64,000 nucleotides of DNA. Source: Sedimentitalea nanhaiensis DSM 24252 (lineage in GTDB: Bacteria; Pseudomonadota; Alphaproteobacteria; Rhodobacterales; Rhodobacteraceae). Positions 1-64,000 of the stretch are shown here, piece after piece. The notes below the pieces were generated by a model. That model made no database searches. It was not told where the DNA came from and saw nothing but the letters and a program-made list of their open reading frames with translations. Both the position numbers and the translations under genes were made by a program. The DNA lies in NCBI RefSeq assembly GCF_000473225.1, contig NZ_KI421509.1, positions 3,366,868 through 3,430,867 on the forward strand, given 5' to 3'. The stretch's first letter is position 1; each line of letters begins with the position of its first letter.

Positions 1-36
1 ACTGCTATAAGAAACGAAAATCCCTGGGAGCAGAAA

Positions 37-537
37 ATGGTCGCAATACGCCTTGATCCGATTGATCGCAAGATCCTGTCGGAATTGCAGGCTGATGGTC
101 GGATGACCAACGTGGAACTGGCCAAGCGGGTCGGGATTTCGGCGCCGCCTTGCCTGCGCCGCGTGCGGACGTTGGAAGAATCAGGTCTGATCCGCGGTTA
201 TCACGCCGAAGTCGATGCCCGCGAACTTGGATTCGAGGTGCAGGTTTTTGCCATGGTCGGGCTGGACAGTCAGGCCGAAGCCGAATTGATCGCCTTTGAA
301 GAACGATGCCGCAACTGGCCGCTGGTGCGCGAATGCCACATGCTGAACGGCGAAGTGGATTTCATCCTGAAATGCGTCGCCCCGGATCTAAGCAGTTTTC
401 AGAGCTTTTTGACGGGTGAATTGCTGAGCACTCCGAACGTGGGCAGCGTCAAGACGTCGCTGGTGATCCGGGGGGCCAAAGACGACCCGGGCGTGCCGTT
501 CGATATTCTGGAACAGCGCCTGAGCCGCAGCGCCTGA
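37..537 (+). CDS. Lrp/AsnC family transcriptional regulator
   Basis: A 166-residue feast/famine-type regulator. Residues 6–60 form the winged helix-turn-helix (LDPIDRKILSELQADGRMT at the start, recognition helix near SAPPCLRRV), and residues about 70–145 look like the RAM effector-binding domain with a hydrophobic core. Length and domain order match the Lrp/AsnC family, whose members bind DNA as octamers or dimers and usually sense an amino acid. GGGAG lies 7 bases before the ATG. It stands alone, converging on the Hint-domain gene; target genes and ligand cannot be read from the window. Confidence 0.93.
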   Translation: MVAIRLDPIDRKILSELQADGRMTNVELAKRVGISAPPCLRRVRTLEESGLIRGYHAEVDARELGFEVQVFAMVGLDSQAEAELIAFEERCRNWPLVRECHMLNGEVDFILKCVAPDLSSFQSFLTGELLSTPNVGSVKTSLVIRGAKDDPGVPFDILEQRLSRSA

Positions 538-549
538 TTGCGTTGCCGC

Positions 550-1335
550 TCAGGTATCGCGTGCATCCATCGGCCCGTCGCCCGCGCGGGCATGGGCCAG
601 ATCTCCAAAATCTGCACATTGATCGATATGGGGAAACAGGTTCAGGTAAACCGCGCGCATTGCGGGGCTGAGCGTGCGCAGCGCGTCGGGGCCGGGGTGG
701 TAGGTTTCGAACTCCAGCCCCGCGACACGGATCACCGCATGACGCGGCAGGCAGATATGGAACAGTTCGACGGCAGTCGGCGGTGCGGTTTCGATCACGT
801 TCATCCCATCCTGAAACTGTTGCACCGGCGTCAGGACACGCATGCCGTCCGCCTGGGCGCGCAGGTGATCGGGCGTGTTCAACAACCGGGCGGATGGGCC
901 GGCCAGGACGTAGGACATCGGACGCTGGATGCCAAAACTGTCCGCCATGATCCGGGTCAGGCGCAGATTGCGGCCCTGCGAGCCCGGGCGTCCCGGCACC
1001 AGGGTGGTCCGTCCCTTCCAAAGCAGAGGCTGCGCGGTTCCGTCGCCGGTGATGATCCGGTCGCCCGGCAACAGGTCTTCGACCGCGACAAGCCCGGTCT
1101 CGGTTTCGACCATCGAGCCGCGTGAAAAGGCACAGAACGCATCCTCGAACAGCTGCAGGGCAGGGGCGACATGACAAGTCTCGGCAATCCCGCCTCCGGG
1201 GCGCAGGGAGAGAACCTCGTATCGGCGCAATTGCGGTTTGTGTTGGGCGCGCAGGGCGGCAGGATCGTTTATTGCAAATGGTGCGGTTTGCAATGCGCGC
1301 TGGACAGAGCGCGGCAATGGGGCTGGCGGTGTCAT
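550..1335 (-). CDS. Hint (hedgehog/intein-type) domain protein
   Basis: About 261 residues. From residue 70 the sequence FSRGSMVETETGLVAVEDLL followed by PGDRIITGDG matches the N-terminal half of the Hint_2 domain common in secreted or surface proteins of Rhodobacterales; ELFHICLPRHAVIRVAGLEFE and a later ETYHPG stretch would be the downstream Hint strands. Classical Hint domains start with a nucleophilic Cys in a C-F-x-P-G pattern; here that position is Ala69, with a Cys one residue earlier (C68), so autoprocessing activity is doubtful. I chose the internal ATG at 1335 because the longer frame from 1458 has a Cys/Arg-rich non-family extension. No partner gene is adjacent. Confidence 0.8.
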   Translation of the reverse strand: MTPPAPLPRSVQRALQTAPFAINDPAALRAQHKPQLRRYEVLSLRPGGGIAETCHVAPALQLFEDAFCAFSRGSMVETETGLVAVEDLLPGDRIITGDGTAQPLLWKGRTTLVPGRPGSQGRNLRLTRIMADSFGIQRPMSYVLAGPSARLLNTPDHLRAQADGMRVLTPVQQFQDGMNVIETAPPTAVELFHICLPRHAVIRVAGLEFETYHPGPDALRTLSPAMRAVYLNLFPHIDQCADFGDLAHARAGDGPMDARDT

Positions 1336-1485
1336 GGTCGGTCGGTCCGTTCCGGCGGGTCGAATCTGCGTCGGCCCCCACCGACAACGCAGATCGACAC
1401 AGGTGTGTATCAAATCTGCATGGGGACAGTTTTGGCCGAATTTCATTAAAAATGTCAACGAACTGTCGGCGGTTTGGTTAACCCT

Positions 1486-2241
1486 CTACAGTCGGATGAC
1501 AGAGATCAGCCGCCCATAGTCCGCATCTTTTTTGTGGGTGCTGCGGCGATAGGAATAGAACCGGTCGGGATCGGAATATGTACAGTGCCGGGTCCATTCG
1601 GCCTGACCGACACCGGCGCGGCGCAGCCGGTGCAATCCAAAGCCGGGCAGGTCGAATTGCAGCCGATCACCCTCGCCATTGGCAAAGAACCGGGCGTTTT
1701 CGGTGTCATCGGCCATGAACGCGTCCAGAAACTCTGGCCCGACCTCATATGCCCGCTGGCTGATCGAGGGGCCGATCACCGCCGCGATGTTCTGACGCTC
1801 CGCGCCGAGCTGTTCCATCGCGTCCACGGTTGCCTCGAGCACTCCGTCCAGTGCTCCGCGCCATCCGGCATGGGCTGCACCGATCACGCCCGCCTGTGCA
1901 TCCGCAAACAGCACCGGCTGGCAATCGGCGGTCAGCACCGACAGGGCCAGACCCGGCGTTGCAGTCACCAATGCATCGGCGCGTGGCTTGTCGGGCAGCG
2001 GGGCCGTTACGCACACCACGTCGGGGGAATGCACCTGATGGACTGCGACGAGCGCCTGGGGATCGACCTGCATCGCATCGGCGACGCGGGCGCGGTTGAT
2101 CGTCACCATGTCGGTCTGATCGGACGATCCACTACCACAGTTCAGCCCGGTGAACACGCCGGAGGATGCCCCGCCGCGCCGGGTGAAGAACCCGTGGCGC
2201 AGAGGTGACAATATGTCAGCTGTCAATATTTCCAGGGTCAT
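1486..2241 (-). CDS. pgeF: Peptidoglycan editing factor PgeF (laccase-domain/YfiH family)
   Basis: 251 residues, full family length. The conserved metal-site motifs are present: HQVHS, LTADCQPV and AAHAGWRG, supplying the His–Cys–His ligands; HGFFTRRGG near the N-terminus is also diagnostic. The family was long labelled polyphenol oxidase/laccase; in E. coli YfiH acts as an editing enzyme that removes wrongly incorporated L-Ser from peptidoglycan precursors, and homologues can have purine nucleosidase activity. The ATG overlaps the stop of the upstream methyltransferase gene by four bases (ATGA), making it the third gene of the lgt–midA–pgeF operon on the minus strand. Confidence 0.93.
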   Translation of the reverse strand: MTLEILTADILSPLRHGFFTRRGGASSGVFTGLNCGSGSSDQTDMVTINRARVADAMQVDPQALVAVHQVHSPDVVCVTAPLPDKPRADALVTATPGLALSVLTADCQPVLFADAQAGVIGAAHAGWRGALDGVLEATVDAMEQLGAERQNIAAVIGPSISQRAYEVGPEFLDAFMADDTENARFFANGEGDRLQFDLPGFGLHRLRRAGVGQAEWTRHCTYSDPDRFYSYRRSTHKKDADYGRLISVIRL

Positions 2242-3305
2242 CGATCAAATCCGGGTGGCGGAACGCTTTCGGCAGGGAACAGGGCCAGCGTCTTGAACAG
2301 GTTTCCCATTTCATCGGGATGCGTCAACCGGCGATGTGCGGCGATCAGCGCTTCCAGCGCCGCGCCCTGCAATGTGCCTGCCAGGGCCCGGGCGCGCGTA
2401 GTGATGCCCAGCCGTTCCAGAAAAACCCCCTGCGTTGTCAGGCGGCTATGGGCACAACCTGCGGCGCCGGCAGCGGTGGCTAGCGCCTCGAAATCCACAT
2501 GTGCGGTCAGATCGGCCTCTCCCGGTGAGGCGAGAACGTCCGTTGTTTCGTGATGTCGGAGCGCTTGCAACGTGTCCCCCAACGAGCGCCAGTCGCCATA
2601 ATCGACGATCAGAGCGGCCCCGCCATGGCTGGCGATTCGCCGGGCCACCGCATCGATGATCGCGCTGGCGGCGGGGCAGGTCTCGATCAGATCGCCGTCC
2701 TGGGTGTCGCCGATCCGATATGCCAGCGCTGGGTTTGGCGTGGGTTCGGTCAGGCCAAAGACCAGATCATCCCCTGAAACGCCGACTCTCCGTTCCTGCC
2801 AGCAATCGCCTGCGCGGACGAACTGGCGGATTGGCAGCGCGTCAAAGAACTCATTGGCGATAATGAACAAGGGCCGGTCAGGCAACCGGTCGGCTTCCTG
2901 CAGCCATTCGGGGGCATGACCGGCCAGCGCCAGCGCCTGTTTTGCCCGCAGGGTGGGCGAAGCTTCGATCAACGCGATCTGCGCGGCCTGATGAAATCCG
3001 GGCACGGCGTGGGTGGCACGCAGCAGATCCGCCATCAGCGTGCCGCGGCCAGGCCCAAGCTCGGCCAGGGTAAACGGAGTGGGGCGGCCCTGATCGATCC
3101 AGGATTGCGCCAGTGCCAGCCCGAGCAGCTCGCCGAACATCTGACTGATTTCGGGCGCGGTGGTGAAATCCCCATCCGCGCCCAGCGGGTCGCGGGTTGT
3201 GTAGTATCCCAGCGTCGGGTGCAGCAGGCAGTCGTGCATAAAGCTGGCAATGCTGATCGGTCCGTCGTGACGGATGCGTTCGACAAGGCGTTGCTTTGGC
3301 GTCAT
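2238..3305 (-). CDS. MidA/NDUFAF7-family SAM-dependent methyltransferase
   Basis: 355 residues from the ATG at 3305. [15 protein letters not shown] is the SAM-binding glycine motif, preceded by the family signature [19 protein letters not shown] and [15 protein letters not shown], and [12 protein letters not shown] is the second conserved block. The mitochondrial homologue NDUFAF7 methylates an arginine of the complex I subunit NDUFS2; a comparable role in NADH dehydrogenase assembly is an inference for bacteria. The start codon overlaps the lgt stop by four bases, and its own stop overlaps the pgeF start, so translation of the three genes is probably coupled. A longer open frame to 3710 runs through lgt and is not real. 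Confidence 0.92.
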
Positions 3306-4192
3306 ATGGCGCCTCTGCACCGCGCCCGCAGGACGAGCCACAGCCCGAGTGCGATCATCGGCAGCGACAGGATTTGTCCCATGGTCAGCCCATATCCGCT
3401 CAGATGCCAGGCCAATCCCAATGGGTTGCCGGGGGTGACGAACTGGGCGTCTGGCTGGCGCACGAACTCCACCAGAAACCGCGCCAGACCATATCCGGCA
3501 AAGAACGTTCCGCTGACCAGGCCAGGCCGTTTCAAACCGCTGCGCCGGTAGACGAGCCACAACAACAGGGCACCCAGGAGCGCGCCTTCGAGCACCGCTT
3601 CGTACAATTGCGAGGGGTGGCGTGCGCACAGGCCCGCAATACCGGGGCAATCCTGTGCTGCCGCACCGGGAAAGATAACGCCCCAGGGCAGGTCGGTGGG
3701 CCGTCCCCACAGTTCGGCGTTGATGAAATTGGCGAGCCGACCCAGTAACAACCCCGCGGGTATCGTGTGGGCGACCAGATCGGCCACGCCCAACGCGGGC
3801 AGCCGATGTCGGCGGGTGTAGAGCCAGACGGCGATGACGACCCCTGTCAGCCCGCCGTGAAACGACATGCCCCCCTGCCAGATGCGAAGGATCTCGACCG
3901 GGTTCTGCAGGTAATATGCGGGTTGGTAAAACAGCACGAATCCCAGCCGCCCGCCCAGGATCACCCCCAGGATGATCCAGGTCAGCATGTCTTCGATCTG
4001 TTCAGGCGTCATGGGGACGGTGTCGTTCGGCCACAGGTTGGACCGGCGCACCGCCGCGACTCCCAATCGCCAGGCGATGAGAATGCCGGCGATATAGGCC
4101 AGAGCATACCAGCGCAGAGCGAACTCCATCCCGAACAGCGAGATCGAGAAGAGGTTGGGGGACAGATCGGGAAATTGGAGAACTGCATACAT
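3302..4192 (-). CDS. lgt: Prolipoprotein diacylglyceryl transferase
   Basis: 296 residues with about seven membrane helices. It transfers diacylglycerol from phosphatidylglycerol to the lipobox cysteine of prolipoproteins at the inner membrane. The Lgt signature [17 protein letters not shown], the catalytic-region MSFHGGLTG and [12 protein letters not shown] are all present. First gene of the minus-strand operon with midA and pgeF; divergent from ubiK across 95 bases that must carry both promoters. Substrates elsewhere in the window include Pal and the small lipoprotein at 29945. Confidence 0.97.
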
Positions 4193-4287
4193 GGGCGCTT
4201 CAATGCCCGTGGGATAATGCGGAAGTCAACCTTGTCCCTGCGGTTTGTATTGCCCATAAAGAGGGCATCGCGACACGGAGATGACAG

Positions 4288-4536
4288 ATGCAAACCCGCA
4301 ACAAGATCCTGGACGACATTTCGCAGTTGATGACCAACGCCATGGGCGTCGCCCAAGGGGCCAAGGACGAAGCGGAAACAGCGATGAAATCGATGTTGGA
4401 CCGCTGGCTGGCCGATCGCGATTTTGTCACGCGCGAAGAATTCGATGCAGTGCGCGCCATGGCGCAAAAGGCGCGCGAGGAAAACGAGACGCTTGCTGCG
4501 CGCATCGCGGCGCTGGAGACCAAGAGCCAGGACTGA
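4288..4536 (+). CDS. ubiK: Ubiquinone biosynthesis accessory factor UbiK (BMFP family)
   Basis: 82 residues, all helical. The C-terminal half (AREENETLAARIAALE) is a heptad coiled coil that trimerises in the BMFP/YqiC family; the N-terminal RNKILDDISQLMTNAMG is the amphipathic membrane-fusogenic helix. In E. coli UbiK supports the soluble Ubi complex that makes ubiquinone, together with UbiJ. The gene starts 26 codons downstream of nothing else in frame and is preceded by GGAGATGACAG. It is monocistronic, with a hairpin after it. Confidence 0.9.
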   Translation: MQTRNKILDDISQLMTNAMGVAQGAKDEAETAMKSMLDRWLADRDFVTREEFDAVRAMAQKAREENETLAARIAALETKSQD

Positions 4537-4579
4537 TCCAAAGGCGGCGCTGCCGCGCCAATCTTATCCACCGTTTTTC

Positions 4580-4610
4580 AGGCGCGACGCACCACAGCGG
4601 TGTCGCGCCT
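4580..4610 (+). terminator. Intrinsic terminator after ubiK
   Basis: A 9-bp perfect stem AGGCGCGAC/GTCGCGCCT with a 13-base loop, followed by TTCCCTT on the plus strand and preceded by TTTTT. The U-tract is imperfect. The remaining intergenic stretch to 4839 (about 230 bases) shows a CCCCCCAAATAGGGGG inverted repeat near 4694 but no gene, tRNA or clear operator. Confidence 0.55.
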
Positions 4611-4839
4611 TTCCCTTGCCCGGATGCCTTTTGTACGGGCTGCCCGCGACATCTCGGCCAAAAGTGCAGGCTATCCACAACTTATTGCGGCCTCCCCCCA
4701 AATAGGGGGTTGTCACAGCGCCACCCTCGGCGCACCATATCTGGTATGGATACGGGGGATCGCCCCGGTCTGTAGAGCAGGCAGCTAGCGCTTGGGGCGC
4801 TGCACAGACCCCTTCGCTAGAGATCAGTGAGGTGGCATC

Positions 4840-5340
4840 ATGGCCCTTTCCGAGCAGTATCTGGAAGACGACATTCACCCGATCGATATCGTCGAGCACA
4901 TCGCGTCCGATCACGATTGGGATTTCGATCGCATCGGCGACGATCAGATCGCGATGGCGGTCGAAGGACAATGGCGCACCTATTCGATCACGCTTGCCTG
5001 GTCCGGATATGACGAAACCCTGCGTATGGTCTGTACCTTCGAGATGGATCCGCCCGAGAACAAGTTGGGCCAGCTTTATGAGTTGATCAACGAGATGAAC
5101 GATCAATGCTGGGCCGGTGCCTTTACCTATTGGGGCGAACAGAAGCTGATGGTCTATCGTTACGGTCTGGTGTTGAGCGGCGGCCAGATGGCCAGCCCCG
5201 AGCAGATCGATACGATGATCAGCGCCGCGGTATTGAGCGCCGAGCGCTATTATCCGGCAGTCCAATTGATGGTCTGGGGCGACCGCACCCCGCGCGAGGC
5301 GATGCAGGTCGCCATTGCAGAGGCTTACGGGCGCGCGTAA
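4840..5340 (+). CDS. YbjN domain-containing protein
   Basis: 166 residues, acidic and single-domain. The layout (DDIHPIDIVEHIASDHDWDF, then AMAVEGQWRTYSITLAW and CTFEMDPPENKLGQLYELIN) matches the YbjN/secretion-chaperone-like fold found as one copy in alphaproteobacteria. E. coli YbjN affects motility, stress and cell-surface behaviour, but no biochemical activity is established. No signal peptide. It lies 32 bases before proC on the same strand and could be co-transcribed with it. Confidence 0.87.
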   Translation: MALSEQYLEDDIHPIDIVEHIASDHDWDFDRIGDDQIAMAVEGQWRTYSITLAWSGYDETLRMVCTFEMDPPENKLGQLYELINEMNDQCWAGAFTYWGEQKLMVYRYGLVLSGGQMASPEQIDTMISAAVLSAERYYPAVQLMVWGDRTPREAMQVAIAEAYGRA

Positions 5341-5372
5341 ACCCCGCCCTGAACCGGATGGGGAGGGGTTTC

Positions 5373-6188
5373 ATGGATATGTCGAGGGTTGCCGAACGCG
5401 GCTTGGTATTGCTGGGATGTGGCAAGATGGGGTCCGCCATGTTGGCCGGATGGCTGGATGGTGGATTGGCTGCCGGCTCGGTCTGGGTGATTGATCCGAA
5501 GCCCTCCGATTGGGTCAAGGCGCAGGGGCTGCATCTGAACGAACGCCTGCCGCCGCAACCGGCGATTGTTCTGGTGGCGGTCAAGCCACAGATGATGGGC
5601 GAGGCTTTGCCGGCTTTGGCGGAACTGGGGGGCGGCAAGACGCTGTTCGTCTCGGTCGCGGCGGGCACCCCGATTGCGGCGTTTGAAGCCGCGTTCGGGG
5701 CTGACACGCCGATCGTGCGCGCGATGCCGAATACCCCTGCAGCCGTGGGGCGTGGGATCACGGCGCTGATCGGCAATGCCACTGCGGGAGCCGAAGATCT
5801 GGACCTTGCCGAGGCGTTGTTATCGGCCGTTGGCCAGACGGTGCGTCTGGACACCGAGGCGCAGATGGACGCTGTGACCGGGGTCAGTGGATCGGGTCCG
5901 GCCTATGTGTTTCATCTGATTGAAACTCTGGCAGCGGCCGGCGAGGCGCAGGGGTTGCCAGCCGATCTGGCGATGAAGCTGGCAAAGGCGACCGTTGCCG
6001 GGGCAGGTGCGCTGGCAGAGACCGCCCGGGAGGACCCAACCCAATTGCGGGTGAATGTCACCAGTCCGAATGGCACGACACAGGCCGCGCTGGAGGTGCT
6101 GATGAATGAGACATCCGGCTTTCCCGCCTTGCTGGAGCGCGCCGTCGCCGCAGCGACCGAAAGATCCAGGGAGTTGTCCCGTGGCTGA
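5373..6188 (+). CDS. proC: Pyrroline-5-carboxylate reductase
   Basis: 271 residues. It reduces 1-pyrroline-5-carboxylate to L-proline with NAD(P)H. The Rossmann motif LLGCGKMGSAMLAGW is at the N-terminus, VRAMPNTPAAVGRG is the family block at mid-protein, and the C-terminal dimer/active-site signature runs from GVSGSGPAYVF to SPNGTTQAALEVL. I chose ATG 5373 because GGAGGGG precedes it at good spacing; an in-frame ATG at 5358 is also possible. Its 3' end overlaps the CsaA-like gene by eight bases. Confidence 0.95.
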   Translation: MDMSRVAERGLVLLGCGKMGSAMLAGWLDGGLAAGSVWVIDPKPSDWVKAQGLHLNERLPPQPAIVLVAVKPQMMGEALPALAELGGGKTLFVSVAAGTPIAAFEAAFGADTPIVRAMPNTPAAVGRGITALIGNATAGAEDLDLAEALLSAVGQTVRLDTEAQMDAVTGVSGSGPAYVFHLIETLAAAGEAQGLPADLAMKLAKATVAGAGALAETAREDPTQLRVNVTSPNGTTQAALEVLMNETSGFPALLERAVAAATERSRELSRG

Positions 6189-6519
6189 CATATCGTTTGA
6201 TGATTTCCTGAAGGTGGACATTCGCGTCGGAACGGTTCTGCGGGCCGAAGAGTATCCCGAGGCGCGCAAGCCTGCGATCAAGCTGTGGGTCGATTTCGGT
6301 GGCGAGATCGGCGAGCGGAAAACCTCGGCGCAGATTACGGCGCATTACCAGCCGGAGGCCTTGGTCGGAAAACAGGTGCTGGCGGTGGTCAATTTCCCGC
6401 CGCGCCAGATTGGCAAATTCATGTCCGAGGTTTTGGTATTGGGATTGCCGGATGCGGCGGGGCAGATCGTGCTCATCGGTCCCGACGGATCGGTGCCCAA
6501 TGGTGGGAGGATGCACTGA
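6181..6519 (+). CDS. CsaA-like tRNA-binding domain protein
   Basis: 112 residues from a GTG start inside the end of proC. The whole protein is one EMAP II-like OB fold: FLKVDIRVGTVLRAEEYPEA, then SAQITAHYQPEALVGKQ and NFPPRQIGKFMSEVLVLG, the hallmark of CsaA and of tRNA-binding tails of methionyl-tRNA synthetase. Bacillus CsaA has chaperone/secretion-related activity and proteobacterial relatives bind tRNA; the cellular job is unresolved. Overlaps proC by 8 bases and the next gene by 1 base, so it sits in the middle of a tightly coupled operon. Confidence 0.9.
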   Translation: MADISFDDFLKVDIRVGTVLRAEEYPEARKPAIKLWVDFGGEIGERKTSAQITAHYQPEALVGKQVLAVVNFPPRQIGKFMSEVLVLGLPDAAGQIVLIGPDGSVPNGGRMH

Positions 6520-7469
6520 TGCGCCTGCTGATAACGCGACCGATGCCAGCCGAGGTTCAGGACAGGGCCACCGCTGCATTTGACTGTGAGATCCGCGAGC
6601 GTAACGCGCCGCTGGATCGTGGCGAGTTGATCAACGCGTTGCAGGGGTTCGATGCGGTGATGCCTACCTTGGGCGACCGGTTCACATCCGAGATCTTTGA
6701 TGCGGCACAACAGCCGCGGTGCAAGGTGCTGGCCAACTTCGGCGTTGGGTATAACCACATTGACGTTGCTGCGGCGCGGGCGGTGGGGATCGCGGTGAGC
6801 AACACGCCCGGTGCAGTGACGGATGCGACGGCGGATATTGCCATGACGCTGATTCTGATGAGTGCGCGTCGGGCTGGCGAAGGCGAGCGTCTGGTCCGGG
6901 CGGGCCGTTGGCAGGGATGGCATCCGACGCAATTGTTGGGGATGCATGTCACTGGGCGGACTGTTGGCATTGTCGGGATGGGCCGCATCGGCCAAGCCAT
7001 CGCCCGCCGGTGTCATTACGGGTTTGGAATGACTGTTCACTATCACTCGCGCTCGGCCAAGACTGTCGAGTTTCCGGCGCAGCGGGCCGGTAGTTTGGCG
7101 GAACTGGCCTCCGGGGTGGATGTGCTGGTGGCCGCAGTGCCCGGCAGTCCGCAGACGCATCATCTGATTGACGCCGACGTTCTGGCCGCGATGCGCCCCG
7201 GCGCGTATCTGGTCAATATCTCGCGCGGGAATGTGGTGGATGAGACGGCATTGATTGATGCGCTGTGTCAGCGGCGCATCGCCGGGGCGGGGCTGGATGT
7301 TTACGAGTTTGAGCCACAGGTTCCGCAAGCGTTGATCGATATGGAAAACGTGGTGCTGCTGCCGCATCTCGGAACCGGAGCGCTGGACGTTCGTACGGCG
7401 ATGGGGCACATGGCGCTGGACAATGTCGCCGCGTTTTTTGACGGAGCGGAATTGCCAAATCCGGTGTGA
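6519..7469 (+). CDS. D-isomer 2-hydroxyacid dehydrogenase (D-glycerate/hydroxypyruvate reductase type)
   Basis: 316 residues, NAD(P)-dependent. The substrate domain includes ANFGVGYNHIDV, the nucleotide fold has GIVGMGRIGQAIARR, and the catalytic set is visible as Arg in NISRGNVVDE, Glu in GLDVYEFEP and His in LLPHLGTG. This arrangement fits glycerate dehydrogenase or glyoxylate/hydroxypyruvate reductase; exact substrate is not decided by sequence. Its ATG overlaps the TGA of the CsaA-like gene (TGATG). Unlike many relatives the His is followed by LGTG rather than IGSA. Confidence 0.9.
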   Translation: MRLLITRPMPAEVQDRATAAFDCEIRERNAPLDRGELINALQGFDAVMPTLGDRFTSEIFDAAQQPRCKVLANFGVGYNHIDVAAARAVGIAVSNTPGAVTDATADIAMTLILMSARRAGEGERLVRAGRWQGWHPTQLLGMHVTGRTVGIVGMGRIGQAIARRCHYGFGMTVHYHSRSAKTVEFPAQRAGSLAELASGVDVLVAAVPGSPQTHHLIDADVLAAMRPGAYLVNISRGNVVDETALIDALCQRRIAGAGLDVYEFEPQVPQALIDMENVVLLPHLGTGALDVRTAMGHMALDNVAAFFDGAELPNPV

Positions 7470-7515
7470 CAAGCGGTGGCCGACACAATTGCAACACCCC
7501 GGATGCCGTCGCCTA

Positions 7516-7953
7516 ATGAAGGACCGCGATCGGAGCGGAAGCCACGGCACGGGATACGGTCAGAGTGGCGACAACCGTCAGTCAAACACCCAAGGGACAG
7601 ACGGCGCCAATTCGGACGTAACCGCGTTGAGACTGCGGGTTTCCATGCCGATGGCCTCGTATCGGCAGCCCATCGTGGATGGGGCGATCTCAATCAACGA
7701 GGCAAAACGCTTGTTGCGTGAAACCTTGATGTTGCAACAGGTGTTGATCGAAATAAAGGGTTCTCTGGAAGAAGAAAGCGTCGGGGCCGTTCCCTGGCGG
7801 AGCGCCTGCGGCGCACGCGATTTCTGGTTTGGCACCCCGCTCACCCGTGGCGCTGAACCAGCACCGATCCCACCGAGTATCCGGCCCCGAAGGAACAGAT
7901 CAGCCCGTGGTCACGATCCTGCAAGTCGCTGGAATATTTTGAGAATGCGATGA
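7516..7953 (+). CDS. Doubtful hypothetical ORF
   Basis: A 145-residue frame. The first 45 residues are low-complexity Arg/Ser/Gly, then comes a helical stretch, ISINEAKRLLRETLMLQQV, which reads like real protein, and the last 35 codons run antisense through the 3' end of the ketosynthase gene at 7841. No family is recognised and there is no convincing ribosome site. It may be the leftover of a decayed gene or chance. Apart from this, the 370 bases between 7470 and 7840 show nothing I can name. Confidence 0.2.
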   Translation: MKDRDRSGSHGTGYGQSGDNRQSNTQGTDGANSDVTALRLRVSMPMASYRQPIVDGAISINEAKRLLRETLMLQQVLIEIKGSLEEESVGAVPWRSACGARDFWFGTPLTRGAEPAPIPPSIRPRRNRSARGHDPASRWNILRMR

Positions 7954-8965
7954 TCGAACCGGCCGAGGATGTGTTGGCGTAATCCTGCAGGATGTTGGGC
8001 TGCTCGCCGGGGGTCGGGGCGCGGCCAAGAACCTTTTTGCCGATGAAATCGTTCATCGCCTTGTTGGCCTGATGCAGCCACAGGCGTTTGAGATCCGACG
8101 CGTGAATACCCTCTGCCGCGATGTGATCGGCGATATGGGCGCTGACCATGGGGAGCACTTCCTTGAACACCTTGCGCCCGTTCTGCATGAACTGCATGTC
8201 GCGCCTCTCTTTGACGCCATCCGGGCGCGAGCGGCGCAAAAATCCGTTGTTGTTGCGAATGTTGTTGGAAAATGAGGTTGCGCAACGAGTTGATTTTATT
8301 TCGAAATATGCCCCTTTTGCGTCTTCGGCGCGTTCGATCAGGGTGGCAGTGGCAACGTCGCCAAAGATGAAGTGGCAATCGCGGTCGCGCCACTCCAGAT
8401 GGGCCGAGCAGATTTCCGGATTCACCACCAGCGCCTTGCTGACCGAGCCGGTGCGGACCATGTCGGCAGCGGCCTGGATGCCGAAGGTGGCCGAGGAGCA
8501 GGCGACGTTCATGTCAAAGGCAAAGCCTTGAATACCCAGAAGATTCTGGATTTCAATGGCCACGGCGGGATAGGCGCGTTCCATGTTCGAGGCGGCGCAG
8601 ATCACCAGATCCACCTCAGCCGCCGTGCGCCCGGCCGCGGCCAGTGCCTTGTGCGCGGCATCGACACCCATTTCGGCCATCAGGGCGGGTTCGTCGTCGG
8701 CGCGTTGGCGCAGCGCCGGGTACATCCGGGTCGGGTCAAGAACGCCTGATTTGTCAATGACATAGCGTTGTTCGATGCCCGATGCCTTGACGATGAAATC
8801 CTCGCTGGAATGGTCTTTGGCGTCGAGTTCTCCGGCGGCGATCGCGTCTGCGTTTTCGGCATTGTAGCGGTCGGCATAGGCGTTGAAGGCAACCACCAGT
8901 TCGGCGTTGGTGATGGTCAGTTCGGGGGTGAAAACACCGGTGCCGGTGATGGCGGGCGTGTGCAT
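7841..8965 (-). CDS. Beta-ketoacyl-ACP synthase III-type enzyme (long form)
   Basis: 374 residues with the thiolase-fold Cys–His–Asn triad of KAS III enzymes: C156 in NVACSSATFG, H298 in LWLHQANKAM and N331 in DYANTSSAGS. The family condenses an acyl-CoA primer with malonyl-ACP. It is about 50 residues longer than typical FabH, with an insertion at residues 30–60 (NAYADRYNAENADAI…) and an Asn-rich segment near 234–240, so it belongs to the long KAS III-like clade rather than being the housekeeping FabH, which normally sits with plsX. Stands alone; the ATG at 8965 follows AGGAGCCCGTC. Confidence 0.88.
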   Translation of the reverse strand: MHTPAITGTGVFTPELTITNAELVVAFNAYADRYNAENADAIAAGELDAKDHSSEDFIVKASGIEQRYVIDKSGVLDPTRMYPALRQRADDEPALMAEMGVDAAHKALAAAGRTAAEVDLVICAASNMERAYPAVAIEIQNLLGIQGFAFDMNVACSSATFGIQAAADMVRTGSVSKALVVNPEICSAHLEWRDRDCHFIFGDVATATLIERAEDAKGAYFEIKSTRCATSFSNNIRNNNGFLRRSRPDGVKERRDMQFMQNGRKVFKEVLPMVSAHIADHIAAEGIHASDLKRLWLHQANKAMNDFIGKKVLGRAPTPGEQPNILQDYANTSSAGSIIAFSKYSSDLQDRDHGLICSFGAGYSVGSVLVQRHG

Positions 8966-9078
8966 GACGGGCTCCTGAAAAGGGTCGTCAGATGTGGACC
9001 CAAACCCGGCGCAAGGTCAAGCCACAGCGGGGTATGGCACGCGTACATACTGCGTACAGACCGGTGGTACAGCCGGTT

Positions 9079-9118
9079 GTTTCGGATTTGGCAGCAGAAT
9101 TGATCCCAGATCCGAAAC
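9079..9118. repeat. 9-bp inverted repeat, possible operator
   Basis: GTTTCGGAT at 9079–9087 and ATCCGAAAC at 9110–9118 are perfect inverted copies separated by 22 bases. They lie 12 bases upstream of the ATG at 9131 of the broken gene, where an autoregulatory antitoxin-type operator would be expected. A hairpin is the alternative. Confidence 0.4.
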
Positions 9119-9130
9119 AGGGAGACCACG

Positions 9131-9450
9131 ATGACACCGGACGTGGGTGGCAAGCCGAAACGACGAAACGCGAGGCGAGAATGTGTATTGCGTCAACGAG
9201 GCGTTGCAGCGGCTGGAATACGATCTGCACATCCATCTGAACCACATGCGGCGCATCCCGGTCGAATGGGAGCAGATCTATACCGACCGCTGCCATCACA
9301 AGAGCAGGATCACCATGCGGGTGAAACAGGACGTGCTGATGGGGGGGCGGCGAGACGATGACGGAATACCGCGAGACCCGCTGGGCCGACCGCGACCGGC
9401 CTGAGTTCGGCGATCTGGGCAAGATGATGCGCGAACATCGCGGGGAATAG
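9131..9450 (+). pseudogene. Broken BrnA-like (antitoxin-type) small gene
   Basis: Three frames each carry a protein-like piece. From ATG 9131 (after GGGAGACC) the frame is short; from about 9180 a second frame reads VYCVNEALQRLEYDLHIHLN and RIPVEWEQIYTDR, then HHKSRITMRVKQDVL; after a G7 run at 9341–9347 the third frame, from 9358, reads TRWADRDRPEFGDLGKMMRE and stops at 9450. The RIPVEW…KSRITMRVKQDV pattern resembles BrnA-type ribbon-helix-helix proteins in which 'DVL.FFR.MG.GY..R' should follow; that core is missing. I read this as a frameshifted gene with an internal deletion. No BrnT-like toxin is nearby. Confidence 0.5.
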
Positions 9451-9567
9451 GGCGGGTTGCGGACAATCAGAAACAGGTATTCAGGCGACGGCCAGAGACA
9501 GCGTTTTCTTGCAAATGCGTTCGGGCCATCACCTGAATGCAATCGAGCGCAACACGCTTTGGCGGGG

Positions 9568-9816
9568 TCAGTGCAGGCGGGCGCGCACCAGATAGGCGGT
9601 GATTGTGGTTTCCCCCAGCGCCCGCATCGCTTCGAGCCGGTGCAGCCCTTCGACGAGGATAAAGCCGGTGCCATCGGCGCGGACCTGAATCGGGGTGGTC
9701 TGGCCATTGTCGATCAGGTCTTCGGCGAGGGTCTGCACCTTGTCCGCATCCAGCGTTTTGGCCCGCTTGGCGGGGACGCGGATGTCGGTGAGGGCGATCG
9801 TTTGTTTTACGAGCAT
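9568..9816 (-). CDS. Stand-alone ParB N-terminal-like domain protein
   Basis: 82 residues from ATG 9816. ALTDIRVPAKRAKTLDADKV, NGQTTPIQVRADG and LVEGLHRLEAMRALGE follow the ParB/sulfiredoxin-like fold, with the G-x-H-R box replacing the GERR box of true ParB. There is no helix-turn-helix or dimerisation domain, so this is not a chromosome-partition ParB. Related one-domain proteins occur as orphan genes and next to mobile elements; function unknown. ParB-type domains can bind and hydrolyse CTP, but that is not shown here. An in-frame ATG at 9891 adds 25 residues without domain support. Confidence 0.75.
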   Translation of the reverse strand: MLVKQTIALTDIRVPAKRAKTLDADKVQTLAEDLIDNGQTTPIQVRADGTGFILVEGLHRLEAMRALGETTITAYLVRARLH

Positions 9817-9903
9817 GCGCGAGCATGACCGGGCTGGGAGGATTTGACCAGACACTTGATGTGGATGTTTGCCCCTGGATAACACGTGCAAATATCAAGA
9901 TGT

Positions 9904-9932
9904 TTGCAAAAATCCCGTTTTTCTGCTACTTT
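9904..9932 (+). promoter_or_regulatory. Predicted sigma-70-type promoter of the 9996–11200 pair
   Basis: TTGCAA (9904–9909), 17 bases, TACTTT (9927–9932), 63 bases before the ATG at 9996, within an AT-rich stretch that contrasts with the GC-rich surroundings. No other promoter-like pair is as well placed. Confidence 0.4.
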
Positions 9933-9995
9933 CAGGTGTTCGCTGAAAATTTTGTTCGCCCACGTTATTTCGTGATGGGGCAGAAAGGTAGTTGA

Positions 9996-10223
9996 ATGCA
10001 TTCATTTTTGAAGATCAATTCGAAAACCTGTTGTGCCTTGGTTCTGATTGCTGTTGCAACCACGTCTCACAGTTCTGGGGCACTGGCCGAGTTCGCGCAG
10101 GCGCCGGGATTGCGGTGCGGAACTGAACTGGGGTGGTGCTGGGCTATCGTTCCGGGCGTGCCGGGCGCACCGTGTTCCTGTCCGGGGCCGGATGGGGACC
10201 CAATACCCGGCACCCTGTTCTGA
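9996..10223 (+). CDS. Small secreted Cys/Pro-rich protein, unknown function
   Basis: 75 residues. A signal peptide is clear (MHSFLKINSKTCCALVLIAV, then a SSGALA cleavage region near residue 31). The mature part, about 44 residues, holds four cysteines (CGTELGWCW and APCSCPG) and the turn-rich stretch PGVPGAPCSCPGPDGDPIPG, so two disulfides in the periplasm are likely. I know similar small 'PG.PC.C' proteins only as hypothetical. Its TGA overlaps the ATG of the membrane-protein gene (TGATG), so the two are translationally coupled. Confidence 0.7.
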   Translation: MHSFLKINSKTCCALVLIAVATTSHSSGALAEFAQAPGLRCGTELGWCWAIVPGVPGAPCSCPGPDGDPIPGTLF

Positions 10224-11200
10224 TGACCGATTCAGCCGAGGCCGACCAGCGCCAGCCGGACAGCCCAAGAAAACGAGGCTTCAGAGGCAGTTCGACCCAG
10301 ATCTGGACCGCCGTGATTGGATTGATTCTGATGGCTCTCACGCTGTTCTGGAACAGTTGGGTTATTCAGGCAAAAAACGTTTTTGCAAACTTTCAGCTGG
10401 TTAACGCTGTTTTCGATCAAGTGGATTACACGGATCTGGTTTTGACTTATGACATTTGTCATCAAGCCGAAAAGGACCTGTCGTCAGCCGACGTTGCGCG
10501 CATAATGCGTTTGGGGCGCTCGTTGCAAAAACATCAGGCCTTGTTTCTGTACGCCCGAGGCGGCGCAACCGAATTGATCAACACGTTTACCCTGGAACAA
10601 TTGAAATTCAGTGTTGGCAGTCTGTTCAGGAAAAAGCCGGAAATTCCGCAAAAGCAATTGTTGATGCCAATTGCCAAGGAAAACACGTCGGCAAAGGAGT
10701 TCTGCGAAAGCATATCTGCCGGGCGGGGAGATTTGGCATCGCGGACGAAAATCTGGCAGGCAAGTTTGACGGATTTTTCCTCATTACTGGAAATTTCGGC
10801 CGCGTCGCTGATGCTGAGCGGGGTAGGGCCAGGGTCAAACGAGGTCCTAGTGCAAAAATTGAACTCCAGGCTGTCGGTTGTGACCCGATGGTGGTTGCCC
10901 ATTTTGAACGGGGCTTTGGGCGCGATCATCTACTGTTTGAATTTGATGATAAACAATGATCCGAAAGAGCCGCGGTTCGGTGAGGTGTTGCTGCGCACGG
11001 TATTTGGCGGCTTTGTGGGGTTGCTGGTGGCAACGCTGATCATTCCCAGCGCCATAGTTTCACCGGTTTATGCCAGCGGTGCCGCAGGGGCGTCCCTGCT
11101 GGCGTTTATTTTCGGATTTGCGCAGAACAGTTTCATAAGCATGTTGGAGCGGTTGAACAAACTGGTCGTCGAATCCACGCAAAGGAAACCGAAAAGCTGA
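10223..11200 (+). CDS. Four-helix membrane protein, unknown function
   Basis: 325 residues. Predicted membrane helices: about 27–46, 223–243, 258–280 and 286–306. Between the first and second lies a 175-residue, largely helical soluble region (NAVFDQVDYTDLVLTYDI… to …SASLMLSG) with charged, Lys-rich composition. The C-terminal hairpin GFVGLLVATLIIPSAIVSP and GASLLAFIFGFAQNSF is the most family-like part. I do not recognise the protein. Codon choice is more AT-rich than that of neighbours, which suggests acquisition. It starts within the stop of the secreted-peptide gene and ends 33 bases from the converging carB. Confidence 0.75.
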   Translation: MTDSAEADQRQPDSPRKRGFRGSSTQIWTAVIGLILMALTLFWNSWVIQAKNVFANFQLVNAVFDQVDYTDLVLTYDICHQAEKDLSSADVARIMRLGRSLQKHQALFLYARGGATELINTFTLEQLKFSVGSLFRKKPEIPQKQLLMPIAKENTSAKEFCESISAGRGDLASRTKIWQASLTDFSSLLEISAASLMLSGVGPGSNEVLVQKLNSRLSVVTRWWLPILNGALGAIIYCLNLMINNDPKEPRFGEVLLRTVFGGFVGLLVATLIIPSAIVSPVYASGAAGASLLAFIFGFAQNSFISMLERLNKLVVESTQRKPKS

Positions 11201-11233
11201 CTGTGTGGGCGTTTGTTGCAGGTCGTGGTGAAA

Positions 11234-14200
11234 TCACCCCTGCAACGGCTTGACCCCCACATCGCCTTCGGCCTGGGCCTTGATGGCAAGTGCTGCGGCG
11301 TGCGAACCTGCGGCGGTGGTGAAATAGGGGATCTTGTCATAAAGCGCGATGGTGCGGATGGATTTCGAATCCTCGACCGCCTGCGCGCCTTCGGTCGAGT
11401 TCATCACCAGCTGGATGCCGCCGTCCTTCATCATGTCGGTGACGTCCGGGCGGCCTTCGTAGACCTTGTTGACGACGCCGCAGGGGATATCCTGAGCGGC
11501 GAGCCAGCTTTGGGTGCCGCGGGTGGCGACGATGGTAAAGCCAAGGCCGGTGAGGATCTGCGCCGCCTGCAACATTTCCGGCGTCTTGTCGGCGTCCTTG
11601 ATCGACAGAAACGCGCAGCCCGAGGTCGGCAGCACCATGCCCGCGCCCATCTGGGCCTTGAGGAACGCGCGGGGAAAATCGCGGTCCCAGCCCATGACCT
11701 CGCCGGTGGAGCGCATTTCCGGACCCAGGATGGTATCGACGCCGGGAAAGCGGGCAAAGGGCAGCACGGCCTCTTTGACCGAGAACCACGGCATGTCGGG
11801 ATCGGCCAGGGTCATCGGGTCGGCCAGCGGCAGCACGGTGTCGTAATCGGCATCGACGTCATAGGCCGGGCGCATCGGGAAATCGGCCAGTTTTTCACCG
11901 GCCATGACGCGCGCGGCGATGCTGGCGATTGCCGAATCGGTGGCCTTGGCGACAAAGGGCACGGTGCGCGACGCGCGGGGGTTGACCTCGATCAGGAAGA
12001 TCTCGCCGTCTTTCACCGCGAACTGGATGTTCATCAGCCCGACCACGTTCAGCGCATGGGCCAGGGCGCGGGTCTGGGTCTTGACCTCGGCGATGATCTC
12101 GGCGGACAGCGAGTAGGGCGGCAGGGAGCAGGCAGAGTCGCCCGAATGCACGCCGGCCTCTTCGATATGCTGCATGATACCGGCGACATGCACATCGGTG
12201 CCGTCGCAGATCGCATCGACGTCCAGTTCGACCGCGCCCGACAGGTAGCTGTCGAGCAGCACCGGGCTGTCGCCGGAGACCACCACGGCGTCAGAGATAT
12301 AGCGTTCGAGCTGGGCCTGATCGCGCACGATCTCCATCGCGCGCCCGCCCAGCACATAGGAGGGGCGGATCACCAGTGGAAAGCCGATGTCCTTGGCGAT
12401 TTCGAACGCCTGTTGGTCGGTGCTGGCGATGCCGTTGTGGGGTTGTTTCAGGCCGAGTTTCTGCACCAGCTGCTGGAAGCGTTCGCGGTCTTCGGCCAGG
12501 TCGATGGCGTCGGGCGTGGTGCCCAGGATCGGGATGCCCTGGTTTTGCAGCGCATTGGCCAGTTTCAGCGGCGTCTGGCCGCCGAATTGCACGATGACGC
12601 CGTGCAGGGTGCCGCTTTCCTGTTCGACCCGCAGGATTTCCATCACATGCTCGAAGGTCAGCGGTTCGAAATACAGCCGGTCGGAGGTGTCATAGTCGGT
12701 GGATACGGTTTCCGGGTTGCAGTTGACCATGATGGTTTCATAGCCCGCATCGGTCAGCGCATAGCAGGCGTGACAGCAGCAATAGTCGAACTCGATCCCC
12801 TGACCGATACGGTTGGGGCCGCCGCCCAGGATCACCACCTTTTTGCGATCGCTCGGGCGGGCCTCGCATTCGACCTCGCCCATCATCGGGGTTTCGTAGG
12901 TCGAGTACATATAGGGGGTCTGGGCTTCGAATTCGGCGGCGCAGGTGTCGATGCGTTTGAACACGGCGGTGACGCCCATGTTGTGGCGCGCGCGGCGCAC
13001 GTTGTCCTCGTCCCGCCCGGTGAGCGCGCCGAGTCGGGCGTCGGTGAAGCCCATCATCTTGAGGTCGCGCAGCCCTTGGGCGGTGGTGGGCAGGCCGGAT
13101 TTGAGCAGGCTTGCCTCGGTCTCGACGATTTCGCGGATGCGGGCCAGGAACCAGGGGTCGAACATGGTCACGGCGTGGATCTCGTCGTCGGTCATGCCGT
13201 GGCGCATGGCCTGGGCGATGGTGCGCATGCGGTCGGGCGTCTGCTGGCTGATCGCCCTGATCACGGCGGTCTTGTCTTCGGCGATGTCCCATTGGCCGAC
13301 GGTCAGGCCGGGGATGGCGATTTCGTCAAAGCCGGTCAGCCCGGATTCCATGCTGGCCAGCGCCTTTTGCAGCGATTCGTGGATGGTGCGGCCAATCGCC
13401 ATGGCTTCGCCCACGGATTTCATCGCCGTGGTCAGGTAGGGCTCGGAGCCGGGGAATTTTTCGAACGCGAATTTCGGGATCTTGGTGACGACATAATCGA
13501 TGGTCGGCTCAAAGCTGGCCGGTGTCACCTTGGTGATGTCGTTGTCCAGCTCGTCCAGCGTATAGCCGACAGCGAGTTTGGCGGCGATTTTGGCGATCGG
13601 GAAGCCGGTCGCTTTGGACGCCAGCGCCGAGGACCGCGAGACGCGGGGGTTCATTTCGATCACCACCATGCGGCCATCCGCCGGGTTCACCGCCCATTGC
13701 ACGTTGGAGCCGCCGGTTTCGACGCCGATCTCGCGCAAGACGGCGATGCTGCCGTTGCGCATGATCTGGTATTCCTTGTCGGTCAGGGTCAGCGCCGGGG
13801 CCACGGTAATCGAATCGCCGGTGTGCACCCCCATCGGGTCGATGTTTTCAATGGCACACACGATGATGGCGTTGTCGGCGGTGTCGCGCACCACCTCCAT
13901 CTCGAATTCCTTCCAGCCCAGCAGGGATTCGTCGATCAGGATCTGGCCCATCGGGCTGGCATCCATGCCCGAGCGGCAGAAATGTTCGTAATCGTCGCGG
14001 TTATAGGCCACGCCGCCGCCGGTGCCGCCCATGGTAAAGGCGGGACGGATGATGGCGGGCAGACCGACCTCTTCCAGCGCTTCCAGCGCGATTCGCACGC
14101 CTTCGGCCAGATCCTTTTTGCCGTTTGCGTCCTTGGGGGCGGTGACGATGGTGGCCTTGGGGTTTTCGATGCCCAACCGGTCCATGGCTTCGCGGAACAG

Positions 14201-14590
14201 CTTGCGGTCTTCGGCCATTTCGATGGCCTCGCGCTTGGCACCGATCATTTCGACGCCGTATTTGGCCAGCACGCCCATTTCTTCGAGCGCCAGCGAGGTG
14301 TTCAGCCCGGTCTGGCCACCCATGGTCGGCAACAGCGCGTCGGGGCGTTCACTCGCGATGATCTTGGCGACAACTTCGGGGGTGATGGGTTCGATATAGG
14401 TGGCGTCGGCCATGCCCGGGTCGGTCATGATCGTGGCCGGGTTGGAGTTGACCAGAATGACCCGGTAGCCTTCTTCGCGCAGCGCCTTGCAGGCCTGGGC
14501 CCCGGAATAGTCGAACTCGCAGGCCTGTCCAATGACGATGGGCCCGGCTCCGATGATCATGATCGACTGGATGTCGGTTCTCTTCGGCAT
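11234..14590 (-). CDS. carB: Carbamoyl-phosphate synthase large subunit
   Basis: 1118 residues, two homologous halves each with an ATP-grasp domain: [20 protein letters not shown] opens the first, [20 protein letters not shown] the second. It makes carbamoyl phosphate from bicarbonate, ammonia (from CarA) and two ATP for arginine and pyrimidine synthesis. The last 140 residues ([20 protein letters not shown] onward) form the MGS-like allosteric domain. I start at the ATG at 14590 (MPKRTDIQS), the universal CarB N-terminus. carA is not adjacent, which is common in alphaproteobacteria. Divergent from pabB across 177 bases. Confidence 0.98.
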
Positions 14591-14767
14591 GGTGCGGCCC
14601 CTCTGGCTGGTGAGTCCCGGGCACCCCCATGTGCCCAAATTGTCCTGCGTTATAGGGATGGGCCGCGCGGGTGCAAGGGCCGAAGCGGCAAGAATCCGTA
14701 TCGGGGGATCTGCATCGGTTGCCGGGTGCCGGTGTTGCCGCTATGAGGGCGCGATTGGCGGGGGCAT

Positions 14768-15898
14768 GTGACACAGTTGGATATTCGCTTCGATCATGGG
14801 CCACAGGGGCCGGGCGACTGGTTTCGCAGGCCGCGGCGTCTGATCCGGGCCGATGAGGCGGGGCAGGTGGCGATGGCCCTGGCCGGGCTGGAAGCGGCGC
14901 AGGCCGAAGGGTACTGGCTGGCCGGATATTGCAGTTACGAACTGGGCTATGCGCTGGAACCGCGGCTGACGGGTTTGATTCCGCAGCGGCGACGGTTGCC
15001 TTTGATCTGTTTCGGGGTTTACGACGCACCGCAGCAGGGGGCGCTGGCCGGGGGCGAGGCCGGTTTCGGGCGGTTTGTGCCGGGGTGGAGCCGGACCAAG
15101 TATCGCCGGGCATTTGAACGGGTGCATGCGCTGATCCGCGCCGGGGATATCTATCAGGCGAATCTGACCTTTCCCTTGCACGCGACGGCGCAGGGCGGGG
15201 CGCAGGCGCTGTATGCGGCGTTGACGGCGCGCCAGCCGGTGGGGTTTGGCGCGTTGGTGGAACAGGACGGGTTGCCCGATCTGCTGTGCCGCTCGCCCGA
15301 ACTGTTTTTTCGCACGGATGGCGCTGGGCGGGTCGAGACGATGCCGATGAAAGGCACTCAGCCGCGGGGGCGCGATGCCGCCGAAGATGCGCGGCGGCGG
15401 GCGTTTCTGGAAAGCGACATCAAGAACCGGGCCGAAAACCTGATGATCGTCGATCTGTTGCGCAACGATCTGTCGCGCGTCAGCCTGCCGGGATCGGTGC
15501 GGGTGCCGCGACTGTATCATGTCGAGACCTATGAGACCCTGCACCAGATGGTGTCGCAGGTGGTGGCGCAATTGCAGCCCGGCGCCGGGGTGGGGGACAT
15601 TCTGCGGGCGCTCTATCCCTGTGGGTCGATCACCGGGGCGCCCAAGATCCGCGCCATGGAGGTGATCCGCGCGCTGGAGATGGGGGCGCGGGACATCTAT
15701 TGCGGCAGTATCGGCTGGGTCGCGCCGGATGGGCGGGCCGGTTTCAACGTGGCGATCCGCACCGTTCTGCTGGAGCGCGGGCAGGCGCGGCTGAATGTCG
15801 GCGGCGGTGTGGTCTATGACAGCGACGCCGACAGCGAATATGACGAGGCATTATGGAAAGCCCGGTTTTCAAAGATATCCCACCCGATACCCGTCTGA
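14768..15898 (+). CDS. pabB: Aminodeoxychorismate synthase component I
   Basis: 376 residues from a GTG start. It converts chorismate plus ammonia to 4-amino-4-deoxychorismate for p-aminobenzoate and folate. Chorismate-binding signatures are intact: MPMKGTQPRG, DIKNRAENLMIVDLLRNDLS and CGSITGAPKIRAMEV. The N-terminal Trp-binding-like region is shortened relative to the 450-residue E. coli protein, as usual for the compact alphaproteobacterial PabB. It overlaps pabC by 46 bases in another frame, an unusually long overlap that ties the two products together. Confidence 0.92.
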   Translation: MTQLDIRFDHGPQGPGDWFRRPRRLIRADEAGQVAMALAGLEAAQAEGYWLAGYCSYELGYALEPRLTGLIPQRRRLPLICFGVYDAPQQGALAGGEAGFGRFVPGWSRTKYRRAFERVHALIRAGDIYQANLTFPLHATAQGGAQALYAALTARQPVGFGALVEQDGLPDLLCRSPELFFRTDGAGRVETMPMKGTQPRGRDAAEDARRRAFLESDIKNRAENLMIVDLLRNDLSRVSLPGSVRVPRLYHVETYETLHQMVSQVVAQLQPGAGVGDILRALYPCGSITGAPKIRAMEVIRALEMGARDIYCGSIGWVAPDGRAGFNVAIRTVLLERGQARLNVGGGVVYDSDADSEYDEALWKARFSKISHPIPV

Positions 15899-16518
15899 TC
15901 GAGACCCTGGCCTGGCGACCGGGGCTGGGGGCGGTGGATGCGGATCCGCATCTTGAGCGGATGGCGGCGTCGGCGCGCACGCTGGGCGTTGGGTTCGATC
16001 GGGTCCGGGCCGCGAAGCTGTTGGCGGAGCTGACGGGAGATCGTCCGCTGCGCTGCCGTCTGACGCTGAGGCTGGACGGGGATATTGCGCTGACGACCGC
16101 GCCGTTGGGGGCGTCAGCGCCGGTCTGGACGCTGGCGCTGGCCACCGAACGGGTGAGGTCGGACGATCCCTGGTTGCGGCACAAGACCACCAATCGCGGC
16201 CTGTATGACCGGTGTCGCGCGGCGCTGCCGGAGGGCGTGGACGAGCTGTTGTTTCTGAATGAACGTGGCGCGCTGTGCGAGGGCACGATCACCAGTCTCT
16301 TTGTGCGGCTGGGGGACGGGCGGCAGGTCACGCCACCCCTGTCCTGCGGGCTGTTGCCGGGGGTCTTGCGGGGGCGGTTGCTGGCCAGTGGCGAGTGGGG
16401 CGAACAGGTGCTGAGGCCGGACGATTTGCACGACGCGGTGGCGATCTGGGTCGGAAATGCGCTGCGCGGGCTGATACGGGGGCGGTTTCAGGTCAGGGGC
16501 GGGGTCAACACGGCTTGA
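15853..16518 (+). CDS. pabC: Aminotransferase class IV, probable aminodeoxychorismate lyase
   Basis: 221 residues, fold-type IV PLP enzyme. The PLP lysine is in [13 protein letters not shown], and [20 protein letters not shown] is the family's cofactor-binding block; [15 protein letters not shown] follows. Position inside the end of pabB supports the role of releasing pyruvate from aminodeoxychorismate to give p-aminobenzoate. It is shorter than branched-chain aminotransferases, which argues against that alternative. The start ATG at 15853 is embedded in pabB, with GACGAGGC upstream. Confidence 0.85.
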
Positions 16519-16582
16519 CTTTTGCGGCGCAGCCTTGTGTACCGGCGCGACGCCAGAAACCACCCAAAACGAGGCATTTCCC

Positions 16583-18361
16583 ATGCACGCCTATCGCAGC
16601 CATACCTGCGCCGATCTGACCGCCGCCAATGTCGGCGATACCGTCCGCCTGTCCGGTTGGGTCCATCGGGTCCGCGATCACGGCGGGGTTCTGTTCATCG
16701 ACCTGCGCGATCATTACGGCGTCACCCAGGTGCTGTGCGATGGCGACAGCGCCGCTTTTGCCGCGCTGGAAAAGGTGCGCAGCGAATGGTGCGTGCGTAT
16801 CGATGGCACGGTCAAGGCGCGCGCCGCCGATCTGGTCAACGCCAAGCTGCCGACCGGCGAGATCGAAGTTTATGTCAGCGAGGTCGAAGTGCTGGGCGCG
16901 GCTGAGGAATTGCCGCTGATCGTATTCGGCGATCAGGAATATCCCGAGGAAACCCGCCTGCGCTATCGCTATCTGGATCTGCGCCGCGAGGCGATGCAGC
17001 GCAACATGACCCTGCGCAGCGACGTGGTGGCCAGCATGCGCCGCCGGATGTGGGACAAGGGATTCCGCGAATACCAGACGCCGATCATCACCGCCAGTTC
17101 CCCCGAGGGCGCGCGCGATTTCCTGGTGCCGAGCCGTCTGCATCCGGGCCGGTTCTATGCGCTGCCGCAGGCGCCGCAGCAGTTCAAACAGCTGATCATG
17201 GTCAGCGGGTTCGACAAGTATTTCCAGATCGCACCGTGTTTTCGCGACGAGGACCCGCGCGCCGACCGCTCGCCCACGGATTTCTATCAGCTTGACCTTG
17301 AGATGTCCTTTGTCACCCAGCAGGATGTGTTCGACACCATCCAGCCGGTGTTACGGGGCGTGTTCGAGGAATTCGGGCAGGGGGCCAAGGTCGATGCCGA
17401 CTGGCCGCAGATCAGCTATCGCGATGCCGCGCTGTGGTATGGCACCGACAAGCCCGACCTGCGCAACCCGATCAAGATGCAGGACTGCTCCGAGCATTTC
17501 CGCGGCTCGGGGTTCGCGATCTTTGCCAAGCTGCTGGAACAGGACGGCACCGAGATCCGCGCCATTCCCGCCCCCACCGGCGGGTCGCGCAAGTTCTGCG
17601 ACCGGATGAACGCGTTCGCGCAGAAAGAGGGCCTGCCGGGGATGGGCTATATCTTCTGGCGCGATCAGGGCGAGGGCATGGAAGCCGCAGGACCGCTGGC
17701 CAAGAACATCGGACCCGAGCGCACCGAGGCGATCCGCCAGCAGCTGGGTCTGGGTGTCGGCGATGCGGCGTTTTTCCTGGGCGGCAAGCCCAAGGTGTTC
17801 GAGAAGGTGGCCGGCAAGGCGCGCGACGCGATCGGTGCGGATCTCGGGCTGACCGAAAAGGACCGCTTTGCCTTTGCCTGGATCGTCGATTTCCCGATCT
17901 ACGAGCAGGACGAGGAAACCGGCAAGATCGACTTTGAACACAACCCGTTCTCGATGCCGCAGGGCGGGATCGACGCGCTGGAGGGCGATCCGCTGAGCGT
18001 GCTGGGGTATCAGTACGACCTGTCGTGCAACGGCTATGAGCTGGTGAGCGGCGCGATCCGCAACCACAAGCCCGAGATCATGTTCAAGGCGTTCGAAATC
18101 GCCGGTTATGGCAAGGACGAGGTCGAGAAACGCTTTGGCGGCATGGTCAACGCGTTCCAGTACGGCGCGCCGCCGCACGGGGGCTGTGCGGCGGGCATCG
18201 ACCGGATCGTGATGCTGCTGGCGGATACGGCGAATATCCGCGAGGTCATCATGTTCCCGATGAACCAGCGCGCCGAGGATCTGATGATGGCCGCGCCCTC
18301 TGATCCGACCAGCGATCAGCTGATGGAGCTGGGCCTGCGGGTTATCCCGCAGGACGACTGA
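16583..18361 (+). CDS. aspS: Aspartyl-tRNA synthetase
   Basis: 592 residues. An OB-fold anticodon domain (about 15–105, [19 protein letters not shown]) is followed by the class II catalytic core with motif 1 near [20 protein letters not shown], motif 2 [20 protein letters not shown], the bacterial GAD insertion and motif 3 [14 protein letters not shown]. It charges tRNA-Asp; in organisms without AsnRS such enzymes also charge tRNA-Asn, which this window cannot decide. ATG at 16583 chosen because MHAYRSHTC is the usual N-terminus. Codon use is strongly C/G-ending, as in highly expressed genes. Confidence 0.97.
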
Positions 18362-18406
18362 GCGGGTCGGCGCGCAGGCAAGGGCGACGGCGGGAAGAAT
18401 TGCACG

Positions 18407-18428
18407 GGCGGTGGTGAAACCCACCGCC
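18407..18428 (+). terminator. Hairpin after aspS
   Basis: An 8-bp perfect stem GGCGGTGG/CCACCGCC with loop TGAAAC, 46 bases after the aspS stop. It is followed by GTCGGTGTTA rather than a U-run, so it may terminate weakly or only protect the 3' end. Confidence 0.45.
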
Positions 18429-18476
18429 GTCGGTGTTATATCCTGTCGCTAACTGGCCCTATCACAGGTTTCGCCC

Positions 18477-19850
18477 GTGCCCTTTGCCCCCCAACTGGCC
18501 GCCATCCGTTTCGGATGTGGATTGTCGCCGGTCCTGACGCCGCCGTCTGACGCTGTGGGTCTGCTCGACGGGCTGCGCGCGCCGGACAGCGTGGCAGAGC
18601 GGTTCCCGATTGCCGGGTTTGCCGATTACGACCGCCAGCTGGCCGAGGTCGCCCGGATCCGCCTTCGGGCGCGCAAGACGGGTGCGAGGGACACGGACCG
18701 GCCCAGGATCGTGGAGATCGGCAAGGGTTTGGCCGCGGAGCATCGCGGCTGGTTTGTGAACACCTTGCTGCGCTGGAGCTGGACCGAGGCCCCGCTGCGC
18801 GAACGGCTGGCGCTGTTCTGGGCCGACCATTTCACGGCGCGGGGCAAGGTCATGTTGATGGCGTCGGCCGGGTTTCCCTATGTCGAGGATGCGATTCGGC
18901 CCAACCTGCCGGGCCGGTTCGCCGATCTGTTGATCGCAGCGGTGACTCATCCGCTGATGCTGCATTTTCTGGATCAGAGCGGCTCGATCGGTCCCAACAG
19001 CGCGGCGGCGGGGCGGGTGAAACGGATGCGCGGGCTGAACGAGAACCTGGCCCGCGAGGTTCTGGAACTGCATACGCTGGGGGTTGGGGGGCCGTATGGG
19101 CAGGCCGACGTGACGCAGCTGGCCGAGCTGTTCACCGGACTGACCTATCGATACGGTGCCGGGTTCCGGTTTCGCAAGAACCTGGCCGAGCCGGGGGCGG
19201 AGACCGTCATGGGAGCACGCTATGGCGGCACGTCGGCCTTGGCACCGATCCACGCGGCGCTGCGCGATCTGGCGGCGCATCCGGCCACGGCGCAGCATAT
19301 CGCACGCAAGCTGGCGGTGCATTTTGTCGCCGATACCCCCGATCCGGCGCTGGTGGCGCATGTGCAGGCCCGGTATCTGGCAACCGATGGCGATCTGATG
19401 GCGGTGTATGGCGCACTGATCGAACATCCCGCCGCATGGGGCAGCGAGGCGGGGAACGTCAAGCCACCGCTCGATTTTATCGCCAGCGCCTGTCGCGCAC
19501 TGGCGGTGCGGCCCGAAGCCCTGCAGGGGCTTTCGCGCAAACAGGTACAGCATCACCTGCTGCGCCCGCTGGCCCTGATGGGGCAGCCGTTGATGCGCCC
19601 TAACGGGCCAGACGGCTGGCCCGAAGACGATGCCGCGTGGGTGACGCCACAGGCGGTGTCGGCGCGGCTGCGATGGGCGTTGTCCGCGCCAGGGGTGCTG
19701 TGTACCGATCTGCCGGATCCGCGAGATTTTGTCGATCGGGCGCTGGGAGAGCGGGCCACCCAACCGGTGCGGTTTGCCGCCGGTGCCGCCGAAAGCCGGT
19801 CCGATGCCATCGGGCTGGTTCTGGCCGCGCCCGGCTTTCAACGCAGATAG
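18477..19850 (+). CDS. DUF1800 domain-containing protein
   Basis: 457 residues from a GTG start. The family signature is visible in WSWTEAPLRERLALFWADHF, NENLAREVLELHTLGVGG, YTQ-like 'YGQADVTQLAELFTGLTYR' and HPATAQHIARKLAVHFVAD. Biochemical function is unknown; the family always travels with a DUF1501 partner, here the next gene 10 bases downstream. No signal peptide is obvious in this start choice, so the pair may be exported on the Tat signal of its partner; that is inference. Confidence 0.88.
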   Translation: MPFAPQLAAIRFGCGLSPVLTPPSDAVGLLDGLRAPDSVAERFPIAGFADYDRQLAEVARIRLRARKTGARDTDRPRIVEIGKGLAAEHRGWFVNTLLRWSWTEAPLRERLALFWADHFTARGKVMLMASAGFPYVEDAIRPNLPGRFADLLIAAVTHPLMLHFLDQSGSIGPNSAAAGRVKRMRGLNENLAREVLELHTLGVGGPYGQADVTQLAELFTGLTYRYGAGFRFRKNLAEPGAETVMGARYGGTSALAPIHAALRDLAAHPATAQHIARKLAVHFVADTPDPALVAHVQARYLATDGDLMAVYGALIEHPAAWGSEAGNVKPPLDFIASACRALAVRPEALQGLSRKQVQHHLLRPLALMGQPLMRPNGPDGWPEDDAAWVTPQAVSARLRWALSAPGVLCTDLPDPRDFVDRALGERATQPVRFAAGAAESRSDAIGLVLAAPGFQRR

Positions 19851-19860
19851 GAGAGACCCG

Positions 19861-21012
19861 ATGCCCGCGCCCCTTAGTCGCCGCGCCTTTCTCGCCCGCA
19901 GCACGATTGCGGGCTGTTCGCTGGCGGCCAGCCCGCTGGTGACGCCGGTCAGCTTTGCCGCGGCCCCCTGGGAAACGCGGCTGGTGGTGATCATCCTGCG
20001 CGGCGGGATGGACGGGCTGGCGGTGGTGCAGCCGCATGGCGCGCCGGAATACGCCGGGTTGCGGCCCGACCGGCAGGCCGGGCCGGATCTGGACGGGTTT
20101 TTTGCCCTGCACCCGGCGCTGGCACCGCTGATGGGGCTGTGGGCGCGGGGCGATCTGGGCTTCGTTCATGCGGTGTCGACCCCGTATCGCGACAAGCGCA
20201 GTCATTTTGACGGTCAGGATCTGCTGGAGGCGGGCACTGTGACCCTGGAGGGGGTGCGCGATGGCTGGCTGAACCGGATGCTGGGGCAGATGACGGGGGT
20301 GCAGGCCCGTACCGCCTTTGCCGTCGGGCGCGGCGAGATGAAGGTGCTGGCCGGGCCGGCTCCGGTTGCCGACTGGACCCCGGATGCCAAGCTGACGATC
20401 AGCCCGCAGGCGATGCGGCTGGCGGAGCTGGTGATGCAGGACGACCCGGCCTTTCACGCCGCGTTGTCCGAAGCGGCGATGTTGTCGCAGACCCGGGGCA
20501 CGCGGACCAAGGGTAAACCGCATCAGAAGATCGCGGCGTTTGTGGCCGAACAGCTGCGCGGCGACACTCGGGTGGCGTCGTTTTCGATCAACGGGTGGGA
20601 TACGCACCGCGCCCAGCAGCGGGCGCTGAACGGTGCGCTGGGGCGATTATCCGATGCAATTCTGACGCTGCGTGACGGGGTGGGCGCGGCGATTTGGGAG
20701 CGCACGGCGATTGTGGCGATGACCGAATTCGGGCGGACCGCCCGGTTGAATGGCACTGGCGGCACGGACCACGGCACCGGTGGCGCGATGGTGCTGGCGG
20801 GCGGTGCGATTCGCGGTGGGCGGGTTCTGGGCGACTGGCCGGGGTTGGACGAGGCGGACCTTTATGGCCGTCGTGACCTGATGCCCACCGGCGATGTGCG
20901 CGCGCCGGCCGCCTGGCTGATGCGGGGCCTGGCAGGGCTGGAGCGGTCCGCGCTGGAGCGGGTGGTGTTTCCCGGGCTGGATATGGGGCGCGATCCCGGT
21001 CTGCTGTTGTGA
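19861..21012 (+). CDS. DUF1501 domain-containing protein, Tat-exported
   Basis: 383 residues. The N-terminus LSRRAFLARSTIAGCSLAAS is a twin-arginine signal followed by a hydrophobic stretch and an AAAP cleavage region. The core follows the alkaline-phosphatase/sulfatase-like fold of DUF1501: VVIILRGGMDGLAVVQPHG, HFDGQDLLEAG, INGWDTH, AMTEFGRTARLNGTGGTDHG. Activity is unknown. GGAGAGACCCG precedes the ATG. Partner of the DUF1800 gene directly upstream; together they form a two-gene exported module. Confidence 0.9.
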   Translation: MPAPLSRRAFLARSTIAGCSLAASPLVTPVSFAAAPWETRLVVIILRGGMDGLAVVQPHGAPEYAGLRPDRQAGPDLDGFFALHPALAPLMGLWARGDLGFVHAVSTPYRDKRSHFDGQDLLEAGTVTLEGVRDGWLNRMLGQMTGVQARTAFAVGRGEMKVLAGPAPVADWTPDAKLTISPQAMRLAELVMQDDPAFHAALSEAAMLSQTRGTRTKGKPHQKIAAFVAEQLRGDTRVASFSINGWDTHRAQQRALNGALGRLSDAILTLRDGVGAAIWERTAIVAMTEFGRTARLNGTGGTDHGTGGAMVLAGGAIRGGRVLGDWPGLDEADLYGRRDLMPTGDVRAPAAWLMRGLAGLERSALERVVFPGLDMGRDPGLLL

Positions 21013-21041
21013 AGGTGCAAGGCTGGGCCTAGTGTCGCGCC

Positions 21042-21764
21042 ATGAGTGATGTTTCCGCCCCCCGCCCGATTGGTCCGCTGGTTGCAAACTGGACCCCGCC
21101 GCCGGTTCCGACCGGCGCGGTGCTGCAGGGGCGATATGCGCGGCTGGACCCGTTGGATGCGGACACCCATGCCGGGGCACTGCACCGGGCCTATGGCGGG
21201 CATGACGCGCTGTGGGACTATATGGGCTATGGCCCGTTTGACACCGAGGCCGCGTTCGCCGACTGGATCCGCGACACGGTGGCCGATCCGGGGCACCTGT
21301 TTTATGCGATCACGGATCTGCAAAGCGGTGTTGTCGGGGGGGTGGCCAGCTATCTGAGGATCGATCCGAAGGCTGGGTCGATCGAGGTGGGGAATATCAA
21401 TTACGGTCCCGCTTTGCAGCGCACCCGTGCCGCCACCGAGGCGATGGCCCTGATGATGGGGTGGGCCTTTGACGCGGGATACCGGCGGTACGAGTGGAAA
21501 TGCAACGCGCTGAATGCGCCGTCGCGGCGCGCGGCGCAGCGGCTGGGCTTTAGCTATGAGGGCGTGTTCCGGCAGGCGCTGGTGGTCAAGGGGCGCAACC
21601 GCGATACCGCCTGGTTTGCCGCGATCGACAGCGATTGGCCTGCGCTGCGCCGGGCGTTCCAGCAATGGCTGGCCCCAGACAATTTCGATGAAGCGGGGCA
21701 CCAGATCGGTCGTTTGGGCGACCTGACTGCGCCGGTGCGGGTCGCGTCGGACCCAACGCTGTAG
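21042..21764 (+). CDS. GNAT family N-acetyltransferase (RimJ/RimL type)
   Basis: 240 residues. VGNINYGPALQRTRAATEAM is the acetyl-CoA-binding segment and WKCNALNAPSRRAAQRLGFS plus EGVFRQALVVKGRNRDTAWF are the closing motifs of the RimJ/RimL-like clade, which in Roseobacters includes many proteins acting on small molecules or antibiotics. Substrate unknown. It begins 29 bases after the DUF1501 gene and converges on the small ORF at 21794. Confidence 0.88.
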   Translation: MSDVSAPRPIGPLVANWTPPPVPTGAVLQGRYARLDPLDADTHAGALHRAYGGHDALWDYMGYGPFDTEAAFADWIRDTVADPGHLFYAITDLQSGVVGGVASYLRIDPKAGSIEVGNINYGPALQRTRAATEAMALMMGWAFDAGYRRYEWKCNALNAPSRRAAQRLGFSYEGVFRQALVVKGRNRDTAWFAAIDSDWPALRRAFQQWLAPDNFDEAGHQIGRLGDLTAPVRVASDPTL

Positions 21765-21793
21765 CGACGTGCCGTCAGCGGGCGCGCCCGCGA

Positions 21794-21922
21794 TCAGCGC
21801 CAGGCGGTTGTGCCGCGTCCGGTGTGGTCTTGGTGGCGGCGCTGTTCGCGCGCGGCCAAGCGGGCCTGTATGGTCAGCACCAGACCCAGCGAACACAGTG
21901 CGATGAAAAAACTGGCCAACAT
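21794..21922 (-). CDS. Overlooked 42-residue single-pass membrane protein
   Basis: An ATG at 21922 opens 42 codons. Residues 2–18 (LASFFIALCSLGLVLTI) form one membrane helix, followed by a basic cytoplasmic-type tail (QARLAAREQRRHQDH). By the positive-inside rule the C-terminus is cytoplasmic. The start is one base after the TGA of the receiver-domain gene (TGAGATG), so it is probably translated by ribosomes finishing that gene. No family is recognised; support is the coupling and the sensible topology. Confidence 0.55.
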   Translation of the reverse strand: MLASFFIALCSLGLVLTIQARLAAREQRRHQDHTGRGTTAWR

Positions 21923-21923
21923 C

Positions 21924-22643
21924 TCAGATTGCCCTTTTCTGGTTCAGGCGCTCCTGTACAAGCCCGGCGATGCGCGCGGTGTCGATGGCAACCGGTCCGC
22001 CGCGTTTTCGCGCCTGGGCCAGGGAGTCCGCAGCCTGGGCCAGAATAGTGTCCTGTGCACTGCGTGCCACCCCGCCGACAAACTGCGCCACATAGTCCAG
22101 GGTCGTTCCCTCGGCCTGTTCGCTAAGCACATCTGCCACATGGGCCATGTCGTCCTGATAGGCGATCGGGTCGGGGCAGATCACTTCGTCATTGATCACG
22201 CGTGGACCCAGCGGGCATTGTTCGGGGGGCAGGCGGGACAGGACCGCGTCCTGAAACACTGCCAGCGAAGTGATCGGTTTGGCCAGAAAGCCGTCGGCCC
22301 CGGCGGCGATGGCCGCGTCTTCGACACATTCGTCGCCCGAGGTGGCCAGGATCACCGGCACCCGCGGCGCGGCGCGCGCCAGTTCCTCGATCAGGTCGGT
22401 TCCGGAGCCATCGGGAAGGCCGAGGTCGACGATCAGAACCGCCGGGCGATAGACCTGCAGGTGCCGTCGCGCCGATTTCAGGCAATCCGCTCGGCGGATC
22501 CGCGCGCCGCTGCGCAGACACAGCAGACGCATCGCCTCGCAGGCAAAGCGGCTGTCTTCGACAACCAGAATGGTCAGACCCAGCAGCGGCCGGTTCGCGG
22601 TTGAAATGCGGTGCGGGGCAGAGAACGGATCAAACTCGTCCAT
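21924..22643 (-). CDS. Single-domain response regulator with helical C-terminal extension
   Basis: 239 residues. The receiver domain spans about 22–145: acidic pair E29/D30 in LVVEDSRF, phospho-acceptor D73 in LIVDLGLPDG, conserved S/T near ATSGDE and K122 in FLAKPIT. The rest (150–239) is helical and ends QARKRGGPVAIDTARIAGLV; no DNA-binding domain is visible, so output is probably protein–protein. No cognate kinase is adjacent. The ATG at 22643 follows GAGGAGCTTACC. Directly followed by the 42-residue membrane protein. Confidence 0.9.
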   Translation of the reverse strand: MDEFDPFSAPHRISTANRPLLGLTILVVEDSRFACEAMRLLCLRSGARIRRADCLKSARRHLQVYRPAVLIVDLGLPDGSGTDLIEELARAAPRVPVILATSGDECVEDAAIAAGADGFLAKPITSLAVFQDAVLSRLPPEQCPLGPRVINDEVICPDPIAYQDDMAHVADVLSEQAEGTTLDYVAQFVGGVARSAQDTILAQAADSLAQARKRGGPVAIDTARIAGLVQERLNQKRAI

Positions 22644-22795
22644 GGTAAGCTCCTCTTGCAGACGCGACTCACGCTAGGCACCGTTGGCTAACAGGCCGTT
22701 AACGGGCGTGCGAATTGGTCCTCTTGCCGCCGGTACCGCCGCGCTGCATAAGGCGCGCAATCGAATTGAACCCGAGTTGAACAAGGAGCTCTGCC

Positions 22796-23200
22796 ATGAT
22801 CGGCCGCCTGAACCATGTCGCTATCGCCGTCCCTGATCTGGAGGCCGCATCGGCGCAATATGCCAATGCCCTGGGAGCAAAGGTGGGGGCACCGCAGGAC
22901 GAACCAGATCATGGGGTCACGGTGGTGTTCATCGAGTTGCCCAACACCAAGATCGAGCTGTTGTACCCGCTGGGCGAGAACAGCCCGATCCAGAGCTTTC
23001 TGGACAAGAACCCGTCGGGCGGCATTCACCATGTCTGCTACGAGGTCGAGGATATCATCGCGGCGCGCGATCACCTGCAACAGACCGGCGCGCGGGTGCT
23101 GGGCGATGGCGCGCCCAAGATCGGTGCCCATGGCAAGCCGGTGCTGTTCCTGCACCCCAAGGATTTCAATGGCTGCCTGGTGGAACTGGAACAGGTCTGA
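22796..23200 (+). CDS. mce: Methylmalonyl-CoA epimerase
   Basis: 134 residues, vicinal-oxygen-chelate fold of two βαβββ units. Metal ligands are visible: His in RLNHVAIAV, His in GGIHHVCYEVED and Glu in CLVELEQV; the catalytic Glu-type residues lie in VVFIELPNTKIELLYP. It interconverts (2R)- and (2S)-methylmalonyl-CoA in propionyl-CoA assimilation and the ethylmalonyl-CoA pathway typical of Rhodobacterales. AAGGAG sits 7 bases before the ATG. Followed after 21 bases by the DUF1467 gene, a conserved pair. Confidence 0.95.
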   Translation: MIGRLNHVAIAVPDLEAASAQYANALGAKVGAPQDEPDHGVTVVFIELPNTKIELLYPLGENSPIQSFLDKNPSGGIHHVCYEVEDIIAARDHLQQTGARVLGDGAPKIGAHGKPVLFLHPKDFNGCLVELEQV

Positions 23201-23221
23201 GCGGACCGGAAAGGGGGCCAT

Positions 23222-23497
23222 ATGGCCATCACATCGGCAATCGTGCTGTTCGCCGTCATCTGGTTCATGACGTTTCTGATTGCCCTGCCGATCCGGGTCA
23301 CCACCCAGGGCGATGCGGGCGACGTGGTGCCGGGTACCCATGCCGGGGCACCCGAGGTGCACAACCTGAAGAAAAAGGCGCTGATCACCACCGCCGTTGC
23401 CGTGGTGATCTGGGGCATCACGGTGACCATCATCCTGTCCGGCGTGATCAGTGTGCGGGATCTGGACTGGTTCAACCGGATGGGCGCGCAACAGTAG
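23222..23497 (+). CDS. DUF1467 family membrane protein
   Basis: 91 residues with two membrane helices: about 5–25 (IVLFAVIWFMTFLIALPI) and 52–74 (ALITTAVAVVIWGITVTIIL), joined by a periplasmic or cytoplasmic loop PGTHAGAPEVHNLKKK. Function unknown. In alphaproteobacteria the gene almost always follows methylmalonyl-CoA epimerase, as here; no functional link is proven. Confidence 0.9.
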   Translation: MAITSAIVLFAVIWFMTFLIALPIRVTTQGDAGDVVPGTHAGAPEVHNLKKKALITTAVAVVIWGITVTIILSGVISVRDLDWFNRMGAQQ

Positions 23498-23563
23498 GGG
23501 GGCCGGTTTTCTGAAGGTGCGCCTGCGGCGCATTCGATTTTTTGCGTTCAGGCCACGCAGGCC

Positions 23564-23586
23564 TTTGGGGGGCCTGGCCCCCCAAA
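23564..23586. terminator. Perfect GC-rich palindrome between convergent genes
   Basis: TTTGGGGGGCC (23564–23574), a single T, then GGCCCCCCAAA (23576–23586): an 11-bp inverted repeat lying between the DUF1467 gene and the converging DUF2855 gene. It is flanked by smaller repeats (GCGCCTGCGGCGC at 23519). No U-tract follows, so it may act as a bidirectional RNA 3'-end structure. The rest of 23498–23720 holds no gene that I can see. Confidence 0.5.
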
Positions 23587-23720
23587 CCCCCAACCCATAA
23601 CCTGCGGCCAAGAATCTGGGGTCCAGAACTTGTGGAACGAGACGGTTTCGCCGACCACGCGGATCGATGTGGTTTCCGTCGGTCGCTGTGACAGCACATG
23701 TGTGCCAGTGTTATCCGGTG

Positions 23721-24836
23721 TTACAGCGTCAGGTAATAGCCCTGTGACGGATCGATCCGTCCCTCAAGCAGCGCGTGATACCGCGCCAGGACCGCCTCTT
23801 CGCCCTGATCGTGCACGATGGTGAACCAGCCCTGAGCCCGTTCGGCAAAGGCTGTCCAGGCGGTGTTCAGCCGGGTCTGGAACTGTTTTCGCCCCAGGGC
23901 CTGAATCCGGTCACGGGCATAGGTGGGGGCAAAGAAGAATTCGGGCCGCGCGCCGGGCAGATCGCCGCCCAGGCCCGAGGAGTCCTGCCAATGGGTCATG
24001 CCCACGGCACGGCTGCTGTAGAGCGCGTCGGTGAAGTGTTCGTGGACCTGACGGCGCAGATCGGCATTGCCGGCCATGTCCACATAGGCCGCGGGCGCGC
24101 GGGGCAGGTCGTCGATATCGTGATAGCAGAACACGCGGTCATAACAGCCCAGCCCCTGGACGAAGTCCCGGTTCGCGGCACCGGTCAGCCCGACCACCGA
24201 TACGCCTTCGGGCGCGCGTTGCGACAGCAGAAAGGCCAGGCCGATCGCGGTCTTGCTGGAGGCGCTGGAGATAATGATCTGTTCGGCGCCAAAGGACTTG
24301 TTTTCGCGGTGCAGGTCATCCAGCAGAAAGGAGGTGGTGAACAGCGGGCGGAACAGGCTGATCAGCGGTTCCAGTTCGGGCTGCCATTGCGGGTCGGCGC
24401 GGCAGAAGGTGTAGGTGTTGTAGATCTCGGCGCGCGCGGCGCGATGCGGGGCGGCATCCATGAAGCCATAGGCGGTGACCTGTCCCGGTTGCACGATCAG
24501 ATGGGTGGACATGGGCAGATAGCCATAGACGTGCGTGCCCCGGGCGATGTCGGCATGGGTCGAGGCGACGACGGTGGCGAATCCCCAGACCGGGATGCGG
24601 CCGTCCGTGGCAGAGTCTGTCGGGAAGAAATCCCAATATCCCAGCATGTCCGCTGCGACTCCGTAGGTGATATTGTTGGCCGTCAGCGCAAACCCGTCGA
24701 TGTTCAGCAGGCAGCTGCCCGTGGGCAGGGTGTCCGGCAGGTCGGCGGTTTCAACGCGGGCCTGGGTCAGGTCGGTGCGGCGAACGATGACATTGCGGCT
24801 GATCTGGCTATGCAAAGCGGGGCTGGTATCGAGCAT
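23721..24836 (-). CDS. DUF2855 family protein (MDR-like)
   Basis: 371 residues from ATG 24836, chosen over 24881 because AAGGA lies six bases before it. The protein has a quinone-oxidoreductase-like layout: an N-terminal GroES-like part (TGSCLLNIDGFALTANNITY, GFATVVAST) and a central segment EQIIISSASSKTAIGLAFLL that occupies the place of the nucleotide fold, but without the classical GxGxxG. Activity unknown. It is monocistronic and divergent from the glycine cleavage operon. Confidence 0.85.
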   Translation of the reverse strand: MLDTSPALHSQISRNVIVRRTDLTQARVETADLPDTLPTGSCLLNIDGFALTANNITYGVAADMLGYWDFFPTDSATDGRIPVWGFATVVASTHADIARGTHVYGYLPMSTHLIVQPGQVTAYGFMDAAPHRAARAEIYNTYTFCRADPQWQPELEPLISLFRPLFTTSFLLDDLHRENKSFGAEQIIISSASSKTAIGLAFLLSQRAPEGVSVVGLTGAANRDFVQGLGCYDRVFCYHDIDDLPRAPAAYVDMAGNADLRRQVHEHFTDALYSSRAVGMTHWQDSSGLGGDLPGARPEFFFAPTYARDRIQALGRKQFQTRLNTAWTAFAERAQGWFTIVHDQGEEAVLARYHALLEGRIDPSQGYYLTL

Positions 24837-25012
24837 GGGCGGTCCTTGGCTGTGGGCAGGCAACGGCGGTTGAACCATCATGCATCAGCGGGGCGGCACG
24901 GCAAGCGCGATCTGCCGGGGTATCCGATGGGGCCGCACCGGTTCGGCAGTTTGTTGCAGGTCGGGCCAAGCTGCCTCTTGCCGGGCGTGACGCCGGGCGC
25001 TACGGTATACCT

Positions 25013-25172
25013 GCGCATGCGGGAGAACCGGATTTACCGGTGCCGAAGGAGCAACCGCCCCGGAAACTCTCAGGCCGAAGGGACCGCGGGCGTACACGGA
25101 CTCTGGAGAGAGGCGCAGGCAGCGTCCGCCGACGGGATAACGATCTCAGGCAAAAAGACAGAGGGGGCATCG
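25013..25172 (+). ncRNA. Tandem glycine riboswitch
   Basis: Two consecutive aptamers precede gcvT. The first (about 25018–25110) has GCCGAAGGAGCAA, GAAACTCTCAGGCCGAAGGG and closing GGACTCTGGAGAG; the second (about 25111–25172) has CGCCGACGGGATAACG, ATCTCAGGCAAAAAGACAGA and GGGGG. These are the conserved cores of Rfam-type glycine aptamers. In other bacteria glycine binding turns on the cleavage operon; the 80 bases from 25172 to the ATG at 25251 would form the expression platform. I see no strong U-tailed terminator there, so control may be translational. Confidence 0.93.
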
Positions 25173-25250
25173 CAGAGCGCACTTGTGTGCGGCAATGAGA
25201 TGCCGGATGATTTAGCAGAATCACCACGGCCTGTAACGACAGGAGCGGAT

Positions 25251-26375
25251 ATGACCGATTTGCGGATGACGCCATTGCATGCTTTGCATGATGAGCTGGG
25301 CGGCAAGATGGTGGGGTTTGCCGGCTATGACATGCCGGTGCAGTTTCCGGCCGGGATCATGGCGGAGCACATCCACACGCGCACCAAGGCCGGGTTGTTC
25401 GATGTCAGCCATATGGGGCAGGTGATCCTGTCCGGCGCGCCGATGGCCGAGATCGCGGCGGCGTTCGAGGCGCTGGTGCCGATGGATGTGATCGGACTGC
25501 CCAGGGGGCGGCAACGCTATGGGTTGTTTCTGAACGAGGCGGGGGGCGTTCTGGATGATCTGATGTTCGCCAATCGCGGCGATCATCTGTTTGTGGTGGT
25601 CAATGCGGCCTGCAAGCATGAGGATATCGCCCGCATGAAAGCGGCGCTGGAGCCGGGCGTGAAGGTGACCGAGGTGACCGACCGCGCCCTGATTGCGTTG
25701 CAGGGTCCCGAGGCGGAAGTCGCATTGATGAAGATCAACGCCGCCGTTGCCGACATGGATTTCATGGATGTCGCGACGGTGATGCTGGACGGGGTTGAAT
25801 GCTGGGTGTCGCGGTCGGGCTATACCGGTGAGGACGGGTACGAGATTTCGGTCCCCGAGCGCCATGCCGAGGCGCTGGCGCGGCTGTTGCTGGAGCATGA
25901 GGACGTGATGCCGATCGGCCTGGGAGCGCGGGATTCGCTGCGGCTTGAGGCGGGGCTGTGCCTGTATGGTCACGACATCGATACACAGACTCTGCCTGCG
26001 GAGGCGGGGCTGAGCTGGGCGATCCAGAAGGTGCGCCGCCATGGCGGCGATCGCGCGGGCGGATTTCCGGGCGCCGATGCGGTGCTGGACCAGATCGTGC
26101 AGGGCGCGGCACGCAAGCGGGTCGGTCTGCGGCCCGAAGGTCGCGCGCCGATGCGCGAGGGTGTGGCGCTGTTTGCCTCCGACAGCGGCGGTGAACGGAT
26201 CGGTGCGATCACCTCGGGCGGGTTTGGGCCCACCGTCGGCGGGCCGGTGGCGATGGGGTATGTCCCGACGGATCAGGCCGCGCCCGGGACCACGGTTTAC
26301 GGCGAGCTGCGCGGCAAGCGTCTGCCGCTGACGGTCACCCGGCTGCCCTTTGTGGCGGCGAATTTCAAACGCTAG
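25251..26375 (+). CDS. gcvT: Glycine cleavage system T protein (aminomethyltransferase)
   Basis: 374 residues. T protein takes the aminomethyl group from lipoyl-H protein, releases ammonia and makes 5,10-methylene-THF. GLFDVSHMGQV, RSGYTGEDGYEISVP and GLGARDSLRLEAGLCLYGHD are the folate-binding/catalytic motifs. A Shine-Dalgarno AGGAG precedes ATG 25251, first codon after the riboswitch; the open frame runs 1.4 kb upstream but has no family similarity there. First gene of gcvT–gcvH–gcvP. Confidence 0.96.
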   Translation: MTDLRMTPLHALHDELGGKMVGFAGYDMPVQFPAGIMAEHIHTRTKAGLFDVSHMGQVILSGAPMAEIAAAFEALVPMDVIGLPRGRQRYGLFLNEAGGVLDDLMFANRGDHLFVVVNAACKHEDIARMKAALEPGVKVTEVTDRALIALQGPEAEVALMKINAAVADMDFMDVATVMLDGVECWVSRSGYTGEDGYEISVPERHAEALARLLLEHEDVMPIGLGARDSLRLEAGLCLYGHDIDTQTLPAEAGLSWAIQKVRRHGGDRAGGFPGADAVLDQIVQGAARKRVGLRPEGRAPMREGVALFASDSGGERIGAITSGGFGPTVGGPVAMGYVPTDQAAPGTTVYGELRGKRLPLTVTRLPFVAANFKR

Positions 26376-26396
26376 TCCAACAAGGAAACAGGACAT

Positions 26397-26756
26397 ATGA
26401 AATACACGGAAGAACACGAATGGCTGTTGGAAGAAGGCGATCTGATCGTGGTCGGCATCACCGAGCATGCGGCCGAACAGCTGGGCGACGTGGTGTTTGT
26501 CGAGCTGCCCGAGGCGGGCACCGAAGTCACCAAGGATGAAGAGATCGTGGTGATCGAGAGCGTGAAGGCGGCCAGCGATATCCTGGCGCCGCTGGATGGC
26601 GAGATTGTCGAGGTGAACGGGACGCTGACCGATAAGCCGGGTCTGGTGAACGAGGATGCCGAGGGCGGGGCGTGGTTCTTCAAGATCAAGCCGTCGGACC
26701 TCAGCCCGATGGACGATTACATGGATGAAGCCGCCTATAAGGACTTTATCGCCTGA
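26397..26756 (+). CDS. gcvH: Glycine cleavage system H protein
   Basis: 119 residues, lipoyl-carrier. The lipoyl lysine is K57 in [14 protein letters not shown] protein shuttles the aminomethyl group between P, T and L proteins. It lies 21 bases after gcvT with a clear AAGGAAACAGG ribosome site. The N-terminal YTEEHEWL is typical; length is slightly short of E. coli GcvH (129). Confidence 0.97.
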
Positions 26757-26775
26757 GCCCGTGGCCGGGGGCGGG

Positions 26776-26810
26776 TGCCTCCGGCGGGGATATTTTCGGC
26801 AAGAGAAAGA
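26776..26810 (+). repeat. Family-wide intergenic motif, copy 1
   Basis: TGCCTCCGGCGGGGATATTT then TCGGCAAGAGAAAGA, between gcvH and gcvP. The same motif recurs at 49995–50028 between ruvB and the next gene. Closely related 'GCCTCCGGCGGGGATATTT…AAG' strings are, from my knowledge, scattered in Rhodobacteraceae genomes just before genes. The purine-rich 3' end resembles a ribosome site, but here it ends 50 bases before the gcvP start. Confidence 0.7.
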
Positions 26811-26859
26811 ACAGGGGCGCGCCGCAGCTGGTGGCCTCTGTGTTTACGGGAGACATGGA

Positions 26860-29709
26860 ATGTCGTTCACGCCAACTGACTATCTGCCTTATGATTTCGC
26901 CAATCGCCGCCACATCGGCCCGTCGCAAGAAGAGATGGCGGCGATGCTGGAGACCGTGGGGGCCGAGAGCCTGACGGCGCTGATCGACGACACCGTCCCG
27001 GCCGCCATCCGGCAGCATGCACCGCTGGATTTCGGCAAAGCCAAGTCCGAGCGCGAACTGCTGCATCATGTGCGTCTGACGGCGGCCAAGAACAAGGTCC
27101 TGACCAGCCTTATCGGGCAAGGGTATTACGGCACGGTGACGCCGCCCGCGATCCAGCGCAACATTCTGGAGAATCCGGCCTGGTACACCGCCTATACGCC
27201 CTATCAGCCCGAGATCAGCCAGGGCCGGCTGGAGGCGCTGCTGAACTATCAGACCATGGTCAGCGACCTGACCGGGCTGGAGATTGCCAATGCGTCGCTG
27301 TTGGATGAATCCACCGCCTGTGCTGAGGCGATGACCATGGCGCAGCGGCTGGCCAAATCCAAGGCCAAGGCGTTCTTTGTCGACCGGGATTGTCATCCGC
27401 AGAACATAGCCGTGATTCAGACCCGTGCCGCGCCGTTGGGCATCGAGGTGATTGTGGGCAATCCGGACAAGATGGAGGCCGACAAGGTTTTTGGTGCGCT
27501 GTTTCAATACCCCGGAACCTATGGCCATGTGCGCGATTTCACCGATCAGATTTCCGCCCTGCACGCGGCGCAGGCCATCGGCATCGTTGCCGCCGACCCG
27601 CTGGCCCTGACGCTGTTGAAAGAGCCGGGCGAGATGGGTGCGGACATTGCCGTGGGCAGCACCCAGCGGTTTGGCGTGCCATTGGGATATGGCGGCCCGC
27701 ACGCGGCCTATATGGCGACCAAGGCGGGCCATGCGCGCGCCATGCCGGGCCGATTGGTCGGCGTGTCGGTGGACAGTCACGGCAACCGCGCCTATCGCCT
27801 GTCGCTGCAGACCCGCGAGCAGCATATTCGCCGCGAGAAGGCCACCAGCAATGTGTGCACCGCGCAGGCGTTGTTGGCGGTTATGGCGTCGATGTATGCG
27901 GTGTTCCACGGCCCCAAGGGGTTGAAAGCCATCGCGCAGCGCATTCATCGCAAGACCGTGCGCCTGGCCAACGGGCTGGAGGCGGCGGGGTTCAAGGTAG
28001 ATCCCAAGGTGTTCTTTGATACGATCACGGTGGATGTCGGCCCGTTGCAGGCGGCGGTGCTGAAATCGGCAGTGGATGAGGGGATCAACCTGCGCCGTGT
28101 CGGCGAGCATCGTGTTGGCATCAGCCTGGACGAATGCACCCGCCCGGAGAATGTCGAATCGGTCTGGCGGGCCTTTGGCATTTTCAAAAAGGATGACGTG
28201 TTTGATGCGCAATATCGCGTACCCGAAGATTTGCACCGTCAGACCGATTATCTGACCCATCCGATTTTCCACATGAACCGGGCCGAAACCGAGATGATGC
28301 GCTATATGCGCCGGTTGGCGGATCGCGATCTGGCGCTGGACCGGGCGATGATCCCGCTGGGCAGTTGCACGATGAAGCTGAATTCGGCCGCCGAAATGAT
28401 GCCGGTCAGCTGGCGCGAGTTTTCGCGGTTGCATCCGTTCTGCCCTGCCGATCAGGCCCGGGGGTATGGCGAGTTGATCGCGGATCTGTCGGCCAAGCTG
28501 TGCCAGATCACCGGCTATGACGCGATTTCGATGCAGCCCAATTCCGGCGCGCAGGGGGAATATGCCGGGTTGCTGACGATCTCGGCCTGGCATCGTGCCA
28601 ACGGGCAGGGGCATCGCAACATCTGCCTGATTCCGGTCAGCGCCCATGGCACCAACCCGGCCAGCGCCAATATGGTCGGCTGGAAGGTGGTGCCGGTCAA
28701 GACGGCGGCCAATGGCGATATCGATCTGGACGATTTCCGCGCCAAGGCGGAAAAGCACAGCGACAATCTGGCCGGCTGCATGATCACCTATCCCAGCACC
28801 CATGGTGTGTTCGAGGAAACCGTGACCGATATTACCGCGATCACCCATCAGCATGGTGGGCAGGTCTATATCGACGGGGCCAATATGAACGCCATGGTCG
28901 GGTTGTCGAGGCCCGGTGATCTGGGCGGGGACGTGAGCCATCTGAATCTGCACAAGACGTTCTGCATTCCGCATGGTGGCGGCGGTCCCGGCATGGGTCC
29001 AATCGGCGTCAAGGCGCATCTGGAGCCGCATTTGCCGGGCCACCCGGAAACCGGGGGCACCGAAGGTCCGGTGTCGGCGGCGCCGTTCGGTTCGCCCTCG
29101 ATCCTGCCGATCAGCTGGGCCTATTGCCTGTTGATGGGCGGCGAGGGGCTGACCCAGGCGACGCGGGTGGCGATCCTGAACGCCAATTACATCGCCAGGC
29201 GGCTGGAGGGCGCGTTTGAGGTGCTGTATCGCGGCAAGACCGGGCGGGTGGCGCATGAGTGTATCATCGATACCCGCCCCTTTGCCGACAGCGCCGGCGT
29301 CACGGTGGATGACATCGCCAAGCGGCTGATGGATTGCGGGTTTCACGCCCCCACGATGAGCTTTCCGGTGCCGGGGACGCTGATGATCGAGCCGACCGAA
29401 AGCGAGACCAAGGCCGAACTGGACCGGTTCTGTGATGCGATGCTGGCGATCCGGGGCGAGATTGCCGATATCGAAGAGGGCCGGATCGACAAGGACAACA
29501 ACCCGCTGAAGAACGCGCCGCACACGATGGAGGATCTGGTGCGCGATTGGGACCGTCCCTATTCGCGTGAACAGGGCTGTTTTCCGCCGGGAGCCTTTCG
29601 GGTCGATAAATACTGGCCGCCGGTCAACCGGGTCGACAATGTCTATGGTGACCGCAATCTGATCTGTTCCTGCCCGCCGATGGAGGAATACGCCGAGGCG
29701 GCAGAATAA
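26860..29709 (+). CDS. gcvP: Glycine dehydrogenase (decarboxylating), P protein
   Basis: 949 residues, the fused single-chain P protein of proteobacteria (two homologous aminotransferase-fold halves). It decarboxylates glycine on PLP and loads H protein. The N-terminal [18 protein letters not shown], the PLP-lysine block [20 protein letters not shown] in the C-terminal half and [20 protein letters not shown] are diagnostic. ATG at 26860 follows GGGAGACATGG. 103 bases separate it from gcvH. The L protein gene is not in this window. Confidence 0.97.
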
Positions 29710-29729
29710 CGGTCGGCGGATCGGCTGGG

Positions 29730-29758
29730 GCAAGGCGGGGCATCTGGTCCCGCCTTGC
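29730..29758 (+). terminator. Terminator of the glycine cleavage operon
   Basis: A perfect 10-bp stem GCAAGGCGGG/CCCGCCTTGC with a 9-base loop, 21 bases after the gcvP stop. Only two T follow, so termination may need Rho or be leaky. Confidence 0.55.
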
Positions 29759-29944
29759 TTGCGATCGGGGTGAACGGGAACCGCAACCGGCAAGGGGCGG
29801 GGTGCGTGTCGCCCCGGTCGGCGATGTGTCCGGCAGATATCGGCCATAAGACCAGGCAAAGGTTGCCAGCTTGCAATGCGTCGATTACGCTCAATCGGTA
29901 CGTGCGACAGAATTTTTTGTACGATAGCAAGAGGATTGAAGCCA

Positions 29945-30124
29945 ATGAAACTCCCGTTTTCCGCCCTGACCGCCGCCGCCCTGACGCTGGCCGCCTGCGC
30001 CCAGCCCGAGCCAGTCCCGGTCTATGTGCAACCGACATTTGACAAGGCCGGCAACGCAAGCTGTACGGCAGGCTATCAGCTGGCAACCACCGAGACCGGC
30101 GCAACCGTCTGCGCGCCGATCTGA
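29945..30124 (+). CDS. Small lipoprotein
   Basis: 59 residues. MKLPFSALTAAALTLAAC is a lipoprotein signal with lipobox LAAC, giving a mature peptide of about 42 residues with two further cysteines (ASCTAGY and TVCAPI), likely disulfide-bonded in the periplasm. Asp is absent at +2 (Ala follows Cys), so outer-membrane sorting is expected under the E. coli rule. No family is recognised, although small lipoproteins with this C…C layout are common in Rhodobacterales. Alternative upstream ATG at 29876 would bury the signal peptide. Confidence 0.7.
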   Translation: MKLPFSALTAAALTLAACAQPEPVPVYVQPTFDKAGNASCTAGYQLATTETGATVCAPI

Positions 30125-30245
30125 AGCGTTTCGACGTTGACCAGGGGCATCGCCTTTTTGGGCGGTGCCGGACTGGTCCGTCGCGACCTTGAAAACCTCT
30201 GCGATGCTGCGGCCCGGCCTCGCTCTCTGCGGGGCGGGGCCTAGG

Positions 30246-30372
30246 GTGTATGTGGCCAAGCTGGATGCCGAGATGTCCGCCGCCCATGCAAAGGGCACCG
30301 CGCCGAAAAACCGGGACGATCGGTACTGATATGCGGGGCGCGACGGCAAGATGGCGCTGATCGCCCGGAGCC
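30246..30372 (+). pseudogene. Possible gene remnant
   Basis: In one frame the stretch from 30246 reads VYVAKLDAEMSAAHAKGTAP, KNRDDRY, a TGA at 30327, then YAGRDGKMALIARSR in the same frame. The amino-acid composition looks protein-like on both sides of the stop, but there is no start signal and no recognised family. The region also contains an imperfect GC hairpin at about 30209–30240. Could equally be chance. Confidence 0.2.
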
Positions 30373-30376
30373 GGAT

Positions 30377-31144
30377 TCAGCCGAACGGGGATTGCGGATA
30401 GCGCACCGCGGCCAGATAGAGTCCATGCGGCGGGCAGACCGGACCGCAGGCGGCGCGGTCGCGGGCCCGCAGGGCCGCTCCCACGTCATCAGGCGACCAG
30501 GCACCGGCACCGACCCGTTCCAGGGTTCCGACAAAGCTGCGCACCTGGTTGTGCAGGAACGACCGGGCGCGCACGTGAAAATGCACTTCGGGTCCGGAAA
30601 ACCCGTCGACCGCCTGTACGCGCAACTCATCCAGTGTCTTGAGCGGGCTGGCAGCCTGACAGATTGACGAGCGGAAGGTGGTGAAATCGTGCCGCCCGAT
30701 CAATTGATCGGCCCCGGCCTGCATGGCCGCGACGTTCAGCGTGCGGTTGATCCGCCAGACTTGTCCGGCTTCGTGGGTCGCCGGGGCGCGGCGCATCAGG
30801 ATGCGAAACAAATATTGCCGCTCGACTGCCGAGAAACGCGCGTGCCAGCTGTCGTCCACCTGCGCACAGGCGACGATGGCAACGGGGGCGGGTTTCAGAT
30901 GGTGGTTCAGCGCTTCGGACAAGCGAAACGGATCCCAGTCGCGGGCCATGTCACACTGGGCTACCTGACCCAGTGCATGCACCCCGGCATCTGTGCGCCC
31001 GGCGGCGGCAATGGTATGGGCGCGCGGCTCCAGCCGGGCCAGAGCGGCCTCGATCGCCCCCTGAACCGACGGCAGCTCTTTCTGCTTTTGCCAGCCGGAA
31101 AAAGGGGCACCTTGATATTCGACTTTCAGCGCGTAGCGGGGCAT
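30377..31144 (-). CDS. truA: tRNA pseudouridine(38-40) synthase
   Basis: 255 residues. It isomerises uridines 38–40 in the anticodon stem of many tRNAs. The catalytic aspartate is D52 in [31 protein letters not shown] is the second TruA block and [12 protein letters not shown] the C-terminal one. ATG at 31144 ([12 protein letters not shown]) matches the family start; the open frame continues 102 codons upstream without similarity. Divergent from the ycjX operon across 97 bases. Confidence 0.96.
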
Positions 31145-31241
31145 GGCCGCGCTGCTATCCTGTGTGTCGCGCAACGGCAAGGCTGGTATCGCGCGCGGGT
31201 GCGAACTATCTTGGGGCAAACAATTTGGGCAGGGCACGGGT

Positions 31242-32657
31242 TTGGTCATTTCATCCCTGGCGGACGGGCTGGTTCGGGGGTTCGAAACCGTCGGCGACAG
31301 TATCAACGAAACACTGTTCGAGCCGGTGATCCGGCTGGGGGTGACCGGGCTGGCGCGCTCGGGCAAGACGGTATTCATCACCTCGCTGGTGGCCAACCTG
31401 ATGGACCGGGGCCGCATGCCGGGGCTGGTGGCCGCCCAGGAGGAGCGCATCGAGGCGGCGTTTTTGCAGCCGCAGCCCGACGATACGGTGCCGCGATTCG
31501 ACTATGAAACCCACCTTGGGGCGCTGACCGCGCGCAGCCCGCACTGGCCTGACAGCACGCGCGCGATTTCCGAACTGCGCCTGTCGTTGCGGGTGCGGCC
31601 CACGGGGATGTTGGCCGGGTTGCAGGGGCCGCGCACGGTGCATCTGGATATCGTCGATTATCCCGGCGAATGGCTGCTGGATCTGGCATTGCTTGAAAAA
31701 TCCTATGGGCAGTGGTCCGAAGAAACCCTGACCCGAATTACCGATCGGGACACGGCGGCGGAGTTCGTCGCGCGGGCGCAGGCCGAAGACAGCGCCCAGG
31801 CGCTGGAGGAGACCCGCGCGCAGGCGCTGGCCAAGGCGTTCACCGCCTATCTGAACGCCGCGCGGGACGCCGGGTTCTATGACTGCACACCGGGGCGGTT
31901 CCTGCTGCCGGGCGATCTGGCGGGATCGCCGGTTCTGACCTTTGCGCCGCTGCCGCCCGAATCGGGCGCGCCGCGCCGGTCGCTGTGGCGCGAGATGGAG
32001 CGGCGGTTCGAGGCCTACAAGGCGCAGGTGGTCAAACCCTTTTTCCGCGATCATTTCTCGCGCATCGACCGGCAGGTGGTGTTGGTCGATGCGTTGGGTG
32101 CAATCCACAAGGGACCGCAGGCGGTCGAGGATATGCGCGGGGCCATGGCCGACATCCTGTCCGCCTTTCGCCCCGGAACCAATGCGTTTCTGACCCGTCT
32201 GCTGTTGGGCCGGCGGGTCGAGAAAATACTGTTCGCCGCCACCAAGGCGGATCATCTGCACCATCTTCAACATGGCCGGTTGACAGCGATCATCGAGGCG
32301 CTGATCCGTGAGGCGCGCGACCGGGCCAGCTTTGCCGGGGCCGAGACCGCCGCCATGGCCATCGCGTCGTTGCGGGCCACGACAGAAGAGACCCGAAGCC
32401 ACGATGGGCGCGACTTGAATTGTGTGCGCGGAACGCTGCTTGAGACCGGCAAGACTGCGGCGTTTTACCCCGGCGCGCTGCCCGACGATCCGGCGCGATT
32501 GCTGGGTCCGGCGCGTGCGGGGGCCGATGCATGGCTGGATGCGGAGTACCAGGTGATGAATTTCGCGCCCGCGCAACTGAGCCTGAAACCCGGAGACGGG
32601 CCGCCGCATATCCGGCTGGACCGGGCGGCGCAATTTCTGATCGGCGATCGGCTGTGA
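31242..32657 (+). CDS. ycjX: YcjX-family P-loop protein (DUF463)
   Basis: 471 residues if it starts at the TTG at 31242, which puts the Walker A motif [14 protein letters not shown] about 35 residues in, as in E. coli YcjX; the only in-frame ATG (31143) overlaps the divergent truA start. [20 protein letters not shown] holds the switch/Walker B region and [19 protein letters not shown] and [12 protein letters not shown] (a TKAD guanine-type motif) follow. YcjX is a dynamin-like stress GTPase family of the Psp regulon in enterics. Here it heads ycjX–GNAT–ycjF, coupled by a GTGA overlap. Confidence 0.9.
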
Positions 32658-33103
32658 CCGTGGTTCTGCGCGCGGCGCGGCCCCTGGACGCGGGCGCAAC
32701 GGGCGAGATCCTTTGGCGGTACCTGCGTGAAACCGGGTGGATGCCCAATCTGTATTCAGGGGCGCAAACCATCGCCTTTTGCGGCAAGATGATCGACCGG
32801 GGATGGGTGACAGTGGCAGAGGCCGACGGGCGGATCGTTGGCTTTCTGGCGCGCGATGGCCAGGAGATCTGTGCGCTGTATCTGAACCGTGCGGTCTGGG
32901 GAAAGGGGATTGCCCGCCTGCTGTTGGACGATGCCAAAAGCCAGGCGCGCGCGCTGCGCCTGCGCAGTTTTGAGGCCAACGCCCGCGCGAATCGCTTTTA
33001 TCGGCGGGCCGGATTTGTCGAGGTCGCGCGCTGCGACGGCCGCGACAACGCCGAAAACCTGCCCGATATCACCTATGTTTGGCCAAAGGAGGCTGCCCGA
33101 TGA
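32654..33103 (+). CDS. GNAT family N-acetyltransferase
   Basis: 149 residues from a GTG overlapping the ycjX stop (GTGA). ALYLNRAVWGKGIARLLLDD carries the acetyl-CoA pyrophosphate loop (R/Q-x-x-G-x-G/A), and LRSFEANARANRFYRRAGFV is the C-terminal GNAT block. Substrate unknown. Its stop overlaps the ycjF ATG by four bases, so it is translated between the two partner genes of the Psp-like pair; an acetyltransferase in this place is a recurrent Rhodobacterales arrangement as far as I know, but untested. Confidence 0.87.
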   Translation: MTVVLRAARPLDAGATGEILWRYLRETGWMPNLYSGAQTIAFCGKMIDRGWVTVAEADGRIVGFLARDGQEICALYLNRAVWGKGIARLLLDDAKSQARALRLRSFEANARANRFYRRAGFVEVARCDGRDNAENLPDITYVWPKEAAR

Positions 33104-34095
33104 CCCAGGGCCCGGTTCTGATCGATCTGGACGACGATACCCCGCCGGTTCCGGTGGCCGACGCCCCTCCGGTGCCGGACATCGAAGCGCCCACCGGGCA
33201 GGCGATGCAGATGGCCGCCCGCGTCGCCGCGCGCCGCCCCTCGCGGCTGGCGCGGTGGTTCTGGGGGCTGGCGGCGTCGCTGGTTGGGGCGATGATTTCG
33301 GTTGCGGCATGGGATTTTGCCGCCGGGATGGTGGATCGTGCGCCGGTTCTGGGCTGGATCGTCACCGGTCTGATCGCGGCGCTGCTGTTGGTGCTGGCGG
33401 TGATCGCGCTGCGCGAGATGGCGGCGATTTTCCGTCTGGGGCGGATCGACAGCCTGCACCGCGCCGCAGATGCGGCCTTGGCGGATCGGGATCTGGCGCA
33501 AGCCCGTGCGCTGACCGACCGGTTGATCGCGTTCTATGCCGGGCGCGATGACACGCGATGGGGGCGGCAACGGCTGGCCGAGCGTATGGGCGAGCAGTTC
33601 GATGCCGTCGCCCTGTTGCAATTGGCAGAAGACGAGCTGTTGGCGCCGCTGGATGCTGCCGCCAGCCGCGAGGTCGAGGCCGCGGCCCGTCAGGTTGCAA
33701 CCGTCACCGCACTGGTGCCGCTGGCGCTGGCCGACGTGGCGACGGCCCTGGCCGCCAATCTGCGGATGATCCGGCGGGTGGCCGAGATCTATGGCGGGCG
33801 TTCGGGGCTGATCGGCGGGTGGCGTCTGACCCGTGCGGTGTTCACCCATCTGGTGGCAACGGGGGCTGTGGCCGTCGGGGACGATCTGCTGGAACCGGTG
33901 CTGGGGGGGTCGATCCTGTCCAAGCTGTCGCGCCGGTTCGGCGAGGGGCTGGTCAATGGTGCGCTGTCGGCCCGGGTGGGCGTGGCGGCGATGGAGGTCT
34001 GCCGACCCCTGCCATTCAGCCGCAACCGCCGCCCTTCGGTGCGTGGCATCATCGGAAGAGCCCTGAGCGGGGTGTTCGGCACAAAATCCGCCTGA
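33100..34095 (+). CDS. ycjF: YcjF/TIGR01620-family membrane protein (DUF697)
   Basis: 331 residues. Two membrane helices at about 62–82 and 90–112 (LVGAMISVAAWDFAAGMV and LGWIVTGLIAALLLVLAVIA) follow a Pro/Asp-rich cytoplasmic start; the C-terminal DUF697 domain contains TALVPLALADVATALAANLR and MIRRVAEIYGGRSG…. It pairs with YcjX in many proteobacteria and in enterics belongs to the phage-shock regulon; no pspA is in the window. AAAGGAGG precedes the ATG at ideal spacing. Confidence 0.9.
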   Translation: MTQGPVLIDLDDDTPPVPVADAPPVPDIEAPTGQAMQMAARVAARRPSRLARWFWGLAASLVGAMISVAAWDFAAGMVDRAPVLGWIVTGLIAALLLVLAVIALREMAAIFRLGRIDSLHRAADAALADRDLAQARALTDRLIAFYAGRDDTRWGRQRLAERMGEQFDAVALLQLAEDELLAPLDAAASREVEAAARQVATVTALVPLALADVATALAANLRMIRRVAEIYGGRSGLIGGWRLTRAVFTHLVATGAVAVGDDLLEPVLGGSILSKLSRRFGEGLVNGALSARVGVAAMEVCRPLPFSRNRRPSVRGIIGRALSGVFGTKSA

Positions 34096-34174
34096 ATACC
34101 GCCGTGGTTGCGCGTCTGGCATTTAGAACATCAAAAAGATGTGATAGGGTGGCCGACGAATGGGGGGCAGGAAG

Positions 34175-35006
34175 ATGCCGGATACATCCCAAGTGGCCGC
34201 GCATTACAGCAGCGGCGGACTGCTGGAGCGGATTAAGGACGGGTTGGCACGATCGGGTGTTCATCCCCCCCCTGAATCTGGACACTCTGGCGTTGTTTGA
34301 TGAGTTTCACATCGGGGGACGCCAGGCCACCAAAGCCTTTGTGAAAAATCTGCGGATTAATGCCAGCAGCCGGGTGCTGGATCTGGGCTGCGGTCTGGGT
34401 GGCCCCGCGCGTTACATCGCGGGAGCGACGGGGGCGCGGGTGGCGGGGGTGGATTTGTCCGCCGAATTTATCGAAACCGGACGCGAGTTGACCGGCATGG
34501 CCCTGATGGTGGATCTGGTCGATCTGCGGCAGGGGGACATTATGGACCTGCCGTTTCAGGAGGCGCGATTCGACGTCGCCTATATGATTCATGTGGGGAT
34601 GAATATCGGCGACAAGGAGGCACTGTTCGCCGAGGTCGCGCGGGTGCTCAAGCCCGGCGGACAGTTCGGTGTCTATGATGTGATGGCAATGCACGAGAAT
34701 CCGGTGGTCTTTCCGGTACCATGGGCGTCCAAACCCGAACACAGCGCGCTGGCATCGCGGCAAACCTATCGCGAAGCCTTGGACTCCGCCGGTTTCAAGA
34801 TCGTATCCGAAACCGACCGGAGCGAGGCAGCCCAGGCCTTTTTTGTCCGCCTGGCGGCAGCGCAGGCGGCGGCCGGGGGGGCTCCGCCATTGGGGCAGCA
34901 TCTGGTTATGGGCGAGGATTTCCCGGCCAAACGCGCGAACCTGGTCGCGGCGCTGGACGCGGGGCACATAGCCCCGATTGAGATCATCGCCTGTTTGCCT
35001 GAGTAG
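34175..35006 (+). pseudogene. Class I SAM-dependent methyltransferase, frameshifted at a C8 tract
   Basis: From ATG 34175 the frame reads MPDTSQVAAHYSSGGLLERI and KDGLARSGVHP, then runs out of frame at eight consecutive C (34265–34272). With seven C it would join LNLDTLALFDEFHIGGRQAT and the methyltransferase core, where VLDLGCGLGGPARYIA is motif I and DLPFQEARFDVAY motif IV. The N-terminal part is exactly the helical lead-in usual for this family, so the two pieces are one gene of about 276 residues. Possible causes: true frameshift, sequencing error in a homopolymer, slippage-based switching, or programmed shift. Substrate unknown. The codon use of both pieces looks intact. Confidence 0.8.
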
Positions 35007-35083
35007 GGGGCGGTTGATCTGGCGCAAGGCGGCTGCGGCAGCTGTCAATCACTCTGGTTCTGTCAGGAACGAGAGGGCCAGCC

Positions 35084-35800
35084 ATGCCGGAACACGGGCA
35101 CAGCCAGCAGGAAATTGCCGCGCGCATCAATGCGCCCCAGGGGCGGGGCGTGTTGCGCGACCTGGTTTACGGCGCGATTGACGGATCGGTGACCACATTT
35201 GCCATCGTTGCCGGGGTGGCCGGGGCGGGGCTGTCGCCGTTTGTCATCGTTGCGCTGGGGCTGGCCAATGTGCTGGCGGACGGGTTTTCCATGGCGGCGG
35301 GCAACTATTCCGGCACCAAGGCCGAACAGGACAACATCCGCCGCATCCGTGCCGTCGAGGAACGCCACATCGCCCGTTATCCCGAGGGCGAGCGCCGCGA
35401 GGTGGTCGAGATACTGGCGCAAAAGGGTCTGAGCGGTCAGGTGTTGCAGGACGCGGCCCGCGCGATCACCGCCGACAAGGAAAACTGGATCGGTCTGATG
35501 CTGGAAGGCGAGTACGGGCTGGGCGGCATCGATCCGAACCCGATACGCGCGGCGCTGGCGACCTTTGGTGCGTTTCTGGTGGCGGGGATGATCCCGCTGC
35601 TGCCGTTCCTGTTGGCGCTGCCAGAGGCGTTCACCCTGTCCGCAGGTATGACGCTGGGGGTGTTTTTCGCCATCGGCGCCGCAAAGAGCCGCTGGTCGCT
35701 GGCGCCCTGGTGGCGCTCGGGGCTGGAAACCCTGACGATCGGAGGGATTGCGGCCGCCATCGCCTATGGGGTGGGCACCCTGTTTCAGGCCGTGCCCTAG
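35084..35800 (+). CDS. VIT1/CCC1-family metal transporter
   Basis: 238 residues, about five membrane helices. DLVYGAIDGSVTTFAIVAGV and LADGFSMAAGNYSGTKAEQD are the signature motifs of the CCC1/VIT1 family (iron/manganese), with metal-binding acidic residues in the helical loop EERHIARYPEGERREVVEIL. Eukaryotic members load Fe/Mn into vacuoles; bacterial members export Fe/Mn from the cytoplasm. AACGAGAGGGCC precedes the ATG. No Fur or manganese operator is obvious upstream. Confidence 0.88.
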   Translation: MPEHGHSQQEIAARINAPQGRGVLRDLVYGAIDGSVTTFAIVAGVAGAGLSPFVIVALGLANVLADGFSMAAGNYSGTKAEQDNIRRIRAVEERHIARYPEGERREVVEILAQKGLSGQVLQDAARAITADKENWIGLMLEGEYGLGGIDPNPIRAALATFGAFLVAGMIPLLPFLLALPEAFTLSAGMTLGVFFAIGAAKSRWSLAPWWRSGLETLTIGGIAAAIAYGVGTLFQAVP

Positions 35801-35839
35801 CGTCGGTTCGGCGCGTTTTCCCCTGCGGGAATGCGCCAC

Positions 35840-35868
35840 TTTACCCCGGCCACACACGCGCCTATAAC
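35840..35868 (+). promoter_or_regulatory. Predicted promoter of the ileS leader
   Basis: TTTACC (35840–35845), 17 bases, TATAAC (35863–35868). A start about seven bases downstream would fall at 35875–35876, on the ATG of the leader ORF, predicting a leaderless or nearly leaderless transcript. Confidence 0.6.
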
Positions 35869-35875
35869 CGCGCGC

Positions 35876-35926
35876 ATGAGCCGTTTCAGTCTCAGCATTA
35901 TTCGAATTATCTCCCCGGCGCTCTGA
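35876..35926 (+). CDS. Isoleucine-rich leader peptide upstream of ileS
   Basis: A 16-codon ORF encoding MSRFSLSIIRIISPAL, with four Ile codons (ATT ATT CGA ATT ATC) among five consecutive codons. It lies 88 bases before ileS. Ile codons in a short ORF directly upstream of the isoleucyl-tRNA synthetase gene are what a charging sensor would need: uncharged tRNA-Ile would stall ribosomes there. The stop codon sits inside the 5' arm of a strong hairpin (35914–35941). The ATG coincides with the predicted transcription start, recalling the leaderless trpL of Sinorhizobium meliloti. No protein homology is claimed. Confidence 0.65.
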   Translation: MSRFSLSIIRIISPAL

Positions 35927-35941
35927 CCTTCAGACGCCGGG
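35914..35941 (+). promoter_or_regulatory. Hairpin overlapping the leader stop, ileS attenuator candidate
   Basis: CCCGGCGCTCTGA (35914–35926), loop CCT, TCAGACGCCGGG (35930–35941): twelve pairs with one bulged C. A ribosome that finishes the leader would cover the 5' arm, whereas one stalled at Ile codons 8–12 would sit just before it. The sequence after the hairpin (CAAAGGTGTTTG) is not a clean U-tract, so Rho-independent termination is uncertain; a structure switch controlling ileS translation is the alternative. Confidence 0.5.
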
Positions 35942-36013
35942 CAAAGGTGTTTGAGCCATCGCACCGACCGCTTGCTGCAATTTCCGACACGACAGATCCA
36001 AAGGACGCCCCAC

Positions 36014-38935
36014 ATGTGCGCCGACACGACGACCCAGACGCCCGACTATAAATCCACGCTGAACCTGCCGAAAACCGACTTTCCGATGCGCGCGGGCCTG
36101 CCCAAGCGCGAACCCGAGTGGCTGGAACGCTGGGAGCGGATCGGTGTTTACGACCGTCTGCGCGAAAAACAGAACCGCACGCCGTTCACGCTGCATGACG
36201 GGCCGCCCTATGCCAACGGGCATCTGCATATCGGCCACGCGCTGAACAAGACCATCAAGGACATGATCGTACGCAGCCACCAGATGATGGGGTTTGATGC
36301 GCGCTATGTGCCGGGCTGGGACTGTCACGGCCTGCCGATCGAGTGGAAGATCGAGGAACAGTACCGCGCCAAGGGCAAGGATAAGGACGAGGTGCCGATC
36401 AACGATTTCCGCGCCGAATGCCGCAAATTCGCCGAGGGCTGGGTCGAGATCCAGCGCGAGGAGTTCAAGCGTCTGGGCATCACCGGAAACTGGGCCGATC
36501 CGTATCTGACGATGGATTTCCACGCCGAGGCGGTGATCGCCGCCGAGTTCCAGAAATTCCTGATGAACGGCACCCTGTATCAGGGCAGCAAGCCGGTGAT
36601 GTGGAGCCCCGTCGAGCAGACCGCGCTGGCCGAGGCCGAGGTTGAGTATCACGACAAGGAGAGCTTCACCATCTGGGTGAAGTTTGCAGTTTCCGAGGCC
36701 GCGGCAGCCGACCTGAACGGCGCATATGTCGTGATCTGGACCACCACGCCCTGGACCATCCCGTCCAACAAGGGCGTCGTTTATGGTCAGGACTATGACT
36801 ATGGTCTGTATGAGATCACCGGCACGCCGGATGAATCCTGGGCCAATGTCGGCGACCGCTTCATTCTGGCGGACAAGCGGGCCGGGGATGTGATGAGCCG
36901 TGCGCGGCTGGAAGATGGCATGTGGAAACGTGTCAGGGATGTCAGTTCGGATGAATTGGCTGACTTGTCCCTGATGCACCCGTTGGCCGGGGTCGAAGGC
37001 GGCAACGGCGAATGGGATCAGCCGCGCGATTTCCGTGCCGCGCCCTTTGTCACCGACGAGGACGGCACCGGATTCGTGCATTGCGCGCCCAGCCACGGGA
37101 TGGACGAATTCGAGCTGTATCGCGACGCCGGAATGCTGGCCGAGGTGATCACCTATAATGTCGATCCCGATGGCCGTTTCCGCGCCGATTTGCCGCTGTT
37201 TGGCGGCAAGGCGATCCTGAAACCCAACGGCAAGGAAGGCGATGCCAACAAGGCGGTGATCGACAAGCTGGTCGAGGTTGGCGGGCTGCTGGCGCGCGGC
37301 AAGATCAAGCACAGCTATCCGCACAGTTGGCGCTCTAAGGCACCGGTGATCTATCGCAATACGCCGCAGTGGTTCGCGGCCATCGACAAGACGGTGGGCG
37401 ACGGGCTGGACACCTACGGCACCACGATCCGAGAACGGGCGCTGAATTCGATCGATCAGCTGGTGAAATGGACGCCCAAGACCGGGCGCAACCGGCTGTA
37501 TTCGATGATCGAGGCGCGGCCAGACTGGGTGCTGAGCCGCCAACGCGCCTGGGGCGTGCCGCTGACCTGTTTCGTCAAGAAGGGTGCGATGCCCACAGAC
37601 CCCGATTACCTGCTGCGCGACGGGGCGGTGAACGCCCGTATTACCGACGCATTCGAGATCGAGGGTGCGGATGCCTGGTATGCCGAGGGCGCGAAAGAGC
37701 GGTTCATCGGCAATGCCGCCGATCCGGAGGCCTATGAGCAGGTGTTCGACGTGCTGGATGTGTGGTTTGATTCCGGATCGACCCATTCGTTTGTGCTGCG
37801 CGACCGGGCTGACGGAACGGCGGATGGTATCGCGGATGTCTATATGGAGGGCACCGACCAGCATCGGGGCTGGTTCCATTCCTCGATGTTGCAGGCCTGC
37901 GGCACGCTGGGACGCGCCCCTTATCGCAACGTGGTCACGCATGGGTTCACGCTGGATGAAAAAGGCGCGAAAATGTCCAAGTCGCTGGGCAACACCATCG
38001 TGCCGGATACCGTGGTCAAGCAATACGGTGCCGATATCCTGCGCCTGTGGGTGGCCCAGACGGATTATACCAGCGACCAGCGTATCGGCCCCGAAATCCT
38101 GAAAGGGGTTGCCGACAGCTATCGCCGGCTGCGCAACACCATGCGGTTCATGCTGGGCTCGCTAAACGACTTCAGCGACAGTGACCGGATGGATCCCGCC
38201 GAAATGCCCGAACTGGAGCGCTGGGTGTTGCACCGGGTGGCCGAATTGGACGAGGTGGTGCGCAAAGGCTATGGCGCGTTCGATTTCCAGGGCGTGTTTC
38301 AGGCCGTGTTCACCTTTGCCACAGTCGATCTGAGCGCGTTCTATTTCGATATCCGCAAGGACGCGCTGTATTGCGATGGCGACACCGAGCGCCGCCGCGC
38401 GGCACGCACGGTGCTGGATATTTTGTTTCACCGTCTGACCACGTGGCTGGCACCGATCCTGGTGTTCACCATGGAAGAGGTCTGGCTGGAGCGGTTCCCC
38501 GGGGACGACAGTTCGGTTCACCTGACCGATATGCCCGAAACCCCGGCGGAATGGCGGAATGCGGCGTTGGCGGCCAAATGGTCCGAGATCCGCAAGGTGC
38601 GCCGGGTGGTGACCGCCGCGCTTGAGGTGCAGCGCACCGACAAGGTGATCGGTGCCAGCCTTGAGGCCGCGCCGGTGGTGCATGTGCGCGAAGCTGACGT
38701 TCTGGCGGTGCTGAAATCGGTGCCGTTCGATGACATCTGCATCACCTCGGCCATCACCACGACATCCGACCCCAGCCCGGCCGAAGCCTTTCGTCTGCCG
38801 GAAATCGATGGGGTTGGCGTGGTGTTCGAGAAGGCTGAGGGCGAGAAGTGCCAGCGCTGCTGGAAGATCCTGCCGGATGTCGGACGCCACGACCACACCG
38901 GGGTGTGCGACCGATGCGACGCGGCATTGAACTGA
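36014..38935 (+). CDS. ileS: Isoleucyl-tRNA synthetase
   Basis: 973 residues, class Ia. HIGH motif in GPPYANGHLHIGHALNKT, KMSKS motif in KMSKSLGNTIVPD, CP1 editing domain in between (WTTTPWTIPSNKGVVY), and a C-terminal zinc knuckle with paired cysteines (CQRCWKILPD and GVCDRCDAA). The presence of that zinc domain marks the eubacterial, mupirocin-sensitive type rather than the eukaryote-like type; that is an inference from domain layout. ATG at 36014 is preceded by AAAGGACGCCCC. Confidence 0.97.
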   Translation: MCADTTTQTPDYKSTLNLPKTDFPMRAGLPKREPEWLERWERIGVYDRLREKQNRTPFTLHDGPPYANGHLHIGHALNKTIKDMIVRSHQMMGFDARYVPGWDCHGLPIEWKIEEQYRAKGKDKDEVPINDFRAECRKFAEGWVEIQREEFKRLGITGNWADPYLTMDFHAEAVIAAEFQKFLMNGTLYQGSKPVMWSPVEQTALAEAEVEYHDKESFTIWVKFAVSEAAAADLNGAYVVIWTTTPWTIPSNKGVVYGQDYDYGLYEITGTPDESWANVGDRFILADKRAGDVMSRARLEDGMWKRVRDVSSDELADLSLMHPLAGVEGGNGEWDQPRDFRAAPFVTDEDGTGFVHCAPSHGMDEFELYRDAGMLAEVITYNVDPDGRFRADLPLFGGKAILKPNGKEGDANKAVIDKLVEVGGLLARGKIKHSYPHSWRSKAPVIYRNTPQWFAAIDKTVGDGLDTYGTTIRERALNSIDQLVKWTPKTGRNRLYSMIEARPDWVLSRQRAWGVPLTCFVKKGAMPTDPDYLLRDGAVNARITDAFEIEGADAWYAEGAKERFIGNAADPEAYEQVFDVLDVWFDSGSTHSFVLRDRADGTADGIADVYMEGTDQHRGWFHSSMLQACGTLGRAPYRNVVTHGFTLDEKGAKMSKSLGNTIVPDTVVKQYGADILRLWVAQTDYTSDQRIGPEILKGVADSYRRLRNTMRFMLGSLNDFSDSDRMDPAEMPELERWVLHRVAELDEVVRKGYGAFDFQGVFQAVFTFATVDLSAFYFDIRKDALYCDGDTERRRAARTVLDILFHRLTTWLAPILVFTMEEVWLERFPGDDSSVHLTDMPETPAEWRNAALAAKWSEIRKVRRVVTAALEVQRTDKVIGASLEAAPVVHVREADVLAVLKSVPFDDICITSAITTTSDPSPAEAFRLPEIDGVGVVFEKAEGEKCQRCWKILPDVGRHDHTGVCDRCDAALN

Positions 38936-38999
38936 ACCGTCCGGTATCCCGAGACCGGGGTGCAGGGGCCGTGACGTCGGTTGCGGTCCGGTTTCGTAA

Positions 39000-39839
39000 A
39001 TGAGCCTGTTTGTCTTTGTTTCGGTCCTGGTCGCGGCGTTTCTGCATGCTCTGTGGAACGCGCTGATCAAGACCGGGACGTCGAAGATGACCGGCATGCT
39101 GATCCTGACGCTGGTGCAGGGTATCGTCGGTCTGGCGATTGCGCTGACGCGGCCCTGGCCGGGTGCTGACGTCTGGGTCTGGCTGCTGGCATCCGGGCTG
39201 TTTCACTCGGCCTACAAGCTGTTTCTTGCCTATGCCTATGAACAGGGCGACCTGAGCCGGGTCTATCCGATTGCCCGCGGGACCGCGCCGATGATCGTGA
39301 CGGCGGTCAGCGCCCTGGTCTTGGCGGATGTGATCGCGCCAATGGAATACGCCGGGATCTTTGTGCTTGGCGGCGGGATAGCGGTGATGGCGAGGGGTGC
39401 TTTTGCCAACGGCGAATCGCGGCGCCTTGTGCCGCTGGCGCTGGGATCGGCGATGATGACGGCAGGCTATTCGCTGGTCGACGGGTTGGGGGCGCGCGTC
39501 GCCGGAGACGCGGTTTTGTTTGTCGGCTGGATGTTTGCGCTGGACGCGGTGATGTTTACGCCGGTCTGTCTTGCGCTACGCGGCACAGCGGTGGTCTTCC
39601 GGTCCAGACGCCGGGACTGGCTGCTGGGCAGCCTGGCGGCGGTGGCCTCGTATGGGGCCTATGCGATTGCGGTGTGGGCAATGACGCAGGCACCTATTGC
39701 CTTGGTGGCGGCGCTGCGCGAGACATCGATCCTGTTTGCGGTATTGATCGGTTGGCTGGTCCTGGGCGATCGCATGGATCGCGCCAAGGCGCTGGCGGCG
39801 GGTTTGATCGTTCTGGGCATGGTAATGACGCGGCTATAA
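39000..39839 (+). CDS. EamA/DMT-family transporter
   Basis: 279 residues, ten hydrophobic helices in two repeats of five, the drug/metabolite transporter layout. LHALWNALIKTGTSK and YAYEQGDLSRVYPIARGTAP are recognisable repeat-1 motifs, and ALRETSILFAVLIGWLVLGD is the typical repeat-2 end. Substrate unknown; relatives export amino acids or metabolites. It follows ileS by 64 bases and ends at a bidirectional terminator. Confidence 0.88.
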   Translation: MSLFVFVSVLVAAFLHALWNALIKTGTSKMTGMLILTLVQGIVGLAIALTRPWPGADVWVWLLASGLFHSAYKLFLAYAYEQGDLSRVYPIARGTAPMIVTAVSALVLADVIAPMEYAGIFVLGGGIAVMARGAFANGESRRLVPLALGSAMMTAGYSLVDGLGARVAGDAVLFVGWMFALDAVMFTPVCLALRGTAVVFRSRRRDWLLGSLAAVASYGAYAIAVWAMTQAPIALVAALRETSILFAVLIGWLVLGDRMDRAKALAAGLIVLGMVMTRL

Positions 39840-39876
39840 AGCTCGGCGCACCCGGAAACGGCGGGATCAAATAGAA

Positions 39877-39903
39877 AAAGGGCCGACATGTGATCGGCCC
39901 TTT
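39877..39903. terminator. Bidirectional intrinsic terminator
   Basis: AAAGGGCCGA (39877–39886), loop CATGTGA, TCGGCCCTTT (39894–39903): a perfect 10-bp stem with A-run on one side and T-run on the other, placed between the convergent EamA gene and the VPLPA-CTERM gene. Confidence 0.85.
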
Positions 39904-39927
39904 GGAAATCTGTCTCAGATCGGTGGA

Positions 39928-40590
39928 TCAGGCCGCTTTCTTACGACGGCGCAGGGCCGCGACAGCCCCCATGCCGGTGATCAGCAGCAGACCGCCCGCG
40001 GGCAGCGGAACCGGAGTCGGTGTTGGCAGATTGTCGCCTGTTACCTTCAGCACCGAGGGGTCGTTGTTGGTCGCGGCGTAGATCAGTCGCCATTGGCCGC
40101 CGTCAAACCCGTTTGCAATCGTGTCGATGACCGTGGTCGGCTGGGCCGACGTGGCATAGGCGATGCCATCGTCAAAAGCGGTGATGCCATCGTCATGGCG
40201 GATGATGGAATCAAAGCTCGAGGCAAAAGTTGCGGTGATATCAAAGAAGGTGGTTGTTGCCGTACCGTTGCCGATATCGGATTTGCTCAACTGCAATGCG
40301 GCGACGGCGTTGGTCAAACCGCTAACCGCACCGTTGACGCCGGATCCGAGCCAATCGCCGATGGTTGTCGCGTTGCCGTTGAACGTTCCAAAATCGATGT
40401 CGCCGGAATAGGTGACGTTCTGCAGAAAGGTGCTGGCGGCGATGTTTCCCGTGGTCGCTTCGGACTGTGCGGAATTCGCGTCGGTCCTCTGGTATATGTC
40501 GAAAGAGAATGTTCCGTTCAACGTTGCCGCGCCAGCAGACCCTACTATGGAAAAAGCCGCCATGGCCGATGCAATTAATACAGTTTTCAT
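39928..40590 (-). CDS. VPLPA-CTERM sorting-domain secreted protein
   Basis: 220 residues. An N-terminal signal peptide (MKTVLIASAMAAFSIVGSAG, cut near AGAATLNG) and a C-terminal sorting signal VPLPAGGLLLITGMGAVAAL ending RRRKKAA: short motif, membrane helix, basic tail. This is the Rhodobacterales version of PEP-CTERM, processed by an exosortase. The middle is Thr/Ser/Asn-rich and β-like (FSFDIYQRT, TFFDITATFASS), without known enzyme motif. Start at 40590 rather than 40620 to place the signal peptide first. The 287-base upstream region contains two CGTTAAC elements (40637, 40777) and no gene. Confidence 0.87.
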   Translation of the reverse strand: MKTVLIASAMAAFSIVGSAGAATLNGTFSFDIYQRTDANSAQSEATTGNIAASTFLQNVTYSGDIDFGTFNGNATTIGDWLGSGVNGAVSGLTNAVAALQLSKSDIGNGTATTTFFDITATFASSFDSIIRHDDGITAFDDGIAYATSAQPTTVIDTIANGFDGGQWRLIYAATNNDPSVLKVTGDNLPTPTPVPLPAGGLLLITGMGAVAALRRRKKAA

Positions 40591-40877
40591 GATAACCCCA
40601 ATTCCGCTGGTAAAATCCAAGTTTAGTATCGCATTACGTTAACCTATTTTCGAAAAATCGACAATGAATCCGCAGCCGGTTTCGATGTTTTGGCCCAGTA
40701 TACGTGCAAATCCCGAAATCTGTGGCGGCTGCTCTCTCGTGACAGTTGAGATGGCGCATATGTTAATCCCGCTTAACGTTAACGGCCGGTGGCACCGGTG
40801 ATTGCCTGGATGATTCGCAAGTGCAGACAGGCCTGCGAGGGCTGGTCCATTGCTGGCCGTCCTGCGATACTGACCCC

Positions 40878-41330
40878 ATGCCCAAGCTGACCGTAGACAC
40901 CCCGACCGGCCCGGTAACCCTGAACGAAAAAGATGGTGCGATCACGCGGGTGGAATGGGGCGGGCAGGGTGCCGATCATAGCCTGGTTCTGGATCGGGCC
41001 GCGGTGCAGATGATCGCGTATTTTGCAGACCCCGAATTCCGGTTCGATCTGCCCCTTCGGATTGAAGGTTCGGAGTTTCAGCGGGCCGTCTGCGATCTCA
41101 TGCGGGCGATACCGCCGGGCGAGACACGTACTTATGGCGCGATTGCCCGCGATCTTGGAAGTCCTGCCCAAGCGGTCGGGCAGGCCTGTGGCGGCAATCC
41201 GATCCCCATCATCATCCCATGCCACCGCGTCCTGGGTGCCAATGGGCTCGGGGGATTTTCCGGTGCCGGTGGTGTGGAAACCAAGGTGGCGCTGTTGCGT
41301 CACGAACGGGCGGCGGGTTTGCTGATCTGA
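40878..41330 (+). CDS. ogt: Methylated-DNA–protein-cysteine methyltransferase
   Basis: 150 residues. The acceptor Cys lies in IPIIIPCHRVLGANGLGGFS and the helix-turn-helix recognition part reads TRTYGAIARDLGSPAQAVGQ. It removes the methyl group of O6-methylguanine by a suicide transfer to the Cys. The N-terminal domain is short, so it is the Ogt-type protein without the Ada regulatory half. ATG 40878 chosen as MPKLTVDTPTGPV is the family start. Confidence 0.93.
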   Translation: MPKLTVDTPTGPVTLNEKDGAITRVEWGGQGADHSLVLDRAAVQMIAYFADPEFRFDLPLRIEGSEFQRAVCDLMRAIPPGETRTYGAIARDLGSPAQAVGQACGGNPIPIIIPCHRVLGANGLGGFSGAGGVETKVALLRHERAAGLLI

Positions 41331-41358
41331 GCCGCAGTTTGCGATTGCATCCTGCGGC
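41331..41358 (+). terminator. Hairpin directly after ogt
   Basis: GCCGCAG (41331–41337) and CTGCGGC (41352–41358) form a 7-bp stem with a 14-base loop starting right at the ogt stop. No U-run follows, and the next gene begins at 41398, so read-through is possible. Confidence 0.35.
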
Positions 41359-41397
41359 CCCGCACCCCACTTTGGTCGGAACAAGAGGAGACAACCG

Positions 41398-41865
41398 GTG
41401 AGCAAAACCCAGGATCGCGCCGCCCGCAAACAGGCGGTACATGACAAGCTGATGTCGCTGGAAGCGGCCGAGTTGGCAACGGCCAAAGCGCATTACGAGA
41501 GTTTTCTTAAGGAAGCGCAACTGGACCGGCGCGAGGCGCATGACAAGGACGATATCGCCGATGCGCGTGAAAACGCCGATCTGGCTGCGGCCTTCGATCA
41601 TCCGGTCCAGGCGCATCATGCCAAGATCGACGCCATCGAAAACACTGATTTCTCGTTGACCGACACGGTACGGCCCGGTGCGGTGGTGTCGTTCAACAAT
41701 CGGCACTTTGTCGTCGTCGTATCGACGGCGAGGTTCGATTGCGATGGCATTACCTATATGGGGATTTCGACGCAAAGCCCGATCTACAAGGCTATCGACG
41801 GGTTGCAGGCGGGCGATGCCTTTTCCTTTAACGGGCGTGAAATGACCCTGGACGAGGTGCTCTGA
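41398..41865 (+). CDS. GreA/GreB-like transcription factor homologue
   Basis: 155 residues from a GTG after AGAGGAG. The C-terminal half, TVRPGAVVSFNNRHFVVVVS and GISTQSPIYKAIDGLQAGDA then FSFNGREMTLDEVL, matches the FKBP-like C-terminal domain of Gre factors (S-P-l-y-k-a-l-x-G-x-x-x-G-D). The N-terminal half is helical and charged, consistent with the coiled coil; DKDDIADARENADLAAAFDH would be the acidic tip-bearing loop. Gre factors stimulate RNA-cleavage by backtracked RNA polymerase; whether this paralogue does so, or acts like the Rnk/DksA-type competitors, is open. Confidence 0.75.
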   Translation: MSKTQDRAARKQAVHDKLMSLEAAELATAKAHYESFLKEAQLDRREAHDKDDIADARENADLAAAFDHPVQAHHAKIDAIENTDFSLTDTVRPGAVVSFNNRHFVVVVSTARFDCDGITYMGISTQSPIYKAIDGLQAGDAFSFNGREMTLDEVL

Positions 41866-41877
41866 ACCACGGTCGGG

Positions 41878-42939
41878 TCAGGCCATCGCTGCGCGCGCGG
41901 GCTGGTCGATCAGGTAGTCGGTGGCCATCGCGCCGATCCACATGAATACCAGCGCGCACCATGCGGTGCCGACAAAGATCGACCCGCCGGTGACCCCCGC
42001 ACCGATGGCGCAGCCCCCTGCAAGCATGCCGCCAAAGCCCATCAGAACGGCACCGATCATCGCCTTGCGCATGGTAACCGGGCCGTCGAACGCCTGAAGT
42101 TTCATTTCACCGGCCAGTCCGGCGGCGATCATTGCCCCCAGGAACACGCCCGGCACCAGGCCGATGTCGAATTCCAGCACCGAATTGCGATCCAGGAAAA
42201 ACATCAGCGTATGGGCAGAGGGTCCGGTGAAGGTCGCGCTTTCGATCTGTACCGGATCAAAGGCCACCTGGCTGAGCGCATAGGTCAGAACCCACCCCAT
42301 GGCCACGGCAAAGCCGACGCCCGAGGCAAAGATCAGACGGGCAATGCCAATCCGGTTGCGGTAAGACAGGACAAGCGCCAGCACCGCGATTGCCAGTCCC
42401 AGCCCCAGCCCGGCCACCTGGGGCAGACCCAGCGCGGCCAGCAGATCCATGTTACGCCCGCCCGAGGTGATCCATAATGCAGCGAGCCGGTCGCGCAGAG
42501 GCGACAGGATCCCGGACAGACTCATCTGCGCGACCACGGCAAAGATAAGCCCGGACACCACCGAACGCAGGTTGCCGGTGGCCGCCAGAACCAGCAGCCG
42601 TCCCGAGCAGCCGCGCGCCAGAACCATACCGGCACCGAACATCAACCCGCCAAGAATTGCACCCGACCAACTGCCCGGGACCGCCATCATGCGGGCGTCC
42701 GCACCGTCCATCAGACCCAGCAACTGGGCGCTTTGCACCCAGACCAGAGCCGTCGAAAAGGTCAGGAGCCAGACCGCGACCTTGTCGCCCATCTGACCCC
42801 GGGAAAACTCGACCGTAGCCGCGCGCAGGCAGAACCGTGAACGTTGCGCTGCGATTCCGAACGCCGTTCCGGTCAGCAGGCCGAACAGGGCTGCGGTGGG
42901 GGCTTCGCCGATGCGGTCGATCAGGGTGACAAGATCCAT
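41878..42939 (-). CDS. YeeE/YedE (TsuA-like) sulfur-compound transporter
   Basis: 353 residues, about ten membrane helices. Conserved cysteine motifs of the family are present: SRFCLRAA, ARGCSGRLLVLAATGNLRS and LAGGCAIGAGVTGGS. TsuA members take up thiosulfate; others move sulfide-type sulfur species. In Roseobacters such genes often sit near sox genes; none is here. AGGGGG-less start with GGAGCC before ATG 42939. Divergent from the MFS gene across 127 bases. Confidence 0.9.
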   Translation of the reverse strand: MDLVTLIDRIGEAPTAALFGLLTGTAFGIAAQRSRFCLRAATVEFSRGQMGDKVAVWLLTFSTALVWVQSAQLLGLMDGADARMMAVPGSWSGAILGGLMFGAGMVLARGCSGRLLVLAATGNLRSVVSGLIFAVVAQMSLSGILSPLRDRLAALWITSGGRNMDLLAALGLPQVAGLGLGLAIAVLALVLSYRNRIGIARLIFASGVGFAVAMGWVLTYALSQVAFDPVQIESATFTGPSAHTLMFFLDRNSVLEFDIGLVPGVFLGAMIAAGLAGEMKLQAFDGPVTMRKAMIGAVLMGFGGMLAGGCAIGAGVTGGSIFVGTAWCALVFMWIGAMATDYLIDQPARAAMA

Positions 42940-43066
42940 TCAGGGCTCCGATCCGAAAATCAGCGCCAAGGTATTCGGTCCCGTGAATGCGTGCTTTGAT
43001 GCAGATCAGATGTGCATTCTGTGGTTTTGTCTCGCCAAGTTCGCCCGACAGGCGTATGTGGTTCAC

Positions 43067-44299
43067 ATGACAAACATTGTGCCCATATCGGATGCCATGG
43101 AAATGCCGGTCTGGCGCAGGCCTGTGACGCTGTTGTTCGTGATGGCAATGTCGATGCCGGTGGCGTTCTACGCCTGGTATGCGCTGCTGAACAACTTTGT
43201 CATCGAGGTGGCGGGGTTTGACGGCGCTGACATCGGGCTGTTGCACACGGTGCGCGAAATTCCCGGCTTTCTGGCCGTGGGTGTCATTGCCATCATCATC
43301 TTTGTACGCGAACAGGTGCTGGGGCTGGTGTCGCTGGCCATGCTGGGGGTCGCGACCGCGTTCACCGCCTGGTTCCCCAGCCTCGGCGGGCTGTTGTTTC
43401 TGACCCTGCTCAGCTCGATCGGATTTCATTATTATGAAACCGTGAACCAGTCGCTGCAATTGCAATGGCTGCCACAGGACCGTGCGCCGCAAATGCTGGG
43501 CTGGATCATGGGTGCGAGTTCGGCCATGACGCTGGTGGTTTTTGTATTGATCGTGCTGATGTGGGAACCGCTGGGGCTGACCTATAACCTGGTGTTCATG
43601 ACGGCGGGCGGCTTTACCCTTGTCATGGCGGTGGTGTGTCTGTTCGCCTATCCGCAATTTGAGGCCCCGCATCCGCAGATCAAGAAGATGATTCTGCGTA
43701 AACGCTATTGGCTGTATTATGCGCTGCAATTCATGTCGGGCGCGCGGCGGCAGATTTTCATGGTGTTTGCCGGGTTCATGATGGTCGAGAAATTCGGCTT
43801 TGAGGTGCATGAACTGACCGGGCTGTATCTGATCAATCTGGTGGTCAACATGCTGGCAGCCCCGTTTCTGGGCCGGGCGGTGGGCTATTTCGGTGAACGC
43901 CGGGCCCTGATCTGCGAATACATCGGGCTTGCGATCGTGTTTGCGGCCTATGGCGGCATCTATTGGTTCGGCTGGGGCGTCTTTCTGGCGGCGACGCTGT
44001 ATGTGATCGATCATATCCTGTTCGGTTTTGCGCTGGCGCTGAAGACCTATTTCCAAAAGATTGCGGATCCTGGCGACATTGCCCCGACGGCGGCGGTGGC
44101 CTTTACCATCAATCACATCGCGGCGGTGTTTCTGCCGGTGCTGCTGGGGCTGTTGTGGGTGGTGTCACCGGCGGCGGTGTTCGCGCTGGCGGCCTGCATG
44201 GCGCTGATTTCGTTGTCGCTGGCGATGCTGATCCCGCGCCATCCTGAACCGGGGTATGAAACCGTCTTTGCCCGCGGATTGCCCGCCCCGGCAGAGTAG
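43067..44299 (+). CDS. MFS transporter
   Basis: 410 residues with about eleven or twelve membrane helices; central loop FEAPHPQIKKMILRKRYWLY separates two six-helix halves. NNFVIEVAGFDGADIGLLHT is the usual outward N-domain motif. I do not recognise the substrate. ATG 43067 chosen because it follows the first in-frame region lacking charged residues; MEM at 43097 is an alternative. Followed after six bases by the MATE gene, so the two exporters and prmA probably form one transcript. Confidence 0.8.
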   Translation: MTNIVPISDAMEMPVWRRPVTLLFVMAMSMPVAFYAWYALLNNFVIEVAGFDGADIGLLHTVREIPGFLAVGVIAIIIFVREQVLGLVSLAMLGVATAFTAWFPSLGGLLFLTLLSSIGFHYYETVNQSLQLQWLPQDRAPQMLGWIMGASSAMTLVVFVLIVLMWEPLGLTYNLVFMTAGGFTLVMAVVCLFAYPQFEAPHPQIKKMILRKRYWLYYALQFMSGARRQIFMVFAGFMMVEKFGFEVHELTGLYLINLVVNMLAAPFLGRAVGYFGERRALICEYIGLAIVFAAYGGIYWFGWGVFLAATLYVIDHILFGFALALKTYFQKIADPGDIAPTAAVAFTINHIAAVFLPVLLGLLWVVSPAAVFALAACMALISLSLAMLIPRHPEPGYETVFARGLPAPAE

Positions 44300-44305
44300 A
44301 CCGGC

Positions 44306-45700
44306 ATGAGCCAGCGCGGCCGCTTTTTGACCGGCTCGACCATGGGACACGTGGTGCGCATGACGATGACAGGGGCGATGGGCATTACCTTTGTCTTTGT
44401 GGTCGATGCCGCCAACCTGTTCTGGGTTTCGCAACTGGGTGATCCGCAGCTGATGGCGGCGGTCGGGTTTGCCTTTGCGGTTCAGTTCTTCTCGGTTTCG
44501 TCCGGAATCGGTCTGATGATTGCCAGTACCGCGCTGGTTTCCCGCGCCATCGGAGCGGGCGACCGGGGTCTGGCGCGGCGACAGGCGGGCAGTGCCGTTG
44601 TCATGGCGGCCGTTGTACAAAGCTGTATCGCGTTGCTGCTGGTAACGTTCCGGCACGAGGTGCTGGCAATGGCCGGAGCCACGGGTGAGACTGCGGCGCT
44701 GGCCGCGCGCTATCTGTTGATCTCGCTGCCTTCGCTGGGCCTCATGGCGGTGGGGATGATCGCCAATGGCACCTTGCGGGCCGAGGGCGACGGGCGGCGT
44801 TCGATGTTCGTCACACTGTTTTCCGGCGCGGTGGCGATGATTGTGGATCCGGTCATGATCTACGGTCTGGGCTGGGGGCTGGATGGTGCCGCGATCGGCC
44901 TGGTGCTGTTTCGATGCGTCATGCTGTCCGTCGCGCTGCGGTTTGCCATCGGCACGCATGACTTGATCGCGCGCCCGCGTCTGGTCGATATTCGCGCCAG
45001 TTTTGCGCCCTATTTCGCCATTTCCTTGCCTGCGATCCTGACCCAGCTGGCAACGCCGGTCGGAAATTACATGCTGACCGGGGTGATGTCGCAGTTCGGC
45101 GATGACGCGATGGCGGGCTGGGCCGTGGTCGGGCGGCTGCTGGTGGTTGCCTTTGGCGGCGTCTTTTCGTTGGCGGGGGCGATCGGCGGAATTTTTGGGC
45201 AGAATTTCGGGGCCTGCGAACATCGACGTGTGATGCAGACCTATCGCGATGCGCTGTTGTTCGGATTGCTGTATGTGCTGGCGACCTGGGCGCTGCTGGC
45301 GCTGCTTGGCGGGACGGTGGCGCGCGCCTTTGGGCTGACGGCACAGGGCGTGGATGTGGTTTTGTCCTTTACCAATCTCGCTGCTGGCGGGTTTCTGTTT
45401 ACGGTCGGCCTGTATGTTGCCAATTCGGCGTTCAATGCGCTGGGACGTCCGATCCGGGCGACCCTGCTGAACTGGCTGCGCGAGGCCGGACTGACCTTGC
45501 CGTTCGGGATGGTCTTTGCCGGGTGGTTCGGGGCACAGGGTGTGGTTTATGCCCAGGCCGCGACCGGCGTGGTGATCGGGTTGGGCGCGGCGGCCTGGGG
45601 CTGGCGTTATGTTGTCGGGCTTGGCCGGGACATGCGTCCGCCGCTTGACCTTGAGCCGCCGCGCCCCTACGCCCATGCGGACCGCTTCAGGAGACGATGA
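44306..45700 (+). CDS. MATE family efflux transporter
   Basis: 464 residues, twelve helices in two bundles. DAANLFWVSQLGDPQLMAAV and GIGLMIASTALVSRAIGAGD are the repeat-1 motifs; GGIFGQNFGACEHRRVMQT is the matching repeat-2 Q-N-x-GA motif. MATE proteins export cationic drugs or organic compounds using Na+ or H+. Its stop overlaps the prmA start by four bases. Confidence 0.93.
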   Translation: MSQRGRFLTGSTMGHVVRMTMTGAMGITFVFVVDAANLFWVSQLGDPQLMAAVGFAFAVQFFSVSSGIGLMIASTALVSRAIGAGDRGLARRQAGSAVVMAAVVQSCIALLLVTFRHEVLAMAGATGETAALAARYLLISLPSLGLMAVGMIANGTLRAEGDGRRSMFVTLFSGAVAMIVDPVMIYGLGWGLDGAAIGLVLFRCVMLSVALRFAIGTHDLIARPRLVDIRASFAPYFAISLPAILTQLATPVGNYMLTGVMSQFGDDAMAGWAVVGRLLVVAFGGVFSLAGAIGGIFGQNFGACEHRRVMQTYRDALLFGLLYVLATWALLALLGGTVARAFGLTAQGVDVVLSFTNLAAGGFLFTVGLYVANSAFNALGRPIRATLLNWLREAGLTLPFGMVFAGWFGAQGVVYAQAATGVVIGLGAAAWGWRYVVGLGRDMRPPLDLEPPRPYAHADRFRRR

Positions 45701-46572
45701 TGCCGACTTATACTGCCCTGACCACGCTGACTGGAAAACCGGGTGCCGAAGCCTTGGGCGACGCCATGGAACGCCTTGCCCCGGAACCGACCGGGGTCGG
45801 TGTGTTTGAGGTCGAGGATGGCTCTGGCCTGTGGGAGGTTGGCGGTTATTTCGAGGCGGAGCCTGACGGGGCGGCGCTGGCCTTGCTGGCGGCAGCGTTT
45901 GACGCCAAGCCCTTTGTTATCTCCGAAGTGCCGGAAACCGATTGGGTGGCACATGTGCGTCGCGAACTGGCACCGGTGCAGGCGGGACGGTTCTTTGTCT
46001 ATGGTAGCCACGATGCCGACAAGGTGCCTGATGATTGCGAACCGCTGCTGATCGAGGCGGCGATGGCCTTTGGCACCGGGCACCATGGCACCACGCTGGG
46101 CTGCCTGAGGGCGCTTGAAACGCTGATCGGGCAGGGGTTTGTTGCCGACCGCGTTGCCGATATCGGCTGTGGAACTGCGGTTCTGGCGATGGCGGCGGCA
46201 CGGGTCTGGAGCGGCACCATCCTGGCCAGCGACATCGACCGGGTCGCCGTTGATGTGGCAGAGGCCAATTTGCGCGCCAACGGGATGATCGGGCAGGTGC
46301 ATTGTGTCGAAGCCGCCGGGTTCGACCATCCCGAATTGCAGGCGTCTGCCCCGTATGATCTGATCTTTGCCAATATCCTCAAAGGACCGCTGGTGGCTCT
46401 GGCCCCCGATCTTACGGCGCATCTGCGCACGGGCGGATATGCCATCCTGTCGGGGATTCTGAACGAACAGGCCGACGATGTGGTCGCAGTCTATGGCGAA
46501 TGCGGAAACGATCTGGCGGGGCGCGAACAGATTGGCGACTGGACCACGCTAATCCTGAACAATAAGGCGTAA
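45697..46572 (+). CDS. prmA: Ribosomal protein L11 methyltransferase
   Basis: 291 residues. PrmA trimethylates several amino groups of ribosomal protein L11. AFGTGHHGTTLGCLRALETL and VADIGCGTAVLAMAAARVW are the SAM-binding motifs; FANILKGPLVALAPDL holds the N-I-x-x-x-P-L motif IV. The N-terminal 80 residues form the L11-recognition domain. CAGGAGACG before the ATG and ATGA overlap with the MATE gene indicate coupling. Confidence 0.94.
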   Translation: MMPTYTALTTLTGKPGAEALGDAMERLAPEPTGVGVFEVEDGSGLWEVGGYFEAEPDGAALALLAAAFDAKPFVISEVPETDWVAHVRRELAPVQAGRFFVYGSHDADKVPDDCEPLLIEAAMAFGTGHHGTTLGCLRALETLIGQGFVADRVADIGCGTAVLAMAAARVWSGTILASDIDRVAVDVAEANLRANGMIGQVHCVEAAGFDHPELQASAPYDLIFANILKGPLVALAPDLTAHLRTGGYAILSGILNEQADDVVAVYGECGNDLAGREQIGDWTTLILNNKA

Positions 46573-46602
46573 ACCGGGGGGCATGGCCGCTGTCCCGGTT
46601 TT
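46571..46602 (+). terminator. Intrinsic terminator after prmA
   Basis: AAACCGGG (46571–46578) and CCCGGTTT (46594–46601) form an 8-bp stem beginning at the prmA stop codon, ending in TTTT. It would end the MFS–MATE–prmA transcript. Confidence 0.7.
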
Positions 46603-46816
46603 GCCACATTTTGCACATAATGATCGGCGTCAACTGGGGGCCAGTTGCTGCGAGGCTGTCATGTGGAACGCCACGAACCCTTGACTCTTCTGGCCGCCAA
46701 AACTGCAGGAAAAAGAAAATCACGTCATTCGATTCCGTGGCCCCGGCGGGATTGGCCGCAAAGCTGTTGCGGCGCAAAGGGCGGCGCGGTGATACGAGTG
46801 ATCCCGACGTTTGCGT

Positions 46817-46999
46817 GGCGAGCTTTCAGACGAAGCCGAAAACGCCCGTCGTCTGCCATCTGGTCCTAACTGGGACGTCATCGACACCCCTGGAATCCGT
46901 TGGGACGGTCCGATCGAAGAGCAAGGTTGACCCTGGGAAGACTATCTGGACCTGCCGGGTGATTTGGGTCGTCGTTCCCCTGACGAACTTGTCCCATAA
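46817..46999 (+). pseudogene. Decayed gene fragment
   Basis: One frame reads GELSDEAENARRLPSGPNWD then VIDTPGIRWDGPIEEQG, a TGA at 46928 where Trp (TGG) is likely, and continues PWEDYLDLPGDLGRRSPDEL up to TAA 46997. It is clearly protein-like and Trp/Pro-rich, but lacks a start; upstream coding-like pieces (SFDSVAPAGLAAKLLRRKGR, from about 46718) are in another frame. So at least one frameshift and one stop. WEDYL-type Trp/Asp-rich segments occur in nuclease domains of polymorphic toxins, but that resemblance is too weak to name it. No immunity-like gene is near. Confidence 0.5.
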
Positions 47000-47104
47000 T
47001 GCTTCCTTCCAAGCCTGAGAAAGGGTCGCACCATCAAACCGTGGGATCGAGCACATCGCGCGTCAGATCGGGACGCTCCTGCACTCAGTTTCTGGCCAAT
47101 GAAA

Positions 47105-47130
47105 AGCCGCATGCCTTTTGGCATACGGCT
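47105..47130 (-). terminator. Intrinsic terminator of the DUF1127 gene
   Basis: On the minus strand AGCCGTATGCC, loop AAAA, GGCATGCGGCT followed by TTTC: an 11-bp stem with one G·U pair, 34 bases after the DUF1127 stop. Confidence 0.8.
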
Positions 47131-47164
47131 GTTTCCAAATACCGATTGTCTGCCGTGAGGCAGC

Positions 47165-47383
47165 TCAGAACCGCGCCCGGCTGGTTGCCACGGCGTCAAT
47201 GTCGCCCCGGACCAGACCGATGTCTTCCAGTTCGCGGTCGGTCAGACCGGACAGCGCGTTGCGGGTGACCCGTGCGTCGTTCCAAGCGGCGAACATTCCG
47301 CCAAGAGTTGCGAAAAGGCCGCCGATACGGCCAGTCAGGCCGTGGGAGCCATAGGTGGTACGGGTGGTGTCAAAAGCAGCCAT
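47165..47383 (-). CDS. DUF1127 domain-containing protein
   Basis: 72 residues. The C-terminal DUF1127 motif is LSGLTDRELEDIGLVRGDID, following an amphipathic helix (GGMFAAWNDARVTRNA). Small DUF1127 proteins of alphaproteobacteria are stress-linked and some interact with RNA or affect phosphate and carbon metabolism (shown in Agrobacterium and Rhodobacter), mechanism unclear. ATG 47383 follows AAGGACGATGGAT at better spacing than the ATG six bases earlier. A strong terminator follows. Confidence 0.87.
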   Translation of the reverse strand: MAAFDTTRTTYGSHGLTGRIGGLFATLGGMFAAWNDARVTRNALSGLTDRELEDIGLVRGDIDAVATSRARF

Positions 47384-47744
47384 ATCCATCGTCCTTTGTT
47401 TAAGAGTGTGACTTTTGTTTCGTGACCAGCTGCAGATAGAGGTGGGAAATGCTTGGTGCAACCGCAGAAAACGCAACCTTATTATGCGTTTTTTGCATGG
47501 CTCACCTGCGCCTTAACCATCTTTAAAGAAACACAAAAATGCGGACGTCGATATGTCGTTTTCGAACTTTGGGCAGGTCGGAAACAGCCTGTCTTGTCGC
47601 GCATGGGTCAGAGGTGCCGTATTTGTGCGGTGACGCAAAACGCTTGGACCGTGTTCGCGTTTCGTGCTAGTGCATCAAAAAAGCAACAAACCGGCTGCAC
47701 CATCCGGTGTGGGCGCAACGAAAACAGGCAGAAACGGGCGGTAC
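47384..47744. other. Divergent intergenic region DUF1127 / ruvC
   Basis: 360 bases, locally AT-rich (CCTTATTATGCG, TTAACCATCTTTAAAG near 47512–47527). It must contain the promoters of the DUF1127 gene and of the ruvC operon. I see no tRNA, small RNA hairpin or ORF with support. Confidence 0.5.
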
Positions 47745-48242
47745 ATGCGGATTTTGGGCATTGATCCGGGGCTGCGAACCCTGGGATGGGGCATCATCGA
47801 CTCGGAAGGATCGCGGCTGAGTCATGTTGCCAACGGGCAGATTCGGTCCGAAGGGCCAGATCTGGGCGCGCGGTTGCTGTCTCTGTATGACCAATTGCGG
47901 CAGGTATTGCTGCAATACGCGCCCGAGGCCGCAGCAGTCGAGCAGACCTTTGTCAACAAGGACGGGGCCGGCACGCTGAAGCTGGGGCAGGCGCGCGGGA
48001 TCGCGATGCTGGTTCCCGCGCAGGCCGGGCTGACCGTCGGGGAATACGCGCCCAACCGGGTCAAGAAGACGGTGGTCGGCGTGGGACACGCGGACAAGGG
48101 GCAGGTGATGCACATGGTGCGGCTGCAGTTGCCGGGATGCGAACCGGCGGGCCCAGACGCGGCGGATGCGCTGGCCATTGCGATCTGCCATGCGTTCTAT
48201 GGCGGGGCCGCGCGGCCCGAGTTGCGCGAGGTGCGGGCATGA
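47745..48242 (+). CDS. ruvC: Holliday junction endonuclease RuvC
   Basis: 165 residues, RNase H-like fold. The four acidic catalytic residues fall in [26 protein letters not shown] and [14 protein letters not shown]. It cleaves Holliday junctions symmetrically as a dimer in the RuvABC complex. ATG 47745 is right at the family start. Its stop overlaps ruvA by four bases; ruvC–ruvA–ruvB order is standard in alphaproteobacteria. Confidence 0.96.
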
Positions 48243-48904
48243 TCGGGCGGCTGCGGGGCAGGCTGGAGTATCGGGGGATCGATCACATCCTGATCGACGT
48301 GCAGGGGGTCGGCTATATCGTGTTCTGCTCGGACCGGACGCTGGCGACCCTGCCCGGTGTGGGCGAGGCGGTGTCGCTGTATACCGATCTGTTGGTGCGC
48401 GAAGATCTGTTGCAGCTGTTTGGGTTCACCAGCCTGGTCGAGAAGGAATGGCATCGCCTGCTGATGAGCGTGCAGGGGATCGGGGCCAAGGCGTCTCTGG
48501 CGATCCTGGGGGCGCTGGGGGCGGATGGCGTTGGGCGTGCAATTGCTCTGGGCGATTGGAAAAGCGTGACGGTGGCAAAGGGGGTCGGCCCCAAGACAGC
48601 GCAACGTGTGGTTCTGGATCTCAAGGACAAGGCACCGGGCGTGATGGCGATGGGCGCTCATGCCCGCGGCGAAACGCCGTTGCGGGCCCCGACCGACGAG
48701 GTGATCGAACCCGCTGCCAGGGCATCGAAACCAGCGGGTGCCAGTCATTCGGCGCAGGCCGATGCGCTGTCGGCCCTGTCGAACCTGGGATATGGGCCCA
48801 GTGATGCGGCGGCGGCGGTGGCCGAGGCGGCCGGTGCCCTGCCGGAGGCAAGCGAGGCCGATTTGATCCGCGCCGCGCTGAAGCTGTTGGCGCCAAAAGG
48901 ATGA
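48239..48904 (+). CDS. ruvA: Holliday junction helicase subunit RuvA
   Basis: 221 residues: N-terminal OB fold ([29 protein letters not shown]), two helix-hairpin-helix motifs ([14 protein letters not shown] and [20 protein letters not shown]) and a C-terminal three-helix domain that touches RuvB ([20 protein letters not shown]). RuvA tetramers hold the four-way junction open. Linker of Pro/Ala-rich sequence around 150–175. Confidence 0.96.
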
Positions 48905-48953
48905 TCCGGGTGCATACCTTCGGTGTGTCGGGCGGTCTCGCGGGAGAGGTGCG

Positions 48954-49973
48954 ATGATGGAGACCGACCCAACCGTGCGGCCCGAGCCGTTGCCTGAGGA
49001 CAATGATCGTGCCCTGCGCCCGCAGGGGCTGGACGAGTTTATCGGACAGGCCGAGGCCCGTGCGAATCTAAAGATCTTTATTGAAAGCGCGCGGCGTCGG
49101 GGCGAAGCGATGGATCACACGCTGTTTCATGGCCCGCCCGGCCTGGGCAAGACTACGCTGGCGCAGATCATGGCGCGCGAACTGGGGGTGAACTTTCGCA
49201 TGACCAGCGGTCCGGTTCTGGTAAAGGCGGGCGATCTGGCCGCGATTCTGACCAATCTCGAAGCCCGTGACGTGTTGTTCATCGACGAGATCCATCGCCT
49301 GAACCCGGCGGTGGAAGAGGTGCTGTACCCCGCACTTGAGGATTTCGAACTGGATCTGGTGATCGGCGAGGGGCCGGCGGCGCGCACGGTGCGGATTGAA
49401 TTGCAGCCCTTTACCCTGGTCGGGGCGACGACACGTATGGGATTGCTGACCACGCCCTTGCGCGACCGCTTTGGCATCCCGACCCGGTTGCAGTTTTATA
49501 CGGTGGATGAGTTGCACGAGATCGTCACTCGCAATGCCCGCCTGTTGGGAACCCCGGCGGATTCGGCGGGCGCGCGGGAAATCGCAAAGCGCGCGCGCGG
49601 CACGCCACGGATTGCCGGGCGCTTGCTGCGCCGGGTGGTGGATTTTGCCGTGGTCGAGGGCGATGGCACGATCAACCAACCATTGGCCGATGGGGCGTTG
49701 ACCCGGTTGGGTGTCGATCATCTGGGCCTGGACGGGGCCGACCGGCGGTATCTGCGGCTGATCGCCGAGAATTACATGGGCGGGCCGGTGGGGATCGAAA
49801 CCCTGTCCGCCGCCCTGAGCGAGAGCCGCGATTCGCTGGAGGACGTGATCGAACCCTTTCTGTTGCAGCAAGGGCTGATTCAACGCACCCCGCGCGGCCG
49901 TATGCTGGCGCACAAGGCGTGGGATCATCTGGGAATGGCCGCGCCCAGGGGGCGGAACGATCTGTTTGATTGA
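48954..49973 (+). CDS. ruvB: Holliday junction helicase motor RuvB
   Basis: 339 residues, AAA+ ATPase. Walker [12 protein letters not shown], Walker [11 protein letters not shown], sensor [18 protein letters not shown], and the C-terminal winged helix ([20 protein letters not shown]). Drives branch migration with RuvA. 49 bases after ruvA, with GGGAGAGGTGCG before the ATGATG. Confidence 0.97.
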
Positions 49974-49994
49974 ACTGTCGGGCCACAGATTCTA

Positions 49995-50028
49995 TGCCTC
50001 CGGCGGGAGTATTTCCGGCAAGAGGAAG
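49995..50028 (+). repeat. Family-wide intergenic motif, copy 2
   Basis: TGCCTCCGGCGGGAGTATTT then CCGGCAAGAGGAAG, 22 bases after the ruvB stop. 30 of 34 positions agree with the copy at 26776. Here its purine-rich 3' end (AAGAGGAAG) lies eight bases before the GTG at 50036 and probably serves as the ribosome-binding site. Confidence 0.7.
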
Positions 50029-50035
50029 CCAAGGC

Positions 50036-50659
50036 GTGACACCGCAAGAGATCGAAGCCCTGTTCACCCGCAATGACGGGTCCTTTGTCTTTGCCCGTTG
50101 GGGGCGGCCTGTCGTGCCTATCGCGTTTGGCGTGCAGGATCAGACCCTGCCGGTGATAAAGGGTGCGTTTGAGGCGGTTTGCGCCTTGGCCGGGCTCCAG
50201 ATGGCGCAAACCGACCCCGAGTTGGGCAGCAACTGTATGGTGTTTTTTTGCCGCGCCTGGGATGAATTGCCCGAGGTGCCCGATCTGGACCGGTTGGTGC
50301 CGGGTCTTGTGTCGATTGTCGAACGGTTGAAAGCGACGGATGCCAACCAGTACCGGGTGTTTCGCTTCGACGAGGCCGGGGCGATCAAGGCGGCTTTTGT
50401 GTTCTTGCGTATGGATGCGGAATTGGCCGAGATGCCGGCCGAGACCTTGATGCTGGGGCAGGTGGTGCAGACGGTGCTGTTGTGGTCGGATCGTGCTTTT
50501 GCCGACCGTTCGCCCCTGGCGATCGCGCAGGAGACGGTGATTTTGAGGCCCGACATTGCCGGGGTGATCCGCGCCGCCTATGATCCGGTGCTGCCCGCAG
50601 CGACGCAGGAGGCGTCCCACGCGTTGCGCTTGTTTGCCCGACTGGAGGTTGCCAGGTGA
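50036..50659 (+). CDS. Conserved hypothetical protein between ruvB and ybgC
   Basis: 207 residues from a GTG start. No signal peptide or membrane helix. It looks like one compact α/β domain: SFVFARWGRPVVPIAFGVQD, GAFEAVCALAGLQMAQTDPE, SNCMVFFCRAWDELPEVPDL and YRVFRFDEAGAIKAAFVFLR. I know it only as a hypothetical protein that keeps this position in Rhodobacterales. Its stop overlaps the ybgC start (GTGA), linking it to the Tol–Pal block. An ATG at 49970 would add residues that encode the intergenic repeat, so I rejected it. Confidence 0.8.
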   Translation: MTPQEIEALFTRNDGSFVFARWGRPVVPIAFGVQDQTLPVIKGAFEAVCALAGLQMAQTDPELGSNCMVFFCRAWDELPEVPDLDRLVPGLVSIVERLKATDANQYRVFRFDEAGAIKAAFVFLRMDAELAEMPAETLMLGQVVQTVLLWSDRAFADRSPLAIAQETVILRPDIAGVIRAAYDPVLPAATQEASHALRLFARLEVAR

Positions 50660-51042
50660 CTCACCGGTTCGCAGTGCGCGTCTATTACGAGGATACCGAC
50701 ATGGGGGGAATCGTCTATCACGCCAATTATCTGCGTTATATCGAACGCGCCCGCAGCGAGTGGGTGCGCCAGTTGGGCAACGACCAGAACGCTATGCGAG
50801 ACGGTGGGCTGGTCTGGGTGGTGAGGCGGCTTGAGGCGGAATACCTGGCGACGGCCAAATTCGAGGACGAACTGGTTGTGGAAACCAGCATCAATCGGCT
50901 GTCCCCGGCGCGGCTGGTGATGGACCAGGTGGTGAAACGCGGCGACGAAGAGATCTTTCGCGCCGTGGTCACGGCGGTCTGCATGACCACGGCCGGCAAG
51001 CCGGTGCGATTGCCAGCGGAGATTCGCGCATTGCTGACGTGA
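50656..51042 (+). CDS. ybgC: Tol–Pal-associated acyl-CoA thioesterase YbgC
   Basis: 128 residues, single hotdog fold, GTG start. YYEDTDMGGIVYHANYLRYI holds the catalytic Asp and the Asp/Gly-Tyr-His loop of the 4-hydroxybenzoyl-CoA thioesterase family. YbgC hydrolyses acyl-CoA or acyl-ACP and associates with phospholipid synthesis in other proteobacteria. Conserved first gene of the tol cluster, 104 bases before tolQ. Confidence 0.94.
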   Translation: MTHRFAVRVYYEDTDMGGIVYHANYLRYIERARSEWVRQLGNDQNAMRDGGLVWVVRRLEAEYLATAKFEDELVVETSINRLSPARLVMDQVVKRGDEEIFRAVVTAVCMTTAGKPVRLPAEIRALLT

Positions 51043-51065
51043 TGCAGATGTGATCGGTGGTACTG

Positions 51066-51095
51066 TTGGCAATCCGACCCGATCTGGGATAGAAT
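51066..51095 (+). promoter_or_regulatory. Predicted promoter of tolQRAB
   Basis: TTGGCA (51066–51071), 18 bases, TAGAAT (51090–51095), 51 bases before the tolQ ATG. The pair is close to the sigma-70 consensus and the only such pair in the ybgC–tolQ gap. Confidence 0.55.
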
Positions 51096-51146
51096 CGCCG
51101 CAATCAATAGACCGCACACAAGCGGAAACAGGCAAAGAGCAGGCAA

Positions 51147-51842
51147 ATGGAAGCAGAAACCCTGGCGCTGGCACAGGAGATTGATTTCTCGTTGTGGGGC
51201 CTATTCGCGCGCGCGACCTTTACCGTCAAGCTGGTGATGATCCTGCTGATTGTCGCCTCGTTCTGGTCCTGGTCGATCATTATCCAGAAACTGATCGCCT
51301 ATCGTGCCGCCCGGGCCGAAGCCGAGGTGTTTGATCGCGCGTTCTGGTCTGGCGAGCCGCTGGACGGGTTGTTCGAAGAAATAGGGGTGCAGCCCGACGG
51401 GAGTTCGCAAAAGATATTTGCCGCCGGAATGACCGAATGGCGGCGCAGCCACCGTCAGGACGGCGGGTTGATCGCGGGGGCACAATCGCGCATCGACCGA
51501 TCCATGGACGTTGCCATCAACAAAGAAGCCGAAGCGCTGCAAAAGGGATTACCGGTGTTGGCCACCGTGGGGTCGACCGCGCCCTTTGTCGGGCTGTTCG
51601 GTACCGTCATGGGCATCATGAATGCGTTTATCGAGATTGCAGAGCAGCAGAACACTAATCTGGCCGTGGTTGCGCCGGGCATCGCCGAGGCGCTGCTGGC
51701 CACCGGTCTGGGGCTGTTGGCGGCGATCCCAGCGGTCATTTTCTATAATAAGCTGAGTGCCGACAGCGACCGTATCGTTGCGGGTTACGAAGCCTTTGCC
51801 GACGAATTCGCGACGATTCTGTCGCGTCAGCTGGACAGCTGA
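51147..51842 (+). CDS. tolQ: Tol–Pal system proton channel subunit TolQ
   Basis: 231 residues with three membrane helices: about 22–45, 138–160 and 172–195. TVGSTAPFVGLFGTVMGIMN and AEALLATGLGLLAAIPAVIF are the ExbB/TolQ/MotA channel motifs. Forms the TolQR motor that energises TolA during division. AAAGAGCAGGC precedes the ATG. Confidence 0.96.
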   Translation: MEAETLALAQEIDFSLWGLFARATFTVKLVMILLIVASFWSWSIIIQKLIAYRAARAEAEVFDRAFWSGEPLDGLFEEIGVQPDGSSQKIFAAGMTEWRRSHRQDGGLIAGAQSRIDRSMDVAINKEAEALQKGLPVLATVGSTAPFVGLFGTVMGIMNAFIEIAEQQNTNLAVVAPGIAEALLATGLGLLAAIPAVIFYNKLSADSDRIVAGYEAFADEFATILSRQLDS

Positions 51843-51845
51843 GCG

Positions 51846-52319
51846 ATGGGGGCTGCGGTTCAACAGGCGGATGGCGGCGCACGTCGCCGCAGGCGCGGAC
51901 GTGGGCGCACGCGGCCGATGGCCGAGATCAACGTCACGCCGTTTGTCGACGTGATGCTGGTGCTGCTCATTATCTTCATGGTCGCCGCGCCGCTGTTGAC
52001 GGTCGGTGTGCCGGTAGAGCTGCCCAAGACCGCCGCCAATGCCTTGGCCGCAGATTCCGAGGAACCGCTGACTGTGACCATCACCGCCACCGGCGAAGTA
52101 CAGATCCAGACCACGCCGACCGTGCGCGGCGAACTGGTCGGCAAGCTGCGCGCCATTGCCGCCGAGCGCGAGACCGACCGGGTCTTTCTGCGTGCCGATG
52201 GGTCGATCCCCTATGAGGCGGTGATGCAGGTGATGGGCGCGCTGAATGCGGGTGGATTTTCCAACGTGGGTCTGGTGACAGATGTCGGCGGTCCGACTCT
52301 GGACAGCGACGGGCAGTGA
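51846..52319 (+). CDS. tolR: Tol–Pal system subunit TolR
   Basis: 157 residues. One N-terminal membrane helix after a basic start (RRRRGRGRTRPMAEINVTPF): FVDVMLVLLIIFMVAAPLLT, with the channel Asp in FVDVML. The periplasmic domain ends in FSNVGLVTDVG. Starts three bases after tolQ. Confidence 0.96.
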   Translation: MGAAVQQADGGARRRRRGRGRTRPMAEINVTPFVDVMLVLLIIFMVAAPLLTVGVPVELPKTAANALAADSEEPLTVTITATGEVQIQTTPTVRGELVGKLRAIAAERETDRVFLRADGSIPYEAVMQVMGALNAGGFSNVGLVTDVGGPTLDSDGQ

Positions 52320-52328
52320 GGCGGCGGT

Positions 52329-53357
52329 TTGCAAACCGGCACCAAAATTTCAGCAGGCGCCCATGCGGCGCTGATCGCCGTGGCGGTCTTTGGCGGGGCG
52401 TTTCGCAGCGAACCGTTGCCGTTCGAGGTGCATGAGGTGTCAATGATCTCGGCCGAGGACTATGCCGCACTGACAGCGCCGCGCGAACCTGCCGGGACCG
52501 CCCCGCAACCGCAAGAACCCGCCGTACCGGAACCGGTTGCAGAAACACCGCCGGACCCCGCGCCGACACCTGAAACCACTCCGGTGCAGCCCGAACCCAT
52601 TGTCGCGCCGCAAGAGCCCGAGGTTCCGGACGAGCCCGCACCGGCGATCGCTCCCGAGCCGCCGGCAATCCGTCCGGTCGAACGTGTCGCGCCGGATCCG
52701 GTCGAAGCCCCGCCCGAAGAGGCAAGGCCCGATGTCGTGGCGCAGCCAGACGTGACGCTGGATCAGGGGGCGGATACGCCGCAGGAGCAGCAGCAGGCGC
52801 GCGCGCCGGAAGAAGCCGTCGATCGTATCGTGACCGAGGCGGATGAGACCGCCACGCTTGCACCGTTGCAGTCGCGACGCCCACCCAAGGTACGGCCGGA
52901 CCGCCCCGAACCGGCGGTGATACCTGCGGCCCAGCCCGACCCGACGCCCGCGCCGGAAACCGCAAACGCGGTCAACGCGGCCCTGGCCGAGGCTCTGGCC
53001 GGCGGCGACCCGGTTCCCGACGCTCCCACCGGCCCGCCCCTGTCGGCGGTGGAAAAGGACGCGCTGCGGGTGGCCGTGTCGCAATGCTGGAATGTGGGGT
53101 CGTTGTCGTCGGATGCGCTCAAGACCACGGTGGTGGTCGCTGTATCGATGACGCCGGATGGCAAGCCGATCGCCGATTCGATCCGGATGCTGTCCAGTTC
53201 CGGTGGCAGTGACGGGTCGGCGCGGGATGCGTTTGGCGCGGCGCGGCGGGCTATTATTCGATGCGGTGCGAAAGGATTTGACCTGCCGGCCGAAAAATAT
53301 GGTCAATGGCGGGATATCGAGATGACATTCAATCCCGAAAGGATGCGGATCAAATGA
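52329..53357 (+). CDS. tolA: TolA-like cell envelope protein
   Basis: 342 residues from a TTG start. One membrane anchor ([17 protein letters not shown], about 10–26), then a 200-residue Pro/Glu/Ala-rich extended linker ([20 protein letters not shown]…) instead of the helical E. coli domain II, then a C-terminal TonB/TolA-type domain with [20 protein letters not shown] and [20 protein letters not shown]. It bridges inner membrane and Pal/TolB. The GTG at 52316 is in a different frame, so TTG is the only close start. Stop overlaps tolB. Confidence 0.9.
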
Positions 53358-54673
53358 TCAGAATTCTGACTGGCCTGCTGATTGGCGCAACCCTGTTTGC
53401 GGCCCCGCTTGCGGCTCAGACCGGGCCGTTGCGCATTGAAATAACCGAAGGCGTGATCGAACCGCTGCCCTTTGCGGTTCCCGGGTTTGTTCCCGACACA
53501 CCCGGGGCTGCCGATACGGCCCGGCAACTGTCACAGGTGATTGCGGCGGACCTGACCGGCACCGGGCTGTTTCGCGAGATCCCGTCCAGCGCCTTTATCA
53601 GCCAGGTCACGGATTTCGCCGCGCCGGTTCAATATGCCGACTGGAAAGCCATCAACGCCCAGGCGCTGATCACCGGGGCGGTCAACGTGTCGGATGGCAA
53701 GCTGACTGTGCGGTTCCGGGTGTATGATGTGTTTTCCGGGGCAGAACTGGGGACCGGGCTGCAGTTTGCGGGCAGTACAGATGGCTGGAGGCGCATGGCG
53801 CACAAGGTTGCGGATGAAGTGTACAGTCGGATCACCGGAGAGGGGGGCTACTTCGACAGTCGGGTGGTGTTCGTTTCAGAAACCGGACCCAAGGACGACC
53901 GCCACAAGCGGCTTGCGATCATGGATTATGACGGTGCCAACGTGCAGTACCTGACCGACAGTTCGTCGATTGTGTTGGCGCCGCGGTTTTCGCCGACTGG
54001 CGACCGAGTTCTGTATACCAGCTATGAAAGCGGCTTTCCCCGCATCTATGTGCTGGACGTGGGCAAGGTGCAGCGCAGGCTGCTGGAACAAACCGAAGGC
54101 ACCATGAGCTTTGCACCCCGCTTTGCGCCGGATGGGCGCACGGTTTTGTTTTCGCTGGAACAGGGTGGCAATACCGATCTGTATTCGCTTGATATCGGCA
54201 GTGGCGCACAAACCCGGCTGACCAACGCGCCGTCGATCGAGACCGCCCCCAGTTTTTCGCCCGACGGTCGCCAGATCGTATTCGAAAGCGATCGGTCCGG
54301 ATCGCCGCAGTTGTATGTGATGCCAGCCACTGGTGGCGAGGCTCAGCGGATCAGCTTTGGGCAGGGGCGCTATGGTACTCCGGTGTGGTCGCCGCGCGGT
54401 GATCTCGTGGCCTTTACCAAGCAGAGCAAGGGGCGGTTTCATATTGGCGTCATGCGACTGGACGGTAGTGAAGAGCGTCTGTTGACGGCATCCTTTCTGG
54501 ATGAGGGGCCGACCTGGGCACCGAATGGGCGGGTGATCATGTTTGCCCGTGAAACCCAGGGCGCAGGCGGGCGGGCGTCGCTGTATTCAGTGGATATTAC
54601 CGGGCGCAATCTTAAGCAGGTGCGTACGCCGGACGGGGCATCGGATCCGTCCTGGTCCCCGCTGCAGAAATAA
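53354..54673 (+). CDS. tolB: Tol–Pal system protein TolB
   Basis: 439 residues, periplasmic. Signal peptide [20 protein letters not shown] (cut near AAQ). An N-terminal D1 domain ([20 protein letters not shown]) is followed by a six-bladed β-propeller with repeats such as [40 protein letters not shown] and [20 protein letters not shown]. It docks on Pal and is pulled by TolA. ATG overlaps the tolA stop (ATGA). Confidence 0.96.
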
Positions 54674-54743
54674 GGGTCCGTTCACAAGGGGAACGGGCTG
54701 TGGTAGAAAATCGTTAACAAGTCCGAATGGCGAGGCACGTGGC

Positions 54744-55250
54744 ATGAAATTTCTGAATAAATTCCTGATGGTGGGTGCCGTCCTGGCATTGGCGGCCTGT
54801 AACGACCCGTCCCGGTTGGGCGGCGCGGGCAGCGGTGGAACCGGGGCCGGTATCATCGGTACGGGACTGCCGTCGGATCCGACGTCGGTCGCCTATTTCC
54901 AACAGGCCGTGGGCGACCGGGTGCTGTTTGCGGTGGATCAGTCGACAATTTCGACCGAGAACCAGACCATTCTGAACGGCCAGGCCCAGTGGTTGACGGC
55001 CAATGCCGATTACAATGCGGTCATCGAGGGCCACGCGGATGAACAGGGCACGCGGGAATATAACTTGGCCCTGGGCGCGCGCCGTGCCAATTCGGTGCGC
55101 GAATACCTGATTTCGCGCGGTGTGGCCGGCAACCGGCTGAAGACCGTCAGTTTTGGCAAGGAACGCCCGATCGAGATTTGCAGCGAAGAAGCGTGTTACA
55201 CCCGTAACCGGCGTGCGGTCACGGTGCTGTCCTCGGGATTGACCGGCTGA
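54744..55250 (+). CDS. pal: Peptidoglycan-associated lipoprotein Pal
   Basis: 168 residues. Lipoprotein signal with lipobox ALAAC (Cys19), a Gly-rich linker, then the OmpA-C domain: EGHADEQGTREYNLALGARR and RANSVREYLISRG carry the diaminopimelate-binding Asp/Arg. Anchors the outer membrane to peptidoglycan. 70 bases after tolB with GAGGCACGTGGC; lipidation would depend on Lgt encoded at 3302. Confidence 0.96.
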   Translation: MKFLNKFLMVGAVLALAACNDPSRLGGAGSGGTGAGIIGTGLPSDPTSVAYFQQAVGDRVLFAVDQSTISTENQTILNGQAQWLTANADYNAVIEGHADEQGTREYNLALGARRANSVREYLISRGVAGNRLKTVSFGKERPIEICSEEACYTRNRRAVTVLSSGLTG

Positions 55251-55251
55251 G

Positions 55252-56100
55252 ATGCGCAGTTTTGCGGGGCGTATCGCAGCAGTGACACTGGCAGGGGTTT
55301 TGGCCCTTGGGCCGGTTTCTCTGGCTGCGCAGGATCAGCAGACTCTGGCGGATATCCGTCAGGAGCTGACAGTGTTGTATGTCGAAGTGCAGAAACTCAA
55401 GCGCGAACTGTCTACCACCGGCACGGCGGGCGGTACGCTGTCCGGGTCCAGTGTACTGGACCGGGTCAGCGCGTTCGAGGCGGAGCTGCAGCGCCTGACC
55501 GCCCAGTCCGAACAGCTTGAGAACCGGATCAACCGCGTGGTGACTGACGGCACCAACCGGATCGGTGATCTGGAATTCCGGCTGGTAGAACTGGAAGGGG
55601 GCGATGTCAGCAAGCTGGGCGAGACCACGACACTGGGCGGTCAGACTACGGCCACCGCAGCGCCCGTGCCCGCAGTCCCGACCCCACCGCAACCGGTGTT
55701 GGAAACCGGAGAGCTCGCGGTGGGAGAGGAGGCCGATTTCAAGGCGGCCATCGCTGCGATGGAAGAGGGGGACAATGTCCGGGCCGCAGACCTGTTCGCG
55801 CAGTTCAATACCGCCTATCCCGGCAGTCCATTATCCGCGCAGGCCGAACTGAACCGGGGCCGGGCGCTGGACGCGATGGGCGACACCCGCGAGGCGGCGC
55901 GTGCCTATCTGGCCAGCTTTACCGCCAATACCACCGGGGCCGAGGCCCCCACGGCCCTGTATGAGCTGGGTGCGGCTCTGGGGCGGCTGGGGCAGAAGGA
56001 TCAGGCCTGTGTCACGCTGGGTGAGGTGTCGGCCCGGTTCCCGACCGCCGATGCGGTGAACTCGGCGCGTCAGGAAATGGACACCCTGGGCTGCTCTTGA
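55252..56100 (+). CDS. cpoB: Cell division coordinator CpoB (YbgF)
   Basis: 282 residues, periplasmic. Signal peptide ending SLAAQ, then a coiled coil (QQTLADIRQELTVLYVEVQK and VSAFEAELQRLTAQSEQLEN) that trimerises, a Thr/Pro linker, and a C-terminal TPR region (DFKAAIAAMEEGDNVRAADL, GDTREAARAYLASF, LGRLGQKDQACVTL). In E. coli CpoB links Tol–Pal with PBP1B at division. Starts one base after the pal stop. Confidence 0.93.
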   Translation: MRSFAGRIAAVTLAGVLALGPVSLAAQDQQTLADIRQELTVLYVEVQKLKRELSTTGTAGGTLSGSSVLDRVSAFEAELQRLTAQSEQLENRINRVVTDGTNRIGDLEFRLVELEGGDVSKLGETTTLGGQTTATAAPVPAVPTPPQPVLETGELAVGEEADFKAAIAAMEEGDNVRAADLFAQFNTAYPGSPLSAQAELNRGRALDAMGDTREAARAYLASFTANTTGAEAPTALYELGAALGRLGQKDQACVTLGEVSARFPTADAVNSARQEMDTLGCS

Positions 56101-57350
56101 CGCTTTCGGATGCCGATATCCTGGTTCGTGTCCGGGCCAGGCTTGGCGATACGCCCCCGGCGCGTATAGGGGTTGCGGTCTCCGGCGGGGGTGATTCGGT
56201 CGCTCTGATGCACATATTGTCACGCTGTTTCGACGCCGGGACGGTTCAGTTGCATGTGGCAACAGTCGATCACGGGTTGCGCTCCGAAGCCGCAGTCGAG
56301 GCCCAGGCCGTGGCGCAACTGGCCGGGCAAATGGGCCTGCCCCACAACACATTGCACTGGACCGGTTGGAACCACAGCGGAAATTTGCAGGATCAGGCGC
56401 GAAAAGCACGATACAGGCTGTTGCACGAATGGGCGGAGCCGCTGAACCTGGACATGGTTGCTCTGGGGCACACGGCGGACGATCAGGCCGAGACGGTCCT
56501 GATGCGACTGGCGCGCGCGTCGGGCGTGGATGGTCTTGCCGCGATGCCGATGCAGTGCACGCTGTTCGGTCTGAAGGTAATCCGCCCGCTGCTGGACCTG
56601 ACGCGTCAGGATCTGCGCGACTATCTGACGGGACATGACATCGGGTGGGCCGAAGATCCGTCAAACGACGACACCCGGTTTGACCGGGTCCGGGCGCGTG
56701 CCGCCCTGGCGCTATTGGAGCCGCTGGGGTTGACCGCGCAGGCGCTAGTGGATGTGGCCGGCAACATGGCCGACGCCCGCGCCGCGTTGGATCACGCCAC
56801 CCATCGGGCGGCATGTGAGCTGATGCAGATCGATGGCGGTGATATTGTATTGGACGCACACGGGGTAAGGAAGCTGCCAACTGAAATTGCGCGGCGGCTG
56901 CTGGTAGGAGCGATCTGCTGGATTGGTGGCGCACAGCATCCCCCCCGACGGGCACCGGTGCTGGATGCGTTGGCGGCAATCCGGGCCGGGCGCGGGATGA
57001 CGTTGGCAGGCTGTCGCCTGCTGTGCGGCGGCTCTACGATCCGGCTCTGCCGCGAATATGCCGCAGTGCGTGATCTGCGGGTTCCGGCAAGGCACTGTTG
57101 GGACCGGCGCTGGCGGCTGATCGGCGAACCCGAACCCGAATCCTGTCTGGCCGCTTTGGGTCCCAAGGGATTGGCGCAATGCCCCGATTGGCGGGCCGCC
57201 GGGCGCCCCCGTGCCGCCTTGATGGCGACTCCGGGCCTGTGGCATGGGGGGCGTCTGATTGCCGCGCCACTGGCCGGTTGGCCGCAAGGTTGGCAGATAC
57301 AGATGTCCGGCAGCAGGGACACATTCCTTTCATCGCTATTATCGCATTGA
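56097..57350 (+). CDS. tilS: tRNA(Ile)-lysidine synthetase
   Basis: 417 residues from a TTG that overlaps the cpoB stop. ATP-pyrophosphatase (N-type) P-loop [16 protein letters not shown] at residues 24–39, then [20 protein letters not shown] and RFDRVRAR. It converts the wobble C of tRNA-Ile(CAU) into lysidine so it reads AUA. The C-terminal substrate domain ([16 protein letters not shown] onward) is compact. Functionally this couples to isoleucine decoding like ileS, though they are 20 kb apart. Confidence 0.92.
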
Positions 57351-57385
57351 ACCTGCGCGTTTCCTCTCTATTTTAAGAGGCAAGC

Positions 57386-57407
57386 GGGCGGCAAAGCTTT
57401 GCCGCCC
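57386..57407 (+). promoter_or_regulatory. Perfect 22-base palindrome before ftsH
   Basis: GGGCGGCAAAG joined directly to CTTTGCCGCCC, 20 bases before the ftsH start, followed by TGTATTTAGGAGAG. A smaller stem, CCTCT/AGAGG (57363–57380), lies just upstream. Either a tilS terminator with a short U-stretch, or a 5' structure that modulates ftsH translation. Confidence 0.6.
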
Positions 57408-57426
57408 TGTATTTAGGAGAGTTCCC

Positions 57427-59340
57427 TTGGGAAATGCACGCAATATAGCCTTTTGGGTCGTCCTGTTCCTGTTGATCCTTGCACTGTTCAACCTGTTCAG
57501 CGGTCCGGGCGGAACGATGCAAAGCCGTGAAATTCCATATTCGCAATTCGTTACCTCGGTCGAAAGCGGCGAGGTCAGTCAGGTTACCCTGGATGGCGAA
57601 CAGATTCGTTTCCGCGGCGCTGACGGCGGCGACTATATGGCCGTCAAACCTGCGGATGCCGCGATCACCGACTTGCTGATTGCCAATGAAATACCGGTGC
57701 GGGCCGAAAAGCAGGAGCAATCCGGCTTTCAGTCGTTCCTGATGACCCTGCTGCCTTTCCTGCTTTTGATTGGTGTCTGGGTTTATTTCATGAACCGCAT
57801 GCAGGGCGGAGGCAAAGGCGGCGCGATGGGATTTGGCAAGTCCAAGGCCAAGATGCTGACCGAAAAGCACGGCCGCGTGACCTTTGACGATGTTGCGGGC
57901 ATTGACGAAGCCAAGGAAGAGTTGGAAGAGATCGTCGAATTCCTGCGTAATCCGCAGAAATTCAGCCGTCTGGGCGGTAAGATACCCAAGGGCGCATTGC
58001 TGGTGGGGCCTCCGGGGACCGGTAAGACGTTGTTGGCGCGGGCAATCGCGGGTGAGGCGGGTGTGCCGTTTTTCACCATTTCCGGTTCGGATTTCGTGGA
58101 GATGTTTGTCGGTGTCGGTGCGTCCCGCGTGCGCGATATGTTCGAACAGGCCAAAAAGAACGCGCCCTGCATCGTCTTCATCGACGAGATTGACGCCGTG
58201 GGCCGCCATCGTGGTGCCGGCTATGGCGGTGGCAATGACGAGCGCGAGCAGACCCTGAACCAGCTGCTGGTTGAAATGGACGGGTTTGAGGCCAACGAAG
58301 GTGTCATCATCCTGGCCGCGACCAACCGCAAGGACGTGCTGGACCCCGCATTGCTGCGTCCGGGACGCTTTGACCGTCAGGTCACTGTGGCCAACCCCGA
58401 TATCAAGGGGCGCGAAAAAATCCTGGGCGTTCACGCCCGCAAGACTCCGCTGGGTCCGGATGTCGATTTGCGGATCATTGCACGCGGCACGCCGGGGTTC
58501 TCGGGGGCTGATCTGGCCAACCTTGTGAACGAGGCGGCGCTGATGGCGGCACGTGTCGGACGACGCTTTGTCACGATGGAAGATTTCGAGAACGCCAAGG
58601 ACAAGGTCATGATGGGGGCCGAGCGCCGCAGCATGGTTTTGACCGCCGAACAAAAGGAAAAGACCGCCTATCACGAAGCGGGCCACGCGGTTGTCGGGAT
58701 GAACCTGCCGGAATGCGATCCTGTCTATAAGGCCACAATTATCCCGCGTGGCGGTGCGCTGGGTATGGTGGTGTCCTTGCCGGAAATCGATCGGCTGAAC
58801 TGGCACAAATCCGAATGCGAACAAAAGCTGGCCATGACCATGGCGGGCAAGGCCGCAGAAATCCTGAAATGGGGCGAAGGCAACGTTTCCAACGGCCCGG
58901 CCGGTGATATCCAGCAGGCAAGCGCCTTGGCCCGTGCCATGGTATTGCGCTGGGGAATGTCGGAAAAGGTCGGCAACATCGACTATGCCGAGGCGCACGA
59001 AGGCTATTCCGGCCAGACCCCCGGGTTCTCTGTCTCGGCTCATACCAAAGAGCTGATCGAAGAAGAGGTCAAACGGTTCATCGAAGAGGCGTATGCGCGT
59101 GCTTACGGTATCCTTCAGGACAAATCCGAGGAGTGGGAGCGCTTGGCGCAGGGCTTGCTGGAATATGAGACCCTGACCGGGGACGAAATCAAGCGGGTGA
59201 TGGCGGGCGATCCGCCGAATGTGGACGACGGCGACGATACATCGGATGAGGGCAGTGCACCCAGCGTGACGGCGATCCCGAAAACCAAGCCCAAGAAATC
59301 GCCGCCCGAAGGCGGGATGGAGCCTGAACCTAGCGTTTGA
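57427..59340 (+). CDS. ftsH: ATP-dependent zinc metalloprotease FtsH
   Basis: 637 residues from a TTG at 57427 after AGGAGAG. Two membrane helices (about 5–24 and 103–122) flank a periplasmic domain; the AAA+ domain has Walker A GPPGTGKT (194–201), Walker [13 protein letters not shown] and the second region of homology [20 protein letters not shown]; the protease site is HEAGH (416–420). It degrades misfolded membrane proteins and short-lived regulators. The C-terminus is Pro/Lys/Glu-rich. Starting upstream at 57259 would disrupt the first helix. Confidence 0.97.
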
Positions 59341-59365
59341 ATTCAGGTACATATTGATCTGATAT

Positions 59366-59403
59366 CGCCCGAAGTGTGAACCGCGCTTCGGGCGTTTCCT
59401 TTT
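59366..59403 (+). terminator. Strong intrinsic terminator after ftsH
   Basis: CGCCCGAAG (59366–59374) and CTTCGGGCG (59386–59394), perfect 9-bp stem, 11-base loop, followed by TTTCCTTTT. It closes the Tol–Pal/tilS/ftsH block. Confidence 0.88.
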
Positions 59404-59488
59404 CATCTGGTTCTCCACGGCCAGGATAGGTATGGTTCGTATCGGCGATGGCGCAAAGCTTGCGCCGCGGATGGGCACGGGAAAGCGT

Positions 59489-60067
59489 ATGGCTGAGCTC
59501 AGAAAGACCGGGTTTGTCGGTGAAATCGTCTGGCTTGGGCATATTCCGGTCGATGGTGGGTCGCTGCGATCCAGTTCCCGGGACAGGCTGGATTTGCAGT
59601 TTGGCGGCGTCGAAGGCGAACGGCATCATGGCCTTCAGCGCCCCTCCTGCGCGCGGGTGACCAACCTCTATCCGCGCGGTACGCAAATCGTGAACAGCCG
59701 CCAACTCAGCATTCTGTCTGCCGAAGAACTCGCGGCAATCGCCACCGCTATGGGATTGTCCGATCTGGACCCCGGACTGCTTGGCGCATCAATGGTGCTG
59801 CGCGGGATCGGGGATTTTTCGCATGTTCCACCGGCTTCGCGGCTGCAGGCCCCTTCGGGTGCGGTCGTGACCGTGGATCTGGAAAATGGCCCCTGTGTCT
59901 TTCCGGGCCGTGAGATCGAAGCCGAATTTCCAGGTCATGGCAAACTGTTCAAACCTGCGGCGCGGAATCGCCGTGGCGTAACGGCCTGGGTCGAATGCCC
60001 CGGTGTCCTGGCCCTCGGAGACCGCTTGTGCCTCTTCGTTCCCGATCAGGCCGCCTGGTCGCCCTGA
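59489..60067 (+). CDS. MOSC domain-containing protein
   Basis: 192 residues, the β-barrel MOSC fold found at the C-terminus of molybdenum-cofactor sulfurases. [50 protein letters not shown] and [19 protein letters not shown] contain the conserved Arg/Cys (C of NGPC) expected to carry sulfur. Substrate unknown; members act in molybdoenzyme or reductive detoxification reactions. ATG 59489 is preferred over 59432 as the extra residues are not family-like. Confidence 0.85.
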
Positions 60068-60243
60068 ACCCCGCGCGGGCCGGTTTCCGATCCGCGACCG
60101 TGCGCGCCGATATTGATGCTGGGGAATGCGTTGGGTCGCGCGACGACGCATCGCGATGCGGAAATGTCGGATTCCGGCGTTGTCTTTGTCCGGAGGACGG
60201 TTACCCAAGAGACAATAGAAAACAGCCAGCCGGGAATCCAGCA

Positions 60244-61920
60244 ATGCCCTTTAAGAGCGACATAGAGATAGCGCGAGGCGCGGTTAAGTTACCGATCGTG
60301 GAGATTGGTGGCAAGGTGGGGATCGGGAGTGACGATCTTTTGCCGTACGGGCATGACAAGGCGAAGGTGAGCCAGGGTTTTATCGACAGCGTTCAGGGGA
60401 ATGCGAGCGGCAAGCTGATCCTGGTGACGGCGATCAACCCGACGCCTGCGGGCGAGGGCAAGACGACGACGACGGTTGGTCTGGGGGACGGTCTGAACCG
60501 GATCGGCAAGAAGGCGATGATCTGCATCCGCGAGGCGTCCCTGGGTCCGAACTTCGGCATGAAGGGCGGGGCCGCGGGTGGCGGTCAGGCGCAGGTTGTG
60601 CCGATGGAGGACATGAACCTGCATTTCACCGGCGATTTTCACGCCATCACCAGCGCGCACAGCCTGCTGAGCGCGATGATCGACAACCACATCTACTGGG
60701 GCAACGAGCTGGGCATCGACACCCGCCGGGTGGTGTGGCGCCGGGTGGTGGACATGAACGACCGGGCGCTGCGCCAGATCACGGCGTCTCTGGGCGGGGT
60801 GTCCAACGGCTTTCCGCGCGAGGCGGGGTTCGACATCACCGTGGCGTCCGAGGTGATGGCGATCCTGTGCCTGGCCAACGACCTTGGGGATCTGGAAAAG
60901 CGGCTGGGGGACATCATCGTGGCGTATCGGCGCGACAAGACGCCGGTCTATGCGCGTGACATCAAGGCCGACGGGGCGATGACGGTGCTGCTCAAGGACG
61001 CGATGCAGCCCAATCTGGTGCAGACGCTGGAGAACAACCCGGCGTTTGTGCATGGCGGCCCCTTCGCCAATATCGCCCATGGCTGCAACTCGGTGATCGC
61101 GACCAAGACGGCGCTGAAGATTTCCGATTATGTGGTCACCGAGGCGGGTTTCGGCGCCGATCTGGGAGCCGAGAAGTTCATGAACATCAAGTGCCGCAAG
61201 GCCGGGATCGCGCCGTCGGCGGTGGTCGTGGTGGCGACGGTGCGGGCGATGAAGATGAACGGCGGCGTGGCCAAGGCGGATCTGGGGGCGGAAAATGTCG
61301 CGGCGGTGCGCGCCGGCTGCGCCAATCTGGGACGGCATATCGAAAATGTTAAGTCCTTTGGCGTACCGGTGGTGGTGGCGATCAACCATTTTGTCACCGA
61401 CACCGATGCCGAGGTGGCGGCGGTGAAGGATTACGTGACCAGCCACGGCTCGCAGGCGGTGCTGAGCCGGCACTGGGAACTGGGCGGCGAAGGGGCCGAG
61501 GATCTGGCCCGCAAGGTGGTCGAGATCGTCGATGCCGGTCAGGCGAATTTCTCGCCGATCTACCCGGACGAGATGGGACTTTTCGACAAGATCGAAACCA
61601 TCGCCAAGCGGATCTACCGCGCCGATGAGGTGCTGGCGGATGCCAAGATCCGCACCCAGCTGCGCGACTGGGAGGCGGCGGGCTATGGCCACCTGCCGGT
61701 GTGCATGGCCAAAACGCAATACAGCTTTACCACCGACCCGAACCGGCGCGGGGCACCCACCGGGCATTCGGTGCCGGTGCGCGAAGTGCGCCTGAGCGCG
61801 GGGGCGGGGTTTGTGGTGGTGGTCTGCGGCGAGATCATGACCATGCCCGGCCTGCCCAGAACCCCCAGCGCCGAAAACATCCGCCTCAACTCCGACGGCC
61901 AGATCGAAGGCCTGTTTTAG
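60244..61920 (+). CDS. fhs: Formate–tetrahydrofolate ligase
   Basis: 558 residues. It makes 10-formyl-THF from formate, ATP and THF. The ATP site [40 protein letters not shown] and the folate region [20 protein letters not shown] are canonical. In Roseobacters Fhs with FolD recycles formate in C1 metabolism of methylated compounds such as DMSP. GC bias is high, with stronger C/G third positions than flanks. ATG 60244 follows CGGGAATCCAGC. Confidence 0.97.
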
Positions 61921-61940
61921 GGAGCGCCGGTCAAAACGGG

Positions 61941-61983
61941 GTGGGGTATAGGGGGTCTTGCCTGCAAGACCTGCGGACCCCAC
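61941..61983 (+). other. Nested inverted repeats after fhs
   Basis: GTGGGGT (61941–61947) pairs with ACCCCAC (61977–61983), enclosing GGTCTTG/CAAGACC (61954–61960, 61965–61971). A stable hairpin 20 bases after fhs without U-run; probably a 3'-end stabiliser or Rho-assisted terminator. Confidence 0.4.
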
Positions 61984-62105
61984 ACCGCGAAAATGGCGCA
62001 CAAAGGGGTGGGTCCGCGCAACGGTGTCTCCGGGATCTGCTGGCACGCCCCGCGCCATGCGGATACAAGCGGCCCGGACAGACAACCGGACCGCAGGAGC
62101 CAGAG

Positions 62106-62417
62106 ATGAACCAGCCGGACGCCCAATCCCCCGCCGACTGTGCCGATATGGGGTCGGTGCGGGCGCAGATCGACCGGCTGGACGCAGACCTGGTGCAACT
62201 GCTGGCGCAGCGTGCGGGCTATATCGACCGGGCAGCCGAGCTGAAGGCGGCCAATGGCTGGCCGGCGCGGATCCCGGAGCGGGTCGAGCAGGTGATCGCG
62301 AACGCGCGCGCCGCGGCCGGGCAGGCGGGATTGGATCCGGCGCTGGCCGAGGCGCTGTGGCAGGTGCTGGTAGAGTGGTCGATCGTCCGTGAGGCGCGGA
62401 CCATCCCCGAGAATTGA
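62106..62417 (+). CDS. Chorismate mutase (AroQ-type)
   Basis: 103 residues, all-helical. [20 protein letters not shown] is the conserved first helix; [20 protein letters not shown] contains the Lys and the Arg-x-x-Gln/Glu pattern; [15 protein letters not shown] is the last helix. It would convert chorismate to prephenate, or, as in the closely similar PchB, act as isochorismate pyruvate-lyase. Sited between fhs and folD, GCAGGAGCC before the ATG. The chorismate-to-folate link to pabB is metabolic only. Confidence 0.88.
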
Positions 62418-62470
62418 CAGATCCCGGGCGCGGTAACCCGCCCTGCGGCAAAGCGAAAGAGGAACAGGAC

Positions 62471-63364
62471 ATGACAGCGACGATCATCGACGGCAAGGCC
62501 TTTGCGGCCAAGGTGCGGGGCCAGGTGGCCGAGCAGGTGGCGCGGTTGAAGGCGGATCACGGTCTCATCCCGGGGCTGGCGGTGGTGCTGGTGGGCGCGG
62601 ACCCGGCCAGCGAGGTCTATGTGCGCTCAAAGGGCAAGATGACAGTCGAGGTCGGGATGAACAGCTTTGAGCACAAGCTTGCGGCCGACACCTCCGAGGC
62701 AGATCTTCTGGCGTTGATCGATAAGTTGAACAATGACCCGCAAGTCAATGGTATCCTTGTTCAATTGCCTTTGCCGGATCATCTGAACGAAGACCTGGTG
62801 ATCAATTCCATCGCGCCCCAAAAGGATGTGGACGGGTTCCACATCAGCAATGTGGGGCTGTTGGGAACGGGGCAGAAATCGATGGTGCCCTGCACGCCGC
62901 TGGGCTGCCTGATGATGTTGCGCGCGCACCATGGATCCCTGTCGGGCCTGGACGCGGTGGTGATCGGGCGTTCCAATATCGTGGGCAAACCGATGGCGCA
63001 GCTGCTGCTGGGCGACAGCTGTACGGTGACCGTCGCGCACAGCCGCACCAGGGATCTGCCCGCCGTGGTGCGCCGCGCCGACATCGTGGTCGCCGCCGTG
63101 GGGCGCGCACAGATGGTTCCCGGCGACTGGATCAAACCTGGCGCCACGGTGATCGACGTGGGCATCAACCGGATCGAAAAGGACGGGGGCGGCACCCGGC
63201 TGGTCGGCGACGTCGACTATGACAGCTGCGCCGCCGTGGCCGGCGCCATCACCCCCGTCCCCGGCGGCGTAGGCCCCATGACCATCGCCTGCCTCCTCGC
63301 CAACACCCTCACCGCAACCTGCAGAGACAACAATATCCCAGAAACAACTGGCCTGACGGCTTAG
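62471..63364 (+). CDS. folD: Methylenetetrahydrofolate dehydrogenase/cyclohydrolase
   Basis: 297 residues, bifunctional. [20 protein letters not shown] contains the catalytic Lys of Y-x-x-x-[30 protein letters not shown] and CTPLGCL are folate contacts; [18 protein letters not shown] is the NADP fold and [17 protein letters not shown] the end block. Together with Fhs it interconverts formate- and methylene-THF. Ends with a four-base overlap of the converging thioesterase gene. Confidence 0.97.
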
Positions 63365-63801
63365 GTGGTAGAGATTGCGACCGGCACCATCGTGCCCATC
63401 AATACCGCCACCAGGGTTTCGGTATCGCCGTCGACGGCATGAACTTCGGCGGAAACGATCATCAGGCGGCGGCCGGGCTTGATGACCCGCCCGGTGGCGC
63501 GCAGGAAGTCACCCTTTCCGGGGGCCAATAAATTAATTTTGATTTCAGCGGTCATGACCTCTTGATCCGCAGGCATCAAAGTCAGGGCTGAATAGCCCGC
63601 GGCAGAGTCGCCAAGTGCAAAGGTCAGCCCGGCATGGGCGAATCCGTGCTGCTGGCTGGTCGAGGGCTGCAAGGGGGCGGTAATCACAACCTGGCCTTGA
63701 GCGACCGACGCGACCCGGGCGCCAAATGTCGCCATCAGCCCCTGTTGGCTGAAACTTGCGCAGATCCGGCGGCTGACAGCGTGTGCATTGTTTTCAGACA
63801 T
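63361..63801 (-). CDS. PaaI-type hotdog thioesterase
   Basis: 146 residues. [20 protein letters not shown] is the substrate loop with the catalytic-type Asp/Ser of PaaI family thioesterases; [20 protein letters not shown] and [20 protein letters not shown] complete the hotdog. Acts on acyl- or aryl-CoA thioesters; natural substrate unknown. Tail-to-tail with folD. Confidence 0.9.
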
Positions 63802-63932
63802 TTATTTCCCTATTCTTGGGTCCATAATTGCGCAAAGGGGTAAGGGATGCGCATTGGTCTCGCGATTGATGGCGTATACACTTTAAAGTAGATTGGACGC
63901 GGTGCAGAAATGAAATTTTTGACAGCTTCCGA

Positions 63933-64000
63933 ATGATCAAGCCCATCAAAGAAAGTTATAAAGCGCTGCTCACGTGGCGCAACTTGGGCCTTCTGGGCCT
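63933..64000 (+). CDS. Start of an unidentified gene (truncated by window end)
   Basis: ATG 63933 opens a frame MIKPIKESYKALLTWRNLGL that runs off the window. The sequence is too short to name. The 130 bases before it (63802–63932) are AT-rich and probably contain its promoter; TTAAAG at 63881 could be part of it. Confidence 0.4.
   Translation, partial: MIKPIKESYKALLTWRNLGLLG

Follow-up and report, generated by a model that had tools for sequence, protein, structure and literature searches.

A short open reading frame (ORF) with several isoleucine codons stands ahead of ileS, the isoleucyl-tRNA synthetase gene, in Sedimentitalea nanhaiensis, and it raises the question of whether ribosomes reading this frame could set the expression of the synthetase gene according to the supply of charged tRNA-Ile. 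We analysed a stretch of 64,000 nt that carries the locus (the window); all features described below lie on its forward strand.

A leader frame and hairpin upstream of ileS

The ileS gene occupies positions 36014-38935 (TIGR00392, 785 bits against a cut-off of 621). The leader ORF, MSRFSLSIIRIISPAL followed by a stop codon (16 codons, 51 nt), runs from 35876 to 35926, and 87 nt separate its stop codon from the ileS ATG at 36014 (88 in a preliminary description of this DNA). That description had also reported isoleucine at codons 8, 9, 11 and 12, a TTTACC-17-TATAAC promoter just ahead of the leader ATG and a 12-pair hairpin whose 5' arm contains the stop codon, and all three are borne out by the sequence. 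The putative promoter (35840-35868) consists of TTTACC at 35840-35845 and, 17 nt on, TATAAC at 35863-35868, whose end lies 7 nt from the leader ATG; it is absent from a consensus promoter scan that demands a T ending the second hexamer. Isoleucine codons 8 and 9 (35897-35902) run directly into a core of the form CGA-AUU-N5-CCCGG at 35903-35918, in which CGA occupies 35903-35905 and AUU, the candidate specifier codon, 35906-35908. Hairpin A (35914-35941) has 12 pairs and, by folding, one bulged C, and it holds the leader stop codon in its 5' arm. It is followed by a second stem, hairpin B (GGUG...CACC, 35946-35965), by a C-rich and G-poor spacer (35966-35999) and by the Shine-Dalgarno region of ileS, AAAGGAC (36000-36006), where relatives share a moderately conserved consensus, AAAGGACGCC, upstream of the ATG. 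A gene for a VIT1/CCC1-like membrane protein (named by eye, 35084-35800) ends directly upstream of the leader, with similar gene ends upstream in several relatives (L034, L048, L054 and L086), and a tRNA scan found no tRNA genes in the window. The leader folds unremarkably on its own (z -1.9 over 111 nt and z -0.25 over 165 nt), so the evidence for a leader element is comparative.

We compared two samples from the Rhodobacteraceae, one of 114 ileS upstream loci picked by protein similarity (109 distinct) and one of 80 further genomes, drawn from 89 remaining places. The exact core, CGAATTANNNNCCCGG, was found in 104 of the 109 distinct upstream regions; in the second sample it was exact in 74 of 80, carried one mismatch in two and was missing from four (L282, L297, L306 and L312). 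A leader was visible in 108 loci of the first sample, with L126 lacking one. These regions, chosen by protein similarity, provide the less biased conservation figures, together with the open-codon search described below. Codons were tabulated over 181 core-bearing rows, which remained from 195 family rows once five without the core and a number of duplicates had been removed; L175, a coincidence within ribF, was left out. Of these rows, 179 keep CGA and 180 keep AUU, down to the third base. When the start was taken as the first ATG to follow the TATA hexamer, it was in frame with CGA-AUU in all 171 testable rows, the other 10 having no recognisable hexamer and not being counted. Non-conservation of the ORF, which the preliminary description had named as grounds for dropping the idea, was therefore not seen.

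The -10 hexamer was likewise kept among 108 relatives (TATAAG in 67, TATAAC in 32, others in 9). It lay 6-7 nt from the chosen ATG in 86 of the 108, where the choice of ATG was made partly by hexamer fit, and 6-7 nt from the first downstream ATG in 140 of 171 rows. Because the TATAA box mostly sits 6-7 nt from the start codon, a leaderless transcript is likely; judging from the promoter, RNA polymerase probably starts at the leader AUG itself.

The isoleucine run behaved differently from the core. Isoleucine was found at codons -3, -2 and -1 from CGA in 122, 144 and 121 of the 181 rows, in a mixture of ATC, ATT and ATA, which argues that the run is preserved as amino acid. Several lineages have no such run, and many leaders, inside and outside the family, have only one or two isoleucine codons. 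On these comparisons the run, to which codons 8 and 9 of the window leader belong, is a clade feature, and the older core appears to be CGA, the specifier AUU, five bases and a covarying hairpin. The comparison of upstream regions that had been proposed as a check upheld the frame, the core and the hairpin, with the isoleucine run confined to a clade.

Support for hairpin A came from 66 relatives, in which 92.3% of cells were paired and 82 were double-changed; shuffles gave 24.9 such cells and slid controls no more than 23. The rows had been preselected for a good hairpin, judged on its seven outer pairs and leaving the three inner ones out of account. A covariance model (R1) built from the 66 relatives, with the window sequence excluded, detected the window element at 38.7 bits (E 2.1e-7) and had matches in 61 of 143 genomes of the class (hand count). 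The S. nanhaiensis genome holds a single exact core site, and its reversed control none. Together, these data strongly support a translated, isoleucine-reading leader in cis to ileS that is probably leaderless.

Distribution of the element and exchange of its specifier codon

Outside the family, we gathered 99 ileS upstream regions from 124 places (17 of 144 genomes had no ileS match at the threshold). The exact core was present in 25 of these regions and absent from 74, and core variants stood before ileS at L158, L169, L186 and L208. In two genomes of one family (L177 and L181), CGA-AUU and a stem of another sequence lie just before ileS, within the last codons (RRITAASA-stop) of an apparent ribF, so that the leader seems fused to the end of that gene. 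Across 192 genomes of the class, the exact core occurred 114 times as against 19 in the reversed control. In a phylum-wide set of 249 genomes, the 96 Alphaproteobacteria had 75 occurrences (control, 5) and the 153 genomes from elsewhere in the phylum had 15 (control, 28), all these counts being made by hand, suggesting that the core element is a feature of the Alphaproteobacteria and not of the remaining phylum.

Reading of 84 exact-core sites yielded 57 with a hairpin and an ATG-started leader ORF; the 27 that failed include at least three (L350, L354 and L387) that precede IlvM-like genes, described further below. Three of the 57 (L331, L360 and L370) were dropped since they appear, by eye, to lie inside rho genes, leaving 54. 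These sets (L313-L396) were collected by the exact core, and their invariance is therefore by construction. ileS was in the flank of 22 of the 54 sites, a label that denotes a motif in the flank: at L368 an IlvM-like gene intervenes, and at L379 ileS is ~1.2 kb off. The 32 sites without ileS preceded a small protein of ~100 residues (26), a threonine ammonia-lyase-like gene directly (1), weakly NTF2-like genes (2) and AAA_33-like genes (3), where scanning covered some of the members, the rest were assigned by eye, and two tandem pairs share a gene. An element dedicated to ileS was thus rejected, the core standing also ahead of IlvM-like and threonine ammonia-lyase-like genes. The weakly NTF2-like neighbours (a sub-threshold DUF6841 match) and the AAA_33 kinase-like ones belong to L318, L332, L326, L341 and L362. 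In two genomes of one genus, the tandem pairs L325/L335 and L336/L342 each consist of two elements that stand ~180-200 bp from one another ahead of a single IlvM-like gene.

The codon after CGA was found to differ with the gene downstream. CGA-CUU precedes leuA at L443, L445 and L446; CGA-GUU precedes a second IlvM-like copy at L432 and L433; and CGA-AUU-C precedes threonine ammonia-lyase-like genes at L444 and L447, for neither of which an ATG start of the ORF was found. The leuA and threonine ammonia-lyase calls at L443-L447 come from partial protein ends and fall below curated cut-offs. leuA was recognised after none of the 54 AUU sites as against three CUU sites (Fisher p 3e-5, or 3e-4 with the two weak-stemmed CUU copies at L432 and L433 counted; the CUU and AUU sets were gathered differently). 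Those two weak-stemmed CGA-CUU copies (4-5 contiguous pairs) lie farther upstream in the same ORF as CGA-GUU, and the tandem codons possibly sense leucine and valine jointly. CUU or variant elements also stand ahead of IlvM-like genes, not leuA, at L432, L433 and L442.

An open-codon search, which required CGA followed by any codon ending in U and fixed the ends of the stem, returned 238 matches against 99 in the control (counted by hand), a high background. We used 148 of the 150 matches listed, leaving out one each from G145 (a repeat of an identical match) and G193 (an overlap). Among these 148, stems of at least nine pairs occurred in 29 (23 AUU, five CUU and one GAU), stems of 7-8 pairs in 25 with mixed codons (five AUU), and 94 were weak-stemmed and spread across all 16 codons. 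Of the five strong-stem CUU matches, the three whose sites were read lie ahead of leuA; the other two are in G227 and G144. Because the codon after CGA changes with the gene served, we take AUU, CUU or GUU at this position as the probable codon sensed by the element. Two details concern the leuA leaders: that at L445 terminates CGA-AUU-ACC-TAG, and L446 has a second ORF ending RLIGGRWA-stop with another stem sequence (by eye).

Proposed mechanism and competing accounts

We hypothesize, with a probability of about 0.7, that the leader is a ribosome-read attenuator that senses the charging of one tRNA through essentially one codon. Comparison shows an ORF that keeps its frame, its CGA and specifier codons and hairpin A, together with the genes served and the codon switch; the leaderless start, the stall, the sign of regulation and the output step are inferred, the last because there is neither a U-tract nor a predicted switch at the start site. 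Three features that leader-peptide attenuation calls for are present: an upstream ORF in cis with a conserved frame, cognate codons (isoleucine for ileS and the threonine ammonia-lyase-like genes, leucine for leuA) and a hairpin that overlaps the end of the leader.

RNA polymerase would start at the leader AUG and ribosomes would translate the 16-codon ORF; a ribosome whose P site holds CGA and whose A site holds AUU would wait for Ile-tRNA-Ile. CGA, AUU, CUU and GUU are all wobble-decoded. With two such codons in succession and a hairpin five bases on, the step is probably slow and would for that reason be sensitive to charging; slowness of the CGA-AUU pair, as we suppose it, would also explain the near-fixed wobble bases. 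About 16 bases separate the P-site codon from the leading edge of a bacterial ribosome, which is the length of the core, so a waiting ribosome would cover the 5' arm of hairpin A. The halted ribosome would cover roughly CGAAUUANNNNCCCGG, through that arm, and hairpin A could then not form. When isoleucine is plentiful, the ribosome would get to the stop codon inside the hairpin and depart, hairpin A would form, and its state would determine ileS expression.

A bolder version, to which we give somewhat less than even odds, holds that CGA and a wobble-read NUU make up a deliberately slow pair reporting the charging of tRNA-Ile, tRNA-Leu or tRNA-Val, that exchanging this one codon lets the cassette serve ileS, ilvA, leuA or an IlvM-like regulator across the Alphaproteobacteria, and that copies can be stacked (L432/L433). 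Inhibitory codon pairs in yeast are adjacent suboptimal codons, according to the accessible text of one report (PMC6379720).

For the output at ileS, our best guess is that transcription elongation through the C-rich spacer would be controlled, by Rho or by pausing, with hairpin B added in the Rhodobacteraceae. Rho sites are C-rich and G-poor. The excess of C over G at -62 to -14 of ileS was 0.18 across 114 loci, against 0.00 (sd 0.12) for 72 regions that precede window ORFs of at least 200 aa, spurious ORFs included, and this weakly hints that the spacer is a possible Rho-type loading region.

The strongest competitor, which we think rather unlikely, is translational control, whereby ribosomes on the leader, and not transcription, would govern how accessible the ileS start is, through coupling, reinitiation or occlusion. 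A terminator is not visible, as this account would have it, and 13 of 23 leader ORFs before IlvM-like genes pass the hairpin and end 14-89 nt beyond the next start codon (the start at L374 is doubtful), which favours a translational step there. At ileS, however, the leader stop lies 69-142 nt ahead of the start in 108 loci, and predicted start accessibility is nearly equal between ribosome positions (0.47 to 0.49, mean difference 0.016), on which basis sequestration of the ileS start site was rejected. Given the 13 overlapping leaders, a single output mechanism may not fit all members, and the output may be either Rho-type elongation control or translational control.

A classical trp-type attenuator, in which hairpin A is the 1:2 stem, an alternative helix the 2:3 stem and hairpin B the terminator, seems distinctly improbable. 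Hairpin B does covary: GGYG..CRCC was found in 143 of 181 rows against 74 of 3620 shuffles, its variable pair being C-G in 73, T-A in 50, C-A in 14 and T-G in 6. A 9-bp 2:3 helix can also be drawn in some leaders, those with an A before CGCC, and one of eight folds (L058) shows it. However, this helix between the hairpins is without covariation, hairpin B was not seen, by eye, as a conserved part outside the Rhodobacteraceae, and in 122 of 143 rows the 8 nt that follow hairpin B contain no more than two T. No U-tract was found after hairpin A or B, and an intrinsic terminator was rejected for that reason; the missing clean U-tract, which had been singled out beforehand as the weak point, is real and general across relatives. 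As neither hairpin is terminator-like, classical trp-type termination is unsupported. Of the amino-acid attenuation first proposed for ileS, what stands is the conserved, isoleucine-reading leader; neither hairpin looks like the intrinsic terminator, and the isoleucine run is not part of the deep core.

Still less probable is an untranslated RNA site bound by protein or tRNA, T-box-like or through autoregulation by IleRS. CGAAUUA is nearly invariant, wobble positions too, as a binding site might be; we found no conserved downstream partner for it, and its pairing with the spacer was rejected as no better than in shuffles. Against such a site, the reading frame is kept in every testable row, the codon becomes leucine or valine according to the downstream gene, and genes other than synthetase genes are served. 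Scans with Rfam detected no T-box or other family at window positions 34000-38000 (E up to 5) or in 10 related loci (gathering threshold), and such an identity was rejected on these scans. Programmed frameshifting at CGA-AUU, stimulated by the hairpin, is hardly credible and was rejected: the five bases from A site to hairpin are like those at frameshift sites, but frames reach the ileS start in the Rhodobacteraceae about as often as in shuffles (-1, 0.32 versus 0.41; +1, 0.56 versus 0.46), open no more than by chance.

Related leaders and the IlvM-like proteins

The attenuator that we favour has a partial precedent. The preliminary description knew of no ileS leader in this group, yet an ileS leader CDS, CCNA_03934, had already been mapped in Caulobacter crescentus in a study that used ribosome profiling, which also noted a short CDS before trpS (PMC4117421). 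In the accessible part of that paper CCNA_03934, likewise a short CDS ahead of ileS in an alphaproteobacterium, appears only in a figure legend, where it serves as a negative control and where no codon, hairpin or mechanism is described for it; our comparison with it is by description only (PMC4117421). Our literature searches did not turn up the codon-switching family.

In the Rhodobacterales, uORFC-8-2 before cysS is likewise a leader ORF with tandem cognate codons ahead of a synthetase gene; as described in the available text, its cysteine codons lie in the first stem, it has a terminal U-run, it concerns cysS only, and a fixed CGA codon is not mentioned there (PMC8632094). The window leader has isoleucine codons, lacks the U-run and precedes ileS. 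The trp, ilv and leu attenuators and the leaderless trpL of Sinorhizobium share a leaderless or short ORF, codons for the regulated amino acid and hairpins, whereas the ileS element reuses a fixed dicodon and a stereotyped hairpin for several genes, with the codon exchanged and no terminator visible (PMC10117765, as far as its accessible text extends). The LEU element and the cys leader peptides of Actinobacteria also precede amino-acid genes, but they have codon runs, and a CGA-specifier core is not described in the portion available; for the cys leaders, a terminator was not seen and Rho was considered by the authors (PMC1262725). The same partial source records ileS T-boxes in Actinobacteria (PMC1262725).

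There is also a likeness in logic to the T-box. There, too, one specifier codon is exchanged according to the gene served, whereas the codon of the ileS element would be read by the ribosome within an ORF and the stretches tested had no Rfam T-box match. If the proposal is right, the element would be to the ribosome what the specifier codon is to the T-box, and a single codon would fix the amino-acid specificity of a compact cassette found across the class; the cassette would offer a direct test of how neighbouring wobble codons tune sensitivity to tRNA charging, and of how attenuation proceeds when no terminator is visible. Our searches of the open literature turned up no further leader of the CGA-specifier kind for ileS, ilvA or leuA, and this codon-switching class is unnamed in the literature searched, which makes its novelty provisional.

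The presence of the element upstream hints that the unnamed family of IlvM-like small proteins takes part in making branched-chain amino acids. A profile of 23 members aligned with Escherichia coli IlvM over 75 columns at 81.8% probability (E 1e-5), as against 0.2% (E 0.26) for the reversed control. A PDB search with one member gave nothing useful, and a profile search of the PDB had an acetolactate synthase small subunit as its top match at only E 0.39. Pfam and NCBIfam over the 23 members gave no more than weak Pfam matches, the best being ACT_5 (E 0.0036), with 3 of 23 at E up to 1. Profile search located 41 of these genes (hand count), spread over 38 of 143 genomes and with none in S. nanhaiensis, and hand comparison placed the element within ~260 nt upstream of 35 of the 41. 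Since 20 of the 41 had gone into the profile itself, these are not fully independent; among the other 21 there were 15 with the element. Those without it are in G171, G267, G142, G225 and G540, together with a second copy in G258; G142 and G225 carry variants lacking the CGA codon, CTC-AUU (L441) and CGG-CUU (L442). In several loci, by eye, the IlvM-like gene adjoins a DUF4743-type gene, a neighbourhood confirmed in one of them.
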